Source: Desulfofundulus kuznetsovii DSM 6115
Lineage (GTDB): Bacteria > Bacillota > Desulfotomaculia > Desulfotomaculales > Desulfovirgulaceae
DNA length: 64,000 nt
Assembly (NCBI RefSeq): GCF_000214705.1
Contig: NC_015573.1
Coordinates: forward strand, 3,045,001-3,109,000
Direction: 5' to 3'
This document shows, one piece after another, positions 1 to 64,000 of the stretch (the first letter of the stretch is position 1; every line of letters begins with the position of its first letter). Position numbers and translations under genes: made by a program. A model generated the notes under the pieces. The model saw only the letters and a program-made list of their open reading frames with translations. It was not told the DNA's origin and ran no database searches.

Positions 1-741
1 GGCGTAGTCCCGCCACTCATAGCGGAGCTGGTGCATGCGGGTGCGGTTTGCCCCAACCCGGTAGCAGCGAATTTCCATGGCCGTAGCCAGTTCCTCCGCC
101 CGGCGAAATGCTCCGGCAAAAAGGGGCACCAGCAAAGGCACCAGCCCCCGGACGCGCTGGAGCCAACCGCCCCGGGTAAAAACCGCCCCCCGGGACTGCT
201 GCGCCTTGATAATCTGCTGGGCCTCTTCCAGCAACGTGGGCACAAAGCGCAGGGCAATGGTCATCATCATGGCCAGGTCGAAAGCCGGCACCCCTGCCCG
301 CTGCAGAGGTTTCAAAAGACTCTCCAGGGCGGCAGTAAGCATCAGGGGAGAAGTGGTCAGGGTTAAAAGCGAGCTGAAAACAATTAACAGGGTTAGGCGC
401 CACAGGATTTGTCCTCCCAGGACCAGCCCTTCCCTGGTTACATGGAGGGGTCCCAGGGCCAGCAGGGCCTGCCCGGGAGTGAAAAAAAGCTGCAAAATCA
501 GGGTTAGCGTGAGGATAATCCAAAAGGGGCGCAGGATGCCCACCAGAAGGCGCGGGGACGTGCCGGCAAACCCCAGGGCCAGCAGTGTGCCCAGGGTCAG
601 GAAGACATACCCCGCCGGTTTGTTGCATACCAGCACGGCCATGATCATCACGGTACAGGCCAGGATTTTGGTCCGGGGATCCAGGCGGTGGACAAAGGAC
701 CGCCCCGGGATATACTGGCCGAGGGTAATACCGCTTAACAT
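1..741 (-). CDS. ecfT: Energy-coupling factor transporter transmembrane protein EcfT (3' end beyond window)
   Basis: Membrane component that joins the two EcfA ATPases to substrate-binding S proteins in ECF vitamin/metal importers. The frame reads open from an ATG at 741 to the left edge, giving 247 residues without a stop. It starts MLSGITLGQYIPG, then FVHRLDPRTKIL, the usual EcfT amino-terminal signature, followed by hydrophobic helices. Near the edge it carries the coupling region ATAMEIRCYRVG and TRMHQL, typical of EcfT cytoplasmic helices that contact the ATPases. It lies 22 bp downstream of ecfA2 on the same strand, completing the rplQ-ecfA1-ecfA2-ecfT order common in Firmicutes. The stop codon lies outside the window. 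Confidence 0.93.
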   Translation of the reverse strand, partial: MLSGITLGQYIPGRSFVHRLDPRTKILACTVMIMAVLVCNKPAGYVFLTLGTLLALGFAGTSPRLLVGILRPFWIILTLTLILQLFFTPGQALLALGPLHVTREGLVLGGQILWRLTLLIVFSSLLTLTTSPLMLTAALESLLKPLQRAGVPAFDLAMMMTIALRFVPTLLEEAQQIIKAQQSRGAVFTRGGWLQRVRGLVPLLVPLFAGAFRRAEELATAMEIRCYRVGANRTRMHQLRYEWRDYA

Positions 742-763
742 ATTTCACTTCCCACCATGAAGC

Positions 764-1624
764 TTACTTACTGGAATCCATCTCATGGGGTACCAGTTTT
801 TTGAGCTCCGTCTCGGCCTCGTCCAGGGTCAGGACGCCGGTACTAACGGGCAGGCCCCTTTGCCGCAAACGGTACATCAGCTCACAGGGCATGGGGACGT
901 CCAGCCCCACCGCCCGCAGGCCTTCGGGATCGCCGAAAACCTGGCGCGGCGGTCCCTGGCAATATATTTTCCCCCGGTGGAGCACCACCACCCGGTCCGC
1001 ATACCGGGCGGCATCTTCCATGTGGTGGGTGATCACCACCACCGTATGGTCGTGCTGTTGCATTGCCTTGAGGAGCTGCCAGATCTGTTCCCTGCCGGCC
1101 GGGTCCAGGCCGGAAGTCGGCTCATCCAGGATTAATACCCGGGGACGGTAGGCCAGCACGCTGGCCAGGGCCACCCGGCGCCGCTGGCCCTGGCTCAAAG
1201 CAAAGGGTGACAGTGTGCCAAACTGAGCCGGATCCAGCCCCACCATTTCCAGTGCCCGGCGGACCCTGACCTCGATCGTCCCCTCATCCAGGCCCAGATT
1301 GCGGCACCCGAAGGCCACCTCGGCAAAAACATTCTCCTCAAAGAGCTGCTGTTCCGGGTTTTGAAAAAGCAACCCCACCGTGCGCCACAAATCCTGGCGC
1401 ACCAGTTTATCCCGGGTATCCCGGCCGTCGACCAGCACCCGGCCGGCAGTGGGCAAAAGCAGCCCGTTGAAGTGCTGGACCAGGGTGGTTTTGCCCGAAC
1501 CGGTAGCCCCGGCCAGAACGACAAATTCCCCTTCCTCTATACGCAGGGAAACATCCTCCAGGGATGTCAGAGCAAGGGGAGTACCGGGGGCATAAATATG
1601 GGTCAGGTGTTCCACCAGGATCAT
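764..1624 (-). CDS. ecfA2: Energy-coupling factor ABC transporter ATPase EcfA2
   Basis: One of two nucleotide-binding subunits that power ECF importers. Visible motifs are Walker A (GATGSGKTT), a Q-loop (LLFQNPEQQLF), an ABC signature written LSQGQRRR, Walker B with catalytic Glu (VLILDEPTSGLDP) and the switch His (ITHHMED). The SQGQ signature differs from the canonical SGGQ of its partner, as is common in asymmetric EcfA pairs. I chose the ATG at 1624 because it overlaps the ecfA1 TGA as ATGA, which suggests translational coupling; a start at 1639 is in frame but has no Shine-Dalgarno sequence. Cytoplasmic, membrane-associated. Confidence 0.93.
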   Translation of the reverse strand: MILVEHLTHIYAPGTPLALTSLEDVSLRIEEGEFVVLAGATGSGKTTLVQHFNGLLLPTAGRVLVDGRDTRDKLVRQDLWRTVGLLFQNPEQQLFEENVFAEVAFGCRNLGLDEGTIEVRVRRALEMVGLDPAQFGTLSPFALSQGQRRRVALASVLAYRPRVLILDEPTSGLDPAGREQIWQLLKAMQQHDHTVVVITHHMEDAARYADRVVVLHRGKIYCQGPPRQVFGDPEGLRAVGLDVPMPCELMYRLRQRGLPVSTGVLTLDEAETELKKLVPHEMDSSK

Positions 1625-2490
1625 TGCCGCTGCCCCCATTCAGTTTCAAAAAGCAAACCTGCCAGGCAGGCAAACAAGTCGTCTAAAGTCAGAATGCCGT
1701 CAGGGACGGGCCACCCGGAGTTGCGCAATCGCCAGGCCAGTTCCGCCGGCCCGGGCAGGGCCAGGCCAATTTTTTGCAGGGCTTCCCGGTGACTGAAAAC
1801 CTGCGCCGGTGTTCCCTCCAGCACCAGCCGGCCCCCGGAGAGGACCCAGACCCTGTCCGCAAGGACGGCCTCTTCCATAAAATGGGTAACCAGCACTACG
1901 GTCAGGCCTTCCTCCCGGTTCAAACTTAAGAGCGTCTGGATAACCTCCCGCCTCCCGGCAGGATCCAGCATGGCCGTAGGCTCGTCCAGTACCAGGCAGG
2001 ACGGCTTCATGGCCAGAGCACCGGCAATGGCCAGCCGCTGCTTCTGCCCACCGGAAAGCGAGTGGGGAGGGCGCAGCCGCTGCTCGCCAAGCCCGACCAG
2101 AGCCAGGGCCCGGTCGACCCGCCGCCGCACTTCTTCCGGGGGCAGGCCTAAATTTTCGGGACCAAAGGCCACATCTTCCTCCACCACCGCCGCCACCAGC
2201 TGGTTGTCCGGGTTTTGCAGGACCATCCCCACCCGGCAGCGGATCTTCCACCGGTTGGCCGGATCGGCTGTAGATAGCCCGTTCACCGTTACGGTTCCCC
2301 GGGTCGGCAAAAGGAGGGCATTAAAGTGACGGGCCAGGGTAGATTTGCCCGAACCATTGGGGCCAATGATGGCCAGCAATTCCCCCTGGCGAATATCACC
2401 GTTAATATCTTGCAGGGCAATCCTTTCCCCGGGCTGGCCCGGGTGATAGACATGGCTCAACCCCCGGATGGAAATCTCTGCCTTACACAA
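1621..2490 (-). CDS. ecfA1: Energy-coupling factor ABC transporter ATPase EcfA1
   Basis: Partner ATPase of EcfA2 in the ECF module. The 289-residue protein has Walker A (GPNGSGKST), a Q-loop in [10 protein letters not shown], the canonical signature LSGGQKQR, Walker B ([13 protein letters not shown]) and switch His (VTHFMEE). The start at 2490 overlaps the last codons of rplQ by 8 bp, so the ECF genes are probably co-transcribed and coupled with the end of the ribosomal alpha operon. This arrangement is widespread in Firmicutes. Confidence 0.95.
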
Positions 2491-2821
2491 GTTCCAGGAT
2501 CACCATGGGTGCGGCATCGCCCCGGCGGTAACCCATCTTGATAATGCGGGTATAGCCGCCCGGACGGTCGGCATACCTGGGAGCCAGGTCGTTAAAGAGC
2601 TTGCGCACCACCCGCTCATCGTAGATGTAAGCCAGCGCCTGACGCCGGGCTGCCAGGTCACCCCTTTTCGCCAGGGTAACCATTTTATCGGCAATGCTTT
2701 TAACTTCCTTAGCCCGGGGTTCGGTGGTCTGGATACGGTTGTCGCGGAAAAGGGACGTAACCAGATTTCTGAGCATGGCCCGGCGGTGACCGGTGTTACG
2801 TCCCAGCTTCCGATACGCCAT
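2483..2821 (-). CDS. rplQ: 50S ribosomal protein L17
   Basis: L17 of the large subunit, 112 residues, starting [16 protein letters not shown], the invariant amino terminus of the family. The start is set at the ATG at 2821 because the frame upstream runs into rpoA and does not resemble L17. A GGGGGAG-type Shine-Dalgarno sequence precedes it. It closes the rpsM-rpsK-rpsD-rpoA-rplQ alpha operon and overlaps ecfA1 downstream by 8 bp. Confidence 0.98.
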
Positions 2822-2834
2822 TTTTACTCCCCCC

Positions 2835-3782
2835 TTACTCATCGCTTTTGCGCAGGGACAGGCCCAGCTCACTTAGCTTGTTGATTACTTCTTCCAGGGA
2901 TTTCTTACCCAGGTTGCGCACCTTCATCATGTCTTCCTCGTTACGCTGGATCAGTTCCTCCACCGTGTTGATGCCCGCACGCTTCAAGCAGTTATAGGAA
3001 CGGACGGAGAGATCCAGCTCTTCAATGGTCATTTCCAGAATCTTGTTCTTCTTTTCCTCTTCCTTCTCTACCATTATTTCTACATCTTTAACCGCTTCGG
3101 TGAGCCCGATAAACAGGCGCAGGTGTTCACCCAGAATTTTGGCCGAAAGGCTGGTGGCCTCATCGGGCCTTATGCTGCCGTCGGTCCATACTTCCAGGGT
3201 GAGCTTGTCGTAGTCGGTGCGCTGGCCCACGCGGGTGTTTTCCACCGTGTAGTTGACTTTACGTACCGGGGTGAACACGGAATCCACAGGAATCACACCG
3301 ATGATATGATCCCCTTTCTTATTCCTTTCCGCCGGTACATAGCCCCGCCCTTTGGCCACGGTAATTTCCATGAACAGGCGGCCGTTGGGGGCGAGGGTGG
3401 CAATATGCAGGTCGGGATTTAAAATCTCCACATCCTGGTCGTGGATGATATCGCCGGCCCTGACCTCCCTTTCCCCCGTGGCCTCAATGCGCAGGATTTT
3501 TTCCTCATCGGTATGCAGCTTCAGGCACAGGCTCTTCAGATTGAGGATGATGTCGGTTACGTCTTCCCGTACGCCGGGAATGGTGGAAAACTCGTGCAGC
3601 ACGCCCTCGATTTTTACCGAGGTGACTGCCGCCCCGGGAAGGGATGAAAGCAGAATCCTGCGCAGGGAATTACCCAGCGTGATCCCGTATCCCCTCTCCA
3701 GGGGTTCCACCACAAACTTGGCGTAGGTGTTATCGGGACTGCTTTCCACGCACTCAATTTTGGGCTTCTCAATTTCCAGCAT
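2835..3782 (-). CDS. rpoA: DNA-directed RNA polymerase subunit alpha
   Basis: Alpha subunit, 315 residues, assembling as a dimer that nucleates beta and beta'. The amino-terminal assembly domain includes [18 protein letters not shown], the canonical dimer and beta contact region. A charged linker (KEEEKKNK) leads to the carboxy-terminal domain, where [20 protein letters not shown] and [12 protein letters not shown] match the UP-element and activator-binding helix-hairpin-helix. Length and location between rpsD and rplQ are standard for Firmicutes. Confidence 0.99.
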
Positions 3783-3833
3783 ACGGCAACCCCCTCAAGT
3801 GCCGGTTCCGGCCATAAGAGTTTACCAAGGCCA

Positions 3834-4460
3834 TTACCTGGAGTACAGCTCCACAATCAGGTGTTCCTGCACGGGAGTGTCAATCTGGTCCCTGGTTGGG
3901 AGGGCCACCACGCGACCTTGTGCCTGATTCTCGTCATACTCCAGCCAGGGCGGGGGTGTCCTGTCGGCTGCCCGCTCCATCAATTCCTTGATGCGCGGGG
4001 AGTCCTTGCTCTTTTCCCGTACCGCAATGACGTCGCCAACCCGTACCAGGTAGGAAGGGATATTCACCTTCCGGCCGTTAACGGTAAAGTGGCCGTGGCG
4101 CACCAGCTGCCTGGCTTCCATGCGGGACGTGGCCAGTCCCAGACGATAGACTACATTGTCCAGGCGTCTTTCCAGCAAACGGAGCAGGTTTTCGCCGGTA
4201 ATCCCCGGCTGGCGCTCGGCACGCTCAAAGTAATTGCGAAACTGGGTTTCCAGCACCCCGTAGATACGCCGGGCCTTTTGTTTTTCCCGCAACTGCAAAC
4301 CGTATTCGCTGATCTTGCGGCGCGCCTGCCCGTGGACGCCCGGTGCATAGGGCCGCCGGTCAATGGCACACTTGCTCGTGTAGCAGCGGTCCCCTTTCAA
4401 GTAAAGCTTGATACCCTCACGGCGACACAGCCGGCATTGCGGACCTGTGTATCTGGCCAT
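3834..4460 (-). CDS. rpsD: 30S ribosomal protein S4, zinc-binding form
   Basis: S4, 208 residues, a primary 16S rRNA binder in 30S assembly. The amino terminus carries Cys9, Cys12, Cys26 and Cys31 (QCRLCRREG and DRCYTSKC), the four-cysteine zinc-binding version found in many thermophilic and anaerobic Firmicutes. The S4 RNA-binding domain ([30 protein letters not shown]) follows. Here rpsD sits inside the alpha operon between rpsK and rpoA, unlike Bacillus subtilis where it is a separate, self-regulated gene. Confidence 0.99.
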
Positions 4461-4479
4461 CTAGTTCCTTGATACCTCC

Positions 4480-4869
4480 TTAAACTCTCCGGCGTTTTGG
4501 TGGCCGGCATCCATTATGGGGAATGGGTGTAACGTCTTTAATCAGGCTTACTTCCAGCCCCGCCGCCTGCAGGGAGCGGATGGCTGCTTCCCGGCCCGCC
4601 CCCGGGCCCTTGACCATTACTTCTACCGTTTTCATGCCGTGTTCCATGGCCTCCCTGGCTGCCGCCTCGGCGGCCATCTGAGCGGCAAAGGGCGTGCTCT
4701 TCCGGGAACCCTTGAACCCCACGGTCCCGGCGCTGGCCCAGGAAATGGCGTTGCCCCGCGTATCGGTTATGGTCACGATGGTATTATTAAAGGTAGAACG
4801 GATGTGGGCCACTCCGTGTTCTATATTCTTGCGCTCCCGCCTTTTAGTACGTGCTGCTTTTCTGGCCAT
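4480..4869 (-). CDS. rpsK: 30S ribosomal protein S11
   Basis: S11, 129 residues, part of the platform of the small subunit. It shows [33 protein letters not shown] and the carboxy-terminal [18 protein letters not shown], all diagnostic. It lies 15 bp downstream of rpsM and 19 bp upstream of rpsD on the same strand, so these genes are surely co-transcribed. Confidence 0.99.
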
Positions 4870-4884
4870 TTTACCTTACCCCCC

Positions 4885-5256
4885 TTATTTCTTCCGCCGC
4901 ACACCCACTGTTTTCCGCGGACCCTTGCGCGTCCGGGCGTTGGTTTTTGTGCGCTGTCCCCGTACCGGGAGGCCCCGGCGGTGACGCAAGCCACGGTAGC
5001 AGCCGATTTCGATGAGCCGCTTAATATTCATGGCCACTTCCCGGCGGAGCTCGCCCTCCACCCGGTAGTTCTTCTCAATGACATCCCTTAAACGGTTGAC
5101 CTCGTCTTCGGTGAGGTTGCGGACCCGGGTATCGGGGTTAATTCCCGTCTGGGCCAGGATTTTCCTGGATGTGGGCCTGCCGATGCCGTAAATATAGGTC
5201 AGGGCGATCTCTACCCGCTTATCCCTGGGCAGGTCAACCCCTGCAATACGAGCCAT
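4885..5256 (-). CDS. rpsM: 30S ribosomal protein S13
   Basis: S13, 123 residues, head of the small subunit contacting the P-site tRNA and the large subunit. It begins [20 protein letters not shown], contains the helix-two-turn-helix [12 protein letters not shown] and ends in the basic tail [15 protein letters not shown]. It is preceded by rpmJ, the usual infA-rpmJ-rpsM order. Confidence 0.99.
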
Positions 5257-5275
5257 GCGTGAAAATACACCTCCA

Positions 5276-5392
<117 letters not shown>

Positions 5393-5420
5393 TTAAACCT
5401 CCTTTGCCCGGACCATCACC

Positions 5421-5645
5421 TTATTTATAACGGTAAACAATCCGACCACGGCTTAAATCATAGGGTGACAGTTCCACCAGCACCCGGTCACCGGGTAAAA
5501 TGCGGATAAAGTTCATGCGGATTTTCCCCGAAACGTGGGCTAAAACTTTATGGCCGTTCTGCAGTTCGACGCGAAACATGGCATTGGGAAGTGGTTCAAT
5601 CACAGTGCCCTCAACTTCAATAACATCCTTTTCCTGTTTGGACAT
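5421..5645 (-). CDS. infA: Translation initiation factor IF-1
   Basis: IF-1, 74 residues, an OB-fold protein that occupies the ribosomal A site during initiation. It reads [19 protein letters not shown], then [20 protein letters not shown], and ends [11 protein letters not shown], all family hallmarks. The start at 5645 was preferred over in-frame upstream codons because only this one gives the family length, and an AAAGGAGG sequence lies upstream. It follows the KOW-domain gene and precedes rpmJ. Confidence 0.98.
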
Positions 5646-5676
5646 GGGCTTTAGCCAACCTCCTTTCCGGAGCCGT

Positions 5677-6006
5677 TTAGCTGTGCTCCAGTTTTCCGTC
5701 CGATGGTATGCCAGGCGCAGGTGTTGCCTGCCCGTAAGTTTCCAGCAGTTCTTTGAGCGCCCTGCGGACATCCAGATCGGTAACCCGCTGGCCGGTGCTC
5801 ACTTTGTGGGCAATATCGCCGGCCACCAGGGGATAAACTTTTAAATGCTTGATGTTTTTCAGCTTCGGCCCGCTTACTTTGCGATCCGCTCCGTTGACCA
5901 CCCGTACCCTTGTCTCGTTGACGCGGTCGAGAATGAGGTAAAATTTGCCGCAATCCCGGCCGGCAGTAGAGCTCACCAGCCGGCCCGGCATAAAATAATC
6001 CTTCAC
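5677..6006 (-). CDS. KOW-domain RNA-binding protein, L14e-like
   Basis: About 109 residues, resembling the ribosomal L14E/L6E/L27E-like KOW proteins found between map and infA in many Clostridia. The visible core is [20 protein letters not shown], then [15 protein letters not shown] and KHLKVYP, a small beta-barrel RNA-binding fold. I favour the GTG at 6006 because GGAGG lies 8 bases upstream; a GTG at 6015 overlaps that Shine-Dalgarno sequence. Its role is unproven, but conservation of this position suggests a ribosome-associated function. The tail after about residue 85 is variable. Confidence 0.85.
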
Positions 6007-6021
6007 CGGGATCACCTCCAG

Positions 6022-6768
6022 TTACAACCGGGTAAGGATCTCCGGCTCATCATCGGTGATAGCAACGGTGTGCTCGAAATGGGCCGACAGCTTGGAATCC
6101 CCGGTTACCACCGTCCAGTTGTCCCCAAGGGTGCGCACCTCATGGGTGCCCGCATTGACCATCGGTTCAATGGCTAAAGTCATTCCCGCCTTCAGCCTGG
6201 GACCCCGTCCCGGCTTTCCGAAGTTGGGCACCTGCGGCTCCTCATGCATGCTCCGGCCAATACCGTGGCCCACGTATTCCCGGACCACAGAGAACCCGTG
6301 TTTCTCCACATAGCTCTGTACGGCATGGGAAATATCCGACAGCCGGTTGCCCTGCCGGGCAAAGCGAATGCCTTCGTACAAAGCTTCTTCGGTTACGGCC
6401 AGCAGTTTTTTTGCCTCCGGGGAAATCTCACCTACCGGAAAGGTGGCCGCACCGTCCCCAAAATATCCATTTATTTCCGCCCCGACATCAATACTGATAA
6501 TATCTCCACTTTCCAGTTTTCTTAAACCGGGAATACCGTGCACCACCTGCTCGTTGACCGAGGTGCAGATACTGGCCGGAAAACCATAGAGGCCCTTGAA
6601 CGCAGGCCTGGCACCCCGGGCCAGGATAAAGTCCTCAGCCAAACGGTCCAGTTCTGCGGTGGTCACCCCCGGCTTAATGGCCCGGGAGAGCTCGCCCAGG
6701 ACACCCGCCACCACGCGACCGGCGTCGCGCATGTAGCGCAGTTCCCGCTGCGACTTGATCATAATCAT
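6022..6768 (-). CDS. map: Methionine aminopeptidase, type I
   Basis: Removes the initiator methionine from nascent proteins. The 248-residue protein has the five metal ligands of the family: Asp in SIDVGAE, Asp in GDGAATF, His in [12 protein letters not shown], Glu in LAIEPM and Glu in FEHTVAI. There is no amino-terminal zinc extension, so it is the short type Ia form. It lies 16 bp downstream of secY with no adenylate kinase gene between them, which is unusual. Confidence 0.98.
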
Positions 6769-6784
6769 TTAGAAGGTCATCTCC

Positions 6785-8050
6785 CTACCTGATAAACCCC
6801 TGGTAGCTGCGCATCAGCATGTGGGATTCAACCTGCTTCATGGTATCCAGGGCCACCCCCACCACAATCAACAGGGCGGTTCCGCCAAAGTAAATCTGGG
6901 GGATGCGGGTAGCCAGCAGGACAAAATTCGGCAGGATGGCAATTAAGGCCAGGAAAACAGCCCCCGCCAGGGTTACCCGGCTCATGACCCGGCTGATATA
7001 TTCGGCTGTGGGGCGTCCGGGCCGGATGCCCGGGATGAAGCCGCCGTATTTCTTAATGTTTTCGGCAATATCCACCGGGTTCATGATTACCGCCGTGTAG
7101 AAGTAGGTAAAGCCAATCACCAAAAGGGCGTAAATGATGGTGTGCAGGGGCGTACCCCAGGCAAAAAAGGCCAGGTACCAGTTGCCGAACCAGGTGTTTT
7201 GAAACCAGGTGGCAAGCTGTTCCGGAAACATCAAAATGGAAGAAGCAAAAATCACCGGAATGACGCCGGCCTGGTTCACCCTCAAGGGCAGGTGGGTGGA
7301 CTGCCCGCCGTATACCCGGCGTCCCACCACGCGTTTGGCGTACTGCACCGGAATACGCCGCTGTCCCTCATTGACCGCCACAATGGCGGCAATGACCAGT
7401 GCACCAATGACCAGGAGCAGGATCACGCTCAGGATATTGATGGTCCCGGCCTGCAGGTACTCCACCACCCTTACCGCACCCGCCGGAACCCGGGAGACAA
7501 TACCGGCAAAGATCAAAAGCGAGATGCCGTTGCCAATGCCCTTTTCGGTAATCTGTTCCCCGATCCACATCAGGAAGGCCGTACCGGCGGTCAGGGTCAG
7601 GGCCACCAGGAGGTAGTGGCCGACGGTGGGGCTCACCAGCACATGCTGGTTGCGCAGGGCAAAGCTGATCCCGATGGCCTGGATAAACGCCAGCACCACG
7701 GTGAGGTAGCGGGTGTACTGGACGATTTTTTTCCGGCCCTCTTCCCCTTCCTTGGCCAGCCGCTCCAGGGCGGGAATGACCACCGTCAGGAGCTGCATTA
7801 TAATAGAAGCGTTAATGTAAGGGGTAATACTCATGGCAAAGATGGAAAAATTTTTGAAGGCTCCACCGGAGATCACGTCAAAGAAGCCGAAAAGGGCTCC
7901 CGTTTCCAGCAGTTTCGCAAAAACTTCGGTGTTAACCCCCGGCACGGGAATGTGAGCGCCGATGCGGAAAACAAAAAGCATGGCCAGGGTAAAGAGAAGT
8001 TTTGAACGCAGCTCATCAATCCTGACGGCGCTTCTGAGGCTGTCCAGCAC
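6785..8050 (-). CDS. secY: Preprotein translocase subunit SecY
   Basis: Central channel of the Sec translocon, 421 residues with about ten hydrophobic helices. It begins with the cytoplasmic helix LRSAVRIDELRSKLLFTLAM. Conserved segments include RIGAHIPVPGVN, the plug and second helix NFSIFAMSITPYINASIIMQ, and VGRRVYGGQSTHLPLRVN in the ribosome-binding loop. It starts one base after the rplO stop codon, as usual in the spc operon. Confidence 0.99.
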   Translation of the reverse strand: MLDSLRSAVRIDELRSKLLFTLAMLFVFRIGAHIPVPGVNTEVFAKLLETGALFGFFDVISGGAFKNFSIFAMSITPYINASIIMQLLTVVIPALERLAKEGEEGRKKIVQYTRYLTVVLAFIQAIGISFALRNQHVLVSPTVGHYLLVALTLTAGTAFLMWIGEQITEKGIGNGISLLIFAGIVSRVPAGAVRVVEYLQAGTINILSVILLLVIGALVIAAIVAVNEGQRRIPVQYAKRVVGRRVYGGQSTHLPLRVNQAGVIPVIFASSILMFPEQLATWFQNTWFGNWYLAFFAWGTPLHTIIYALLVIGFTYFYTAVIMNPVDIAENIKKYGGFIPGIRPGRPTAEYISRVMSRVTLAGAVFLALIAILPNFVLLATRIPQIYFGGTALLIVVGVALDTMKQVESHMLMRSYQGFIR

Positions 8051-8497
8051 CTAGATCACCTCAGCCTTGCCGCCGGCAGCTTCAATCTTTTCCACCGCCG
8101 ATTTGCTGAAAGCGTGGGCCCGCACGGTCAGCGCTCTTTCCAGCTGCCCGTCGCCCAGGATCTTTACCCCATCACCCAGCTTTTTGATTATCCGTTCCGA
8201 CAGGAGCGTTTCCGGTGTTACTACCGCACCGTCTTCAAAACGGTTTAACGCCTCAATATTTACGGCCACTATCTCCTTCTTAAAGCGCGCGTTGGTAAAA
8301 CCCCGCTTGGGTATGCGCCGCTGCAGGGGCATCTGGCCGCCTTCAAAACCGGGCCTCACCCCGCCGCCGGAACGCGCCTTTTGTCCCTTGTGCCCCCGGC
8401 CGGCTGTTTTTCCTAACCCGGAACCGATACCCTGCCCCTTGCGGGTTGGTTTGGTACGCGCCCCCGGGTTGGGACGCAGGTCGTGCAGTTGAGCCAC
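8051..8497 (-). CDS. rplO: 50S ribosomal protein L15
   Basis: L15, 148 residues, a late-assembly protein. The glycine-rich basic start [20 protein letters not shown] and the segment [20 protein letters not shown] are diagnostic, with a globular domain ending AGGKAEVI. It sits between rpmD and secY. Confidence 0.99.
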
Positions 8498-8547
8498 AAT
8501 TACACCTCCAGTTGGTTGCTGGTCGAAAGGCCATCCGTACCCGTCGC

Positions 8548-8727
8548 TTAAACTTCCTCGACCTTGACCAGGTGGGATACTTTGTTAATCATGCCCCGTA
8601 TTTGAGGCGTATCGTTTTGAACTACCGAGCTGTGCAGTTTGCGCAGGCCCAGAGTACGTACGGTTACGCGCTGGTCTTCGGGGCGACCGATGAGACTTCT
8701 GATCAGGGTAATCTTCAGCTTGGCCAT
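8548..8727 (-). CDS. rpmD: 50S ribosomal protein L30
   Basis: A 59-codon gene read directly from the sequence: [20 protein letters not shown], followed by [14 protein letters not shown] and ending [12 protein letters not shown]. The TLGL-KL-S-V pattern identifies L30. It sits 12 bp downstream of rpsE and 50 bp upstream of rplO. Confidence 0.98.
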
Positions 8728-8739
8728 GTTCTTACCCCC

Positions 8740-9240
8740 TTAGCCCAGTAATTCTTCCACCGTTTTACCCCGCAGCCGGGCCACCTCTTCCGGGGTCTTC
8801 AGGCTCTTTAAAGCCACCATGGTGGCATGAACCATGTTGTTGGCGTTGTGCGAACCCAGGGACTTGGTGAGGATGTCCCGGATCCCGGCACACTCCAGAA
8901 TCGCCCGCACGGGACCGCCGGCAATTACCCCCGTACCGGGGGCGGCCGGTTTTAACAGCACCTTGCCGGCACCAAATTCACCAATCACTTCATGGGGAAT
9001 GGTGGTGCCGGATAAGGGCACCTGGATCATGTTTTTCTTGGCATCTTCAATGCCCTTGCGAATGGCTTCGGGTACTTCGCCGGCCTTGCCCAGTCCGGCG
9101 CCAACCCGGCCGTTGCCATCGCCCACCACCACCAGGGCCGAAAAACTAAAGCGCCGTCCGCCTTTGACCACCTTGGCCACGCGGTTTATGGATACTACTT
9201 TCTCGGTAAGCTCCAGCTTACTGGCGTCAATCCTGGTCAC
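8740..9240 (-). CDS. rpsE: 30S ribosomal protein S5
   Basis: S5, 166 residues, involved in decoding accuracy. The amino-terminal dsRNA-binding part reads [20 protein letters not shown] and the carboxy-terminal domain contains [20 protein letters not shown]. It uses a GTG start at 9240 behind a GGAGGG sequence. Standard spc operon position. Confidence 0.99.
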
Positions 9241-9260
9241 CCGTTTCCCTCCTTCGTCAC

Positions 9261-9629
9261 CTAGAATTCCAGACCGGCTTCCCGGGCGGCCTCGGCTAAA
9301 GCCTTCACCCGGCCGTGATAAATATATCCAGCCCGATCAAAGACCACTTTCTTAATCCCGCGCTCCAGGGCTTTCCTGGCCACCAGGCGGCCCACCGCGG
9401 CAGCTGCTTCCTTGTTGCCACCTGCTTTGAGCTGCTCCCTCAATTCGGGGGAAAGGGTCGAAGCGCTGACCAGGGTAATTCCCCGCTCGTCATCTATAAT
9501 CTGGGCATACATGTGCTTCAAGCTCCGGAAGACATTCAACCTGGGGCGCTCGGCGGTACCGGAGATCTTCTTGCGTACCCGTAAATGTCTCTTGGCCCGC
9601 AATGCCTTGCGATCCGGTTTCTTAATCAA
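9261..9629 (-). CDS. rplR: 50S ribosomal protein L18
   Basis: L18, 122 residues from the preferred start, which binds 5S rRNA. Visible are [40 protein letters not shown] and a glycine-poor end AREAGLEF. I chose the TTG at 9629 (protein [10 protein letters not shown]) because GGGAGG lies 10 bases upstream; the TTG at 9638 is only one base from that sequence. Confidence 0.97.
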
Positions 9630-9644
9630 AGCAATCAAGCCTCC

Positions 9645-10196
9645 CTACTTCTTACCTTTACCGCCAGCCTTGCCGGCCTTGCGCCGGATTTGTTCGTTTT
9701 CGTACTTAATGCCCTTGCCCTTGTAGGGTTCCGGCTCCCGTACACCGCGGATCACCGCAGCCAGGGCGCCGACCTTTTCTTTGTCCGTTCCCTTGACCAC
9801 AATTTTGTTTGGCGCGGGAACTTCTATCTCCAGCCCCGGCGGGGGGACAATCTCGACCGGGTGGGAGTAACCCACCGACAGCACCAGCTTGTTACCCTGC
9901 TTGGTGGCCCGGTAACCTACGCCGACCAGTTCCAGGGTTTTTGCAAACCCCTTGGTCACTCCTTCCACCATATTGAACAGCAGGGTGCGGGTCAAACCGT
10001 GCAGGGACCGGTGGAGTTTTTCGTCCGAGGGGCGTTCCACCACCAGGCGGCCCTCCTCGTCCAGGCGGATGCGCATATCCCGGTGGAATTCCCGCTCCAG
10101 CTGGCCCTTGGGCCCCTTTATGCGCACGGTATTGCCTTCTATTTGCACATCAACCCCCTGGGGCAGGGCAATGGGCTTCTTGCCAATCCTGGACAC
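9645..10196 (-). CDS. rplF: 50S ribosomal protein L6
   Basis: L6, 183 residues, located near the factor-binding site. It starts [20 protein letters not shown] from a GTG behind GGAGGAGGG. Two tandem repeats of the L6 fold are present, the second with [20 protein letters not shown] and the carboxy-terminal signature [13 protein letters not shown]. Confidence 0.99.
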
Positions 10197-10211
10197 AAGC
10201 CTTCCCTCCTC

Positions 10212-10610
10212 CTACCATACGTAGCAGATTACTTCGCCGCCCACACCCAGTTTCCGGGCCTGTTTATCGGTCATGATGCCCTTGGAGGTGGACAGGATAG
10301 CAATACCCAGGCCACCCAGCACCTTGGGGATGGAGTCCTTGCGGGCATAGACCCGGAGTCCCGGCCTGGAGATCCGTTTCAATCCGGTAATTACCCGTTT
10401 TTTGTCCGGACCGTACTTCAAATATACGCGGATGACGCCCTGCTTGCCGTCGTCAATTATTTCGTAATCCTTAATCAGGCCCTCTTCCTTGAGAATCTCG
10501 GCAATGGCCTTCTTCAGGCGGGAAGCAGGGGCCTCCACTTTATCGAGGTAAACCGTATTGGCATTGCGAATACGGGTGAGAAAGTCCGCGATCGGGTCGG
10601 TCATAACCAT
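10212..10610 (-). CDS. rpsH: 30S ribosomal protein S8
   Basis: S8, 132 residues, a central-domain 16S rRNA binder. It reads [20 protein letters not shown] and contains [20 protein letters not shown] and [20 protein letters not shown]. The start at 10610 follows a GGAAGGGGGT sequence; the longer open frame upstream only reads through rpsN out of frame. Confidence 0.99.
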
Positions 10611-10629
10611 GGCAATACCCCCTTCCTCT

Positions 10630-10815
10630 TTACCAGCTGGCCTTTCGAACGCCGGGAATCTCGCCGCGGTAGGCAAGAACCCGGAAACAGATGCGGCAAA
10701 TGCCGAACTTCCGCATGTACGCCCGGGGACGGCCGCAGAGCTTGCAGCGGTTATGCTGGCGCACCTTGAACTTGGGTTCGCGCATTGCCTTGGCAATCAT
10801 CGATTTTTTGGCCAC
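10630..10815 (-). CDS. rpsN: 30S ribosomal protein S14 type Z
   Basis: Short 61-residue zinc-binding S14. Two CxxC pairs are visible, [10 protein letters not shown] and [10 protein letters not shown], followed by the conserved end [13 protein letters not shown]. This is the zinc-dependent form found in most Firmicutes; a zinc-free paralog, common elsewhere in such genomes, is not in this window. Confidence 0.99.
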
Positions 10816-10878
10816 TTGAGTCCCCCCTTATATACGATTCTTACCTGCTTTGCCATAATCGTTCGAAGCTGTTTCCGC

Positions 10879-11421
10879 TCAGGCGGCCGCAAAAGGCATG
10901 CCCAGCAGGCGCAAGAGTTCCCGCGCCTCCTCGTCGGTTTTGGCCGTGGTTACAAAGATGATGTCCATTCCCCGTACTTTATCGATCTTATCATATTCGA
11001 TTTCGGGGAAGATCAGCTGCTCCCGGACGCCCAGGCTGTAATTGCCGCGGCCGTCAAAGGACTTGGGCGAAACCCCCCGGAAATCCCGCACCCGGGGAAG
11101 GGCCACGTTGAAAAGCTTGTCGATGAACTCATACATGCGGTCCCCCCGCAGGGTTACCTTGCAGCCCACGGTCATCCCCTGGCGCACCTTAAAGGCGGCA
11201 ATGGATTTCTTGGCCCGGGTGATTACCGGACGCTGGCCGGTGATGGTGGCCAGATCGCTGACCGCCGCGTCCATGGCCTTGCTGTTATGGGTGGCCTCGC
11301 CCACCCCCATGTTGATGACCACCTTTTCCAGCCTGGGTACCTCCATCACGTTTTTATAGCCAAACTTCTGCATCATGGCCTTGACCACTTCGTTTTTATA
11401 TTTATCTTTAAGTCTCGGCAC
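10879..11421 (-). CDS. rplE: 50S ribosomal protein L5
   Basis: L5, 180 residues, binds 5S rRNA and contacts P-site tRNA. Conserved segments are [40 protein letters not shown] and [18 protein letters not shown], ending with [11 protein letters not shown]. Located between rplX and rpsN as expected. Confidence 0.99.
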
Positions 11422-11438
11422 GCTTTTTCACCTGCCTT

Positions 11439-11759
11439 CTAGCCTAGTTCTTCCCCGCATTTTTTGCATACCCGCACCTTTTTGCCGTCCTCCAAAAACT
11501 TTTTGGCTATGCGGGTTGGGCTGTTGCACTTGCTGCAGACCAGCATGACGTTGGAGGCGTGGATGGGGGCTTCCTTTTCCACGATGCCTCCCTGGGGCAT
11601 GCGCGGGTTGGGCCTGGTATGGCGCTTCACGATGTTCACGCCCTCCACAATTACCCGCCCTTCAGCCGGTAATGCCGCCAGCACCTTGCCTCTTTTGCCG
11701 GCATATTTGCCGGTCAGCACCAGCACTGTATCGCCTTTGCGCACGTGTAACTTGGGCAT
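11439..11759 (-). CDS. rplX: 50S ribosomal protein L24
   Basis: L24, 106 residues, an assembly initiator with a KOW domain near the start ([20 protein letters not shown]). The segment [20 protein letters not shown] is diagnostic. The carboxy end contains a CxxC pair in [11 protein letters not shown] and another in [10 protein letters not shown], a zinc-ribbon tail seen in some Clostridia. Confidence 0.99.
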
Positions 11760-11784
11760 CCTGACCCACCTCCAGCTTCCCCGG

Positions 11785-12153
11785 CTAAATTACCTCCGGA
11801 GCCAGGGAAATAATCTTCATGAAGTCCCGCTCCCGTAACTCCCGGGCCACCGGTCCGAAGATACGGGTGCCCCGGGGGCTCTTGTCGTCCTTGATAATCA
11901 CTGCCGCGTTCTCGTCAAATTTAATGTATGAACCGTCCGGGCGGCGCACTTCCTTATTGGTCCGCACGACCACCGCCCGCACCACATCGCCCTTCTTTAC
12001 AACGCCTCCGGGCGTAGCCTCCTTGACGGAACATATGATTTCATCTCCCAGACTGGCATAACGGCGCATGCTGCCGCCGAGCACGCGAATGCACATTAAA
12101 CGGCGGGCACCGGTGTTGTCGGCGACGTTGAGCATTGACTGTACCTGGATCAT
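11785..12153 (-). CDS. rplN: 50S ribosomal protein L14
   Basis: L14, 122 residues, at the subunit interface. It begins [20 protein letters not shown] and contains [20 protein letters not shown] and [20 protein letters not shown], all highly conserved. Confidence 0.99.
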
Positions 12154-12182
12154 CGGCTTTAACCTCCCTTCGCAAGGGTTTA

Positions 12183-12446
12183 TTAAATCCGTTCAGCCCG
12201 TTCCAGGATTTCAACCACCCGCCAGCGCTTTTCTTTCGAAAGGGGCCGGGTTTCCATAATGCGCACCTTGTCCCCGACGCGGCAGGCATTTTCCTCGTCA
12301 TGGGCTTTAAACTTCTTGGTCTTGCGAATGGTGCGCTGGTAGAGGGGGTGCCGCACCAGGGTTTCCACCGCCACCACTACCGTTTTGTCCATTTTATCGC
12401 TAACCACGCGGCCCGTCCGGACTTTGCGCTGCTTACGAACTTCCAC
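12183..12446 (-). CDS. rpsQ: 30S ribosomal protein S17
   Basis: S17, 87 residues, an OB-fold 16S rRNA binder. The core reads [20 protein letters not shown] and [20 protein letters not shown], with the family end [15 protein letters not shown]. It lies between rpmC and rplN. Confidence 0.99.
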
Positions 12447-12464
12447 CTCGTGACTCCCCTTTCG

Positions 12465-12668
12465 TTAGGCCCGCCGGATGCCCAGCTCCCGCTCCCGGAG
12501 CACAGTCTTTAAACGGGCAATGTTCCGGCGCACTTCCCTGATTTTCATGGGGTTATCCAGCTGGTTGGTAGCCAGTTGGAACCGCAGCTTGAAAAGTTCA
12601 TCCTTGGAATCGTCCAGCTTCTTGACCAGCTCCTCATCGGATAGTTCCCGCAAATCCTTAGCCTTCAT
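12465..12668 (-). CDS. rpmC: 50S ribosomal protein L29
   Basis: L29, 67 residues, near the tunnel exit. It begins [20 protein letters not shown] and ends [19 protein letters not shown]. The ATG at 12668 lies inside the last codons of rplP, an 11-bp overlap that suggests coupled translation; longer in-frame starts do not fit the family. Confidence 0.98.
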
Positions 12669-13086
12669 TTGCCTCACTCCCACGTTTGACAAACTTTGTT
12701 TTAATGGGCAGCTTGTGAGAGGCCAGGCGCATGGCTTCCCGGGCCACCTCCTCGTCAATACCGGCCAGCTCAAACAAAATCCGCCCGGGTTTGACGACCG
12801 CCACCCAGTACTCGGGAGCACCTTTACCGCTGCCCATCCGGGTTTCGGCAGGCTTGGCGGTAATCGGCCGGTCCGGGAATATCCTGATCCACACCTTCCC
12901 GCCCCGGCGAATGTAACGGGTCATGGCAATACGGGCGGCCTCAATTTGACGGCTGGTAATCCAGGCCGGCTCCAGGGCCATCAGCCCGTACTCGCCAAAG
13001 TGTACCTCCGTACCCCCCTTGGCCCTGCCGCTCAGATCCCTTACACGGTGCTGTTTACGATATTTAACCCTCTTGGGCATGAGCAT
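12658..13086 (-). CDS. rplP: 50S ribosomal protein L16
   Basis: L16, 142 residues, near the A-site tRNA elbow. It shows [40 protein letters not shown] and [20 protein letters not shown]. The start MLMPKRV at 13086 follows AAGGAGGAG; an alternative ATG at 13080 would have too long a spacing. It overlaps the end of rpsC by 23 bp. Confidence 0.98.
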
Positions 13087-13753
13087 AGGCCTTCTCTCCT
13101 CCTTGACCGGCAGCAGCCTTGGCCTCCGGCAGCACTTCTCCCTTGTAAATCCATACCTTTACGCCGATCTTGCCGTAAGTGGTGTCCGCCTCCGCAAAGC
13201 CGTAATCGATATCCGCCCGCAGGGTGTGCAGGGGTACCTTGCCCTCGCTGTACCACTCGGTACGGGCAATCTCCGCCCCGGCCAGCCGGCCGCTGACGGA
13301 AACCTTGATCCCCCTGGCGCCCATTTTCATGGCCCGCGACACGGCCTGTTTCATGGCACGCCGGAAGGCAACCCGCTTTTCGATCTGGGCGGCCACGTTC
13401 TCCGCCACCAGCTGGGCGTCCAGCTCGGGCACTTTGATTTCCACTATGTTCACGTGTACCTGCTTGCCCGTCATTTTTTCCAGTTCCCGGCGCAGGTTTT
13501 CCACTTCCGCACCGCCCCGGCCGATGACAATCCCCGGTTTGGCCGTATAAATGCTGATGCGGATGCGGTTGGCCGCCCGTTCAATGGTAATGCGGGAGAT
13601 GCCGGCGGCATAAAGCTTTTGCTTGATATATCTGCGGATCTTCACATCTTCTAAAAGCAGGTTGGCAAAATTCTTCTTATCGGCAAACCATTTGGCGTCC
13701 CAGTCTTTGATAATGCCAATGCGCAACCCTTTGGGATGTACCTTCTGGCCCAC
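13064..13753 (-). CDS. rpsC: 30S ribosomal protein S3
   Basis: S3, 229 residues, mRNA entry tunnel of the small subunit. It begins [20 protein letters not shown] from a GTG start, and the KH domain shows [20 protein letters not shown]. The carboxy domain includes [20 protein letters not shown] and [14 protein letters not shown]. The tail is a short low-complexity extension overlapping rplP. Confidence 0.99.
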
Positions 13754-13768
13754 ACTACTCCTCCTTTT

Positions 13769-14104
13769 CTATTCCTTTTCCTTGACCACCACAGTGATGT
13801 GGCTGGTCCGCCTGCGCAGCAGGTCCGCCCGGCCCATGGCCCGGGCCTGGTAACGCTTCCAGGTGGGACCCTGATCCACATAAGCCGCCGCAATATAGAG
13901 ATTATCGGGATTCATATCGTAGTTGTGTTCGGCGTTGGCCGCAGCCGACTTAATTACCTTGGCCACCGGAACCGCGGCCCTTTTAGGCGTAAACTTCAGG
14001 ATGGCCAGCGCCTCACGCACATCCTTCCCCCGGATGAGATCCACCACCTGGCGCACCTTGCGGGGCGAAATGCGCACGTACCTGGCCACTGCTCTGGCTT
14101 CCAT
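13769..14104 (-). CDS. rplV: 50S ribosomal protein L22
   Basis: L22, 111 residues from the ATG at 14104, lining the exit tunnel. It begins [20 protein letters not shown] and contains [20 protein letters not shown] and [26 protein letters not shown] is 7 bases upstream of this ATG, so it is preferred over a TTG two codons earlier. Confidence 0.98.
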
Positions 14105-14124
14105 CCCCAAACCCTCCTTAATGA

Positions 14125-14409
14125 TTACTTCAGGGCCGTGGATCTTTCGGTGTGGGCACCGTGACCCCGGAACAACCGGGTGGGAGCAAACTCACCCAGC
14201 TTATGCCCCACCATGTCTTCGGTAATATATATGGGAACGTGTTTCCGGCCGTCGTGTACGGCAATGGTATGACCGATCATCTGCGGGAAAATGGTCGAAC
14301 GGCGGGACCAGGTCTTGATGACCCGCTTTTCCCCTTTAGCGTTCATTTCCTCGATTTTTTTCAATAGCTTCGGATCGCAGTAAGGGCCCTTTTTTAAAGA
14401 ACGTCCCAT
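14125..14409 (-). CDS. rpsS: 30S ribosomal protein S19
   Basis: S19, 94 residues, in the head of the small subunit. It reads [20 protein letters not shown] and contains [20 protein letters not shown] and [20 protein letters not shown], which are invariant family segments. Confidence 0.99.
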
Positions 14410-14437
14410 CGCCTTTTCACCTACCTCCTTCCGGCTG

Positions 14438-15262
14438 CTACTTCGCCCTTCTCTTGATGATCAGGCGATCGCTGGGCTTTTTCCTGCGCGTACGGGCGCC
14501 CAGGGCCGGCTTGCCCCAGGGAGTAACCGGGTTACGGCCAATGGGGGAACGGCCTTCACCGCCGCCGTGGGGGTGATCCACCGGGTTCATGACCACACCG
14601 CGCACGGTCGGCCTGATGCCCAGCCAGCGCGAGCGGCCGGCTTTACCGATGGTGATGTTTTCATGCTCCACATTGCCCACCTGGCCGATGGTGGCCCGGC
14701 AATCCAGAAGAAGCAGCCGCATTTCGCCCGAAGGCATGCGAATGTGGGCATACTTGCCTTCCTTGGCCATAACCTGGGCCGCCGCACCCGCCGAGCGCAC
14801 CAGCTGTCCGCCGCCGCCCGGATACAGCTCCAGGTTGTGCACCAGGGTACCCACCGGGATATTCCGCAGGGGCAGCGCGTTGCCCACCTTGATGTCGGCG
14901 TCGGGACCCGATACCACCGTCATGCCCACTTCCAGCCCCACGGGAGCCAGGATGTAGCGTTTTTCCCCGTCGGCATAGTGCAACAGGGCAATACGGGCCG
15001 AACGGTTGGGATCGTATTCAATGCTGGCCACTTTGGCCGGGATGCCGTCCTTATCCCGTTTGAAGTCAATGATCCGGTACATGCGCTTGTGGCCGCCGCC
15101 CCGGTGCCTTACGGTAATCCTGCCCTGGAAATTGCGGCCGGCCTTTTTCCTCAGCGGCGCCAGCAGGGATTTTTCCGGTTCGGTTTTGGTGATTTCATCA
15201 AAGGTCGCTACGGTGACAAACCGCCGCCCGGGAGATGTCGGCTTGAACTTTTTAATACCCAA
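14438..15262 (-). CDS. rplB: 50S ribosomal protein L2
   Basis: L2, 274 residues, close to the peptidyl transferase centre. The segment [20 protein letters not shown] contains the conserved histidine region. The start is a TTG at 15262 giving the standard beginning [23 protein letters not shown] lies 8 bases upstream. The frame is open further upstream, but that part is not L2-like. Confidence 0.99.
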
Positions 15263-15316
15263 CTGGTTTCCCTCCTTCCAGAATAAACCGCCCACCCGAA
15301 TGGGGGGAGGGAAGCT

Positions 15317-15604
15317 TTACACACCCTCAAAGAGTTCGATCTTATCCCCTTTCCGCAGGGTGACGATGGCTTTCTTGACGTCGGGGCGGCGACCAACGAC
15401 ATTCCGCACCCGTTTTGTTTTCCCTTTAACCCGCATGGTGTTTACCTTTTCCACTTTCACCTTGAACAGTTCTTCTACCGCTCTCTTGATTTCCACCTTA
15501 TTGGCATGGGGATCGACGATAAAAGTGTATTTGTTGTCGGCCAGCAGGGACATGCTCTTCTCCGTAATTACCGGCCGCTTTAAAATATCCCGGGGGTTTT
15601 TCAC
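15317..15604 (-). CDS. rplW: 50S ribosomal protein L23
   Basis: L23, 95 residues, at the tunnel exit where trigger factor and SRP dock. It begins with [20 protein letters not shown] and contains [20 protein letters not shown] and the basic loop [20 protein letters not shown]. Its ATG overlaps the rplD stop in an ATGA arrangement. Confidence 0.99.
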
Positions 15605-16227
15605 CGGGCCAGCACCTCCTGGACCCTGGCCACCGCGTCCTTCGTTATGACCAGCGTATTATGGGCCAACAGGTCGTACACATTAAGACCATCGGCGGCC
15701 ATGGGTTTAATACCGGGGATATTCCGGGCCGACTTGATCACGTTTTCCTCCCGGTCGGCAGTAACCACCAGGGCCTTGTCATTTACCTTGAGGTTCCCCA
15801 AAATGCGCACCATATCCTTGGTGCGGGGCTGTTCCAGCTTCAGGTCTTCCAGAACCACAATTTTGCCGTCCTGCACCTTGGCCGACAGGGCGGACTTCAT
15901 GGCCAGGCGCCGCACCTTACGGGGCAACCGGTAACTGTAGTCCCGGGGATGGGGACCAAAGACTATGCCGCCCTTCCGCCAGAGGGGGGAACGGATGCTG
16001 CCGTGACGGGCACGGCCGGTACCTTTCTGGCGCCAGGGTTTGCGTCCGCCGCCCCGGACCTCGGCACGGGTCTTGGTATCATGGGTTCCCAGACGGCGCC
16101 CGGCCAGTTGCCAGACTACGGCATCGTGCAGCACGGACATATGCACGGGAACGCCGAATACATCGTCCCGCAAATGGATTTCGCCCACCTGGTCCCCGTT
16201 GATATTGTAAACGGCAACTGTAGGCAT
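15601..16227 (-). CDS. rplD: 50S ribosomal protein L4
   Basis: L4, 208 residues, with an extended loop into the exit tunnel: [20 protein letters not shown] and [20 protein letters not shown] are diagnostic. The globular carboxy domain ends [17 protein letters not shown]. In other bacteria L4 can repress the S10 operon; no such leader was recognised here. Confidence 0.99.
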
Positions 16228-16256
16228 AACGCTTTCCTCCTTCCGGTGCCTGGTTA

Positions 16257-16886
16257 CTAGCGGGCCTTAACGGTTTCCTTAACCAGCAAAAGACCCCCGC
16301 GGGGGCCAGGGACAGATCCTTTCACGGCCAGAAGATTTCTCTCGGGGTCCACCCGCACTACTTCCAGGTTTTGCACCGTTACCCGCTCCACACCGTAATG
16401 TCCGGGCAACTTTCTTCCTTTGAAAACCCGGGCCGGTCCTTTCGCTCCCAGGGAACCGGGCCGCCGGTGGTATTTGGAACCGTGGGCCATGGGTCCCCGG
16501 TGAAAGCCGTGGCGTTTAATGCCGCCTGCAAAACCACGGCCCCTGGATGTACCGACCACATCCACCCTTTCACCGGCGGCAAAGACATCGGCCTTAATTT
16601 CCTGCCCCACCTGGTAATCTTCCACATTTTCCACGCGCAATTCCCGCAGAAAACGCAAAGGCCGCACGCCGGCTTTAGCAAAATGCCCTTTCAAGGGTTT
16701 GTTGACCAAACGCTCGGGCTTTTCGCCAAAACCCAGCTGGATCGCACTGTATCCGTCCCGCTCGGGGGTTTTCTTTTGCACCACTATGCAGGGACCGGCT
16801 TCGATAACTGTAACGGGAATGGCCTGCCCGGCATCATTGAAAATCTGGGTCATGCCGACTTTACGGCCGAGGATGCCCTTGGGCAT
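16257..16886 (-). CDS. rplC: 50S ribosomal protein L3
   Basis: L3, 209 residues, a primary assembly protein. It begins [20 protein letters not shown]; the extended arm includes [20 protein letters not shown] and [22 protein letters not shown] lies 10 bases before the ATG at 16886; a GTG four codons upstream overlaps that sequence and is unlikely. Confidence 0.99.
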
Positions 16887-16901
16887 GGTCCTTAGCACCT
16901 C

Positions 16902-17210
16902 CTAAAGCTTGATTTCAATGTCCACCCCGGCAGGCAGATCCAGGCGCATTAAGGCGTCCACGGTTTTAGGCGTGGGTTCCAGGATATCAATCAGGCGCTT
17001 GTGCGTCCGTATCTCAAACTGCTCCCGCGAGTCCTTGTTGACGTGGGGTGAACGCAAAATGGTGTAAATATTTTTCTCCGTGGGCAGAGGAATAGGGCCG
17101 GCTACCTGGGCGCCGGTGCGCCGGGCGGTCTCCACAATCTTCTGGGCCGACTGATCCAGCATGTGGTGATCGTAGGCCTTGAGCCGGATGCGAATCTTTT
17201 GCTTTTTCAA
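16902..17210 (-). CDS. rpsJ: 30S ribosomal protein S10
   Basis: S10 (NusE), 102 residues, also a transcription antitermination partner of NusB and NusG. It contains [40 protein letters not shown] and [20 protein letters not shown]. The start is a TTG at 17210 ([10 protein letters not shown]) behind AAGGAGGT. It is separated from tuf by 115 bp carrying an intergenic inverted repeat. Confidence 0.98.
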
Positions 17211-17255
17211 GGGTCTACCTCCTTTCAAACCCGGCAAAGAGGTTTTCGTAAATAT

Positions 17256-17314
17256 GAGAAGTGGGATGTGGGATGCTTTCCATTACTGGCCCCACTTTCC
17301 ACTTCCCACTTCTC
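17256..17314. repeat. GAAGT-type intergenic inverted repeat, copy 1
   Basis: An imperfect inverted repeat between tuf and rpsJ. The left arm is GAGAAGTGGGATGTGGGA and the right arm is CCACTTCCCACTTCTC, so one strand is purine-rich and the other pyrimidine-rich. Two longer copies with the same GAAGT/ACTTC vocabulary occur between the tRNA genes at 34,516-34,622 and 34,952-35,061. It has no U-tract, so it is not a normal terminator. Confidence 0.7.
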
Positions 17315-17325
17315 GTTCCAGCTGG

Positions 17326-18528
17326 CTACTCGATAATCTGGGTGACCACGCCGGCTCCGACGGTACGGCCACCTTCCCGGATGGCGAAGCGCAGCCCTTC
17401 TTCAATGGCAATGGGGGTGATCAGCTTGATCTCCAGCCGAACGTTGTCCCCGGGCATCACCATCTCCACACCTTCAGGCAGCGTTATCGTCCCCGTCACG
17501 TCCGTCGTCCGGAAGTAAAACTGCGGCCGGTACCCGTTAAAGAACGGCGTGTGCCGCCCACCTTCTTCCTTCGTCAGCACGTATACTTCCGCGCTGAAGT
17601 GGGTGTGCGGCTTGATGCTCCCGGGCTTCGCCAGCACCATCCCCCGCTCCACTTCCTTACGCTCGATACCCCGCAGCAGACACCCAATGTTGTCCCCAGC
17701 TTCCCCACGGTCCAGGATCTTCCGGAACATCTCCACTCCCGTGACCACCGTCTTCTTCGGCTTTTCCATCAAACCCACGATCTCTACTTCGTCGCCCACC
17801 TTCACCGTGCCACGCTCTACACGCCCCGTCACCACCGTACCGCGACCGGTGATGCTGAACACGTCCTCTATGGGCATCAGGAAGGGCTTGTCAATGTCAC
17901 GCTGCGGTGTCGGAATGTATTCGTCCACCGCGTCCATCAGTTCCCAGATCGATTTGCACCATTCGCACTCCCGCTTCCCGCAGCCGCATTCCAGTGCCTT
18001 CAACGCCGAACCGGTGATCACCGGTACGTCGTCCCCGGGAAATTCGTAGGTGGACAGAAGTTCCCGCACTTCCATCTCCACCAGTTCCAGAAGTTCCGCG
18101 TCGTCCACCATGTCCGCCTTGTTCATGTACACCACAATGTAGGGCACACCCACCTGCCGGGCCAGCAATATGTGCTCCCGCGTCTGGGGCATGGGACCGT
18201 CCGCCGCCGATACCACCAGAATCGCACCGTCCATCTGGGCCGCACCCGTGATCATGTTCTTCACGTAGTCCGCGTGACCCGGACAGTCCACGTGGGCATA
18301 GTGCCTCTTCTCCGTCTCGTATTCCACGTGGGCCGTGTTAATGGTAATCCCCCGCTCCCGCTCTTCCGGAGCGTTGTCGATCTCTTCGTATTTCTTCACC
18401 TGCGCCTTGCCCACCGTGGCCAGCACCGTGGTGATGGCTGCCGTCAAAGTGGTCTTCCCGTGGTCAACGTGTCCAATGGTCCCTACGTTTACGTGGGGTT
18501 TCGTCCGCTCAAATTTGGCCTTGGCCAT
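17326..18528 (-). CDS. tuf: Elongation factor Tu (copy 1)
   Basis: EF-Tu, 400 residues, delivers aminoacyl-tRNA to the ribosome. G-motifs are [10 protein letters not shown], the switch segment [24 protein letters not shown] and [10 protein letters not shown] short insertion with cysteines ([13 protein letters not shown], near residue 185) is present in domain 1. It lies 60 bp downstream of fusA in the str operon. The protein is identical to the second copy at 33,064-34,266 except for Lys versus Arg in the segment VGKAQVKK. Confidence 0.99.
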
Positions 18529-18588
18529 GACATTAGATCCTCCTTATCCAGCATATAGTTTTGTAGGCAGCAAATGTGGGTGCGGCCT

Positions 18589-20664
18589 TTATCCCCGCCG
18601 CCGGGCAATAATTGCTTCAGCCATTGACGGAGGTACCTCCTCGTAATGACTGAACTGCATGGTATAGGTACCCCGCCCCTGGGTGCGCGAACGCAGATCC
18701 GTGGCGTAGCCGAACATCTCGGCCAGGGGGACATAAGCATGGATCACCTGGGCATTACCCCGCCGCTCCATCTCTTCAATCCGTCCGCGACGGGCGTTAA
18801 GGTCCCCGATTACATCCCCCATGTACTCCTCCATGACCACCACTTCCACCTTCATAACCGGTTCCAGCAGCACCGGTTTGGCCTTTTGCGCCCCGTTTTT
18901 GAAGGCGATGGAACCGGCAATCTTAAAGGCCATTTCCGAGGAGTCCACTTCATGGTAGGAGCCGTCCACCAGGGTTACCCGTACGTCCACTACCGGGTAC
19001 CCGGCCAGGACACCGTTTTCCATGGCTTCCTTGACGCCGGCATCGATGGCCGGGATGTATTCCTTGGGCACCACACCGCCGACAATCTTGCTGACAAACT
19101 CGTAACCGGCGCCCCGCTCCAGAGGCTCGATTTCCAGAACCACATGGCCGTACTGGCCGCGGCCGCCGGTCTGCCGGATGAACTTGCCTTCGGCCTTGAC
19201 CTTTTCCCTGATGGTCTCCTTGTAGGCCACCTGGGGGCGTCCCACATTGGCCTCGACCTTAAACTCCCGCATCAGGCGGTCGACGATAATCTCCAGGTGC
19301 AGCTCGCCCATGCCGGAAATAATGGTCTGGCCCGTTTCCGGATCGGTATGCATCCTGAAGGTGGGGTCCTCTTCGGCCAGCTTGGAGAGAGCCGCGCCCA
19401 TTTTGTCCTGGTCGGCCTTGGTCTTGGGCTCGATGGCCACGGAAATCACCGGCTCGGGGAAATCCATGGACTCCAGGACGATGGGGTGTTTTTCATCGCA
19501 CAGGGTATCCCCCGTGGTGGTTTCCTTCAAGCCCACCGCGGCCACAATGTCCCCGGCATAAGCCTCATCTATTTCCTCCCGGTGGTTGGCATGCATGCGC
19601 AAAATGCGCCCGATGCGTTCCCGCCGGTTTTTGGTGGAGTTATAAACATAGGAGCCAGAAGTTACCTTACCCGAGTATACCCGGAAAAAGGTCAGTTTAC
19701 CCACATAAGGATCGGCCATGATCTTAAAGGCCAGGGCCGAAAATGGTTCATCGTCCCTGGCCACCCGCTTATCCTCCACCCCGGTTTCGGGGTTGAGACC
19801 TCGGATGGCCGGTATGTCCGTCGGTGCCGGAAGGAAGTCGACAATGGCATCCAGAAGGGGCTGTACACCCTTGTTTTTGAAGGAGGAGCCGCACAGCACC
19901 GGGATCATCTTCACGGCCAGAGTGGCTTTGCGGATGCCCCGCTTGATCTCCTCTTCAGTCAGTTCTTCGCCTTCCAGATACTTGATCATCAATTCCTCAT
20001 CGGACTCGGCCACTGCTTCCAAAAGCTTTTCCCGGTATTCGGCCACCAGTTCACGCATTTCCTCCGGGATGGCCGTCTCCTTGCTGCGCGTGCCCAGATC
20101 ATCAACATAAATAATGGCCTTGTTACGGATCAGATCTACCACACCGGCAAAGCTGTCCTCGGCGCCTATGGGGAGCTGGATGGCCACCGGGTTGGCTCCC
20201 AGCCGTTCCCGGATCATGGACATGCTGCGGAAGAAATCCGCGCCGACCCGGTCCATCTTATTAATGTAAGCAATCCGCGGTACACCGTACTTGTCGGCCT
20301 GGCGCCACACGGTCTCCGACTGGGGCTCCACGCCGCCCACGGAACAGAAGATGGCCACGGCCCCATCAAGCACCCGCAGGGAGCGTTCTACTTCCACAGT
20401 AAAGTCCACGTGCCCAGGCGTGTCGATAATGTTAATACAATGATCCCGCCACTGGCAGCTGGTGGCAGCGGAGGTAATGGTAATGCCCCGTTCCTGCTCC
20501 TGCACCATCCAGTCCATGGTGGCAGCCCCGTCATGAACTTCACCCATTTTGTGCACACGGCCGGTATAAAAAAGAATCCGTTCGGTGGTGGTGGTCTTGC
20601 CGGCATCAATGTGGGCCATTATACCGATGTTGCGTGTTCTTTCCAGTGGAAATTGCCGTGCCAT
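18589..20664 (-). CDS. fusA: Elongation factor G
   Basis: EF-G, 691 residues, the translocase GTPase. It begins with the P-loop region [20 protein letters not shown] and shows [33 protein letters not shown] and [10 protein letters not shown]. Domain IV contains [18 protein letters not shown]. Length is normal and no paralog lies in the window. Located between rpsG and tuf. Confidence 0.99.
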
Positions 20665-20676
20665 ATTTTCACCCCC

Positions 20677-21150
<474 letters not shown>

Positions 21151-21224
21151 CTACCCCCCTTTAACCGGAAGTATAACCTTTCCTGCCAAACTTAAAACTA
21201 CCGGCCCAACCAGCCGGCGGTTAA

Positions 21225-21599
21225 TCATTTCTTCGGGCGCTTGGCGCCATACTTGGAACGGCCCCGGTTGCGGTTCTGCACACCGGCACAATCCAGGGCA
21301 CCCCTGATAATATGGTAGCGGACACCGGGCAGGTCCTTCACCCGGCCGCCCCGCACTAATACCACCGAGTGTTCCTGTAGATTATGCCCGATCCCCGGAA
21401 TATAGGAGGTTACCTCGATCCCGTTGGTAAGCCTTACCCGCGCCACCTTGCGCAGGGCGGAGTTAGGCTTCTTCGGGGTTGTGGTGTAAACCCTGGTGCA
21501 TACTCCCCGCTTTTGCGGGCTTCCCTTGAGCGCGGGGGCTGAGGACTTTTGGGTCACCTTCTCCCGGCCCTTGCGGACCAGCTGGCTGATGGTCGGCAT
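21225..21599 (-). CDS. rpsL: 30S ribosomal protein S12
   Basis: S12, 124 residues, at the decoding centre. Conserved [20 protein letters not shown] and [20 protein letters not shown] are intact, with the lysines that mutate to streptomycin resistance in other bacteria in their wild-type state. It begins [15 protein letters not shown]. Confidence 0.99.
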
Positions 21600-21663
21600 G
21601 CTGCTACACCTCCTTCCTCCAGATTATCGGACATAACCACGGCCACCCCTGTTGAAGCGGCGG

Positions 21664-21915
21664 TTAATCTTCGATAACCGCCGCCGAGGCACAACCCACT
21701 TCGATGTGGCAGGCTTTGCCCAGTTGGGACATGGAATCCACCTCAACCAGGGGTATGTCTTTGGCGCGACAGGCCTGGATAATGGGATCAATGATATGCC
21801 GCTCCGCGTTCATGGCCACGTAAACTACTTTTGCCTGCCCTCGATTAATGGCTTTCATGGTCTGCTTGGAGCCTACCATCTTCTTGCGGGCGTTGGATAA
21901 CCGGGCCAAGGGCAT
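21664..21915 (-). CDS. L7Ae-family ribosome-associated protein
   Basis: An 83-residue L7Ae/L30e/S12e-type protein at the position between rpoC and rpsL where Bacillus carries ybxF (rplGB). L7Ae proteins bind kink-turn RNA. It reads MPLARLSNARKKMVGSKQTM, then GQAKVVYVAMNAE, CRAKDIPLVEVDSMSQLGKA and HIEVGCASAAVI. The start at 21915 has GGGGGGAG five bases upstream; an in-frame upstream start would extend into the rpoC end region and is unlikely. Exact function is not settled even in Bacillus. Confidence 0.92.
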   Translation of the reverse strand: MPLARLSNARKKMVGSKQTMKAINRGQAKVVYVAMNAERHIIDPIIQACRAKDIPLVEVDSMSQLGKACHIEVGCASAAVIED

Positions 21916-21959
21916 GAGCTCTCCCCCCAGAGAAATCCAGACACTCTCATATCTTAACA

Positions 21960-24900
21960 TCAGTCACGAACGTTGTCAATATTTTCGTTAGCAGGCGCGG
22001 CACCTGCAGACTCGAGCGCTTCCTGCCGGTCTTCGGCCCCGGCTTCCACCAGCTGAATATTGCGGTATCGGCTCATGCCCGTACCCGCAGGCACCAGCTT
22101 GCCGATGATTACGTTTTCCTTCAGCCCGATCAGGGGATCCACTTTACCTTTAATGGCTGCCTCGGTCAACACCCGGGTGGTTTCCTGGAAGGAAGCAGCC
22201 GAGAGGAACGAATCGGTGGCCAGGGAGGCCTTGGTTATCCCCAGGAGCACCGGCCGAGCCACGGCTTCCCTGCCGCCCTGTTCCCGGATCCGGCGGTTTT
22301 CGTCCTCCAGCTCAAACTTGTCGATTACCCCGCCGGGAAGCAGGTCCGTATCCCCGGGGTCCTCCACCCTGACCTTGCGCAGCATCTGGCGGATCATCAC
22401 TTCGATATGCTTGTCGTTGATATCCACACCCTGCAGGCGGTAGACACGCTGCACCTCATGCAGCAGGTAGGTATAGACGCCATGCAACCCCTTGATCTTT
22501 AAGAGGTCATGGGGGTTGATGGAACCCTCGGTCAGCTCATCTCCGGCAGCCACCCGGTCCCCGGCACTGACCTTGAGCCGGGCGCCGTAAGGAATCTGGT
22601 AGGTGTATTTTTCACCGCTGTCGGTGGTGATCTCCACCTCCCGGCGTCCCTTGACCTCCCGCACGTCCACCACACCGTCGGCTTCGGCAATGACCGCCTG
22701 CCCTTTGGGGCGCCGGGCCTCAAAGAGTTCCTCCACCCTGGGCAGACCCTGGGTGATGTCGTCCCCGGCCACGCCGCCGGTGTGGAAGGTGCGCATGGTC
22801 AACTGGGTACCCGGCTCGCCAATGGACTGGGCCGCGATAATACCCACGGCCTCGCCGATGTCCACCATGCGGCCGGTGGCCAGGTTGCGGCCGTAGCACT
22901 TCACGCACACGCCGTAACGGGTTTTACAGGTAATCACCGAACGGATCCATACTTCCTTAATGCCGGCGTTAACGATGGCCCTGGCCTTTTCCTCGTCGAT
23001 CTCTTCTTCTGCCCGCACCAGCACTTCCCCGGTCCCGGGATGGAGGATATCGTTCAAGGCCACCCGCCCCACCAGACGGTCTTCCAGCTTTTCAATTACT
23101 TCCGTACCGTCCTTGATTTCCTGTACCAGAATGCCTTCGTTGGTGCCGCAGTCCTTCTCCCGGACGATGACATCCTGGGCCACGTCCACCAGGCGCCGGG
23201 TCAGGTAGCCGGAGTCGGCGGTGCGCAGGGCGGTATCGGCCAGGCCCTTGCGGGCACCGTGGGTGGAAATAAAGTATTCCAGCACGGCCAACCCTTCCCG
23301 GAAGTTGGCTTTAATGGGCACGGGGATGATCCGGCCCGAGGGGTCGGCCATGAGTCCCCGCATACCGGCCAGCTGGCGAATCTGCTGGATGTTACCCCGG
23401 GCCCCGGAATTGGCCATCATGTACACGGGATTGAATTTATCCAGGATATTCAACAGGGCTTTGGTTACCTTGTCGGTAGCCTCGTTCCAGATGGTGATGA
23501 TCTTGCGGTAGCGCTCCTCCTCGGTGATCAACCCCCGGCGGTACTGGGTTTCCACCGTTTCCACCTGCTTTTCCGCGTCCGCCAGGATTTCCTTTTTCTC
23601 CGGGGGAATAATGATATCGGAAGTACTGATGGTAATCCCGGCCCTGGTCGCAAAATGGAAACCGAGTTTTTTAATGCCGTCCAGCATGCTGGCCGTGGCT
23701 GAATACCCCAGCTTGCGGTAACAGTCGTCCACCAGCTGCACCAGGCTCTTCTTGTCCATCACAGTGTTTAAATAACCCAGTTCATCGGGGACCACTTCAT
23801 TGAAAATGATCCTGCCCACGGTGGTTTCCAGCCGCTCCCCGTTGGGCTGGCGCACCTGAACCCGGGCCTGCAGGCTTACGGCTCCGTTATAATAGGCCAT
23901 GATGGCTTCCTCGTAATCCTTGAAGACCTTCCCCTCACCGGGAGCACCGGGTTTTTCCATGGTCAGGTAGTAGCAGCCCAGGACCATATCCTGTGTGGGA
24001 ATGGCCACGGGACGGCCGTCCTTGGGGTTTAAGATGTTGTGGGCCGAAAGCATGAGCAAACGGGCTTCGGCCTGGGCCTCGGCCGACAGGGGCACGTGCA
24101 CGGCCATCTGGTCGCCGTCAAAGTCGGCGTTATAGGCGGTACAGACCATGGGGTGGATCTGGATGGCCCGGCCCTCCACCAGGACGGGCTCAAAGGCCTG
24201 TATGCCGAGCCGGTGCAGCGTGGGAGCCCGGTTCAAAAGCACCGGGTGCTCCTTGATCACCTCTTCCAGGACGTCCCAAACTTCCGGACGCACCCGCTCC
24301 ACCATGCGCTTGGCGCTCTTGATGTTATGGGCATAGCCCTTGTTCACCAGCTGCTTCATCACAAAGGGCTTGAACAGCTCCAGGGCCATTTCCTTGGGCA
24401 GGCCGCACTGGTGCAGCTTCAAGGTGGGGCCGACCACAATCACCGAACGGCCGGAGTAGTCCACCCGCTTACCCAGGAGGTTCTGGCGGAAACGTCCCTG
24501 CTTGCCCTTGAGCATATCGCTTAAGGACTTCAAGGGCCGGTTGCCCGGGCCGGTAACGGGGCGCCCCCGGCGGCCGTTGTCAATGAGGGCATCCACCGCT
24601 TCCTGGAGCATGCGCTTTTCGTTCCGGACGATAATATCGGGAGCCCCCAGATCCAGGAGGCGCTTCAGCCGGTTGTTGCGGTTGATGACCCGCCGGTACA
24701 GGTCATTTAAATCCGAGGTGGCAAAGCGGCCCCCGTCAAGCTGGACCATGGGGCGCAGTTCCGGAGGAATCACCGGGATGACATCCAGGATCATCCACTC
24801 GGGCCGGTTGCCGGATTTGCGGAAAGCTTCCACCACTTCCAGGCGGCGAATGGCCCTCACCCGGCGCTGACCGCTGACCTCCTTGAGCTCCTGGCGCAGC

Positions 24901-25469
24901 TCCCGGCTCATTTCATCCAGATCGATTTCGGCCAGGAGCTCCTTGATCGCCTCGGCACCCATCCCGGCCTTAAAGGCATTGCCGTATTTCTCCCGGTACT
25001 CCCGGTATTCCGTTTCCGTAAGCAGCTGTTTTTTAATCAGGGGAGTGTTGCCGGGATCTATAACAATATACGAAACAAAGTAAAGGACTTTTTCCAGCGC
25101 GCGGGGCGACATGTCCAGGAGCAGCCCCATGCGGCTGGGAATGCCTTTAAAATACCAGACGTGGGACACGGGGGCGGCCAGTTCAATATGCCCCAGGCGT
25201 TCCCGGCGTACCTTCGAGCGCGTAACCTCCACGCCACAGCGATCGCAAACCACGCCCTTGTAGCGTACCCGCTTGTATTTGCCGCAATGGCACTCCCAGT
25301 CCCTGGTAGGACCGAAAATGCGCTCGCAAAAAAGACCGTCCCGCTCCGGCTTCAGTGTCCGGTAGTTAATTGTTTCCGGCTTTTTTACCTCGCCGCTGGA
25401 CCACTGGCGGATCATGTCCGAAGATGCCAGACCAATGCGGATGCGGTCAAAGTTGTTCAAATCCAGCAA
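21960..25469 (-). CDS. rpoC: DNA-directed RNA polymerase subunit beta'
   Basis: Beta' subunit, 1,169 residues. It begins [20 protein letters not shown]. The amino-terminal zinc site is [20 protein letters not shown], the catalytic magnesium loop is [12 protein letters not shown], and the second zinc site uses [11 protein letters not shown]. The trigger-loop region appears as [20 protein letters not shown]. Length is typical for Firmicutes without the long proteobacterial insertion. Confidence 0.99.
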
Positions 25470-25581
25470 AGGACCCCTCTCCCTTCGCTTAAGAATATCG
25501 CCGGTTCTATTGCGGCCACAAAACCGCCCCGGGGCAGCCGTGTAAATCTGTTATACATGGATGCGGCAACACGTGTAGCAA

Positions 25582-28500
25582 TCACTGGTAACGATCCGGT
25601 TCCGTGTCCTCATCATCCAGATCCAGGACGTCATCGGGCAAATCAACCGGGTAATCATCCTCTTCATATTCCTCCCGTTCCTCCCCGGCTTCCGAATCGG
25701 AATCATAACCATTTTCCCGCGGCGGCTCCTCGGCGTGAATATCGAGACCGAGATCCCGGGCCGTTTCCTGCATGTCCTCCTCCACTTCCTTGATCTCGAT
25801 CTCCTCGTCGTCCTCCGAAAGAACCTTCACGTCCAGCGCCAGGCTCTGCAGTTCCTTGATCAAAACCTTGAAGGACTCGGGAACACCCGGTTCGGGTACG
25901 TTTTCCCCCTTGACAATGGCCTCGTAGGTCTTGACCCGGCCCACCACATCGTCGGATTTGACCGTGAGGATCTCCTGCAGGGTGTAGGCCGCACCGTAGG
26001 CCTCCAGGGCCCAAACCTCCATTTCGCCGAAGCGCTGGCCGCCGAACTGAGCCTTACCGCCCAGGGGCTGCTGGGTAACCAGGGAATAAGGGCCGGTGGA
26101 ACGGGCGTGGATCTTGTCGTCCACCAGGTGGGCCAGTTTCAACATATAGAGGTAGCCCACGGTAATGGGGTTGTCGAAGGGCTCTCCCGTGCGTCCGTCG
26201 TAAAGGGTTATTTTACCGTCCCTGGGAAGGCCCGCTCTTTCCAAAAATTCCAATATGTCTTCTTCCGTAGCCCCGTTAAACACCGGTGTGGAGACATGGT
26301 AGCCCAGCACCTTGGCCGCCCAGCCCAGATGGGTTTCCAGCACCTGGCCCAGGTTCATCCGGGAGGGTACACCCAGGGGGTTCAGTACGATCTCCACGGG
26401 CGTGCCGTCGGGAAGGAAGGGCATGTCCTCCTCCGGCAGGATCCGGGCAATAACTCCCTTGTTCCCGTGGCGGCCCGCCATTTTATCGCCCTCGGAAATC
26501 TTGCGCTTCTGGGCCACATACACTCTGACCAGCTGGTTAACCCCGGGGGGAAGTTCGTCGCCCTTTTCCCGGGAAAATACTTTGACATCCACTACTTTAC
26601 CGGACTCGCCGTGGGGCACCCTTAAAGAAGTGTCCCGCACTTCCCGGGCCTTTTCGCCAAAGATGGCCCGCAGCAGGCGCTCCTCGGCGGTGAGTTCGGT
26701 TTCCCCCTTGGGAGTGACCTTGCCCACCAGAATGTCACCGGGGCGAACTTCCGCTCCCACCCGGATAATTCCCCGCTCGTCCAGGTCTTTTAAGATCTCC
26801 TCGCCCACGTTGGGAATATCCCTGGTGATTTCCTCGGGACCGAGCTTGGTATCCCGGGCGTCGCACTCATATTCTTCTATGTGAATGGAAGTAAAGTAGT
26901 CTTCCTTGACCAGCTTTTCGCTCACCAGGATGGCGTCCTCGTAGTTGTAACCTTCCCAGGGCATGAAGGCCACCAGCACGTTGCGGCCCAGGGCCAGTTC
27001 CCCGTGATCGGTGGAAGGCCCGTCGGCAATTACCTGCCCGGCTTCAACCCGGTCACCCTTGTTCACAATGGGCTTTTGATTGATGCAGGTACCCTGGTTG
27101 GAACGGGCAAATTTGATCAGCTTGTAAGTATCCAGGGTGCCGTTGTCGGTACGGATCACGATCTCGTTGGCCGTTACCCGCTCCACCACGCCGCTGTTTC
27201 TGGCGATGACCACCACCCCGGAATCCCGGGCGGCTTTGTACTCCAGCCCCGTCCCCACCAGGGGGGCCTGAGCCTTAATCAACGGCACGGCCTGGCGCTG
27301 CATGTTGGCACCCATCAGCGCCCGGTTGGCGTCGTCGTGCTCCAGGAAGGGAATCAGGGAGGTGGCCACGCTGAAAACCTGCTTGGGCGAAACGTCCATG
27401 TAGTCGACCTTGTCCGTGGGCACCACCAGAATCTCATGGCCGTGGCGGGCATTCACCCGCTCCGCCAGAAAATAGCCATTTTCATCCAGGGGCACGTTGG
27501 CCTGGGCAATGACCAGATCCTCTTCCTCGTCGGCCGTGAGGTAGACGATCTCGTCGGTAACCCGCCGCTCTTCCTTGTTCACCTTGCGGTAGGGCGTTTC
27601 AATAAAACCAAAGTGGTTGATCCGGGCATAGCAGGACAAAGAGCCGATCAGGCCGATGTTGGGACCTTCCGGGGTCTCTATGGGACACATGCGGCCGTAG
27701 TGGGAATGGTGCACGTCCCGCACCTCGAAGCCCGCCCTCTCCCGGCTCAATCCACCCGGTCCCAGAGCCGAAAGACGCCGCTTATGGGTCAATTCGGCCA
27801 GGGGGTTCGTCTGGTCCATGAACTGGGAAAGCTGGCTGGAGCCGAAGAACTCCTTGATGGCTGCCACCACCGGCCGGATGTTGATCAACACCTGGGGGGT
27901 GATGACATCCACGTCCTGGATGGTCATCCTTTCCCGCACCACCCGTTCCATGCGGGACAGACCTATGCGGAACTGGTTTTGCAGGAGCTCCCCCACCGAA
28001 CGCAGGCGCCGGTTGCCCAGGTGGTCGATGTCATCCACCTGGCCTTCCCCATCCATTAAACGAAGCAGGTATTTAACGGTGGCAATAATATCCTCGGGGG
28101 TCAGCTCACGGATAAATTCGCGGTTTTTGGGCACCTCCCGGTTCAGGTAACGGTCCCACTCCGTTGGTCCCTGACCGTCATCTTTAAAACGGTAGAGCAC
28201 ATCATGCTTCAACTTCTTCCATATTTTATAACGGCCCACATTGGCCAGGTCGTAGCGCTTGGGATCAAAGAACAGCGAGTGGAGCAGCGAGCGGGCGCTC
28301 TCCACCGTGGGGGGTTCACCGGGCCGCAGCCGCTTGTAGATTTCCACCAGGGCTTCCTCTTCGGAATCGGTGTTGTCCCTGGTCAGGGTTTCCTGGATAT
28401 ATTTATTGCCGTCAAACAGATCGACGATCATCACATTGGACCCGTAACCCAGGGCACGCACCAGGACGGTAACTGGAATCTTGCGGGTGCGGTCAACGCG

Positions 28501-29037
28501 TACGAAGACATGGTCGTTGACATCGGTTTCAAATTCCAGCCATGCCCCCCGGTTGGGGATAATGGTGGCCGTGTAGATTTTCTTGCCGCTGGGATCGAGC
28601 TGCTCGGCAAAGTAAACCCCGGGGGAACGCACCAGCTGGCTGACAATCACCCGCTCAGCGCCGTTGATGATAAAGGTGCCTTTCTCGGTCATGAGGGGGA
28701 AGTCGCCCATGAAGACTTCCTGCTCTTTGACTTCTCCCGTCTCTTTATTTATCAGGCGCACCTTTACCCTTAAGGGCGCCGCGTAGGTGACGTCCCGCTC
28801 TTTGCACTCTTCGACGGAGTACTTGGGTTCACCAAGGGTATAGTCCAGGAACTCAAGGACCAGATTGCCGGTAAAGTCCTGGATGGGCGAAACATCCTGG
28901 AATACCTCGCGCAAACCCTCCCGCAAAAACCAGTCGTAGGAGTTGCGCTGCACTTCAATCAGGTTGGGCAGATCCAAAACTTCCCGGAGCTTGCCGAAAT
29001 TCCACCTGGTTCTGATCCCGGCGTTTGCAGTAACCAT
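25582..29037 (-). CDS. rpoB: DNA-directed RNA polymerase subunit beta
   Basis: Beta subunit, about 1,151 residues from the ATG at 29037. The rifampicin-binding cluster reads [20 protein letters not shown] followed by [12 protein letters not shown], the wild-type sensitive pattern. Catalytic-core segments include [20 protein letters not shown] and [10 protein letters not shown]. The carboxy end is an acidic tail after the conserved [14 protein letters not shown] chose the ATG at 29037 because GAGG lies six bases upstream; a GTG and a TTG just upstream are in frame but badly spaced. Downstream rpoC follows after 112 bp. Confidence 0.98.
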
Positions 29038-29071
29038 TGAGAGCCTCACACCCCCCAAAATTAAAAAACAA

Positions 29072-29113
29072 CGAAAAGCAAGGTTTTCCAGAGAACCTCG
29101 AAAACCTCGCTTT
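29072..29113 (-). terminator. Terminator-like hairpin in the rpoB leader
   Basis: On the minus strand a 14-bp stem (arms at 29,113-29,100 and 29,088-29,075, one G-U type mismatch) encloses an 11-base loop and is followed by a T-rich run containing TTTTTT at 29,068-29,063. It lies only about 35 bases before the rpoB start and downstream of a strong promoter, so it would act as an attenuator if functional. Confidence 0.65.
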
Positions 29114-29226
29114 CCTACGAAATCATAAAAAAGCTATGCCAGGATATTATTTCCGCAAAAGCGATCATTCATACGTATATGTATAAAGACGGCTCCCGGT
29201 CCATGCATATATATGGACGTTTAGGA

Positions 29227-29255
29227 ATAATAGCACATTCCCACAGGATTGTCAA
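29227..29255 (-). promoter_or_regulatory. SigmaA-type promoter upstream of rpoB
   Basis: Minus-strand -35 TTGACA (29,255-29,250), a 17-base spacer and -10 TATTAT (29,232-29,227). This is a near-consensus housekeeping promoter in the rplL-rpoB gap. It would give rpoBC a leader of roughly 180 bases including a GTCCAT/ATGGAC hairpin and the terminator-like hairpin at 29,072-29,113. Confidence 0.85.
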
Positions 29256-29296
29256 GGGTTAAAATGCGCTAAAATGCGGTGAAGCCAGGGATACGA

Positions 29297-29330
29297 CGCG
29301 GGCCACACTGACCATGCAGTGTGGCCCGCG
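29297..29330 (-). terminator. Stable hairpin after rplL
   Basis: A perfect 14-bp inverted repeat (CGCGGGCCACACTG and its complement) with a six-base loop starts 19 bases past the rplL stop. There is no adjacent U-tract on the minus strand, so it may be a 3'-end stabiliser, a processing site or a weak terminator that makes rplL more abundant than rpoBC. Confidence 0.6.
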
Positions 29331-29348
29331 GTGCTGCCGGAACGGCAT

Positions 29349-29735
29349 TTACTTGATTTCCACCGTAGCGCCCTGCTCTTCCAGCTTGGCCTTGATGGAC
29401 TCGGCCTCTTCCTTGCTGACCTTTTCCTTAATGGGCTTGGGAACGTTATCCACCACTTCCTTGGCTTCTTTCAAGCCCAGGCCGGTGATCTCCCGCACCA
29501 CTTTGATCACGTTGATTTTCTTGTCGCCCACGGCGGTTAGAATGACGTCAAATTCAGTTTGTTCTTCCTCGGCTGCCGGGGCGGCTGCAGGACCCGCAGC
29601 TACCGGGGCAGCGGCCACGGCCACGGGCGCGGCAGCGCTCACGCCAAACTCCTCTTCAAATTTTTTCACCAGTTCAGCCAGCTCTAATACGGTCAGGCTT
29701 TTTACGGCTTCGAGAATTTCATTTACCTTGGACAT
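29349..29735 (-). CDS. rplL: 50S ribosomal protein L7/L12
   Basis: L7/L12, 128 residues, the multicopy stalk protein that recruits translation factors. It has the dimerisation helix [20 protein letters not shown], an Ala-rich hinge and the factor-binding domain [20 protein letters not shown] with [20 protein letters not shown]. Downstream of rplJ in the L10 operon. Confidence 0.99.
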
Positions 29736-29779
29736 TACTTTTACCTCCTCAGATCATGGTTTTGGGTTCAGGCAATTTC

Positions 29780-30313
29780 TCAGGTAGTTGCTTCTCCGGC
29801 CTTTTGTTTACGGATGGCTTCCAGTACATAGACCAGGTTGCGCAGGAGGCCCTGCAATGCGCCGGCGAAACCGTACAGGGGAGCCTGGATGCCACCCGCC
29901 ACCCTGGCCAGCAGGACCTCCCGGGAGGGCAGGTCGGCCAGGCGGCGAACCCCTTCCACATCGATGACCTTGCCTTCCAGTATGCCGGCCTTTATTTCCA
30001 GTTGCTTAAACTCCCGGGCAAGCTCGGCAAGAACCTTGGCCGGGGCCACAGGATCCTCGTAACCAAAGGCAATGGCCGTGGGCCCCTCCAGATAAGGGTC
30101 CAACCCCTCTAAACCCGCCTCATTGGCCGCCAGGCGGGTCAGGGTGTTTTTAGCCACTTTTAGCTCACTGCCCGACTCCCTGAGACGCCGGCGCACTTTG
30201 GTCATGGATGCGACATCAAGGCCGCGAAAGTTGGTCAGAACGGCTGCTTTGCTGGTCCGAAACTTCTCCGTCAATTCCGCCAGTATGGCTTGTTTTTCTT
30301 CCCTGGTAGGCAT
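29780..30313 (-). CDS. rplJ: 50S ribosomal protein L10
   Basis: L10, 177 residues, anchors L7/L12 dimers to 23S rRNA. It shows FRTSKAAVLTNFRGLDVASM, RRLRESGSELKVAKNTLTRL and the stalk helix near the end. In Firmicutes the L10(L12)4 complex binds the mRNA leader upstream to limit its own expression; a matching leader is visible here at 30,344-30,474. Confidence 0.99.
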   Translation of the reverse strand: MPTREEKQAILAELTEKFRTSKAAVLTNFRGLDVASMTKVRRRLRESGSELKVAKNTLTRLAANEAGLEGLDPYLEGPTAIAFGYEDPVAPAKVLAELAREFKQLEIKAGILEGKVIDVEGVRRLADLPSREVLLARVAGGIQAPLYGFAGALQGLLRNLVYVLEAIRKQKAGEATT

Positions 30314-30343
30314 AAACCGGTTGCACCTCCTTTCCGCGGGTTG

Positions 30344-30474
30344 AAAAAACTAAAGGGCAGGCACCTGTAGCACAAAAAGACACAGGGCCTGCCCTGATAA
30401 ACAAACGGCAGGTAACAAAACCCCGGCCTCGGTTGGCGGCAGATGCCATTAAGTACAGGACACCAACTGTCTAC
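30344..30474 (-). promoter_or_regulatory. Ribosomal protein L10 leader with intrinsic terminator
   Basis: The minus-strand RNA reads GTAGACAGTTGGTG, then TTAAT, then CCAACCGAGG (30,474-30,427), matching the kink-turn binding site of Firmicute L10 leaders. It is followed by a strong hairpin (AGGGCAGGC paired with GCCTGCCCT, 30,395-30,354) and a TTTAGTTTTTT tract. This is the arrangement expected for attenuation of rplJL by excess L10-L12 protein. Confidence 0.88.
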
Positions 30475-30539
30475 AGCTAGGTATGGTTATGAAGTTTTGA
30501 TGTTGTGTGCGTGAAAGCCGCTCAGGCGCGGCGTTGTCC

Positions 30540-31238
30540 TCAGGCGGTAACCTTCAGGTGGTTAACCTTTACTCCCGGCCCCATGGTGGAGGAAACAGTG
30601 ATGCCCTTGATGTACTGGCCTTTTGCGGCGGCCGGCTTGACCCGGATCAACTGCTCCACCAGGGTGCGCAGGTTTTCGGTCAGCTTTTCCACGTCAAAGG
30701 ACACTTTGCCGATGGGGGCGTGGATTATACCGGCCTTATCCACCCGGTATTCAATCTTACCCGCTTTCACTTCTTTAACCGCCTGGGCAACATCAAAGGT
30801 GACCGTACCCGTTTTGGGGTTGGGCATCAGGCCCCGGGGGCCCAGAATCCGGCCCAGGCGTCCGACCAGGCTCATCATGTCGGGGGTGGCAACGGCTACG
30901 TCAAAACCCAGCCATCCCTCTTGCTGGATCTTGGCTACCATATCCTCAGCCCCAACAAAATCCGCACCGGCTTCCTCGGCCTCCCTGGCCTTTTCCCCCT
31001 TGGCAAAGACCAGCACGGTCCTCGTCTTGCCGGTGCCATGGGGTAAAACTACCGCTCCCCGTACCTGCTGATCGGCGTGCCGGGGGTCTACCCCCAGCTT
31101 TACGGCCACTTCCACCGTCTCGTCAAATTTAGCCGAAGCCATTTCTTTAACCAGGGCAAGGGCCTCAGCGGGATCGTAAAGCTTGGACCGATCCACTTTC
31201 CTGGCTGCATCTAAATACTTTTTGCCATGTCGCGGCAT
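30540..31238 (-). CDS. rplA: 50S ribosomal protein L1
   Basis: L1, 232 residues, mobile stalk near the E site. It begins [20 protein letters not shown] and contains [40 protein letters not shown] and ISSTMGPGV-like end residues ([12 protein letters not shown]). AAAGGAGG lies nine bases upstream of the ATG at 31238. Confidence 0.99.
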
Positions 31239-31296
31239 TTTTACCTTCCTCCTTTGTGGTGCAAACGGACTGGATCCTCCCACTGGCCGCACGGGC

Positions 31297-31725
31297 CTAG
31301 CCTTCCACTACTTCGATGCCCATGCTCCTGGCCGTCCCCTTAATCATGCGGATGGCGGCCTCGATATCATTGGCATTGAGATCCTGCATCTTTGTTTCGG
31401 CAATCTCCCGCACTTTGGACAGGGGAATCCTGGCTACCTTTTTCCGGTTGGGTTCACCGGAGGCAGTCTCAATACCGCAGGCCTTCTTTAGCAGTACCGC
31501 AGCCGGCGGTGTCTTACAGATAAAGGTGAAGCTGCGATCCTCAAAAACGGTTATTTCCACCGGAATGATTAGACCGGCCTGGGCAGCCGTACGTTCGTTA
31601 AATTCCTTAACGAAGGCCATAATATTCACACCGTGTTGACCCAGGGCGGGACCAACCGGCGGTGCAGGGGTGGCTTTTCCTGCCGGGACTTGCAGCTTGA
31701 TCACCGCAGCTACTCTTTTCGCCAT
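31297..31725 (-). CDS. rplK: 50S ribosomal protein L11
   Basis: L11, 142 residues, GTPase-associated centre. It shows [40 protein letters not shown] and the thiopeptide-binding carboxy domain with [13 protein letters not shown]. It precedes rplA and follows nusG by 26 bp. Confidence 0.99.
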
Positions 31726-31751
31726 TTGCTACGAACACCTCCTCGCCGTCG

Positions 31752-32288
31752 CTATATCTTTTCCACCTGGGAAAAATCCAATTCCACCGGAGTTTCCCGG
31801 CCAAACATGGAGATCATTACTTTGAGCTTTCCCTTATCCGGATCTATTTCTTCAATAATGCCTTCAAAATTCTCAAAGGGACCGGAAGTAACCCGTACGC
31901 GCTCCTTCACGTTCAGGTCCAGCCGCGGGCGCGGGGTATCGGACAAAGTCTTGCCGATTATCTGCATGGCCTCTTCGTCGGTCAGGGGAATGGGCCTGGA
32001 ACCAGAACCGACAAAACCGGTTACGCCGGGGGTATTGCGCACCACATACCAGGAATCGTCGGTCATGATCATTTCCACCAGCACATAACCGGGGTAGATT
32101 TTTTTCTTAACGATTTTTTTCTTGCCGTCTTTTATCTCCACCTCGTCCTCCATGGGGACGAGGATACGGAAGATTTTTTCCTCCATGTTCATGGATTCGA
32201 TCCGCTTTTCCAGGTTCGCCTTTACCTTGTTCTCATACCCGGAATAGGTATGAACCACGTACCAGTGCTTTTCACCCTTTTCACTCAT
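31752..32288 (-). CDS. nusG: Transcription termination/antitermination factor NusG
   Basis: NusG, 178 residues from the ATG at 32288. The NGN domain shows HWYVVHTYSGYENKVKANLE, IYPGYVLVEM and WYVVRNTPGVTGFVG, and the KOW domain reads VRVTSGPFENFEGIIEEIDP. It links RNA polymerase to the ribosome or Rho. A TTG six codons upstream is in frame but overlaps the GAGG sequence. Confidence 0.98.
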   Translation of the reverse strand: MSEKGEKHWYVVHTYSGYENKVKANLEKRIESMNMEEKIFRILVPMEDEVEIKDGKKKIVKKKIYPGYVLVEMIMTDDSWYVVRNTPGVTGFVGSGSRPIPLTDEEAMQIIGKTLSDTPRPRLDLNVKERVRVTSGPFENFEGIIEEIDPDKGKLKVMISMFGRETPVELDFSQVEKI

Positions 32289-32337
32289 AAATACAAGGGA
32301 CCTCAAGAAAACTTAAGGCCCCCCACCCCCTTGGCAC

Positions 32338-32646
32338 TTATTTAATGATAAACTGCAGCAGCCGGCTTAAAAGCGAATCGAAAATCCAGATCAGAATGCC
32401 AACGATGGTGACGGCCACCAGCACCACACCAGTGTAAGTAACAACCTCCCGCCGGTTAGGCCAGTGAACCTTTTTCAGTTCGCTGTAGACCCCGCGAAAA
32501 TATTTACTAACCTGTTCCAGGCGGTTCACCTTCTCCTTTTTCATCACGAGCCTTTTTTCGGGCTTCTTAACTGCCCTGGCTCCGTCGCGAACCGCCACTT
32601 CGTTTCGCGAACCGTCCCTTTTGATCAGTCCTCTCAATGGTGCCAT
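32338..32646 (-). CDS. secE: Preprotein translocase subunit SecE
   Basis: SecE, 102 residues from the ATG at 32646. A charged cytoplasmic amino-terminal extension precedes the conserved amphipathic helix YFRGVYSELKKVHWPNRREV, then a single membrane segment VVLVAVTIVGILIWIFDSLL. AAGGAT sits about nine bases before this ATG; a GTG three codons upstream is possible. Confidence 0.96.
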   Translation of the reverse strand: MAPLRGLIKRDGSRNEVAVRDGARAVKKPEKRLVMKKEKVNRLEQVSKYFRGVYSELKKVHWPNRREVVTYTGVVLVAVTIVGILIWIFDSLLSRLLQFIIK

Positions 32647-32700
32647 GTTAGCCACATCCTTAAAAAACCCTTATCGCAAGCCTGTCGCGGCGGGAAAAGA

Positions 32701-32850
32701 CTAACGGGTTTCCTTGTGGAGGGTATGGGTGTGACAGTACTTGCAGTACTTTTTCAATTCGAGCCGGTTGGGATCATTTTTCTTGTTCTTTGTGGTGGTG
32801 TAGTTCCGGCGTTTGCATTCCGTGCAGGCCAGAGTAACACTAACCCGCAT
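32701..32850 (-). CDS. rpmG: 50S ribosomal protein L33, zinc-binding form
   Basis: A 49-codon gene read from the sequence: [20 protein letters not shown], followed by [20 protein letters not shown]. Two CxxC pairs (CTEC and CKYC) form the zinc site. It begins the rpmG-secE-nusG unit behind a good promoter. Confidence 0.98.
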
Positions 32851-32911
32851 CCTGGCCACCTCCTAAAACTAAAAAACACTTGCAAAAAACTCCCTGGAAT
32901 TAACCTTATCC

Positions 32912-32940
32912 ACTGTAACATAATTCCCCGGTGATGTCAA
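32912..32940 (-). promoter_or_regulatory. SigmaA-type promoter for rpmG-secE-nusG
   Basis: Minus-strand -35 TTGACA (32,940-32,935), 17-base spacer, -10 TACAGT (32,917-32,912), placed about 60 bases before the rpmG start. It separates the secE-nusG unit from tuf copy 2. Confidence 0.82.
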
Positions 32941-33003
32941 TAGTAGCTCCTCTAAACAACAAGTGTAACCATAACCTTCCATAAGTAAACTTATATATAA
33001 GCA

Positions 33004-33038
33004 ATGAAGAAGGAATTGCCTGTCAATTCCTTCTTCAT
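33004..33038 (-). terminator. Hairpin after tuf copy 2
   Basis: A perfect 15-bp stem (ATGAAGAAGGAATTG and its complement) with a five-base loop lies 26 bases past the tuf stop. The following minus-strand sequence TGCTTATATATAAG is AT-rich but not a clean U-run, so termination efficiency is uncertain. Confidence 0.65.
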
Positions 33039-33063
33039 CCGTTTCTCCATTCGCTGCTGCTCG

Positions 33064-34266
33064 TTACTCAATAATCTGGGTGACCACGCCGGCTCCGACG
33101 GTACGGCCACCTTCCCGGATGGCGAAGCGCAGCCCTTCTTCAATGGCAATGGGGGTGATCAGCTTGATCTCCAGCCGAACGTTGTCCCCGGGCATCACCA
33201 TCTCCACACCTTCAGGCAGCGTTATCGTCCCCGTCACGTCCGTCGTCCGGAAGTAAAACTGCGGCCGGTACCCGTTAAAGAACGGCGTGTGCCGCCCACC
33301 TTCTTCCTTCGTCAGCACGTATACCTCCGCGCTGAAGTGGGTGTGCGGCTTGATGCTCCCGGGCTTCGCCAGCACCATCCCCCGCTCCACTTCCTTCCGC
33401 TCGATACCCCGCAGCAGACACCCAATGTTGTCCCCGGCTTCCCCACGGTCCAGGATCTTCCGGAACATCTCCACGCCCGTGACCACCGTCTTCTTCGGCT
33501 TTTCCATCAAACCCACGATCTCTACTTCGTCCCCTACCTTCACCGTGCCACGCTCTACACGCCCCGTCACCACCGTACCGCGACCGGTGATGCTGAACAC
33601 GTCCTCTATGGGCATCAGGAAGGGCTTGTCAATGTCACGCTGCGGCGTCGGAATGTATTCGTCCACCGCGTCCATCAGTTCCCAGATCGATTTGCACCAT
33701 TCGCACTCCCGCTTCCCGCAGCCGCATTCCAGTGCCTTTAACGCCGAACCGGTGATCACCGGCACGTCGTCCCCGGGAAATTCGTAGGTGGACAGAAGTT
33801 CCCGCACTTCCATCTCCACCAGTTCCAGAAGTTCCGCGTCGTCCACCATGTCCGCCTTGTTCATGTACACCACAATGTAGGGCACACCCACCTGCCGGGC
33901 CAGCAATATGTGCTCCCGCGTCTGGGGCATGGGACCGTCCGCCGCCGATACCACCAGAATCGCACCGTCCATCTGGGCCGCACCCGTGATCATGTTCTTC
34001 ACGTAGTCCGCGTGACCCGGACAGTCCACGTGGGCATAGTGCCTCTTCTCCGTCTCGTATTCCACGTGGGCCGTGTTAATGGTAATCCCACGCTCCCGCT
34101 CTTCCGGAGCGTTGTCGATCTCTTCGTATTTCTTCACCTGCGCCCTGCCCACCGTGGCCAGCACCGTGGTGATGGCTGCCGTCAAAGTGGTCTTCCCGTG
34201 GTCAACGTGTCCAATGGTCCCTACGTTTACGTGGGGTTTCGTCCGCTCAAATTTGGCCTTGGCCAT
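33064..34266 (-). CDS. tuf: Elongation factor Tu (copy 2)
   Basis: Second EF-Tu, 400 residues, with all G-motifs intact ([24 protein letters not shown]). By eye only about a dozen bases differ from copy 1 over 1,203, and one changes the protein (Arg instead of Lys in VGRAQVKK). Such identity between copies 14.5 kb apart points to ongoing gene conversion or recent duplication. It has its own candidate promoter and lies between the tRNA cluster and rpmG, a common site for the second tuf gene. Confidence 0.99.
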
Positions 34267-34314
34267 GACTCTCTTTCCTCCTCCTTGAAACCCACTTTTT
34301 TACACACTTCTAAA

Positions 34315-34343
34315 TTATTACCACTTTTCTTTAAATCATGCAA
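34315..34343 (-). promoter_or_regulatory. Probable promoter of tuf copy 2
   Basis: Minus-strand -35 TTGCAT (34,343-34,338), 17-base spacer, -10 TAATAA (34,320-34,315), downstream of the tRNA-operon terminator and about 50 bases before the tuf start. Boxes are imperfect but spacing and position fit. Confidence 0.6.
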
Positions 34344-34393
34344 TAAGCCATAGAACACAAAATTCGCTAAAGGGCTTAAAATTCCTGCTCCCC

Positions 34394-34426
34394 AAAATAA
34401 AAATCACCAGCTTTTACGCTGGCGAT
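34394..34426 (-). terminator. Intrinsic terminator of the tRNA operon
   Basis: Minus-strand stem ATCGCCAGC/GCTGGTGAT (one G-U pair) with loop GTAAAA, followed by TTTTATTTT. It lies eight bases after the 3' end of tRNA-Met. Confidence 0.9.
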
Positions 34427-34433
34427 TCTTTAG

Positions 34434-34510
34434 TGGTAGCGGCGCAGGGACTCGAACCCCGGACACAGCGGGTATGAACCGCTTGCTCTAACCAACTGAG
34501 CTACGCCGCC
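34434..34510 (-). tRNA. tRNA-Met (CAT)
   Basis: Cloverleaf on the minus strand with CCA encoded. It starts GGCGGCGTAGCTCAGTTGGT, has anticodon loop TTCATAC and T-arm GGGGTTCGAGTCCC. The acceptor stem pairs fully (one terminal G-U), unlike the initiator tRNA nearby, so this is the elongator type or, less likely, a lysidine-modified Ile tRNA. Confidence 0.93.
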
Positions 34511-34515
34511 ATGAG

Positions 34516-34622
34516 CGGAAGTCAGATGTCGGATGTCGGAAGTCAGAATTGCTATCCACCTGAATTCCCCTGTCGCCAGGCGGCTCCTTCCAACCTCAGA
34601 CCTCCGACTTCTGACCTCTGAA
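34516..34622. repeat. GAAGT-type intergenic inverted repeat, copy 2
   Basis: Lies between tRNA-Met and tRNA-Thr(GGT). The left arm is built from GGAAGTCAGATGTCGGATGT units and the right arm from CCTCCGACTTCTGACCTC units, an imperfect long hairpin around an unrelated 30-40 base centre. It would be transcribed with the tRNAs. Confidence 0.75.
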
Positions 34623-34624
34623 AC

Positions 34625-34700
<76 letters not shown>

Positions 34701-34702
34701 AC

Positions 34703-34778
<76 letters not shown>

Positions 34779-34790
34779 TCGGCAAATTGT

Positions 34791-34819
34791 ATTATAACAC
34801 AGAACCGGAACTTTTTCAA
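34791..34819 (-). promoter_or_regulatory. Promoter of fMet-Thr-Met tRNA genes
   Basis: Minus-strand -35 TTGAAA (34,819-34,814), 17-base spacer, -10 TATAAT (34,796-34,791), 13 bases from the 5' end of tRNA-fMet. Confidence 0.85.
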
Positions 34820-34862
34820 ACCCTTATTTGAAGAGTCCGGTCCTGAAGAATAAGCAGGTATT

Positions 34863-34948
34863 TGGTGGAGGGGGCAGGATTCGAACCTGCGAAGGCGTCA
34901 GCCGGCAGATTTACAGTCTGCTCCCTTTGACCACTCGGGAACCCCTCC
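34863..34948 (-). tRNA. tRNA-Tyr (GTA)
   Basis: Long-variable-arm tRNA, 86 bases, starting GGAGGGGTTCCCGAGTGGTC with anticodon loop CTGTAAA (anticodon GTA), T-arm GCAGGTTCGAATCCTGC and encoded CCA. Confidence 0.96.
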
Positions 34949-34951
34949 GTA

Positions 34952-35061
34952 TGGGATGTGGGAGGTCGGAAGTTGGAGGTGAGATTTTAAGGTTGGAATT
35001 TCGGCTGCGCCGAAATTCCTTCTGCTCTTCTCACGTCTAACTTCTCGCCTCTCACTTCTCA
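34952..35061. repeat. GAAGT-type intergenic inverted repeat, copy 3
   Basis: Lies between tRNA-Tyr and tRNA-Thr(TGT). Outer arms use GGAGGTCGGAAGTTGGAGGT on one side and CTTCTCGCCTCTCACTTCTC on the other. The centre contains a perfect 11-bp palindrome, GGAATTTCGGC and its complement around TGC (34,995-35,019). Confidence 0.75.
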
Positions 35062-35063
35062 GC

Positions 35064-35139
35064 TGGAGCCGGCGATGGGACTCGAACCCGCAACCTGCTG
35101 ATTACAAGTCAGCTGCTCTGCCAATTGAGCTACGCCGGC
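35064..35139 (-). tRNA. tRNA-Thr (TGT)
   Basis: Minus-strand cloverleaf starting GCCGGCGTAGCTCAATTGGC, anticodon loop CTTGTAA with anticodon TGT, T-arm CGGGTTCGAGTCCC and encoded CCA. Confidence 0.95.
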
Positions 35140-35168
35140 ACAAGCTCATTACTTCAAACGCACTTATA

Positions 35169-35197
35169 ATGGTAACAAAAAGCCCGGGCCGTGTCAA
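35169..35197 (-). promoter_or_regulatory. Promoter of the Thr-Tyr tRNA genes
   Basis: Minus-strand -35 TTGACA (35,197-35,192), 17-base spacer, -10 TACCAT (35,174-35,169), 30 bases upstream of tRNA-Thr(TGT). A TATAAG six bases further on is too far from the -35 box. Confidence 0.7.
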
Positions 35198-35209
35198 TAC
35201 CCCATTGTG

Positions 35210-35469
35210 CTGAGTTATCCCCACTTTCCAACTACCCTGTTTTGGCTCCCGCTCGCTCCGGTGAGCCTCGCGGGCCAAACTAGTGCTCGGCTCAAAGCTC
35301 CGGCAGGCTTCCCGGCAAATTCGGCATCCTGCCTCAGTTGCCGGCCTCGGGCATCCATGCCCTCGGGCCTGCCTTCGCTTTTCGCCTCGCCAAGTTTGGC
35401 TGGCCGCTCGGCTCAAGTCGCTCGCTACCGAGCCAAAACAGGGGCTTTAAAAAACTGGGGATACTTCAG
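35210..35469. mobile_element. 260-bp miniature inverted-repeat element with 9-bp target duplication
   Basis: Terminal inverted repeats CTGAGTTATCCCCA and TGGGGATACTTCAG (12 of 14 pair) are flanked by a perfect direct repeat CCCATTGTG at 35,201-35,209 and 35,470-35,478. Inside, GTTTTGGCTC (35,239-35,248) pairs with GAGCCAAAAC (35,430-35,439), and further nested palindromes fill the GC-rich centre. There is no transposase gene, so it is a non-autonomous element. Internal motifs CCGCTCGCTCCGGTG and CAAGTCGCTCGCT recur in the element at 53,864-54,258. Confidence 0.8.
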
Positions 35470-35478
35470 CCCATTGTG

Positions 35479-35714
35479 TCGCTGATTGTCAGCCAGGTTT
35501 TCGATGGCAAATTTAACAGTTCGACAGACAGCAGAGCTTCTGCGTCTAAGTGCTCGCGAGCGCGTTTATCAGGTAAACTATGGCAAAGAGGTTTAATGGC
35601 AAAAGGTGTCGAATTCTTGGGTTATTATTCAAAAACGGGAATAATCCCTTGTTTTCCTGCCCAAGCTAAAGCCGAACACTTAATCTTAATAATATTTTTA
35701 GGGAGGAAAAGTCG
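35479..35714. other. Intergenic region upstream of pdaA
   Basis: AT-rich stretch between the miniature element and pdaA. No RNA gene was recognised. It includes the AGGGAGG ribosome-binding site just before the TTG start of pdaA; no convincing sporulation-sigma promoter could be assigned by eye. Confidence 0.4.
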
Positions 35715-36674
35715 TTGTCCAGATATGTCTTAGCGGGCGTGGCGGTTTTAATGGTGATAGTTGCCGGTGGATTCTACGCCGGCAAAGTATATCTGGAAGC
35801 GGAAAATACCAGGTCCACTACCACGAAAGTCTATTCTTCCAAACCCGCAGAGGAAACAACAGCCGCAAAACTGCCCCCTTCACCGGTGACGAAAAATGAG
35901 GTGAAGGGTCAACCCGCAGAAAATGTAAAAAAGTCCACCACCGGTAATACCCGGACCGCCTCAACCACTGCCTCCTTATCCAACGTACGCCGCGGTTGGG
36001 GCATTAAACGCAACGACAACCACCAGCAACCGGAAATGCCCAAGGCAATCCGCGACACCCTGGCCCGGTATGACGCCTACTGGATTGGCAGTCCCGGTGA
36101 AAAGGTGCTTTACCTGACCTTTGACGAAGGTTATGAAAACGGCTACACACCTAAAATACTGGACATTCTCAAAGCCAACAACGTCAAAGCCGCCTTCTTT
36201 GTGACCGGGCATTACGTCAAAACCCAGCCGGAGCTGGTCAAGCGTATGGCGGCTGAAGGGCACATCGTGGGCAACCACACCATGAACCATCCCAGCCTGC
36301 CCGATATCAGCGACGAGGAGATCAAGAAAGAACTGCAATCGGTGGAAGAACTTTTCACAAAGCTGACGGGGAAGAAGATGAAATACCTGCGCCCGCCCAA
36401 GGGGGAATACAGTGAACGCACCCTGGCCGTAACCAGACAACTGGGATATTACAATATTTTCTGGAGCCTGGCCCTGGTGGACTGGGTACCCATGCCCGGC
36501 GGTCCCCAGGAAGCCTACCAGTCGGTAATGGATAACCTGCACAACGGGGCGGTAATATTGCTGCACGCCGTATCCAGGGACAACACCGAAGCCCTGGACC
36601 GCATCCTTAAAGATGCCAGAGCCCGGGGGTACACCTTTAAGACGCTGGATGATCTGGTTGCGAAAAAATCTTAG
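35715..36674 (+). CDS. pdaA: Delta-lactam-biosynthetic polysaccharide deacetylase, PdaA-like
   Basis: Carbohydrate esterase family 4 (NodB fold) protein of 319 residues. PdaA deacetylates N-acetylmuramic acid to make muramic delta-lactam in the spore cortex. An amino-terminal membrane anchor (VLAGVAVLMVIVAGGFYAG) and a Ser/Thr-rich linker to about residue 100 precede the catalytic domain. Motifs are YLTFDEGYENGYT (the Glu after Asp typical of PdaA), the metal His pair NHTMNHPS, RPPKGEYSE and LLHAVSRDN. The start is TTG behind AGGGAGG. It supports an endospore-forming host. Stands alone on the plus strand. Confidence 0.9.
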   Translation: MSRYVLAGVAVLMVIVAGGFYAGKVYLEAENTRSTTTKVYSSKPAEETTAAKLPPSPVTKNEVKGQPAENVKKSTTGNTRTASTTASLSNVRRGWGIKRNDNHQQPEMPKAIRDTLARYDAYWIGSPGEKVLYLTFDEGYENGYTPKILDILKANNVKAAFFVTGHYVKTQPELVKRMAAEGHIVGNHTMNHPSLPDISDEEIKKELQSVEELFTKLTGKKMKYLRPPKGEYSERTLAVTRQLGYYNIFWSLALVDWVPMPGGPQEAYQSVMDNLHNGAVILLHAVSRDNTEALDRILKDARARGYTFKTLDDLVAKKS

Positions 36675-37247
36675 TGGTTTGTTCCATAACATAACGATTT
36701 CCGTCTTTTCTATTTCTTCCAAGAATACCACGGTTCCTAACCACACAAAAGAGATACCAGCTTCCCCGAAGAAGGTACGGAACGGGTCCCAAAGCCACAT
36801 CGGTTATTGCCTGTTGCGGACCCAAAACATAGACGTGAAATATAATCAATAGGTTCCCAAAATTTTCCCTGGGACATGATATAAGTAAGTAGCGGCCAAA
36901 GAATAGGAAATTTAAAAAGACCAGAAACCAGGTAGGGGGCAGCAAACCCCCTACCTCTCCCCCGCCCCATATTTCATGAAGAGTTTTTCAACTTTTTCCA
37001 GCTTTACCACAGGTGAGCTTTTAATTGTTCTACGGCTACTCGGTTAAACGCCGGAAGCTCCTCCGTTATGTTTTATCCGCTTGTAGTCATGTTATGTGGT
37101 ACTTTACGTGCCAGTTCCCAAATATTATCTTCATCATCGTTCATCGAATGTTGGTTTGCTGCCGACGAGATTAAGCTGAACAACATCGCCCAACTTTAAT
37201 TGACTTGGCGAAGAAACCGAACCCTACCAGGGATTTCACTGTACTCC
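36675..37247. other. Gene-free stretch with hairpin and possible decayed coding remnant
   Basis: No intact gene was supported. A perfect 10-bp inverted repeat (AGGTAGGGGG, 36,930-36,939 with 36,947-36,956) has a seven-base loop but no U-tract. GTTCCATAACATAACGA at 36,681-36,697 occurs again at 62,681-62,697. On the minus strand between about 37,230 and 37,050 two frames read VVQLNLVGSKPTFDE and then NDDEDNIWELARKVPHNMTT, which may be a frameshifted gene remnant. Confidence 0.4.
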
Positions 37248-38021
37248 TCATCCGCAGTCAAGTGCTTTATCGTCACCGGGCGCGGTTTTATCCTCCACAG
37301 GAGCTCTAATTGATGCAGGAGCTTTCTGTGTACCAGTCCAAGCGATATCAAAGCCGTATTGGAGGTTTCTCACGTTAAAGCCCCTTGCCCCAAGAACTCC
37401 CGCCACCAAGCCCGCCGCATGCCCGGTGTGGCAATAAACCACGACCTCATTCTTTCCACCCTGCTTTACGTGATTAGCCAGAAGTTCGCGCAACCCTTGT
37501 TCACTTTGATTCTTTCCCATAGCCGCAGCCTTAGCGATCCAAACTGCACCAGGGATGTGAGCAAAGTCGTAAAACCATCTGGCGCGTACATCTACCACCA
37601 GAGGGTCGTTAGCGATATTATCACCGCCGCTATGACCTGAGCGGTAATCAACCAGGTCTCCATCCCGGTCGTCATCAAGTACATCTAATAGCTCTGCCGC
37701 GCTGATGAGGTTCCGTGTTATATCCGGTGATCCTGGCACCTGGCCGAAAAGACCTTGCAGATAACGTTCTCCTTTGCCGCTTGACGTATTGATAAAAACT
37801 GTCCTGTTAACCATATCCCACTCCAGATCCGCTCCAATGGCTTCGGCTAACGCCCTTAACGGGAGAAATACCCGATTTTCTGATATAATGGGCGGCGGAA
37901 AAACGGCTAAGTCTTGCCCATCAACGACGACGCGTACGGATTTCTCAGCGGCCAAAACCCAGGCAGTTGTCACCAGCACTAAAAATAAGCACCCGAGTAA
38001 CATGGCGAAAAGCTTTTTCAA
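37248..38021 (-). CDS. Secreted rhodanese-like protein with copper-amine-oxidase-type stalk domain
   Basis: 257 residues. A signal peptide (MKKLFAMLLGCLFLVLVTTA) leads to a copper amine oxidase N-terminal-like domain (VVVDGQDLAVFPPPIISENR, then FLPLRALAEAIGA and WDMVNRTVFI), a stalk frequent in secreted Clostridial proteins. A rhodanese domain follows with DVRARWFYDFAHIPGA and the active-site loop YCHTGHAAG (Cys197). It probably handles sulfane sulfur or a thiol outside the membrane; the substrate is unknown. The start is a TTG behind GGGAGGT. Same strand as the lipoprotein gene upstream, 95 bp apart. Confidence 0.82.
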   Translation of the reverse strand: MKKLFAMLLGCLFLVLVTTAWVLAAEKSVRVVVDGQDLAVFPPPIISENRVFLPLRALAEAIGADLEWDMVNRTVFINTSSGKGERYLQGLFGQVPGSPDITRNLISAAELLDVLDDDRDGDLVDYRSGHSGGDNIANDPLVVDVRARWFYDFAHIPGAVWIAKAAAMGKNQSEQGLRELLANHVKQGGKNEVVVYCHTGHAAGLVAGVLGARGFNVRNLQYGFDIAWTGTQKAPASIRAPVEDKTAPGDDKALDCG

Positions 38022-38116
38022 TAATTATCTACCTCCCACAAAGGTATTCTTTTCTATGTTTCTGTCTTTAAATTAAAACTTTAGAAGGGCGCTGCGAATA
38101 TTTGCGTAAGAACGCT

Positions 38117-39217
38117 TCACCATGTACCACAGCCCCCGTTGGGAAACCGGAAGCCACTGAACCCTGCCGGTAAAGCCATTTCATCAACAAGTTTATTCCC
38201 CTGATAAACCTTTATCTTCTGCTCTTTGTTACTAATGTAAAGCGTGCCGATACACCGATCATTTTGGATTGCCCAGGTCCAGCTTTCATTTATCGAGGGA
38301 ACTGTTACCAGCAAAATGTCGTTGAAAACACCCAGAGTAGTCTGCACGCCGGTATCGGTAGCTCTCAGCACCTTATCTTCAACCCTGCGGATTAGATTGT
38401 TGGCCGGGTCATACTCTTTTACGGCCAAGCTTTTACCTGTTAACCCCAAAACGTGTACCCTTCCGCCGCCGTAATAAACCTTTGCCCCCTGCTTAACGAG
38501 GGAAACGCCTGCCCCGGCAAAAAGTGACTCACGAACTGCCCCCTCCTGCCACTGCACGCGTTCGCCCTGTACATTGGCCAAAAGAAGAACACCGGGTAAC
38601 TCTTTAGGAGCCGAGTGGGCTTCACAGGCTGCTAATACGCTAAAGTTCTCCTGGTTACCCCAAATAAGCAGCGGTCCAAAAATATCGGTGTCGGAAGGAA
38701 GGGAAGTGCTCAAAACCCTTCGATGACCGGTACAGTCCTCGTAGGTTTCAACACGTATTTCCCCCTTTTTTTCTGGTTTCTTCCAGAGGCTATAGGCAAT
38801 AAGCGTATCACCACCATCCGATAGCACTTGCGCTACCCCCCACAAAGCTTTAGATGGTGGGGTTATTTTTTCAATCTTGAAATCGGGCCTGACATCGCGG
38901 GGGACATCGAAAAGGCCAATCCTTTTACCCCCGTCCCAAATAACCTTTCGTAGCAAGTCGTCTCCTGAGCGGTCCGTAACCTTAAATAAAGGTTTTTCTT
39001 CCAGAAAAAATTTTCCGGTCTGCAGGTTCCAGTACCCCTGCAATACCTTCACTTGTTTCGATTGCTCTAATTTTGCCTCCGTAAGTTCTCTGCCGGGGAT
39101 AAGTTTTTCCTCAATAAGCACCATTAGAGGTACTTTCTTTTGATCGGTCGAGGAGCAACCGGTCAAAATCATGAAAATCAAAATAATACCCAACCCTACT
39201 AAAAATTTCTTGAACAA
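38117..39217 (-). CDS. Putative lipoprotein of unknown function
   Basis: 366 residues from a TTG at 39217 that follows AGGAGGGAG; an in-frame upstream start would add residues before the signal peptide. The amino terminus MFKKFLVGLGIILIFMILTG then CSS is a lipobox, so it is likely a membrane-anchored lipoprotein. The rest has repeated beta-rich stretches (SKALWGVAQVLSDGGDTLIA, AKVYYGGGRVHVLGLTGKSL) that could form a propeller-like domain. I do not recognise the family. Confidence 0.7.
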   Translation of the reverse strand: MFKKFLVGLGIILIFMILTGCSSTDQKKVPLMVLIEEKLIPGRELTEAKLEQSKQVKVLQGYWNLQTGKFFLEEKPLFKVTDRSGDDLLRKVIWDGGKRIGLFDVPRDVRPDFKIEKITPPSKALWGVAQVLSDGGDTLIAYSLWKKPEKKGEIRVETYEDCTGHRRVLSTSLPSDTDIFGPLLIWGNQENFSVLAACEAHSAPKELPGVLLLANVQGERVQWQEGAVRESLFAGAGVSLVKQGAKVYYGGGRVHVLGLTGKSLAVKEYDPANNLIRRVEDKVLRATDTGVQTTLGVFNDILLVTVPSINESWTWAIQNDRCIGTLYISNKEQKIKVYQGNKLVDEMALPAGFSGFRFPNGGCGTW

Positions 39218-39334
39218 ATTCTCCCTCCTATTCACATTGTGATAGTGTTTTAATAAAAAACAAATTGACAAAGTACAAAAATTGAAAAAGCGAAGGGGCT
39301 ATCTTAACTGCCCCTTTGCAATTGACCCAGATTT

Positions 39335-40473
39335 TTAGTACACCACCCTATAATATTCCGCGCTACCTCCAGACCAGATTGCTTGGCATCTGTCATTAGT
39401 GTGAGCGCTGTATTTTCTTGTAGTGCCATCATTATAAACCATCATCATAATATGTTCGTAAGTTGTCATCCTGAATGGATATCCGGCAACACACGTGCTA
39501 AGGCTACCCACTACCCAATAACCTTTATTAAGCATGTAGTTTTTAAGAGAAGTTACGTTAATCCATGCTGATGAGTAAGGGTACCATGTGGAATCTGTAG
39601 GTATCCCCCGGCACGTGAGGCTTGGGAGACATAGTTTGCACAATCATTGCAGCACCAGCATTTAGAATACGTAGATAAGTTATAATATCTTGAATCCTGC
39701 AAGCAACTGCTTGAGCTACTGATGCACTGATCACAATATTTAGAACTTGGGTTAGATGTGTATCTATTGGCGTAATCGCGCGCCGCAAGCCTGTCGTATG
39801 AGGCTTGCACCTGGAAATCAGATTCAGCTTCAGCGGTAGCAACTATGTTATTCATTGCATCAATAGACTCTTTTTCTACTTGCTGCGAATCTGGAATATC
39901 TTCCAGTTTTGCTTGTTCGTAATCACCCAGCGGACCCTCACGATATATGCGAACCGAGTCAGGAATAATTAAGCCGTTGCTCACTTTTCCCGTAAGCTTT
40001 AGCCGGTCAAAACAATACTGGGGTTTTGAGATATATTCCGCCAGATCATGCTTCCATATCTCAATCTCTTTTCTTACCGCGTTCAACTGAACCTGAGAAA
40101 GCCTATTTTCATTTTCTTTTAAAAAGGATATTCTTGCCTTCAGTGCAGGAACAACTTCAGGCCGTTCGTAATTCAAAAGATGGATTCTCTCAATGTCAAA
40201 AACGGCTTCTGCCATTGTTCCTTCAATTTTTTCCGAAACTAGGTTTATTTTTAAATCCATTAATTTCCATTTCCTCAATTCTGTATCCTGGTGGATAAAT
40301 TCCCTAACTAACGGCTCAAACTGTGAAGCAATTGCCCTATCGTTTTCCACAATGACTACGCTACTATTGGTTCTTGCGTCAGCAGTATAGATCCCACTTC
40401 CGCCAACCAGTAACAAAATCGCCAATGCTACTAGAAGTGGCACTCGCCACCAGGCACCGAGTCTCCCCACCAT
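39335..40473 (-). pseudogene. Secreted putative amidase-domain protein, frameshifted
   Basis: The first frame (40,473-39,553) has a signal peptide (WWRVPLLVALAILLLVGGSG), a helical region, and the start of an amidase_6-like domain: YANRYTSNPSSKY and CCNDCANYVSQASRAGG with the probable catalytic Cys. The frame then runs into a stop, but the next frame (to 39,335) continues with TDSTWYPYSSAWINVTSLKN and ends EYYRVVY, the rest of the same domain. Adding one G to the five-G run (CCCCC at 39,605-39,609 on the plus strand) restores one frame of about 379 codons. It may be a decayed gene, a phase-variable tract or a sequencing error. Confidence 0.78.
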
Positions 40474-41029
40474 AAGATTACCCCCTTATCCTTGAATTTT
40501 AGTTTCCGCACCTTTTCCTTCCCAATCCAACTAGTTTGCCAAAGACCAAAAAACTTATCACTTTACCTTAACTAGCACCACCACCTACCTCTTATTACTT
40601 TTTTTACCTGTAAATTCATCCTGTAAAAAATTATATGATCATATGTCAAAAAGCAACAGGTATATTTTGTAGTTTTTTGTCTAATTACCAAGAATAAGAA
40701 GGATGAATAAAAAATTTTCTGAATAAGGGCGTCAGAAGTACCACCTTCTTTGAGTTCGGTCCCTCCGGGTTTAGGCTTCTCTATCCCCTTACTCTAACCT
40801 CCGAGGCAGGCTCAGCCTCACCTCTCGACGATGGTTATCGGTTACCTGGCGTTTCCTGCAGTTTCTCCAAGCAGCCTGTCTGAGCATTAACAAAAAGTTG
40901 GTAAAACGGTAAAAGTTGCATATATAACCAGGCGACCTGATAATTTAATGAATCTGGTACCGACAAACCCTGTTATTTACTGACAAAGGCCTGGCGCAAT
41001 TTGAAAAACGCCAGGCCTTTTGCGCAGCA
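40474..41029. other. Gene-free region with a GC-rich, possibly structured island
   Basis: AT-rich flanks enclose a GC-rich stretch at about 40,730-40,910 that carries no supported gene. On the minus strand it includes GAGAGGTGAGGCTGAGCCTG, GGAGGGACCGAACTC and GGTGGTACTTCTGACGCCC, then a weak hairpin TTCTGA/TCAGAA and TTTTTT. A 12-base palindrome ATATGATCATAT lies nearer the amidase gene. The island resembles a leader RNA but I could not match a known riboswitch class. Confidence 0.4.
40985..41020 (-). terminator. Terminator-like hairpin after the serine hydrolase gene
   Basis: Perfect 12-bp stem AAAGGCCTGGCG/CGCCAGGCCTTT with a 12-base loop, 10 bases past the stop of the hydrolase gene. The U-tract is short. 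Confidence 0.7.
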
Positions 41030-41941
41030 TTACCGCTTCAGATTAACCTGGTAGTCATAGACCATCCGGGAAATCTCCGCGATGCGGGCAAATCCTTTAT
41101 CCACATCCGTTTCCCCTTTGGACAGCACCACCAGGATGTAAGGGTGTTCGGCAAAAACAATCCCGGCATCGTTGGCCACACCCCAGACATCCCCTTCCTT
41201 ATGGGCCACCCTTACCTCCGGCGGGAGTTTACCGGGCAAACCCACATGGTAAATGGGGTTGGCCATATCATCCAGCAGGCGCTCTCCCAGGGCGGGATGC
41301 TCACGGCTGAATTCCAGCACCGCCTCCATATACCGGCCCATGTCCCGGGCAGTGGTGATATTCTCCCCGCCCGGGAACACGGTTTGCCCGCCCAGGTCAC
41401 GCATAAATTGGGCCACGTTATCCTTACCCAGGTGGCGCACCAGCATCCGGTAGGCAATGTTGTCGCTGATGGTTATGGACAGGTTGGCCAGTACCCGCAG
41501 GGAATAGCTGTCGCCATCCCAGGCGGAAAACTGCAGGATACCGGCTCCCCCTTGATAGTCCTGTTTGCTGTCATAAACCACCCGGTCATCCCAGTCCAGC
41601 TTCCCTTGGGCGACGAGATGATTCAAGTAGAGGACCACGGGCACCTTCACCGTGCTGGCGGCAGTTATGGGCTCATCACCGTTGATATCAAAGCTGGCCC
41701 CGGAGTGCAGGTCCTTAAAGTAGATTCCGTAAACTCCCGGCTGCTGGGCCAGGTAGTCTTTCAGTTGTTTTTGCAGCGGCCGGTAATCCGGCACCTGCTG
41801 GAAAGACGAATCCTTTTCTCCGGTCGCCTGTGCCGGCGAAATATCCAGACCCGGACTGTTCCAGGCACCCCCCGTCCCCGCGACCAAAAACGGCAGGGCA
41901 ATTAAGAACATCATTATGCTTAACAGACGACGTCTCTTCAT
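41030..41941 (-). CDS. Secreted class A beta-lactamase-fold serine hydrolase
   Basis: 303 residues from the ATG at 41941, which has AGAGGGG eight bases upstream. A signal peptide (LLSIMMFLIALPFLVAGTGG) is followed by the penicilloyl-serine transferase fold: Ser96-Thr-Val-Lys99 in AASTVKVP, Ser159-Asp-Asn161 in TISDNIA, and a Lys-Glu-Gly motif in AHKEGDVWG. The triad-like motif KEG replaces the KTG/KSG usual in beta-lactamases, so activity on cell-wall peptides or another amide is as likely as antibiotic hydrolysis. Confidence 0.85.
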   Translation of the reverse strand: MKRRRLLSIMMFLIALPFLVAGTGGAWNSPGLDISPAQATGEKDSSFQQVPDYRPLQKQLKDYLAQQPGVYGIYFKDLHSGASFDINGDEPITAASTVKVPVVLYLNHLVAQGKLDWDDRVVYDSKQDYQGGAGILQFSAWDGDSYSLRVLANLSITISDNIAYRMLVRHLGKDNVAQFMRDLGGQTVFPGGENITTARDMGRYMEAVLEFSREHPALGERLLDDMANPIYHVGLPGKLPPEVRVAHKEGDVWGVANDAGIVFAEHPYILVVLSKGETDVDKGFARIAEISRMVYDYQVNLKR

Positions 41942-42087
41942 TATCCACACCCCTCTTTTTTCGAACTCAAAAAAAGAGCCGGCAAAACCGGACACTTATG
42001 AATGCTTTAATTAGAGGACCTATTTATTGATAAGTGTAAATGAAATTATGTTCGCAGTGCAAGGTAAAATTTCTGGCTGGAGTGGTA

Positions 42088-43137
42088 TCAAACTTCAGAC
42101 CCTGTTATAACATGGCGCAGGGACTTTCCGCTCAGAAAGTTAATGATCTCTTCTATGATTATCTTTGCCGCCCTCATTGGTGCAGCTTCCGTCTTGCCTC
42201 CCAGGTGGGGGGTCAGGACGACGTTGGGGAGGGTAAAAAAGGGATGATCCGGCGGCGGGGGTTCCGAAATTAAAACATCCAGCGCCGCAGCCCGGATCCT
42301 TTTTTCCTTTAAAGCGCGGTAAAGGGCATCCTCATCCACCAGTTCACCCCGGGCGGTATTGATCAAGCAGGCCGAGTTCTTCATCAACGCCAGCTGGGGT
42401 GCGCCAATCAAGCCTATTTTTTCGGGAGCGGGCCGGGTATGGAGGCTTACAAAATCGGAAGCTGACAGGAGTTCTTCCAGAGTCACGGGCCGGCCGCCCG
42501 CGGCAAGAATTTCAACGGGATCCACATGGGGACTGTATACGAGGAGGTTCATACCAAAGGCCTGCGCCCGAACCGCCACCCGGCGGCCCACCTGCCCGAA
42601 ACCGATAATGCCCAGGATCTTCCCGGCCAGTTCTACTCCCTCCAGCCGGCTGCGGCAGTCGTACTGCCAGGCGCCGGCCCCCAGGCGCCTTACCAGACGG
42701 CATGTCTCCCCCATATTGCGGGCCAGAAAAAGCAAAAGGGCCATGGTTAAATCGGCGGTAGAGTCGGCAGCCCGCCCCGGAGCATGCACCACGGGGATCC
42801 CCCGGCTTAAGGCCGCCCGGACATCCACATTCACCGGGTGTGCCCGGGCACAGGCAATCAGGCGCAACCTGGGTGCGCCCTCGATCACCTCTTCAGTCAC
42901 GGGCGCTTTGTGCACCACCAGGATGTCGGCCCCGGCCAGTTTGCCGGCCAGCTCCCCCGGAGATCCGTAAAACTCTTTGACTCCTTTTTCATATCCCGGA
43001 AGGGGTTCAATACCTTCCTGCCCCGGTCCCATGCTCAGCACCGTTACGGTCACCGGCCACCCGGCCAGCGCCGCCGGCAATTCCCGGCGCAAAGCCCCCG
43101 CGGTAAGGGTCCCGTCATCCACAAGATACAGTCGCAT
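42088..43137 (-). CDS. D-isomer-specific 2-hydroxyacid dehydrogenase
   Basis: 349 residues, NAD-dependent dehydrogenase of the SerA/LdhA superfamily. The Rossmann motif is ILGIIGFGQVGRRVAVRA; the catalytic Arg, Glu and His are in SLHTRPAPE, RGELVDEDALYRAL and VVLTPHLGGKTEAA. It lacks the ACT domain of SerA, so it could act on glyoxylate, glycerate, phosphoglycerate or lactate-type substrates. It lies 220 bp past the end of the alcohol/aldehyde operon with a terminator between, so it is probably separately transcribed. Confidence 0.88.
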   Translation of the reverse strand: MRLYLVDDGTLTAGALRRELPAALAGWPVTVTVLSMGPGQEGIEPLPGYEKGVKEFYGSPGELAGKLAGADILVVHKAPVTEEVIEGAPRLRLIACARAHPVNVDVRAALSRGIPVVHAPGRAADSTADLTMALLLFLARNMGETCRLVRRLGAGAWQYDCRSRLEGVELAGKILGIIGFGQVGRRVAVRAQAFGMNLLVYSPHVDPVEILAAGGRPVTLEELLSASDFVSLHTRPAPEKIGLIGAPQLALMKNSACLINTARGELVDEDALYRALKEKRIRAAALDVLISEPPPPDHPFFTLPNVVLTPHLGGKTEAAPMRAAKIIIEEIINFLSGKSLRHVITGSEV

Positions 43138-43222
43138 GACCCTGCCCTCCCCGTTTTCTTGGTCACAGGGTTGGAAATTCGTTTTCCCAATTGATAAATC
43201 CTGCCAGATTATATTTTGAAAG

Positions 43223-43256
43223 CAAAAAGGCGGCGAGAACTTTCTACCACCGCCTT
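43223..43256 (-). terminator. Intrinsic terminator of the ADH-AOR-MBL operon
   Basis: Minus-strand stem AAGGCGG/CCGCCTT with a 16-base loop followed directly by TTTTTGC, about 100 bases past the MBL gene. Confidence 0.75.
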
Positions 43257-43358
43257 CCGGACCGAAAAAATTTTTGGAACCACGAACTTTAACAGCCGGT
43301 AGCCTTTTCAGCCGGCTGGAGAATTTATCTTCATATCTCGTGTTTCAACGTATTGCTT

Positions 43359-44162
43359 TTACTCGTAATATTCAGGAGCCTTTTTCATTTCATTGATGAA
43401 GAACTCCATATCGTGGGAGAACATAACCCGACCATTGTACTTACGGGCCAGTTTCCGTACTTTTTCAATTGACTGGATAAAACTGATGCTGTCATATACG
43501 ATGCCCGAGAGACGGGCCGGCGGGCCATAGTTACGGCGTTCATATACTGCGTCCATGGGGAAAATTAACGTTCCCGACTTTTGCAGATGTATGACCAACC
43601 CCAGGACGCCCGGGGTATGACCGGGAAGGGTAACCACTTCCACGCCCGGTACCAGCTCAAAATCTTCATCAACCAGATTGAACTGAGCAGGTACTTCAAG
43701 GTCAGCTTTAATATATGCTCCATGGCTGTCAGGATCAGGGTTCCGGTGCGTCATTAAAAGACCCAGCTCAAAATCTTTACGGTGCACATAAACCTGCGCA
43801 TTTTTGAAAAGCCTCAGGTTGCCGGCATGATCCAGGTGCATATGTGATAAAACCACTATGTCGATATCCTGAGGAGTCAATCCAATTTTCTTGAGCTGGT
43901 TTTCAATGCGCTGTTCTTCGGTAAACGTATAAGGGAAGGCTTCACATAAACCTTTCGGCCAGTAACCGTTCATAGCCTCCGGGGGGCATCCCGTATCAAA
44001 AAGTATCTTGCCCTCGGGATGATCAATTAAAACACAATATACGGGAATCTTGATCCAGTGGTGAGAAGGTGTCTGATTGCTTGCCGTACCCACTGTAGCC
44101 ATAGCCACCATCTGGTTTTCGTCACAGCTGAGGTATCCGTTATCTAAAATGTAAACTTTCAT
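43359..44162 (-). CDS. Metallo-beta-lactamase-fold hydrolase, lactonase-like
   Basis: 267 residues from the ATG at 44162, behind AAGGAGG. The zinc-site motif is VVLSHMHLDHAGN (HxHxDH), with further ligand His and Asp in LPGHTPGVLG and FPMDAVYERRNY and a late His in VMFSHDMEF. The pattern is closest to N-acyl-homoserine-lactonase-like (AhlD/AttM) hydrolases, a broad group. Within this operon, hydrolysis of a lactone or thioester by-product of aldehyde metabolism is more plausible than quorum quenching, but this is inference. Confidence 0.85.
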   Translation of the reverse strand: MKVYILDNGYLSCDENQMVAMATVGTASNQTPSHHWIKIPVYCVLIDHPEGKILFDTGCPPEAMNGYWPKGLCEAFPYTFTEEQRIENQLKKIGLTPQDIDIVVLSHMHLDHAGNLRLFKNAQVYVHRKDFELGLLMTHRNPDPDSHGAYIKADLEVPAQFNLVDEDFELVPGVEVVTLPGHTPGVLGLVIHLQKSGTLIFPMDAVYERRNYGPPARLSGIVYDSISFIQSIEKVRKLARKYNGRVMFSHDMEFFINEMKKAPEYYE

Positions 44163-44200
44163 GATAAACTTCCTCCTTTTCATTTTTTCTAACACCGGAT

Positions 44201-45961
44201 TTAAATAGCGCCAACGAGTGGGCATCCTTTTTCATCCCACCCGCGCAGGCGGTAGTAATCGGCCAGCATCTGCTTGAAGTTTTCTTCCGGGAGAACGTCC
44301 CCGTTTTCCAGCGGTTCTTTAAAGAAGCGTGGCGGCAGGTTATCGTCATCCCTGGTCAAGCCCTGTAAAAGGTTAAATTGACGGGTGGCCGCAACTATGC
44401 GTCCGGCAATGCGGCGCAGCTGTCCTTCGTCCACACCCAGGCCCGTGGTGGCGTTAACCAGTATAACCAGGTCCCCCCATAAAACCAGGTCCCGGTAAAA
44501 ACGGCAGAGAATAAGGGCGTCGTAAATAGCCAACCGGTCCTCATAATCAATGAACAGCTCTGCTTTCCCGTGAGTGGTTTTCGGATCGATGATCCCGGCC
44601 AGTTCGGGCTTGTAAAATGTAGCGCGCAGATGGCACGCACCCCGGGGAGAGGTGGCGTAGGCCAGGCCCATGCCCTGCAACACCCGGGGATCATAGCCGG
44701 CCGGTTCCATCCCTTTAACATGTATGGCGAGGTCGGAAAGGCCCAGTTTTTCCGCCGCCGCCCGGATACCTTCGGCCAGCAGGTCACCCACGCCCTCCCG
44801 CCGGGCTATCTGGTGGAGTAGCTGCGCAATACCTTCTACGTCCCCGTAAGCCACTTTAACGTCCAGTGCTCCTCTTTGTGCCGCCTCTATGGCAAAGGCC
44901 GCCATGTTGCCCGCACTGATTGTATCCAGGCCAAGCCGGTCGCAAATGTCGTTCAGGTAAATGATTTCGGCCAGGTCGTGGATGCAGCACAATCCGCCGA
45001 AAGAATAAATGGTTTCATATTCCGGACCTTCCACCATAAGCCCTTCGTGCCTTCCCCTCGTCACCCGGGTGAGGTTGCCGCAGGTCATTAAGCAGGGGCG
45101 GCAGGCCCGCGGTTGCACTTCAAAGTTTTCGATCAGGTAGTCGCCGGTCAGTGACTCCCAGCCGGGAAGGGTTCCCCGGGACCAGTACCTGGCCGGAAAG
45201 GCGCCTACCGAGTTCATTATCGAAACCAGCTGTGGTGTACCGTACTTGCGGTAGCCAAGCACCCCAGCGTTGTCCCTGGCCTTTTGAGTCAGCCCGGTGA
45301 CATATTGTTTCAGACCCGCCGGGTCGGCCAGCTCACAGCCGGCCCGGCCGTGAAAAACAACAGCCTTTAGTTTTTTCGACCCCATCACGGCCCCCATGCC
45401 GGTCCGTCCCGCGGAACGCCAGTAGTTGTTTTCAATGCAGGCATAGCGGACCAGGTTTTCGCCGGCCGGACCGATCACCACCGCCTGGGCGCCCCTTGCG
45501 CCAACCTCCGCCAGTGCCCCATCTTCAGCAGCGTAACAATCCAGGCCCCACAGTTTCGTACCGTCCCGGAAAGAAACACCCTGATCGGTGACTTCCAATA
45601 AGGTAGGATTTTTTGCCTGGCCCTGAATGATAATAGCATCGTAACCGGTTCTCTTCATTGCCGCCCCCACATGGCCGCCCGAGTAGGACTCGCCGTAAAA
45701 ACCGGTGAGGGGGGACCGGGCAAAGACTCCAAAACGGTTGGAACCCGGCATGGCCGTACCTGTTACAGGGCCGGTGGTAAAAATCAGGCAGTTTTCCGGA
45801 CCCAGGGGGTCGGCCCCGGGCGGAATGTTCTGGAGCATGAGGTAAGTGCCCAAACCTTTACCGCCCAGGTATGCAGCCAAAACTTCATCTGGAATTTCCT
45901 CCGCCTGCCAATGTCTGGTTGACAGGTCAATGCGGAGCAGCCGTCCATAAAAGCCTCTCAT
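44201..45961 (-). CDS. Aldehyde:ferredoxin oxidoreductase, tungsten family
   Basis: 586 residues. AOR-family enzymes use a bis-pterin tungsten (rarely molybdenum) cofactor and a [4Fe-4S] cluster to oxidise aldehydes to acids with ferredoxin as acceptor. The domain-1 motif region is ARSPLTGFYGESYSGGHVGA, cluster cysteines lie in CRPCLMTCGN (Cx2Cx3C) with a later Cys in LILCRFYRDL, and pterin-binding stretches include CDRLGLDTISAGN and PAGYDPRVLQGMGLAYATSP. Next to an alcohol dehydrogenase it would complete alcohol-to-acid oxidation. The subfamily and substrate cannot be read from sequence alone. Confidence 0.93.
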   Translation of the reverse strand: MRGFYGRLLRIDLSTRHWQAEEIPDEVLAAYLGGKGLGTYLMLQNIPPGADPLGPENCLIFTTGPVTGTAMPGSNRFGVFARSPLTGFYGESYSGGHVGAAMKRTGYDAIIIQGQAKNPTLLEVTDQGVSFRDGTKLWGLDCYAAEDGALAEVGARGAQAVVIGPAGENLVRYACIENNYWRSAGRTGMGAVMGSKKLKAVVFHGRAGCELADPAGLKQYVTGLTQKARDNAGVLGYRKYGTPQLVSIMNSVGAFPARYWSRGTLPGWESLTGDYLIENFEVQPRACRPCLMTCGNLTRVTRGRHEGLMVEGPEYETIYSFGGLCCIHDLAEIIYLNDICDRLGLDTISAGNMAAFAIEAAQRGALDVKVAYGDVEGIAQLLHQIARREGVGDLLAEGIRAAAEKLGLSDLAIHVKGMEPAGYDPRVLQGMGLAYATSPRGACHLRATFYKPELAGIIDPKTTHGKAELFIDYEDRLAIYDALILCRFYRDLVLWGDLVILVNATTGLGVDEGQLRRIAGRIVAATRQFNLLQGLTRDDDNLPPRFFKEPLENGDVLPEENFKQMLADYYRLRGWDEKGCPLVGAI

Positions 45962-45986
45962 GATTTAAGTCTTCCTTTCCTTACCT

Positions 45987-47141
45987 TTAAAATGCCCTTT
46001 CGTAGATTTCCCTGATGTCGTCCACCGTGAGCTTGCGCGGGTTGTTGGCCAGCAGGCGGGTTACCTTTATGGCACCTTCGGCCATACCCGGTATGGCTCC
46101 GGCAGTTACACCGAGATCGCGGAGATGCAGAGGAATTCTTACATCGGTGGACAGCTGCTTAATGGCCTCGATAAATTTACCGGCCGCTTCACGGTCGGAC
46201 AGTTCCTCCACCCTTTCCCCCATGGCCAGGGCCATTATTTTGAACCTCGGCAGGGCACCGAGCAGGTTTGATTCCATGACATACGGGAGCAGGACGGCGT
46301 TGGCCACACCGTGGGGGACATGGAACTGGGCACCCAGGGGATAGGCCAGCGCATGAACGGCACCGACACCGGCGTTGGCGAAGGCAATCCCTGCCAGCAG
46401 GCTGGCCATGGCCATGTTCTCCCTGGCTTCCATATTCTCCCCGTTGGCCACTGCCGTACGCAGGTGCCGGGAAATAAGCCTGATGGCTTCCAGGGCCAGT
46501 GCATCGGTAATTGTCGTAGCATTAACGGAGATATACGCTTCTACTGCGTGGGTCAGAGCATCCATACCAGTCGCCGCGGTTATATGCGGAGGCATGGTTA
46601 CCGTTAGTTCCGGGTCCACAATGGCCACTCTGGGAAGAAGGTACGGGCTGACCACGCCTTTCTTTAGCTGTTCCTCCACATCGGAAAGAATGGCAATGGG
46701 TGTGACCTCGCTACCCGTGCCCGCCGTAGTAGGCACTGCGATAACGGGTAGACCCGGTTTGGGTACTAAATTCACGCCGATGTAATCGTTAATTGTTCCG
46801 GGGTTGGTCATCAAAATGGAGGAAGCTTTGGCCACGTCCATGGAACTGCCGCCGCCAACCGCCACCAGCAGGTCGTAGCCACCTTCTTTAATGGCCTGCT
46901 GACATCTGGTCACCACCTGCAGGCGTGGTTCGGGTTCCACTTCACTGAAAAGTCCGATTTCCAGGCCGGTCGGGGCCAGGGCTTCCTTTACCCGGTCAAT
47001 GAGGCCGGTTTTTAAAAGCACGGGATCGGTGACAATCAGTATTTTGCTGGCCCCAAGGTTTTTGACCTCATCCGCAAGCCGGTTAAGGCTGCCCCTCCCG
47101 GTAATGATGGTATTAGCCGTCCAGAAGTAACTGATTTTCAT
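45987..47141 (-). CDS. Iron-containing alcohol dehydrogenase
   Basis: 384 residues from the ATG at 47141, preceded by GAGGAGGGT. Group III alcohol dehydrogenase with the NAD-binding motif VAVGGGSSMDVAKASS and metal ligands Asp and His in TGMDALTHAVEAYISV plus His in VHALAYPLGAQFHVPHG. Related to the Zymomonas AdhB and propanediol-oxidoreductase group. It is the first gene after a sigma-54 promoter and lies 25 bp before the AOR gene, so the pair likely converts a primary alcohol via the aldehyde to the acid, or the reverse. Confidence 0.94.
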   Translation of the reverse strand: MKISYFWTANTIITGRGSLNRLADEVKNLGASKILIVTDPVLLKTGLIDRVKEALAPTGLEIGLFSEVEPEPRLQVVTRCQQAIKEGGYDLLVAVGGGSSMDVAKASSILMTNPGTINDYIGVNLVPKPGLPVIAVPTTAGTGSEVTPIAILSDVEEQLKKGVVSPYLLPRVAIVDPELTVTMPPHITAATGMDALTHAVEAYISVNATTITDALALEAIRLISRHLRTAVANGENMEARENMAMASLLAGIAFANAGVGAVHALAYPLGAQFHVPHGVANAVLLPYVMESNLLGALPRFKIMALAMGERVEELSDREAAGKFIEAIKQLSTDVRIPLHLRDLGVTAGAIPGMAEGAIKVTRLLANNPRKLTVDDIREIYERAF

Positions 47142-47197
47142 GGAACGCACCCTCCTCATGCAGTATTTTTTAATAGCTTCCGGCAATAAACAACATT

Positions 47198-47213
47198 TGC
47201 AATAGTCGTGCCT
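47198..47213 (-). promoter_or_regulatory. Sigma-54 (-24/-12) promoter of the ADH-AOR operon
   Basis: The minus strand reads AGGCACGACTATTGCA. The GG of the -24 box and GC of the -12 box are exactly ten bases apart and the flanks match the GGCACG and TTGCA boxes. It lies about 57 bases upstream of the alcohol dehydrogenase start and just downstream of a sigma-54 activator gene. Confidence 0.88.
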
Positions 47214-47309
47214 AATAAAAAACTATCAATTGTCCGATGCCTGACCCTTATTTTTTCTGGCATTAAAAAGACCGGTCTTTGTCGATTGCCAACATGAAGT
47301 GGCAGCTTA

Positions 47310-47349
47310 TGTAGCAAAAGTGCAACAAAAAAATGCGCAAGTTTGCGCG
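47310..47349. promoter_or_regulatory. Two inverted repeats, candidate activator sites or regulator terminator
   Basis: TGTAGCA-N4-TGCAACA (47,310-47,327) and TGCGCAA-GT-TTGCGCG (47,334-47,349) lie roughly 100-150 bases upstream of the -24/-12 promoter, the normal distance for enhancer sites. The second, read on the minus strand, is followed by TTTTTTT and could instead terminate the regulator transcript. Confidence 0.5.
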
Positions 47350-47355
47350 AGCCTC

Positions 47356-48879
47356 TTAAGAAAAATACTTCTTTATTTTCCGGGTCAAAGTGCTCCGGTG
47401 AATCCCCAGGGCGCGGCAGGCTTCTTCCTGGGTAGGATATTTATGCAGCGCCTGCCATATAAGGTCCTTTTCAAATTCTTCCACTGCTTTTTCCAGCTTT
47501 TCTACTTTTTTGTGGGGAAAGTAAATACTGGACTCTACCGCATGTGCTCCAAGCTCCGCGGCCACCATCCGGGCGGTGATTGTGGGACCAGGACTGAGTA
47601 CCACAAGCCTCTCCATTAAATTTTGCAATTCCCGAACATTTCCGGGCCACTGATAGTTGAGCAATTCCTCCAGGGCTTCGGGACTGAGACTCTTTTGCGT
47701 ATTGTATCGCTCAAGGTAAAACTGCAGGAAATATTTGGCCAGGGGGATAATGTCCTCCCGACGCTGGACCAGGGATGGGATATAGAGGGGTATGACGTTT
47801 AACCGGTAATAGAGATCCTTGCGAAAACGTCCCTCATGCACGAGCTGTGTCAAATCCTGGTTCGATGCGGCCACAATGCGTACATCGACTTTTTCCGGCC
47901 GCCCTCCGCCCAGAGGGTAGAATTCCTTGTTCTGGATCAACCGCAGAAGTTTCACCTGGGCGGGGAAAGGTACTTCACTGATCTCATCCAGAAACAGGGT
48001 CCCCCCCTCGGCAGCCTTGACCAACCCGGTATAACCTTCCCGCCGGGCGCCCGTAAAGGCTCCCGGACGGTAACCGAATAATTCCGCCTCAAAAAGTTCC
48101 CCCGGAATAGCAGCTGCGTTTACCACCACAAAGGGTTTGTGCTTCCTCGGACTGTATTCATGGATAATCCTGGCCACGACTTCTTTGCCGACGCCGGAAT
48201 CGCCCTGGATCAAGACGGTGGCGTCGGAATACGCGGCACGAATGGCCCTGTTCACCACCTGTTTCATGGCTTCGCTTTCCGCCACTACCGCTCCGATGCC
48301 TTCCAGTTCCACCAGGTGATTTGCCGGGGTCGGTCCGGTTACTTTCTTTCCTTTATTGTTTCGCAGCGGTTTCACCGTAGTTACTACCAGAAGAATTTTA
48401 CCCTCTTCATCAAAAACGGGATTTCCGGTTACCATCACTTTCTGGCCGGTTTTAAGCACATGCTGGGGAATGGTAACGGTGCGCCCCTGTTCCAGCACCA
48501 TCAGGGAAACCGACCGGTCGAAGTAGCGGTTATCCACCAGTTCATTCATGTTGCGTCCCAACAGTTCGTCGCCATGTAAACCCGTCAAACATTCGTAGGC
48601 ACTGTTCACGCCCAGGGTATAAGCCTGCCCGTTGGTGTAGTAAAAGCCGGTCTCAGTATCGGTAACACGCAACGACCTGCCCTGATAATTCCCCGTCCTT
48701 TTGCCCGGCTCCGAAGCATTCGTTTTTAGAAGATTTGTCTTATGCAAAGCGAGTAGATGATCGCTTCCTTCTTTCCAGCATTCCGGCAGGTAACGAGAAA
48801 GGCCTTCTTTGAAAAGCATTTGCTTTCTCCTCCCTCCCTGACAAGTTGCGTTAAAATATTTAGACAATGATTTCGCCAT
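47356..48879 (-). CDS. Sigma-54-dependent transcriptional activator with PAS domain
   Basis: 507 residues, bacterial enhancer-binding protein. A PAS-type sensor region (about 80-175: YYTNGQAYTLGVNSAYECLT, VMVTGNPVFDEEGKILLVVT) precedes an AAA+ domain with Walker A GDSGVGKE, the sigma-54 contact loop PGAFTGARREG, Walker B GGTLFLDEI and an arginine-finger region FRKDLYYRLNVIPL. The Fis-type helix-turn-helix is at the end (TQEEACRALGIHRSTLTRKI). A second good start (MLFKEGLSRYL) lies about 20 codons in, behind GGAGG. Its genetic position indicates control of the ADH-AOR operon. Confidence 0.93.
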   Translation of the reverse strand: MAKSLSKYFNATCQGGRRKQMLFKEGLSRYLPECWKEGSDHLLALHKTNLLKTNASEPGKRTGNYQGRSLRVTDTETGFYYTNGQAYTLGVNSAYECLTGLHGDELLGRNMNELVDNRYFDRSVSLMVLEQGRTVTIPQHVLKTGQKVMVTGNPVFDEEGKILLVVTTVKPLRNNKGKKVTGPTPANHLVELEGIGAVVAESEAMKQVVNRAIRAAYSDATVLIQGDSGVGKEVVARIIHEYSPRKHKPFVVVNAAAIPGELFEAELFGYRPGAFTGARREGYTGLVKAAEGGTLFLDEISEVPFPAQVKLLRLIQNKEFYPLGGGRPEKVDVRIVAASNQDLTQLVHEGRFRKDLYYRLNVIPLYIPSLVQRREDIIPLAKYFLQFYLERYNTQKSLSPEALEELLNYQWPGNVRELQNLMERLVVLSPGPTITARMVAAELGAHAVESSIYFPHKKVEKLEKAVEEFEKDLIWQALHKYPTQEEACRALGIHRSTLTRKIKKYFS

Positions 48880-49105
48880 TGTATTATGATCTCCTCCAGC
48901 TCAAATAATGAAAAACATAAGGCAGGCTCTGCCTGCCCTGTAAGTCCGCATGTACCATTTTACCTTCATAAATCTAGTAAAAAGAAGGGAAGACAGGTTA
49001 ATGGCCAGAATATGAGTATCAGAAAAAAACCGGTACAGTAAAGGAAACCCAAAAGGACATAGTTTTTTTAGAAGCTTTTGGGGAGGGCTGCAGGCGAGGC
49101 AAACT
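48880..49105. other. Divergent intergenic region
   Basis: Separates the sigma-54 activator (minus) from an MFS gene (plus). It holds the GAGGAGAT ribosome-binding site of the activator and a perfect 7-bp inverted repeat GGCAGGC-TCT-GCCTGCC at 48,921-48,937 that could be an operator or a small hairpin. No promoter was assigned with confidence. Confidence 0.4.
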
Positions 49106-50320
49106 ATGAATACGGGCTACTTGTTTACGCTGATCAACCTGGCCGTTTTTCTGGATACCGTGTTGTACGGCATCATCGTCCCCGTGGTGCCCTATTATGC
49201 CACCAGCGTAGGTGCTTCCACCACCGAACTGGGGCTGATTTTTGCCGCCCTTTCCGCCGGCCTCCTGCTGGCCAGCGTACCCGCGGGGCTGGCCTGTGAC
49301 CGGTACGGCTACAGGCCGGTCATGGTTCTGGGTATGGCCGGCCTGACCATATCCACGCTAATTTTCATAATTTCCCGCTCGGTCTGGCTTCTGGTTATCA
49401 GCCGTTTACTCCAGGGAATAGCCGCAGCGGCCACCTGGTCTGCGGGCCTGGCCCTGGTGGCGGTCCTGTACCCGCCCCATTTAAGGGGACAAAAAATGGG
49501 GATAGTCATGACCAGCACCGGCCTGGGCACCATTATCGGCCCCGTGCTGGGCGGCACCCTTTACCAGTTTGCCGGTTACGCCTTCCCCTTTCTGGTAACG
49601 GCGGGCGCAGGGGCTTTGCTGACCCTTTTGCTCTGGTTCAGCCCCCTGCCAAAAAACGGCACCTCTACCGGGCGGGAGCAGCTGCCGTGGCAGCAGTTTT
49701 TGTTTGACCGGAATATCTTCTGGGGAGTGTCAATAACCGTCACGGGCAGCTTTGGGTTTGGCCTGCTGGAACCCCTTCTGCCCATCGACCTGCATAAACG
49801 TTTTGGTCTCGGCAGTGCCGGCGTGGGGCTGCTCTTTGGCGCCTTGAGCCTTTCCTTCGCCCTGTTCCAGCCCCTTTTCGGGATCCTTTCCGACCGGCTG
49901 GGACGTAAACCCCTGATCGTGGCCGGATTGCTCGGCACGGCGGCCACCGTGCCGTGGCTGGTCGTGGCACCCAATGTTAAACTGGTAACGGCGGCCATGG
50001 CCCTGCTGGGCCTTACCACCGGGGCCTACTCCACCCCCGCGCTGCCTTTGCTGGCGGAATCCATGGAGAAAATTCACCCCAAACACCCCGCGGACGGAAA
50101 GACAGGCCGGGCAAACGGCCTTTACGGCACCACCTACGGCATAGCCAATACCGCCTATTCCGTGGGGCTGCTCACCGGTCCCCTGGTGGGCACTTTCCTG
50201 GCCCAGCGCTGGGACATCCTCACGGTCATGCTGCTCTACTCCGCCCTGCTGGGAGCCACTGCCATAGGAGTGCTGGCCCGCCTGCAGGAAACGCTAAAGG
50301 CAAAGAAAATCCTGTCTTAA
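49106..50320 (+). CDS. MFS transporter, 12-helix DHA1-like
   Basis: 404 residues with about 12 membrane segments. The loop 2-3 motif appears as GLACDRYGYRPVMVLGMAG and motif C as GTIIGPVLGGTLYQFAG, which marks drug/proton antiporters. The second half carries a matching loop GILSDRLGRKPLIVAGLLG. It is likely an exporter of small molecules; the substrate cannot be inferred. GCGAGG precedes the ATG by seven bases. It ends 13 bp from the convergent pckA-like gene. Confidence 0.85.
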   Translation: MNTGYLFTLINLAVFLDTVLYGIIVPVVPYYATSVGASTTELGLIFAALSAGLLLASVPAGLACDRYGYRPVMVLGMAGLTISTLIFIISRSVWLLVISRLLQGIAAAATWSAGLALVAVLYPPHLRGQKMGIVMTSTGLGTIIGPVLGGTLYQFAGYAFPFLVTAGAGALLTLLLWFSPLPKNGTSTGREQLPWQQFLFDRNIFWGVSITVTGSFGFGLLEPLLPIDLHKRFGLGSAGVGLLFGALSLSFALFQPLFGILSDRLGRKPLIVAGLLGTAATVPWLVVAPNVKLVTAAMALLGLTTGAYSTPALPLLAESMEKIHPKHPADGKTGRANGLYGTTYGIANTAYSVGLLTGPLVGTFLAQRWDILTVMLLYSALLGATAIGVLARLQETLKAKKILS

Positions 50321-50333
50321 GCTTGCCAAGAGA

Positions 50334-51875
50334 CTAATTCCCCGGCGGTTCAATGGCGGCAACAATTTCCGGTTTCAACCCCCGGTACTTGGCCAGCCAC
50401 TGGCGGCGCTCCCGGCGCAGTTCTTCCACCAGCTGCCGGTAAACTTCCGGGCTGTAGTAAGTAACGGGGTTATAGCGGTCCAGGTCCAGACCCGGCACCT
50501 GCAAAGGCACCTGGTAGCCCCAGTCGGGATCGGTTTGCCAGGTAATGCTGTTGCGGGCAATTTCCCTTAAGATGTGGGTGGAAACGGCAATGGTGATTTT
50601 TTCGCCGGGGAAGCCGGGCCCGGCGCCCACACTCCCTGTGTTTAACAGGTAGCACTCCATATCCGGGTTGGCCCGCAGAATTTCCAGCAGGCGGTTCCCT
50701 TCCTCTTCTTCAGGACCGATAATAAATGGGTTGGTGCCCACCTCCCTTTTCGACTGGCCGGCACGGGTGGGGTCACCCGCCGAAGTTTCAATGGATTCCC
50801 CCAGCATAAAATAAGCCGCCGCCTGTTCCGCCGTTAACCTGGCCACGGGAGGGATAATGGTATTCCGGCGAGTGATAAAGATGAGCCGGTGGGCCTTGTC
50901 GAGATCAATGCGGTCATCGGTACTGAGCACGTCCCGGCGCAGGATCACTCCCCGGCCGTTGGAAGTCAGCCCGGTATCATCAAAGAGAATCCGCCCGTCT
51001 TCCAGCACCTTCACGTTTTCAAAGACGGCCCCGGGAGCGGTGGCCGCCCGGTAGAGGACCAGCTGGGACTCATCCAGACCTTCCGTTTTAATGTAAAAGC
51101 CGTTTTCCGTACCGTAACAGTAACCCCGGCCATCCATCATCACCACGTCGTCCTGGCGGATGACCACCCCTTCCTCTCCGGTCAAGCCGTGATCATGCAT
51201 GGTGAGGGTGGTTTTCCCCGTACCGGAAAGACCAAAGAGAATAAAGCCGACCTCTTTTAAGTGGCCGTTCCTGTCCCGCACCCTTAAAGCCTTGCTCCCG
51301 GCGTGCAGGCCCAGCCAGCCCCGCTTTTTTACTACGTACATGGCCATGCGCAAAAAGGATTTCTTGCATTCCCCGAAGTAGTCCGTTCCCAGAATGTAGG
51401 TTACACCCGCTTCGGGGTGGCAAAAAATAATCCGTTCGGGCCACTCCGGAACATAGATGCTCATTAAATCGGGCTCTTTGTCCGGGTTTTCCGGTTCAAA
51501 GAGCATCAACCGCCACTGCAGTGGTATGCGGGCATATTCAGCGGTGATATATAAACGGCAGTGGAGGCGGAAATCGGGATGGGTGCCCATCTGCCGGTCC
51601 AGGCGGATGACCGATTTTTGCTTCAGGTAGGCATGCACCTGGTCCACCAGCTCCAGCGCCCGCTCCCGGGAGATACCCTGCTGGTCCACCCCCAGCCGTA
51701 CTCCGTCTTCCACGATATAGGTGAATTTGGCGCTGCGGTTGCGGACCCGTGTTATATAATTGACACTACCGTATACGGTGACCTGCTCCTCATGGGAGGC
51801 AAGTCTCCTTAAAGTTTCCGGCGAAGGATTGGTTATTTCCTGGCCTGCTACAACCCTGCGGCGAAACTCTTCCAT
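50334..51875 (-). CDS. ATP-type phosphoenolpyruvate carboxykinase, divergent
   Basis: 513 residues. PEPCK converts oxaloacetate and ATP to PEP, CO2 and ADP. The kinase-1a loop FGLSGTGKTTLTMHD (215-223 core) is present, and YFGECKKSF followed by LGLHAGSKAL corresponds to the canonical YxGEMKK and MHCSAN segments with the catalytic Lys and His. QDDVVMMD matches the metal-binding DD motif. The canonical FNFEGGCYAK motif is replaced by YGTENGFYIK, so this is a divergent family member whose substrate specificity deserves testing. Confidence 0.78.
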   Translation of the reverse strand: MEEFRRRVVAGQEITNPSPETLRRLASHEEQVTVYGSVNYITRVRNRSAKFTYIVEDGVRLGVDQQGISRERALELVDQVHAYLKQKSVIRLDRQMGTHPDFRLHCRLYITAEYARIPLQWRLMLFEPENPDKEPDLMSIYVPEWPERIIFCHPEAGVTYILGTDYFGECKKSFLRMAMYVVKKRGWLGLHAGSKALRVRDRNGHLKEVGFILFGLSGTGKTTLTMHDHGLTGEEGVVIRQDDVVMMDGRGYCYGTENGFYIKTEGLDESQLVLYRAATAPGAVFENVKVLEDGRILFDDTGLTSNGRGVILRRDVLSTDDRIDLDKAHRLIFITRRNTIIPPVARLTAEQAAAYFMLGESIETSAGDPTRAGQSKREVGTNPFIIGPEEEEGNRLLEILRANPDMECYLLNTGSVGAGPGFPGEKITIAVSTHILREIARNSITWQTDPDWGYQVPLQVPGLDLDRYNPVTYYSPEVYRQLVEELRRERRQWLAKYRGLKPEIVAAIEPPGN

Positions 51876-51990
51876 GCTCAGTCCACCTTCCGATATTTTT
51901 CGTAAATTTATGTTAATAATTTATTCAAGAAAATTTTCCATTTTCCTGCATGGTGCATACAAAGTACAAAAGAAGATCCAGACACCTCTA

Positions 51991-52018
51991 TTCAAATGAT
52001 TGGTGAAGGTGATATAAT
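51991..52018 (+). promoter_or_regulatory. Possible promoter of the ferredoxin gene
   Basis: -35 TTCAAA (51,991-51,996), 16-base spacer, -10 TATAAT (52,013-52,018), about 48 bases before the ferredoxin GTG start. Confidence 0.55.
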
Positions 52019-52065
52019 ATCCCCGGCAGTACTGCCACAAACGGAAAAGTTAAGGGGGGAAAACC

Positions 52066-52263
52066 GTGGCCAAAATTCCGTATATCGAATCGGAAGAATG
52101 CCTGGCCTGCGGCTCCTGCGCAGACGTTTGCCCGGATGTCTTCCAGATGAATGAAACCCTGGGTTTCGCCGAGGTGGTTAATCCCCAGGGGGCCAGTGAA
52201 GATGAAATTCAGGAAGCCATTGATATGTGCCCTGCCCAGTGCATCCACTGGAAAGAGGAATAG
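52066..52263 (+). CDS. [4Fe-4S] ferredoxin
   Basis: 65 residues, small electron carrier. It starts with GTG behind AAGGGGGGA. CLACGSCADVCPDVF supplies three cluster ligands and MCPAQCIHW the fourth; the second cluster motif of clostridial-type ferredoxins is absent, so it binds one cluster. The two remaining cysteines could form the disulfide seen in Desulfovibrio gigas-type ferredoxins. It is followed by a terminator, so it is monocistronic. It could serve the AOR or other oxidoreductases. Confidence 0.93.
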   Translation: MAKIPYIESEECLACGSCADVCPDVFQMNETLGFAEVVNPQGASEDEIQEAIDMCPAQCIHWKEE

Positions 52264-52302
52264 AAAGAACTAAGGAATAGAAAGAACTAAAGCAAAAAAC
52301 AA

Positions 52303-52324
52303 GGGGCGTCGGGAAAGACGCCCC
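52303..52324 (+). terminator. Terminator after the ferredoxin gene
   Basis: Perfect 8-bp stem GGGGCGTC/GACGCCCC around GGGAAA followed by CTTATTT, 39 bases past the stop codon. Confidence 0.75.
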
Positions 52325-52346
52325 CTTATTTGGTGGAGGAATGCAC

Positions 52347-53438
52347 ATGCGAACCGGGACGGCCAACCTGCCCCTGCACGGAGGGAAATGCCCGCCCTGG
52401 CTCTTTGAACGGATGGTCAAAATGAGCCGCGCCTTAATTGAAGTGATGGTAGCTGAAAGCGGCCCGGACGGGATCCTGGCCAGGCTGGCCGACCCCTTCT
52501 GGTTTCAGGCCCTGGGCTGCGTGCTGGGATTTGACTGGCATTCTTCCGGTTTAACCACCACCGTCTGCGGTGCGTTAAAGGAAGCCCTGCGGGACCGGGC
52601 CGGTCAACTGGGACTTTTTGTGGCGGGAGGTAAAGGAAAGACATCCCGCCAGACGCCGGGCGAAATCCTGGCCATAGGGGAAAAGTTTCCCCTGGCCCGG
52701 GATCCCCGGGAACTGGTTTTTGCGAGCAAGATGGCCGCCAAAGTGGACAACGCCGCCGTCCAGGACGGCTACCAGCTCTACCATCACACCTTATTTTTTA
52801 CTTCCTCCGGGCGCTGGGCAATCATCCAGCAGGGTATGAACGAAACCACCCGCTGGGCCCGCCGCTATCACTGGTTGAGCACCACGGTAAAGGATTTTGT
52901 CTGCGAACCCCACACGGCGGTGTGCTGCGATCACAGGGGTGAAACCCTTAACCTGGTGGCCCTGGAAAGCGACCCGGCGCGAAAGGTAATTGCCGAACTG
53001 GCCCGGGAAAAACCGGAAAACCTGCTCCGGGATCTGACCCGGTTGCAGCAGAGTGCCCTGAACCTGCCGGCCCGGCACCGGGTGGAACTGGCCGACCTGA
53101 ATCCGGCCAGACTGCACCGGGTGCTCCTGAAAAGTTACGAACGGCAGCCGGAGAATTTTGCCGCGCTGGTAGCCACCGAAGGAGTGGGACCCAAAGCGTT
53201 GCGGGCTCTTTCCCTGCTCTCGGAACTGGCCTACGGAACACCGCCCAGCTTCAGGGATCCGGCCAGGTTCAGTTTCGCCCACGGGGGCAAGGACGGCCAC
53301 CCTTATCCCGTGGACCGGGCCACCTATGATCACTCCATAGCCTTTCTGGAGAAGGCCCTGGCCGAAAGCCGCCTGGGCCGCCAGGAAAAAATAGAGGCCT
53401 TCCGCCGCCTGGGCCGGTGGCCCCGCCACGCATTTTAG
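52347..53438 (+). CDS. DUF763 family protein
   Basis: 363 residues from the ATG at 52347, which has GGAGG seven bases upstream; an ATG two codons earlier overlaps that sequence. RTGTANLPLHGGKCPPWLFE and DPFWFQALGCVLGFDWHSSG are the hallmark segments of DUF763, a family shared with archaea and thermophiles. A later block (GRWAIIQQGMNETTRWARRY HW region) and a helix-hairpin-helix-like VATEGVGPKALRALSLLSEL suggest a nucleic-acid-related role, but no activity is established. Confidence 0.9.
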   Translation: MRTGTANLPLHGGKCPPWLFERMVKMSRALIEVMVAESGPDGILARLADPFWFQALGCVLGFDWHSSGLTTTVCGALKEALRDRAGQLGLFVAGGKGKTSRQTPGEILAIGEKFPLARDPRELVFASKMAAKVDNAAVQDGYQLYHHTLFFTSSGRWAIIQQGMNETTRWARRYHWLSTTVKDFVCEPHTAVCCDHRGETLNLVALESDPARKVIAELAREKPENLLRDLTRLQQSALNLPARHRVELADLNPARLHRVLLKSYERQPENFAALVATEGVGPKALRALSLLSELAYGTPPSFRDPARFSFAHGGKDGHPYPVDRATYDHSIAFLEKALAESRLGRQEKIEAFRRLGRWPRHAF

Positions 53439-53477
53439 CGCCAGGACACGGCTTGTCCCGGAGATTATTGAAGCCTT

Positions 53478-53837
53478 TTATTTTATTTCGCTAAGATCTT
53501 TCAGGCAGGGCAGGTTGGCGTCAATGGAAACCTCCACCGCACCGGCAGGCGAGGGATTGGCAAGGCGCAGTCGAAAGCAGGGTTTTTTTAGTATGTGGTG
53601 CCACACGGTTTCCCCTTCTTCGACCTCCAGCCTGCCGGTGGTCTCCCATTCCTGCCCGTTGTGCTCCTCCACAAAGAGATTCACGGTCCCGGTAGTGCGG
53701 ATGCGAAAGGCAATGTTCAGAAGGGTCGCCCGCGGGCAGTCCAGCTCCACAACCTGACCGGCGCCGAGATTCATCTCCCGGGCCAGGCGAACAATGTGCG
53801 GTACAACAATTTTTTGTACATCATAATGAAGACTCAT
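53478..53837 (-). CDS. Hypothetical protein, beta-rich
   Basis: 119 residues, not recognised. It has a GAGGGTGAGG sequence before the ATG. The middle is strand-rich and alternates charged and hydrophobic residues (VNLFVEEHNGQEWETTGRLE, RLRLANPSPAGAVEVSIDA), suggesting a small beta-sandwich. No signal peptide or membrane segment. It is convergent with the DUF763 gene. Confidence 0.6.
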   Translation of the reverse strand: MSLHYDVQKIVVPHIVRLAREMNLGAGQVVELDCPRATLLNIAFRIRTTGTVNLFVEEHNGQEWETTGRLEVEEGETVWHHILKKPCFRLRLANPSPAGAVEVSIDANLPCLKDLSEIK

Positions 53838-53863
53838 TGCCTCACCCTCTACAAAGAATTCTC

Positions 53864-54258
53864 GTAAACATTCAGTGAACCCGGTTGGGTGCGGCGCTGT
53901 CCCCGCTCACTCCAGTGCTCCGCGTAAGATGCGCACCACGGTTCGCTTCGGGCCGGCTCTGGCTCTCTGCGGATTACCATCGAAACTATTACCTCCCGAC
54001 CATATTAAACTGCCCGATGTGTCACCAGCAGGTGTTCTTCCATTCGCTTTCGTTTGGCGTCCTCGAGAGCCGAGCCGCCCAGCACTCACTGAAAATGCTA
54101 TACTGGAAAGATTACAACTTACTATCTTGTCACAGCAGGCTTGGAAAGAGCTTCATTGCCAGTGAGTGCTGGGTTCACCGGGTGCTGTTACCGGCGCTTC
54201 GCAAGTCGTTCGCTCCGGACAGCGCCGCACCCCCCTAGCGACTTTACTGAATACTTAC
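53864..54258. mobile_element. 395-bp miniature inverted-repeat element with 8-bp target duplication
   Basis: Terminal inverted repeats GTAAACATTCAGTGAA and TTACTGAATACTTAC are flanked by the direct repeat GAATTCTC (53,856-53,863 and 54,259-54,266). Just inside, GGTGCGGCGCTGTCC pairs with GGACAGCGCCGCACC near 54,220. A perfect 14-bp inner inverted repeat CCCAGCACTCACTG lies at 54,078-54,091 and 54,160-54,173. Internal motifs CCGCTCACTCCAGTG and CAAGTCGTTCGCTCC match those of the element at 35,210-35,469. There is no transposase; open frames across it look incidental. Confidence 0.8.
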
Positions 54259-54344
54259 GAATTCTCATGGTTTTACCACTGCTCTTTAATATTACACGAT
54301 TATTGCTCTAAATGGCAAGAATCCAGGTTTTCCAGGGGTAAGAA

Positions 54345-55103
54345 ATGAAGGACCGGAGTAAGGCAGTCTACCAAATCAAGCGCACCTACGGGAAATGGTT
54401 CCTGACGAAAGTGAAACGGGCGATCTACCGGTACTCCATGATCACGGCAGGCGATAAAATTGCAGTAGGTGTTTCGGGAGGTAAGGATAGTTCCGCTCTC
54501 CTGTACATAATGTGGCTGCTCAAACACTATTCCCCGCTTTCATTTGACTTTCACGCCGTCTTTCTTGACCTGGGCTGGCCGGTTGATCCTGCACCCCTGG
54601 CCTCCTTTTGCCGGGAACGGGACATACCATTTCACGTGGAACAAACGGCCATCGGAGCCATCGTCTTTGAACACCGCCGGGAGGAAAACCCCTGTGCCCT
54701 GTGCGCCCACCTGCGCCGGGGCGCCCTCCACGGAGTGGCCCGGCGGCTGGGCTGCAACAAGGTGGCCCTGGGGCATCACCTGGATGACCTCCTGGAAACA
54801 TTTCTTTTAAACTGGGTCTATACCGGTCAGCTGGCCACCTTTACGCCGGCAACCCATCTGGCCAGAAGCGGCCTGGTGCTTATCCGCCCCCTTATTTACC
54901 TGCCGGAAGCCACCCTGGCCGGTATTACGCGGGCTGAAAACCTTCCCGTGATGGACAACCCCTGTCCGGCCAGCGGTAAAACGAAGCGGGAAGAAATACG
55001 CTCCCTGGTGGGCTTGATGGCGAAAGCCTACCCCGATATCCGCGAAAAATTTCTCACCGCCATCGAAAAGGCCGGGTGGCTGGAACCAGCTCCTGACAAA
55101 TAA
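54345..55103 (+). CDS. TtcA-like tRNA-thiolating ATP pyrophosphatase
   Basis: 252 residues, N-type ATP pyrophosphatase. The PP-loop is VSGGKDSSAL (44-50). Cys117 and Cys120 in NPCALCAHLRRG and a third Cys in DNPCPASGKTKRE match the [4Fe-4S] ligands of TtcA, which makes 2-thiocytidine in tRNA. LGHHLDDLLETFLLN is another family motif. TtcA relatives also include TtuA-like thiouridylases, so the exact tRNA target is uncertain. AGGGG precedes the ATG. Confidence 0.87.
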   Translation: MKDRSKAVYQIKRTYGKWFLTKVKRAIYRYSMITAGDKIAVGVSGGKDSSALLYIMWLLKHYSPLSFDFHAVFLDLGWPVDPAPLASFCRERDIPFHVEQTAIGAIVFEHRREENPCALCAHLRRGALHGVARRLGCNKVALGHHLDDLLETFLLNWVYTGQLATFTPATHLARSGLVLIRPLIYLPEATLAGITRAENLPVMDNPCPASGKTKREEIRSLVGLMAKAYPDIREKFLTAIEKAGWLEPAPDK

Positions 55104-55282
55104 ACCACCTCCGGAGCAATTCGCAGGGCTACACGGAAGTGGTTCACGTCTCGATAGGGCTTACCTGCCGCGCCTTTCCGGTAACCACCACTGGCTGCGG
55201 GGTAACAGGCCTGCTTGCAGGGTAACATTTTTTGGTTATAATGAAAGCAGTATATGATTTTAAAATAAGGAGGCGTTTCTTG

Positions 55283-55561
55283 ATGAAGGACTGCCCGGTA
55301 TGCCATGTACCCCTTAGGGAAGTGCCCCGCTTCGGGGTCTTGCTGGATGTCTGCTCCCGCTGCCACGGGGTGTGGCTCGACGGCGGAGAACTGGAAAAGG
55401 TGATTGCCCTGGCCCGGGAGTTCCACGGCGAATTTCAGCACCACAAAGATTACGACGAGCACCACAGCTATCACCATCACGACCACTACGGCCATCACGG
55501 CTACCACAAGCACAAAAAGAAACGCAGCATCTTCGAGCTATTTGAAGATCTGTTTGATTAA
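55283..55561 (+). CDS. TFIIB-type zinc-ribbon protein with His-rich region
   Basis: 92 residues from the ATG at 55283, behind AAGGAGG. CPVCHVPL and DVCSRCHGVWLDGGELE form the zf-TFIIB zinc ribbon. A histidine-rich stretch (DYDEHHSYHHHDHYGHHGYH) follows and the protein ends with a basic KKKKR-like patch and an acidic SIFELFEDLFD tail. It may bind or store zinc or nickel or act as an RNA-processing or chaperone-like factor; the function is unknown. Confidence 0.8.
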   Translation: MKDCPVCHVPLREVPRFGVLLDVCSRCHGVWLDGGELEKVIALAREFHGEFQHHKDYDEHHSYHHHDHYGHHGYHKHKKKRSIFELFEDLFD

Positions 55562-55585
55562 GATTAAAAAATGCGGGTGGCGCGT

Positions 55586-56977
55586 TTACGGCCGCCCTTC
55601 TTTTTTCCGGACCTCCCCCCGGGCCAGGGAGAAATATACGCCGCCGGCGCAGAGCACGGCAAAGAGCAAAAAGGATATATGCATGCTTTTCAGCAAGAGC
55701 GGACTCGCAGACGGGGTAATGGTCGTGCCCTTCAGATAAAGGCCAAAGAAGAAGGTCACCAGGGCCATGCTTAAAGCCTGACCCACCAGGCGCATGGTAC
55801 CCAGGGTGGCGGAAGCCACCCCGTAATAGCGTTTTTCCACTGCACTCATTACCGCATTGGTATTGGGTGAAGAAAACAGGGCAAAGCCAGTGCCAAGCAA
55901 CACCAGATATCCCATTATCGTCCACAAAGGAGTGGTTTTGTTTATAAGGGAAAAAAGGAAAAGCCCGACAAAGCTTAAAGCCATCCCCAGGGAAGCAAGC
56001 AGCCGCGGCTCGACACGGTCGGAAAGCCTGCCGGCCAGCGGGGAAAGAAGGGCCATCAGAACGGGCTGTGCCAGGAGGATAAAGCCGGCAGTCTGGGCAT
56101 CCAGCCCCCTGACCACCTGCAGGTACAGGGAAAGCAAAAAACCCACCGCAAAGGTGGCGCTATAGTGAATGAGCGCCGCCAGGTTGGAAAAGGCAAAAAC
56201 CAGGTTGCGGAAAAGGTTCAGGTTGATCAACGGATAGGGGTAGCGCAGCTCCTGCCGGATAAACAGGGCCAGCAAAACCAGACCCATTGCCAGGACCCAG
56301 CGGGCAGAGGTGCTGGTGTTGGCCGACGCGATGCCGTACATGAATGCCGCCATGCCCAGGGTGTAAAGGAACGCCCCCGCCGGGTCATATTTTTCACCCC
56401 GCACATCCCGCCATTCTCCCTTGAGTTTAAACACGGTGACCAGGACCACAATTAAGCCAAGCAAAAAGTTCAGGTAGAAAATATACCGCCAGCCAAACTG
56501 GTGGGTTAAAAACCCGCCTACCACCGGCCCCAGGGATAACCCCGTATAAACAGCCGCCACGTTGATGCCCAGCACTTTCCCCCGTTCCCGGGGAGGAAAT
56601 ACGCCGGTCAGGATGGCCACGCCGGTACCGAAGATCATGGCCCCGCCAATGCCGTGCAGGATGCGGAAAAGGATCAGCATTTCCCCTGAAGTGGCCAGAC
56701 CGCTTAAAAGGGACAGCAAGGTATAAGTAATGATCCCGACCAGAAAGACTTTTTTCCTGCCGTACAGGTCCGCCGCCCGGCCAAAGGGAAGCAAGAAAAC
56801 AGAGGAGGCCAGGAGATAGGAAGTAACAATCCAGTTGAGCATCAATGCTTCCAGGTGAAACTCCCGACCGATGGCCGGAACGGCCAGGTTAACGGCACTG
56901 CCCATAAAGGGAGTTAAAAAGGAAGCCAGAGTAGCCGCCAGCAAAACGTATTTTTTCATGCTTTCGTTATCTTTCAT
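55586..56977 (-). CDS. MFS exporter, 14-helix DHA2-like
   Basis: About 463 residues, with 14 likely membrane segments. Signature loops are FLLPFGRAADLYGRKKVFLV and the motif C-like VYTGLSLGPVVGGFLTHQFG. The family includes EmrB/QacA multidrug exporters. The start is uncertain: ATGs at 56977 and 56959 and a GTG at 56989 are in frame, none with an ideal ribosome-binding site. A clean AAGGAGGTG lies further upstream, out of frame with any start. Confidence 0.85.
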   Translation of the reverse strand: MKDNESMKKYVLLAATLASFLTPFMGSAVNLAVPAIGREFHLEALMLNWIVTSYLLASSVFLLPFGRAADLYGRKKVFLVGIITYTLLSLLSGLATSGEMLILFRILHGIGGAMIFGTGVAILTGVFPPRERGKVLGINVAAVYTGLSLGPVVGGFLTHQFGWRYIFYLNFLLGLIVVLVTVFKLKGEWRDVRGEKYDPAGAFLYTLGMAAFMYGIASANTSTSARWVLAMGLVLLALFIRQELRYPYPLINLNLFRNLVFAFSNLAALIHYSATFAVGFLLSLYLQVVRGLDAQTAGFILLAQPVLMALLSPLAGRLSDRVEPRLLASLGMALSFVGLFLFSLINKTTPLWTIMGYLVLLGTGFALFSSPNTNAVMSAVEKRYYGVASATLGTMRLVGQALSMALVTFFFGLYLKGTTITPSASPLLLKSMHISFLLFAVLCAGGVYFSLARGEVRKKEGRP

Positions 56978-57313
56978 AAAAAAAAGCACACGCCCCCGGG
57001 GGACAAGAGCGTTGGCGGGTACACCTCCTTATTTAAATTAATACCTTTAAAAATTCAACAGGCCGGGCAAAATTCCTCCCGGGAACAACGTTCGAATTTC
57101 TGGCCTTGAATTTTTATGGGCCTGGAACCCCTATATCTGAAAAACTGGTGAACGAAGAAGATGCCCCCGTCGACCCAGTTGCACCCGGTCGTCAGGCATT
57201 TGAGCAGGGAATTATCCCTGAACCGGGATAAAACCTGCCGCCTCAGGCAGGATAAAATGTAAAAGGTGGGCGCCCCAAATTTACTGTCGGGACACCCCCC
57301 TCTTCCTGTTGCG
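56978..57313. other. Gap between the MFS and multicopper oxidase genes
   Basis: No supported gene. A minus-strand open frame (57,456-57,055) overlaps the oxidase 3' end out of frame and ends in a Cys-rich stretch (CSREEFCPAC); it has no recognisable family or ribosome-binding site and is not called. No clear U-tract terminator was found for the oxidase. Confidence 0.35.
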
Positions 57314-60300
57314 TTAACGCCCTGGAAGCACAAGCAAAGTAGTCTTGTTCCCATCTTCGACACGCAAAAGGCCCCACATACCGAGTTCAAGATCCCAGCG
57401 AACAATTCCGGAACGATACATGAAGTCACCGGGAGTTCCCAGCGGGCTGATTGCACCCTCTATTTTTGCCGAAAAACCTTCGCCTACTGTAATCGCGCCC
57501 CTGACGGCTATGACCTGGGAAAAGAGGTCCCCCGGCTGCTGCCGGTAGTTGTGGCCATGGAGGACGAAGCTGTGCGCCCGCGGTTTGTCGGACGGCATAA
57601 GTAGACGGATCGTTACCGGATCACCGATTATTGCCTCGAATAGAGGCGTGGCGGGATCGCCGTGGAAGAGGGAACTAAAGACCTTGTGCACCTGCGGTAT
57701 AACTTTTAACCGGTTCTCAAAAGGTTCCGAGCGGTAATTGAATGCCTTCATTCCCTGATCTTCGGGGTCCAGATCCCCTGGAATTGGAACTATAACAAAC
57801 GCTTCCGGAATGACCTTGCCCCCGGCATTTAGAAGGAATACACCGTCGTGCATGATCAGTACCATTTCCCGTACGGCCGGCAGGAACGGGTTCAGGATAT
57901 CTAGCTGAGCACCGTGCATCTGTCCTGCACCGGTTCGGGGGTGGCGATAGGATGAGCCCCGCGGCTCCGTGATCAGAGCTCCAAACAGGCCGTGGTGCCG
58001 GTGGTTTCTTATGTCGGCGTAATCCGTGAGACTAATCTCCAGGCCGGGTGATTCAACGAACCAGCGGTAAGTTATGCTTTCTCCCGGCCCAATCGTCTGG
58101 TCGGGATTAAAGCCGATAGTGGCTCCATCTGATCCCAGCACGTCGTATTTGACGAGTTGAGCATGCATGGAAACCCGGTTCGAGTATGGCCAGGGGGCTT
58201 CAACCGGTACAGCCGGGTGCTGGTGGTCGGGTAGGGTTTCGGGTAAGCGGTTCGTAAGGGTTACTTCCACACAATCACCGGCATTTGCCCTTAAAATGAG
58301 AGGCTCGGGGTTCTTTGCACCGGATAGGATTTCATCGACCTCTTCCGCCCTGGCAAAGATTAAACCGAACGGATCATGGTCGCCATGGGCATTGTAATTA
58401 ATTTTTGTGCCCAGAGCAACAATATCAAAGTGCTTGATGGGTGTCCCCGGCGGACAGGGGTTCCCGGGATCTACCGCCTTTGGTGGCGGGGCTCCGGTAG
58501 GTTGGGGGCGGGGAATCGTGCGTACGGGCGGCTCCGGCCTGTCCGGCAGCGGCAATAACTCGGGTACCCGTTGGCCAAAGGCCCGCATAATACCCCACAC
58601 GCCCAGCCAGAGGTCGTCGATACCGCCGGAAAAATACAGCATATCGAAATCCCCCGGGCCTTCGCCTTCCACGGCGAATTCGAAGTTGAACGCTTCCGAG
58701 ATACCGATATGTTTGGCCTGAGTCAATGGCGATTCCAGATCGCGGCTTTCAAACAACCATTTCTGGCGGTGCAGATTGAAAGCATGGGATTCTTCGTGTG
58801 CACCCTGGATCAACCGGATGCGTACAGGGTCTCCGATATATGCACCCAGGAGTGGAGTAGCCGGGTCCCCGTGTACAAAAGAGCTGAACACGTACGCCGG
58901 GTCGCCGCCCCTGATCTGGAACGGCTCGTTCGTGTAGTTAAAAGCCATTACCCCCTGGTCGTTAAACGTGCCGGGCACCGGCGGCGGGTTCAACGGTTTT
59001 CCCCCGGCCGTGACCAGCGGAGCAAAATCGTGAACTGCCAGGCAGAATTCCCGGAAATCGGGAATGAAGGGATTTTCAATAATGGCCTGGCTCCCAGCTT
59101 CGATTGGCTCCCCCGTATTTTGTTTCCGGAATTTCGATCCGGGCGGTTCTACTATAAGCGCGGCGAACAGGCCGTGATGCTGGTTTTGGAGAGCGAACAG
59201 GTGATCGTGGAAGAATGCCGTCTTAAGCTCGGTATCGGCAAACCAGCGGTACCTTATCGTCTTATTGCGCTCAATTCCGGTGAAATAGTTCCAGCCGACA
59301 TTTGAGCCGTCGGACGCCAGCGGATCGAATTTGACGAAGTGAACGTGCATGCCACAGAAGGGGGTTTTAGTCAGGACCTGGAAGGCGCTGGGTCCCAACG
59401 TCACCGGCAGCTTATTGGTAAAGGTCAAGTCTATGCACTCACCTGCATTGGCACGGATAAACAGGGGTTCCGGCTTCTTCCGGCCGGCCAGGATATCTTC
59501 TTCATCTTCGGCCAGGACGAATAAACGGCCTTCGGGATCGTGCCAGCCGGCTTTATTGTAAACAAGATCTTTCTGGATGGCCACGATATTGTATTCCCTT
59601 ACGGGGACGCCTGGTGGACACGGGTTGGTAAACGGCGCCCCCGGCACCGGGTTAGGGTCAAAGGCAGCTCGTTCCAGATCCGTAGGACCGAAGCCCCGGT
59701 CAGTGCCGAGCGGCGGTAAAGGCGCCCTCTTGCCGTATGTGCCCGGGATGAAGAATGGAAATCCCGGACGTTCCGGTGTTGGCGGCGGAGGAGCCGGCCG
59801 GTCGGGTAACGGCAGCAGGCGCCGGACGGGCTGGCCGCTGGGGTAGACGCGGCTACCGTCTTCCAGCACGTCATGGGTCCGAAAAATCCCCCACATACCC
59901 TCTGAGAAATGAGGATACAGGTGACAGTGGAATATCGCATCGCCATAGCAACGGTGTAAGCTCCCTGCACCATAAAGCACATCAAATGTAAATGTGCTTT
60001 GAGGCGCCAGATCCCGTGAGTCGTTTAGTTCCGAGTCGACATTATCCGGGTCGAATAGCCACTGGTGGACATGTAAATGAAAGATATGTGTCTCCTTCAC
60101 ACCGCCGTGAACAACGTGGAATCGTACAGGATCTCCCCGGTAAGCCCGCAGCACGGGGGTTGCCGGGTCACCAAACGCCCACGAATCGTGGTGCACTTCC
60201 TCGCCGACACACCCAGGGCACACCTGGCCGCTTAAAATTAAGGCCAGACGATTTCGCATTGGTTCGGAACGGTAGTTTATGGCATGAGTCGCCCCAGGTT

Positions 60301-60925
60301 GGCCAGTGATAGGGTCAACAGGAGGCTCCCCGTTCCTGTTCAATACCTCCGGTTCATCGTGGAAGATGGTAACGTATTCACGAAAATCCGGTAAGAAGGG
60401 GTTGTGAACATCGACCACCGTGCCGCTCCTGGCCTCCTCGCCCGTTTCAGGGTCGGTCCAGGTTGACCCGGGAGCTTCTATGACGAGCGCGCCGAACAGG
60501 CCGTGTAAATTGCTTCCCCGTTCGCCGGCCAGGGGGTTTCCGAGGTCACTGAAATGGAACGCCCCTTTTTGATCAGCTACGAAGGTGTAAACGATCTTCT
60601 CTCCGGGTGCTACCGTTGTATTGGGGTTTTCGCCGGCAAAGGAGCCGTCGGAGGTACGGACATCCATGTGCAGGCCCTTGACATTCAGTGAGGCAGGAAA
60701 GTCCAGGGCATTTTCAAACACGATTTCTACGGTATCTCCGACGTTAGCCCGGATGACCAGTGGACGAACGAGGTCTACGGGCGTAAAAGGATTTGCCTTT
60801 ACAAGCTCCTCGACCTTCTGGCGGTCCTCTTTCAAAACGTACATCCGGCCATTCGGGTCGTGATCTCCGAATGTATTATAGACGATGCGAATCGGTATGG
60901 CTACTACCTCATATCTCCTGAGCAC
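57314..60925 (-). CDS. Giant three-repeat multicopper oxidase, MnxG-like architecture
   Basis: 1,203 residues, GTG start. Three tandem units of about 400 residues each begin alike (MLRRYEVVAIPIRIVYNTFG, EYNIVAIQKDLVYN near 460, KHFDIVALGTKINYN near 855) and each holds two cupredoxin-like domains, joined by proline-rich linkers. Copper ligands: His280, His283, His285 and His287 in HIFHLHVHQW; His333-Cys334-His335, His339 and Met344 in HCHLYPHFSEGM; His527 and His529 in GMHVHF; His573 and His575 in FFHDHL. A full mononuclear plus trinuclear set is thus present once, in motif order 3-4-1-2. The third unit has lost most ligands. No signal peptide. Size and six domains recall Bacillus MnxG, a Mn(II) oxidase; the substrate is not proven. 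Confidence 0.87.
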   Translation of the reverse strand: MLRRYEVVAIPIRIVYNTFGDHDPNGRMYVLKEDRQKVEELVKANPFTPVDLVRPLVIRANVGDTVEIVFENALDFPASLNVKGLHMDVRTSDGSFAGENPNTTVAPGEKIVYTFVADQKGAFHFSDLGNPLAGERGSNLHGLFGALVIEAPGSTWTDPETGEEARSGTVVDVHNPFLPDFREYVTIFHDEPEVLNRNGEPPVDPITGQPGATHAINYRSEPMRNRLALILSGQVCPGCVGEEVHHDSWAFGDPATPVLRAYRGDPVRFHVVHGGVKETHIFHLHVHQWLFDPDNVDSELNDSRDLAPQSTFTFDVLYGAGSLHRCYGDAIFHCHLYPHFSEGMWGIFRTHDVLEDGSRVYPSGQPVRRLLPLPDRPAPPPPTPERPGFPFFIPGTYGKRAPLPPLGTDRGFGPTDLERAAFDPNPVPGAPFTNPCPPGVPVREYNIVAIQKDLVYNKAGWHDPEGRLFVLAEDEEDILAGRKKPEPLFIRANAGECIDLTFTNKLPVTLGPSAFQVLTKTPFCGMHVHFVKFDPLASDGSNVGWNYFTGIERNKTIRYRWFADTELKTAFFHDHLFALQNQHHGLFAALIVEPPGSKFRKQNTGEPIEAGSQAIIENPFIPDFREFCLAVHDFAPLVTAGGKPLNPPPVPGTFNDQGVMAFNYTNEPFQIRGGDPAYVFSSFVHGDPATPLLGAYIGDPVRIRLIQGAHEESHAFNLHRQKWLFESRDLESPLTQAKHIGISEAFNFEFAVEGEGPGDFDMLYFSGGIDDLWLGVWGIMRAFGQRVPELLPLPDRPEPPVRTIPRPQPTGAPPPKAVDPGNPCPPGTPIKHFDIVALGTKINYNAHGDHDPFGLIFARAEEVDEILSGAKNPEPLILRANAGDCVEVTLTNRLPETLPDHQHPAVPVEAPWPYSNRVSMHAQLVKYDVLGSDGATIGFNPDQTIGPGESITYRWFVESPGLEISLTDYADIRNHRHHGLFGALITEPRGSSYRHPRTGAGQMHGAQLDILNPFLPAVREMVLIMHDGVFLLNAGGKVIPEAFVIVPIPGDLDPEDQGMKAFNYRSEPFENRLKVIPQVHKVFSSLFHGDPATPLFEAIIGDPVTIRLLMPSDKPRAHSFVLHGHNYRQQPGDLFSQVIAVRGAITVGEGFSAKIEGAISPLGTPGDFMYRSGIVRWDLELGMWGLLRVEDGNKTTLLVLPGR

Positions 60926-61003
60926 CTTTCATCACTCTCCGTACTGAAAAACAGGATCATACTGCGGACACCTCATATCTCCTTAGCGGTTTTCATCACC
61001 TTG

Positions 61004-61708
61004 TTAAACCAGGGGGAACTGCGTTTGACGTTCAAAGGGCAGGAATATTGCTATCTGTTGTCTAGGGACGAAAAGCGGAAGCGGGAAGATAAAATCTGGA
61101 GCATTGCTAAAGCGGATGTTGACATCTTTAAGAAATACGAAGTCTAGCCCTATTTTCTCGAGCCTGGCTACGATAATCGGCCGGAACACCTGGCCCAAGA
61201 TCGATAATTGCCTGGGACGCAGGACAAAAAGAATGTCCCGCCCTATATGCCTTCTCTCGATATCAGTTATTTTACTCTCTGCCTCATTCAGGGCTTCCTT
61301 CATTTCCCCGTCTGCATCATATAACATTCCTTTCATTTCCCAGACTGCCTCATCCAGTATTTCCTTTATCTCCCCGACTGCCTTGTTCAAAACTCCCTTT
61401 ACTTCTTCCACTGCCTTATTCAGGTCCGAATCATGTTTGTTTTCTTTAATGTGGATATCACCCCCGGACTCCAGTACAGGGATGGGGAATTCCTTATTTT
61501 CTATGAAAAACGCCGCAAGATTGGCCAGGCTTATGTGGAATATGCGACCGACGAGTTGAACCGGTATACCTTCTTGTGCTTCGACGATCACAATATCCGC
61601 CTCTTTACCGATCAGTTTGCCCGTCATAAAAAAGGGAAACGATTCCATTATTACAACGATTCTTGATCCAATGCCTTTTTCAAACAAAAAATCAAGGGAA
61701 GGGAACAT
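61004..61708 (-). CDS. Unknown protein with five 11-residue repeats, upstream of the multicopper oxidase
   Basis: 234 residues, ATG behind AAGGAGTGAG. Two similar beta-rich segments (about 15-80, with FFMTGKLIGKEADIVIVEAQ; and about 160-230, with RPIIVARLEKIGLDFVFLKD) flank five perfect 11-residue repeats: LNKAVEEVKGV, LNKAVGEIKEI, LDEAVWEMKGM, LYDADGEMKEA, LNEAESKITDI. Hendecad periodicity predicts a long amphipathic helix or coiled coil. It ends 78 bp before the oxidase on the same strand, so the pair is likely an operon. The flanking segments faintly resemble small spore-coat-type DUF2642 domains, but I do not claim that family. Confidence 0.75.
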   Translation of the reverse strand: MFPSLDFLFEKGIGSRIVVIMESFPFFMTGKLIGKEADIVIVEAQEGIPVQLVGRIFHISLANLAAFFIENKEFPIPVLESGGDIHIKENKHDSDLNKAVEEVKGVLNKAVGEIKEILDEAVWEMKGMLYDADGEMKEALNEAESKITDIERRHIGRDILFVLRPRQLSILGQVFRPIIVARLEKIGLDFVFLKDVNIRFSNAPDFIFPLPLFVPRQQIAIFLPFERQTQFPLV

Positions 61709-61851
61709 GCTTACTCACTCCTTTTTAAATGAAGTTAATAAATAATTTATGAGGCGAAGTTGCAAAAAGTACCAATAGCCGGCTAGCAGGCTCGTGCTGC
61801 CTCGCCTGCAGTGGACTTTCACCACCAAGTTAACGCCCATGCCCGGCGCAC

Positions 61852-61884
61852 AAAAAATCGCCTTGCCACACGACAAGGCGATTT
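61852..61884 (-). terminator. Intrinsic terminator after hrb
   Basis: Minus-strand stem AAATCGCCTTG/CAAGGCGATTT (perfect, 11 bp) with an eight-base loop and a following TTT run, about 50 bases past the hrb stop. It separates hrb from the oxidase operon. Confidence 0.9.
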
Positions 61885-61936
61885 GTGAAACGTTTATGGA
61901 ACGAGCTTTGGCTATAATTTATTTTAGAGGAAAAAG

Positions 61937-62632
61937 TCACCTTTCCTTCTCAAACTCCCCTTTGCCCACTCCGCAAACAGGACATGTCCAGTCGTCGGGA
62001 AGTTTTTCAAAGGGCGTTCCCGGAGGTACACCGTTTTCCGGATCGCCTACTTCCGGATCGTAAACGTAGCCGCAGACAGAACATACGTATTTATCCATTT
62101 TTACAGTCACCTCTGCTTGTTTTTGAATAAAGGTGGGAGCGGTTTTAGGAATACTCCCCCTTTTTACCTGGTGATAGTAAGCATAGGTCATGGGAGTACC
62201 TTCTTTTAACACTTTTGCATCGGTGAGTTCGCCAATAAAAATGGTGTGCGTTCCGGCATCTACTTCTTGAATTACTTTAGCCTCCAGGTAGGCGAGAACA
62301 TGTTCGGCGGGGTAGGGTAACCCATTTTGACTGAGTTCATACTTCAGGCCATCGAACTTATCCACTTCCCTGCCGCTTTTAAAGCCAAAGCGCCCGATTA
62401 AGGAAAGAGGAGCCTCCTGGGCTAATACGGAAACCGCAAAAACCCTGCTTTCCTTGATAAACTCGTGGGTCAGGTTTTGCTTGTTGATGCTCACGGCAAT
62501 TGTCGGTGGCTCATTTGAAATTTGAAACACCGTATTGGCAATCTGGCCGTTAAAACGGTCACCTTTTTTAGAGGTGATAACATAAAGACCGTAACTGATC
62601 TTGTGCAGGGCTTTGGAGTCCAAAAAGACCAT
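61937..62632 (-). CDS. hrb: High-molecular-weight rubredoxin (flavin reductase-rubredoxin fusion)
   Basis: 231 residues. The amino-terminal flavin-reductase-like FMN domain ([40 protein letters not shown]) is fused to a carboxy-terminal rubredoxin with [20 protein letters not shown] and [11 protein letters not shown], the two iron-binding CxxC knuckles. This is the Hrb architecture known from Moorella, where it passes electrons from NADH-dependent steps to the flavodiiron protein FprA. The TTG at 62623 ([11 protein letters not shown]) is an alternative start with better spacing from AGAGGGGG. It follows fprA. Confidence 0.92.
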
Positions 62633-62867
62633 CCCCCTCTGGCATTTAAAAATTTACCTTATTGCCGTCTCTTCCAGGGCGTTCCATAACATAACGACCG
62701 CCCGCACCCGTTGCTGGTTAAAATAGCTTTCCCCCAGGCACTCACTCTTCAAACGCAGGCCCCTTGTGGCGGGTGCCCTTTACCGGGGGTTTACACTCCA
62801 GCTACAGCATCCCCCCACATCAACTAACTTTTCCCGGTCCTGCGGCATGTTCAAGTTTGCACTCCAG
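62633..62867. other. Gap between fprA and hrb
   Basis: 235 bases with no supported gene. It includes GTTCCATAACATAACGA (62,681-62,697), which also occurs at 36,681-36,697, and an imperfect direct repeat ACACTCCAGCTACAGCAT / GCACTCCAGCTACAACAC, the second copy overlapping the fprA stop codon. No clear promoter or terminator was identified. Confidence 0.4.
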
Positions 62868-64000
62868 CTACAACACCTCCCCCAGCTTACGTCCCATTTC
62901 CCGCACCGCTTCCAATTCGTCCTCACCGGGGATATACTGAAGGTTGACGACATCCAGCGGCACTTCCCAGCCCATCGATTGCATAAACGCCTTTACTTCT
63001 TTCGCACCCTGACCACCCCAGCCGTAAGAACCAAAGGCAAACCCGATCCGGTTTTTCGGCCTCAGTCCTTTAAGGTAGGTGAGAAAAGCACTCACGCTGG
63101 GCAGCATGCCGTTGTTTAAGGTGGGCGTGCCAATTAAAACGGCTTTTGATACAAGCACGTCGGGCATAATCTCCGAGATGTGGCTGGTCTGCAGGAACCT
63201 GACCGTAACGGGAATACCGGCATCCTCCAGGCCGTCCTGCAGGGCCAGAGCAATTTTCTTCGTAGAACCCCACATGGTATCGTATACTATAAGCGCTTTT
63301 TTCCCGGTTTCGTGATTGGCCCACCGGCGGTAAACCTGCAAAATCCGGGGCAGGAAGGAGCGCCAGATCACCCCGTGGCTGGGGGCAATCACGTCAATGG
63401 GCAGCTGGGAAACAACCTCCAGGGCCTTGTTTACCTGGTCGCCGTAGGGCAAAACTATATTGGCGTAGTACTTTGCCGCTTCCTCGTGAACCACATCCCA
63501 TCCCAGCTCATCATCAAAACGTTCAATGCTGGCAATGTGCTGTCCAAAGGCATCGTTGGGCAAAAGCAGTTTCTCTTCAGGGATATAGGTGACCATTGAG
63601 TCGGGCCAGTGCACCATGGGAGTGTGCACAAACTTTAAAGTGCGGGAGCCGATGTTGAGTTCGTCACCGGAATTAACAACCACAAAGTCCCAATTCCTTT
63701 TGTAATGCCGCTCCAAACCCTTTTTCCCCTGGGGCGAAGTTACGATTTTGGCACCCGGGGCGAGATCCATTATTTTGGGAACGCTACCAGAATGATCCAT
63801 TTCTACATGATTGACCACCAGGTAGTCGATTTTGGCCGGATCAACAACTTTTTTGATCCTGCTCAACATTTCATCAAACAGGTAGTGTTTGACCGTATCC
63901 ACCAGCACAATTTTTTCATCCACAATCAGGTAGGCATTGTAGGTGGTTCCCCGCGGAGTGAGATAGCCATGAAAGTAACGCAGGTCCCAATCGATGCCGC
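62868..64000 (-). CDS. fprA: A-type flavodiiron protein FprA (5' end beyond window)
   Basis: The frame is open to the right edge, where it reads GIDWDLRYFHGYLTPRGTTY, so the start is outside the window. FprA reduces oxygen to water and/or NO to N2O. The metallo-beta-lactamase-like diiron domain shows NHVEMDHSGSVP (HxExDH) and further ligands in MVHWPDSM and APSHGVIW. The flavodoxin domain (LIVYDTMWGSTKKIA, GFAFGSYGWGGQGAKEV) binds FMN at the carboxy end. With Hrb downstream it forms a detoxification pathway typical of strict anaerobes. Confidence 0.95.
   Translation of the reverse strand, partial: GIDWDLRYFHGYLTPRGTTYNAYLIVDEKIVLVDTVKHYLFDEMLSRIKKVVDPAKIDYLVVNHVEMDHSGSVPKIMDLAPGAKIVTSPQGKKGLERHYKRNWDFVVVNSGDELNIGSRTLKFVHTPMVHWPDSMVTYIPEEKLLLPNDAFGQHIASIERFDDELGWDVVHEEAAKYYANIVLPYGDQVNKALEVVSQLPIDVIAPSHGVIWRSFLPRILQVYRRWANHETGKKALIVYDTMWGSTKKIALALQDGLEDAGIPVTVRFLQTSHISEIMPDVLVSKAVLIGTPTLNNGMLPSVSAFLTYLKGLRPKNRIGFAFGSYGWGGQGAKEVKAFMQSMGWEVPLDVVNLQYIPGEDELEAVREMGRKLGEVL

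Follow-up and report, generated by a model that had tools for sequence, protein, structure and literature searches.

A putative two-gene Mnx manganese oxidase locus with a fused helper gene in the anaerobe Desulfofundulus kuznetsovii

The closest described system is the Mnx manganese oxidase of Bacillus, in which a ring of alternating MnxE and MnxF subunits is bound to one MnxG (MnxE3F3G), mnxEFG being the minimal active set and mnxA-D being dispensable for activity (PMC5622069). We analyzed a window of 64,000 nucleotides (the whole stretch of DNA considered here; NC_015573.1, positions 3,045,001 to 3,109,000) from D. kuznetsovii DSM 6115 and observe that it carries an intact gene for a relative of MnxG, the manganese-oxidizing subunit of the Bacillus complex, together with a directly upstream gene for a MnxF-MnxE fusion (mnxFE, 61004-61708) that the initial annotation of this DNA had overlooked. 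The host is a thermophilic, spore-forming sulfate reducer and a strict anaerobe. The MnxG family itself is already known; what is new is its occurrence in this host and the fusion of the helpers in swapped order: in the literature searched, the coverage of which was partial, we found no report of mnxG in Desulfotomaculum or in anaerobes and no description of a fused MnxF-MnxE arrangement.

MnxG and its copper sites

The initial annotation had called a multicopper oxidase of 1,203 residues at 57314-60925, built of three repeated two-cupredoxin units, with copper motifs 3 and 4 at residues 280-344 and motifs 1 and 2 at residues 527-575. These calls hold: the frame on the minus strand, which starts with GTG, has no internal stops, the three units align with one another at 38-44% identity, and all twelve copper ligands are invariant in 86/86 aligned homologs and also kept in six MnxG relatives without MnxE/F. 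The features of the gene are as follows.

57314..60925, minus strand: mnxG, six-cupredoxin multicopper oxidase, 1,203 aa, GTG start (ORF calling and MnxG match)
60185..60193, minus strand: HHD, residues 245-247, within GEEVHHDSW (alignment of homologs)
60065..60088, minus strand: copper motif 3, residues 280-287, HIFHLHVH, with H280 (type 1), H283 (type 2) and H285 (type 3); conserved in 86/86
59894..59929, minus strand: copper motif 4, residues 333-344, HCHLYPHFSEGM, with C334, H339 and M344 (type 1) and H333 and H335 (type 3); conserved in 86/86
59339..59347, minus strand: copper motif 1, residues 527-529, HVH (H527, H529); conserved in 86/86
59201..59209, minus strand: copper motif 2, residues 573-575, HDH (H573, H575); conserved in 86/86

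The ligands from H280 to M344 lie at the end of unit 1 and those from H527 to H575 at the start of unit 2; we take H280, C334, H339 and M344 to make up a complete type 1 site and the eight other histidines a complete trinuclear site. Pfam matches are found for Cu-oxidase_3 at residues 58-152 and Cu-oxidase_2 at residues 253-350. As had been stated, unit 3 is degenerate; the same holds for unit 1 in its first half and for unit 2 in its second half. With respect to individual positions, H86 and H124 occur in all four fused-clade copies and in no other row of the 86-row alignment, and C326 is likewise confined to four rows; their positions fall within the degenerate half of unit 1 and close to motif 4. 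As in the MnxG of Bacillus sp. SG-1, the N-terminus shows no apparent signal peptide.

The proposed likeness to Bacillus MnxG is supported by an end-to-end match to the solved MnxG of Bacillus sp. PL-12 (9bxa_A; 1,365 bits, 50% identity), and identity to the SG-1 protein is 52%. An AlphaFold2 model of residues 1-1195, built from an alignment of 32 sequences (pLDDT 87.4, pTM 0.88), superimposes on 9bxa_A over the whole chain (TM 0.96; Z 42.0, rmsd 2.0 Å, 1,190 residues aligned). In this overlay the two ligand sets are predicted to meet between unit 1 and unit 2, where the active site had been expected, and the two sets of histidines are thus neither far apart in the model nor, at 86/86, poorly conserved.

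Furthermore, the protein has the attributes of a Bacillus-type MnxG: about 1,200 aa, six cupredoxin domains, a full-length match, motifs 3-4 in domain 2 with motifs 1-2 in domain 3, and MnxE and MnxF encoded alongside, though fused in one gene. The motif order had been regarded as an unusual circular permutation, which we reject: the PCR primers published for MnxG lead from region D (HCHL) onward to region B (HQQH), and the order C/D then A/B was therefore already known and is canonical for MnxG (PMC3039467). Other classes do not fit. The Pseudomonas-type MnxG model NF041487 gives 379.5 bits against a cut-off of 3,100; a two-domain laccase would have about 300 aa and two cupredoxin domains rather than 1,203 aa and three two-domain units; and a ceruloplasmin would carry its trinuclear ligands in domains 1 and 6, whereas here the ligands are at 280-344 and 527-575. 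A genome search with PF07731 matched nothing, MnxG included, and is hence uninformative on other multicopper oxidases.

The HHD motif is present in 85/86 MnxG homologs, the exception being a MnxE/F-less relative (G010), and it is absent from all six MnxE/F-less relatives and present in the MnxE/F-associated MnxG groups. In the sequences compared this amounts to one split in the tree, so HHD would be a marker rather than proof of function.

The mnxFE gene and its surroundings

The gene directly upstream of mnxG encodes both helper domains in a single chain, and a possible promoter and a terminator-like hairpin lie ahead of it.

61004..61708, minus strand: mnxFE, 234 aa, MnxF domain, helical repeat linker, MnxE domain (structure-chain and profile matches)
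61469..61687, minus strand: MnxF-like domain, residues 8-80 (mnxF profile i-E 6.8e-13; 9bxa_E)
61277..61456, minus strand: linker, residues 85-144, about five 11-residue repeats (repeat analysis)
61007..61276, minus strand: MnxE-like domain, residues 145-234 (mnxE profile i-E 2.7e-23; 9bxa_B)
61743..61770, minus strand: possible sigma-K-like promoter, AC-N17-CATAAATTA, ahead of mnxFE (weak motif match)
61852..61880, minus strand: terminator-like hairpin and T run after hrb, separating hrb from mnxFE (read from the sequence; absent from the consensus scan list)

The product matches MnxF (9bxa_E) at residues 9-80 and MnxE (9bxa_B) at 145-223, and profiles built from separate-gene loci (70 MnxE and 72 MnxF sequences) span residues 138-234 and 8-80, respectively. 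In Bacilli, mnxE, mnxF and mnxG are separate genes in that order, while in the window F and E follow each other in one chain. The linker consists of repeats such as LNKAVEEVKGV, LNKAVGEIKEI and LDEAVWEMKGM, matched by a 33-bp tandem repeat in the DNA at 61279-61383, and in one other fused copy (L122) it is shorter by exactly 11 residues, that is, by one unit. The fusion is present in three Desulfofundulus genomes, an Ammonifex MAG and one further lineage, G451. Four of the five fused copies have no cysteines; the Bacillus MnxE studied carries a disulfide (PMC5622069). The MnxFE model, examined for an Sm/LSm-like fold (an N-terminal helix and a five-stranded barrel) in each half, reaches a pLDDT of only 52, with 9bxa_B as the best Foldseek match, followed by Sm/LSm ring-protein chains; when E, F and fused sequences were aligned together, the F rows came out misplaced, and that alignment was left out of folding. 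Profile comparison of MnxE with MnxF as possible paralogs was weak (probability 18.7%). Regarding the remaining Bacillus genes, the SG-1 upstream ORFs gave no mnxA-D-like match in the window at E 0.01, and an MnxC-like query, run without a positive control, gave no match in the genome.

An AC-N15-17-CATA pattern is kept ahead of all five fused loci, with an exact fit to the consensus CATANNNTA only in the window copy; by simple shuffling, such a motif is expected by chance at 0.6% per 100 bp. The host genome encodes sigK, above cut-off. The same-strand upstream neighbors, a flavodiiron protein (62868-63923) and a flavin reductase-rubredoxin (61937-62632), are of the O2/NO-reduction type, and an operon joining them to mnx is disfavored by the hairpin and by the congener G065, which has them alone. 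Whole alignment of the upstream region with G064 shows both flanks kept and only a short intergenic stretch exchanged: the segment between hrb and the mnx promoter (window 61774-61854) is 80 bp in D. kuznetsovii and about 207 bp in G064, with both sides conserved. Two genes from mnxG, a Zn-ribbon (TFIIB type) protein on the plus strand (55232-55561) ends in a His-rich tail, HHKDYDEHHSYHHHDHYGHHGYHKHKKK, that is possibly metal-binding.

Distribution, selection and host

Full-length MnxG was found in 5/113 genomes of the order, three of them among the six genomes of the genus; the mnx unit was not detected in the other 3/6 genus genomes. Across the phylum, 12/398 genomes gave a MnxG match, two of these being only fragments. 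A midpoint-rooted maximum-likelihood tree of MnxG resolves three fully supported groups, one with no MnxE/F detected, one fused, and one with separate genes (Bacilli and others). We observe that mnxFE-mnxG forms a discrete 5-kb unit.

56959..61936, no strand assigned: presence/absence unit around mnxFE-mnxG (replaced by 384 bp in congener G065, both flanks kept)

Across the fused clade, dN/dS is 0.06-0.10 for mnxG and 0.12-0.20 for mnxFE, and both genes are therefore under constraint (purifying selection); both are intact in four genomes. In G451 (L122, 9356-10261), mnxG stops at residue 291 near the end of a contig, and in G329 (L123, 6142-6663) it survives as a fragment only. The unit is dispensable, because its site is empty in G065, it is undetected in half of the genus genomes, and fragments are found in G451 and G329. 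Elsewhere in the family, five loci of Bacilli (L020, L024, L040, L048 and L063) carry two adjoining mnxG genes, often with one mnxE/F pair. The MnxG relative of G010 (L093, 8151-11858) is stand-alone, has no MnxE/F and starts with a hydrophobic, signal-like segment; some 520 bp upstream of it, at 7434-7630, there is a cobalamin riboswitch (RF00174, 127 bits).

The strictly anaerobic host that had been supposed from the sequence is supported. D. kuznetsovii is a sulfate reducer, a search with working controls detected no haem-copper oxidase in the genome, and of its cytochrome bd a remnant of subunit I (136 positions; G000:C1:685521-685964, L124) is left beside an apparently eroded ABC transporter gene. 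Contamination is an unlikely source of the mnx locus, since the host genome is a single contig and several independent assemblies also contain the locus. Cultures of D. kuznetsovii withstood 15 min at 140 °C. In the close relative C1A60, vegetative cells die on long exposure to oxygen, and for this reason its spores were stored under air (PMC4817712).

Interpretation and comparison with known systems

Judged from gene content and sequence, the locus is best read as a Bacillus-spore-type Mnx manganese oxidase operon reduced to two genes, mnxFE and mnxG. We consider it reasonably probable that the two genes give a functional Mnx complex on spores, one that would oxidize Mn(II) when spores meet oxygen, with both activity and location inferred. 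Mn(II) would be oxidized near the type 1 copper of MnxG, giving up electrons there that would travel on to the trinuclear site at the boundary of domains 2 and 3, where O2 would be reduced to water. In place of the three MnxE and three MnxF of Bacillus, the ring would be formed by three fused MnxFE chains. Late in sporulation the mother cell would produce the complex, which would then be deposited on the spore, so that the oxidase would be active only once a spore, as opposed to a growing cell, encounters oxygen. A strict anaerobe could keep an oxygen-using enzyme because it would act on spores only, and the missing signal peptide fits the Bacillus MnxG pattern of spore placement. There is no need for the undescribed role that had been proposed, because the family already has a known one, the oxidation of Mn(II) on spores.

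Points in favor of a spore manganese oxidase are the MnxG match and structural overlay, the ligands, the MnxF/E domains, HHD, dN/dS, sigK and the sigma-K-like motif. Against it stand growth in the absence of O2 and in the presence of sulfide, expected to reduce Mn oxides, the dispensability of the unit, the lack of cysteines in four of five fused copies, and the weak promoter evidence for sigma-K control of mnxFE. A more elaborate version, which we offer tentatively and hold to be doubtful, is that the anaerobe equips spores rather than cells with the oxidase, that the ring consists of three MnxFE chains held by a helical bundle of the 11-residue repeats, and that Mn oxide from air exposure could be an oxygen/sulfide buffer for the spore or an electron acceptor for the germinated cell.

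The O2/NO-reduction type neighbors directly upstream on the same strand, the lack of an apparent signal peptide and the reduction of O2 to water by multicopper oxidases would also suit a cytoplasmic enzyme of vegetative cells, either an oxygen scavenger or a Cu(I)/Fe(II) oxidase, that works with the flavodiiron and flavin reductase-rubredoxin proteins. However, the hairpin separates these neighbors from mnxFE, G065 keeps them without mnx, and the MnxF/E domains and HHD signature belong to a Mn oxidase complex, leaving such a role unlikely. The same retained partners and signature point to the metal-oxidase branch rather than to a laccase-like oxidase of organic substrates on a MnxG scaffold; after MnxG, the best-scoring sequences are two-domain laccases, and the copper sites are the same, but the MnxE/F-less relatives form a separate clade, and we regard this reading as highly improbable. 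Patchy occurrence (3/6 genus genomes), the empty site in G065, the mnxG of G451, cut short at a contig end, and the remnant in G329 could instead indicate an acquired, dispensable gene that does little or nothing for an anaerobe and is in the course of being lost. This is countered by dN/dS of 0.06-0.20 across the fused clade, intact ligands throughout and both genes intact in four genomes, and it has in our view only a small chance of being correct.

There is no settled answer to why bacteria oxidize manganese, and a strict anaerobe in culture that has MnxG, very tough spores and no haem-copper oxidase detected would separate spore protection from a benefit to aerobic growth. In addition, the fused helper would offer a simpler, perhaps heat-stable, two-chain version of the three-protein Bacillus complex, and its gene would show a way in which the helper ring can be built.

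Compared with the Mnx complex of marine Bacillus PL-12/SG-1 (MnxE3F3G, structure 9bxa), the locus is alike in MnxG length, fold, copper ligands and their order, and in having MnxE and MnxF domains encoded directly upstream of mnxG. It differs in its F-E fusion with a repeat linker, where Bacillus has separate genes in the order E-F, in its obligately anaerobic host and in that no mnxA-D-like genes were found in the window. The MnxE/F-less relatives (G010, G116, G131, G146, G162 and G200) share with the window MnxG complete copper sites and three units, but they form a separate clade, have no MnxE/F detected nearby and are without HHD. With Pseudomonas MnxG (NF041487, about 1,900 aa) the name and the multicopper oxidase superfamily are common, yet it is a different protein.

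Ceruloplasmin also has six cupredoxin domains, and the MnxG model aligns with it over 807-825 residues, at 17-18% identity. There the trinuclear site is shared by domains 1 and 6, so that the last-to-first unit site is kept, whereas that of MnxG lies between domains 2 and 3. In two-domain laccases of the SLAC type, the trinuclear site joins the second domain of one unit to the first domain of the next, with separate subunits forming a trimer that has three sites; MnxG, with three units and one site in one chain, can best be described as three laccase-like two-domain units in tandem, of which only the interface of units 1 and 2 has retained its site, rather than as truly circularly permuted.
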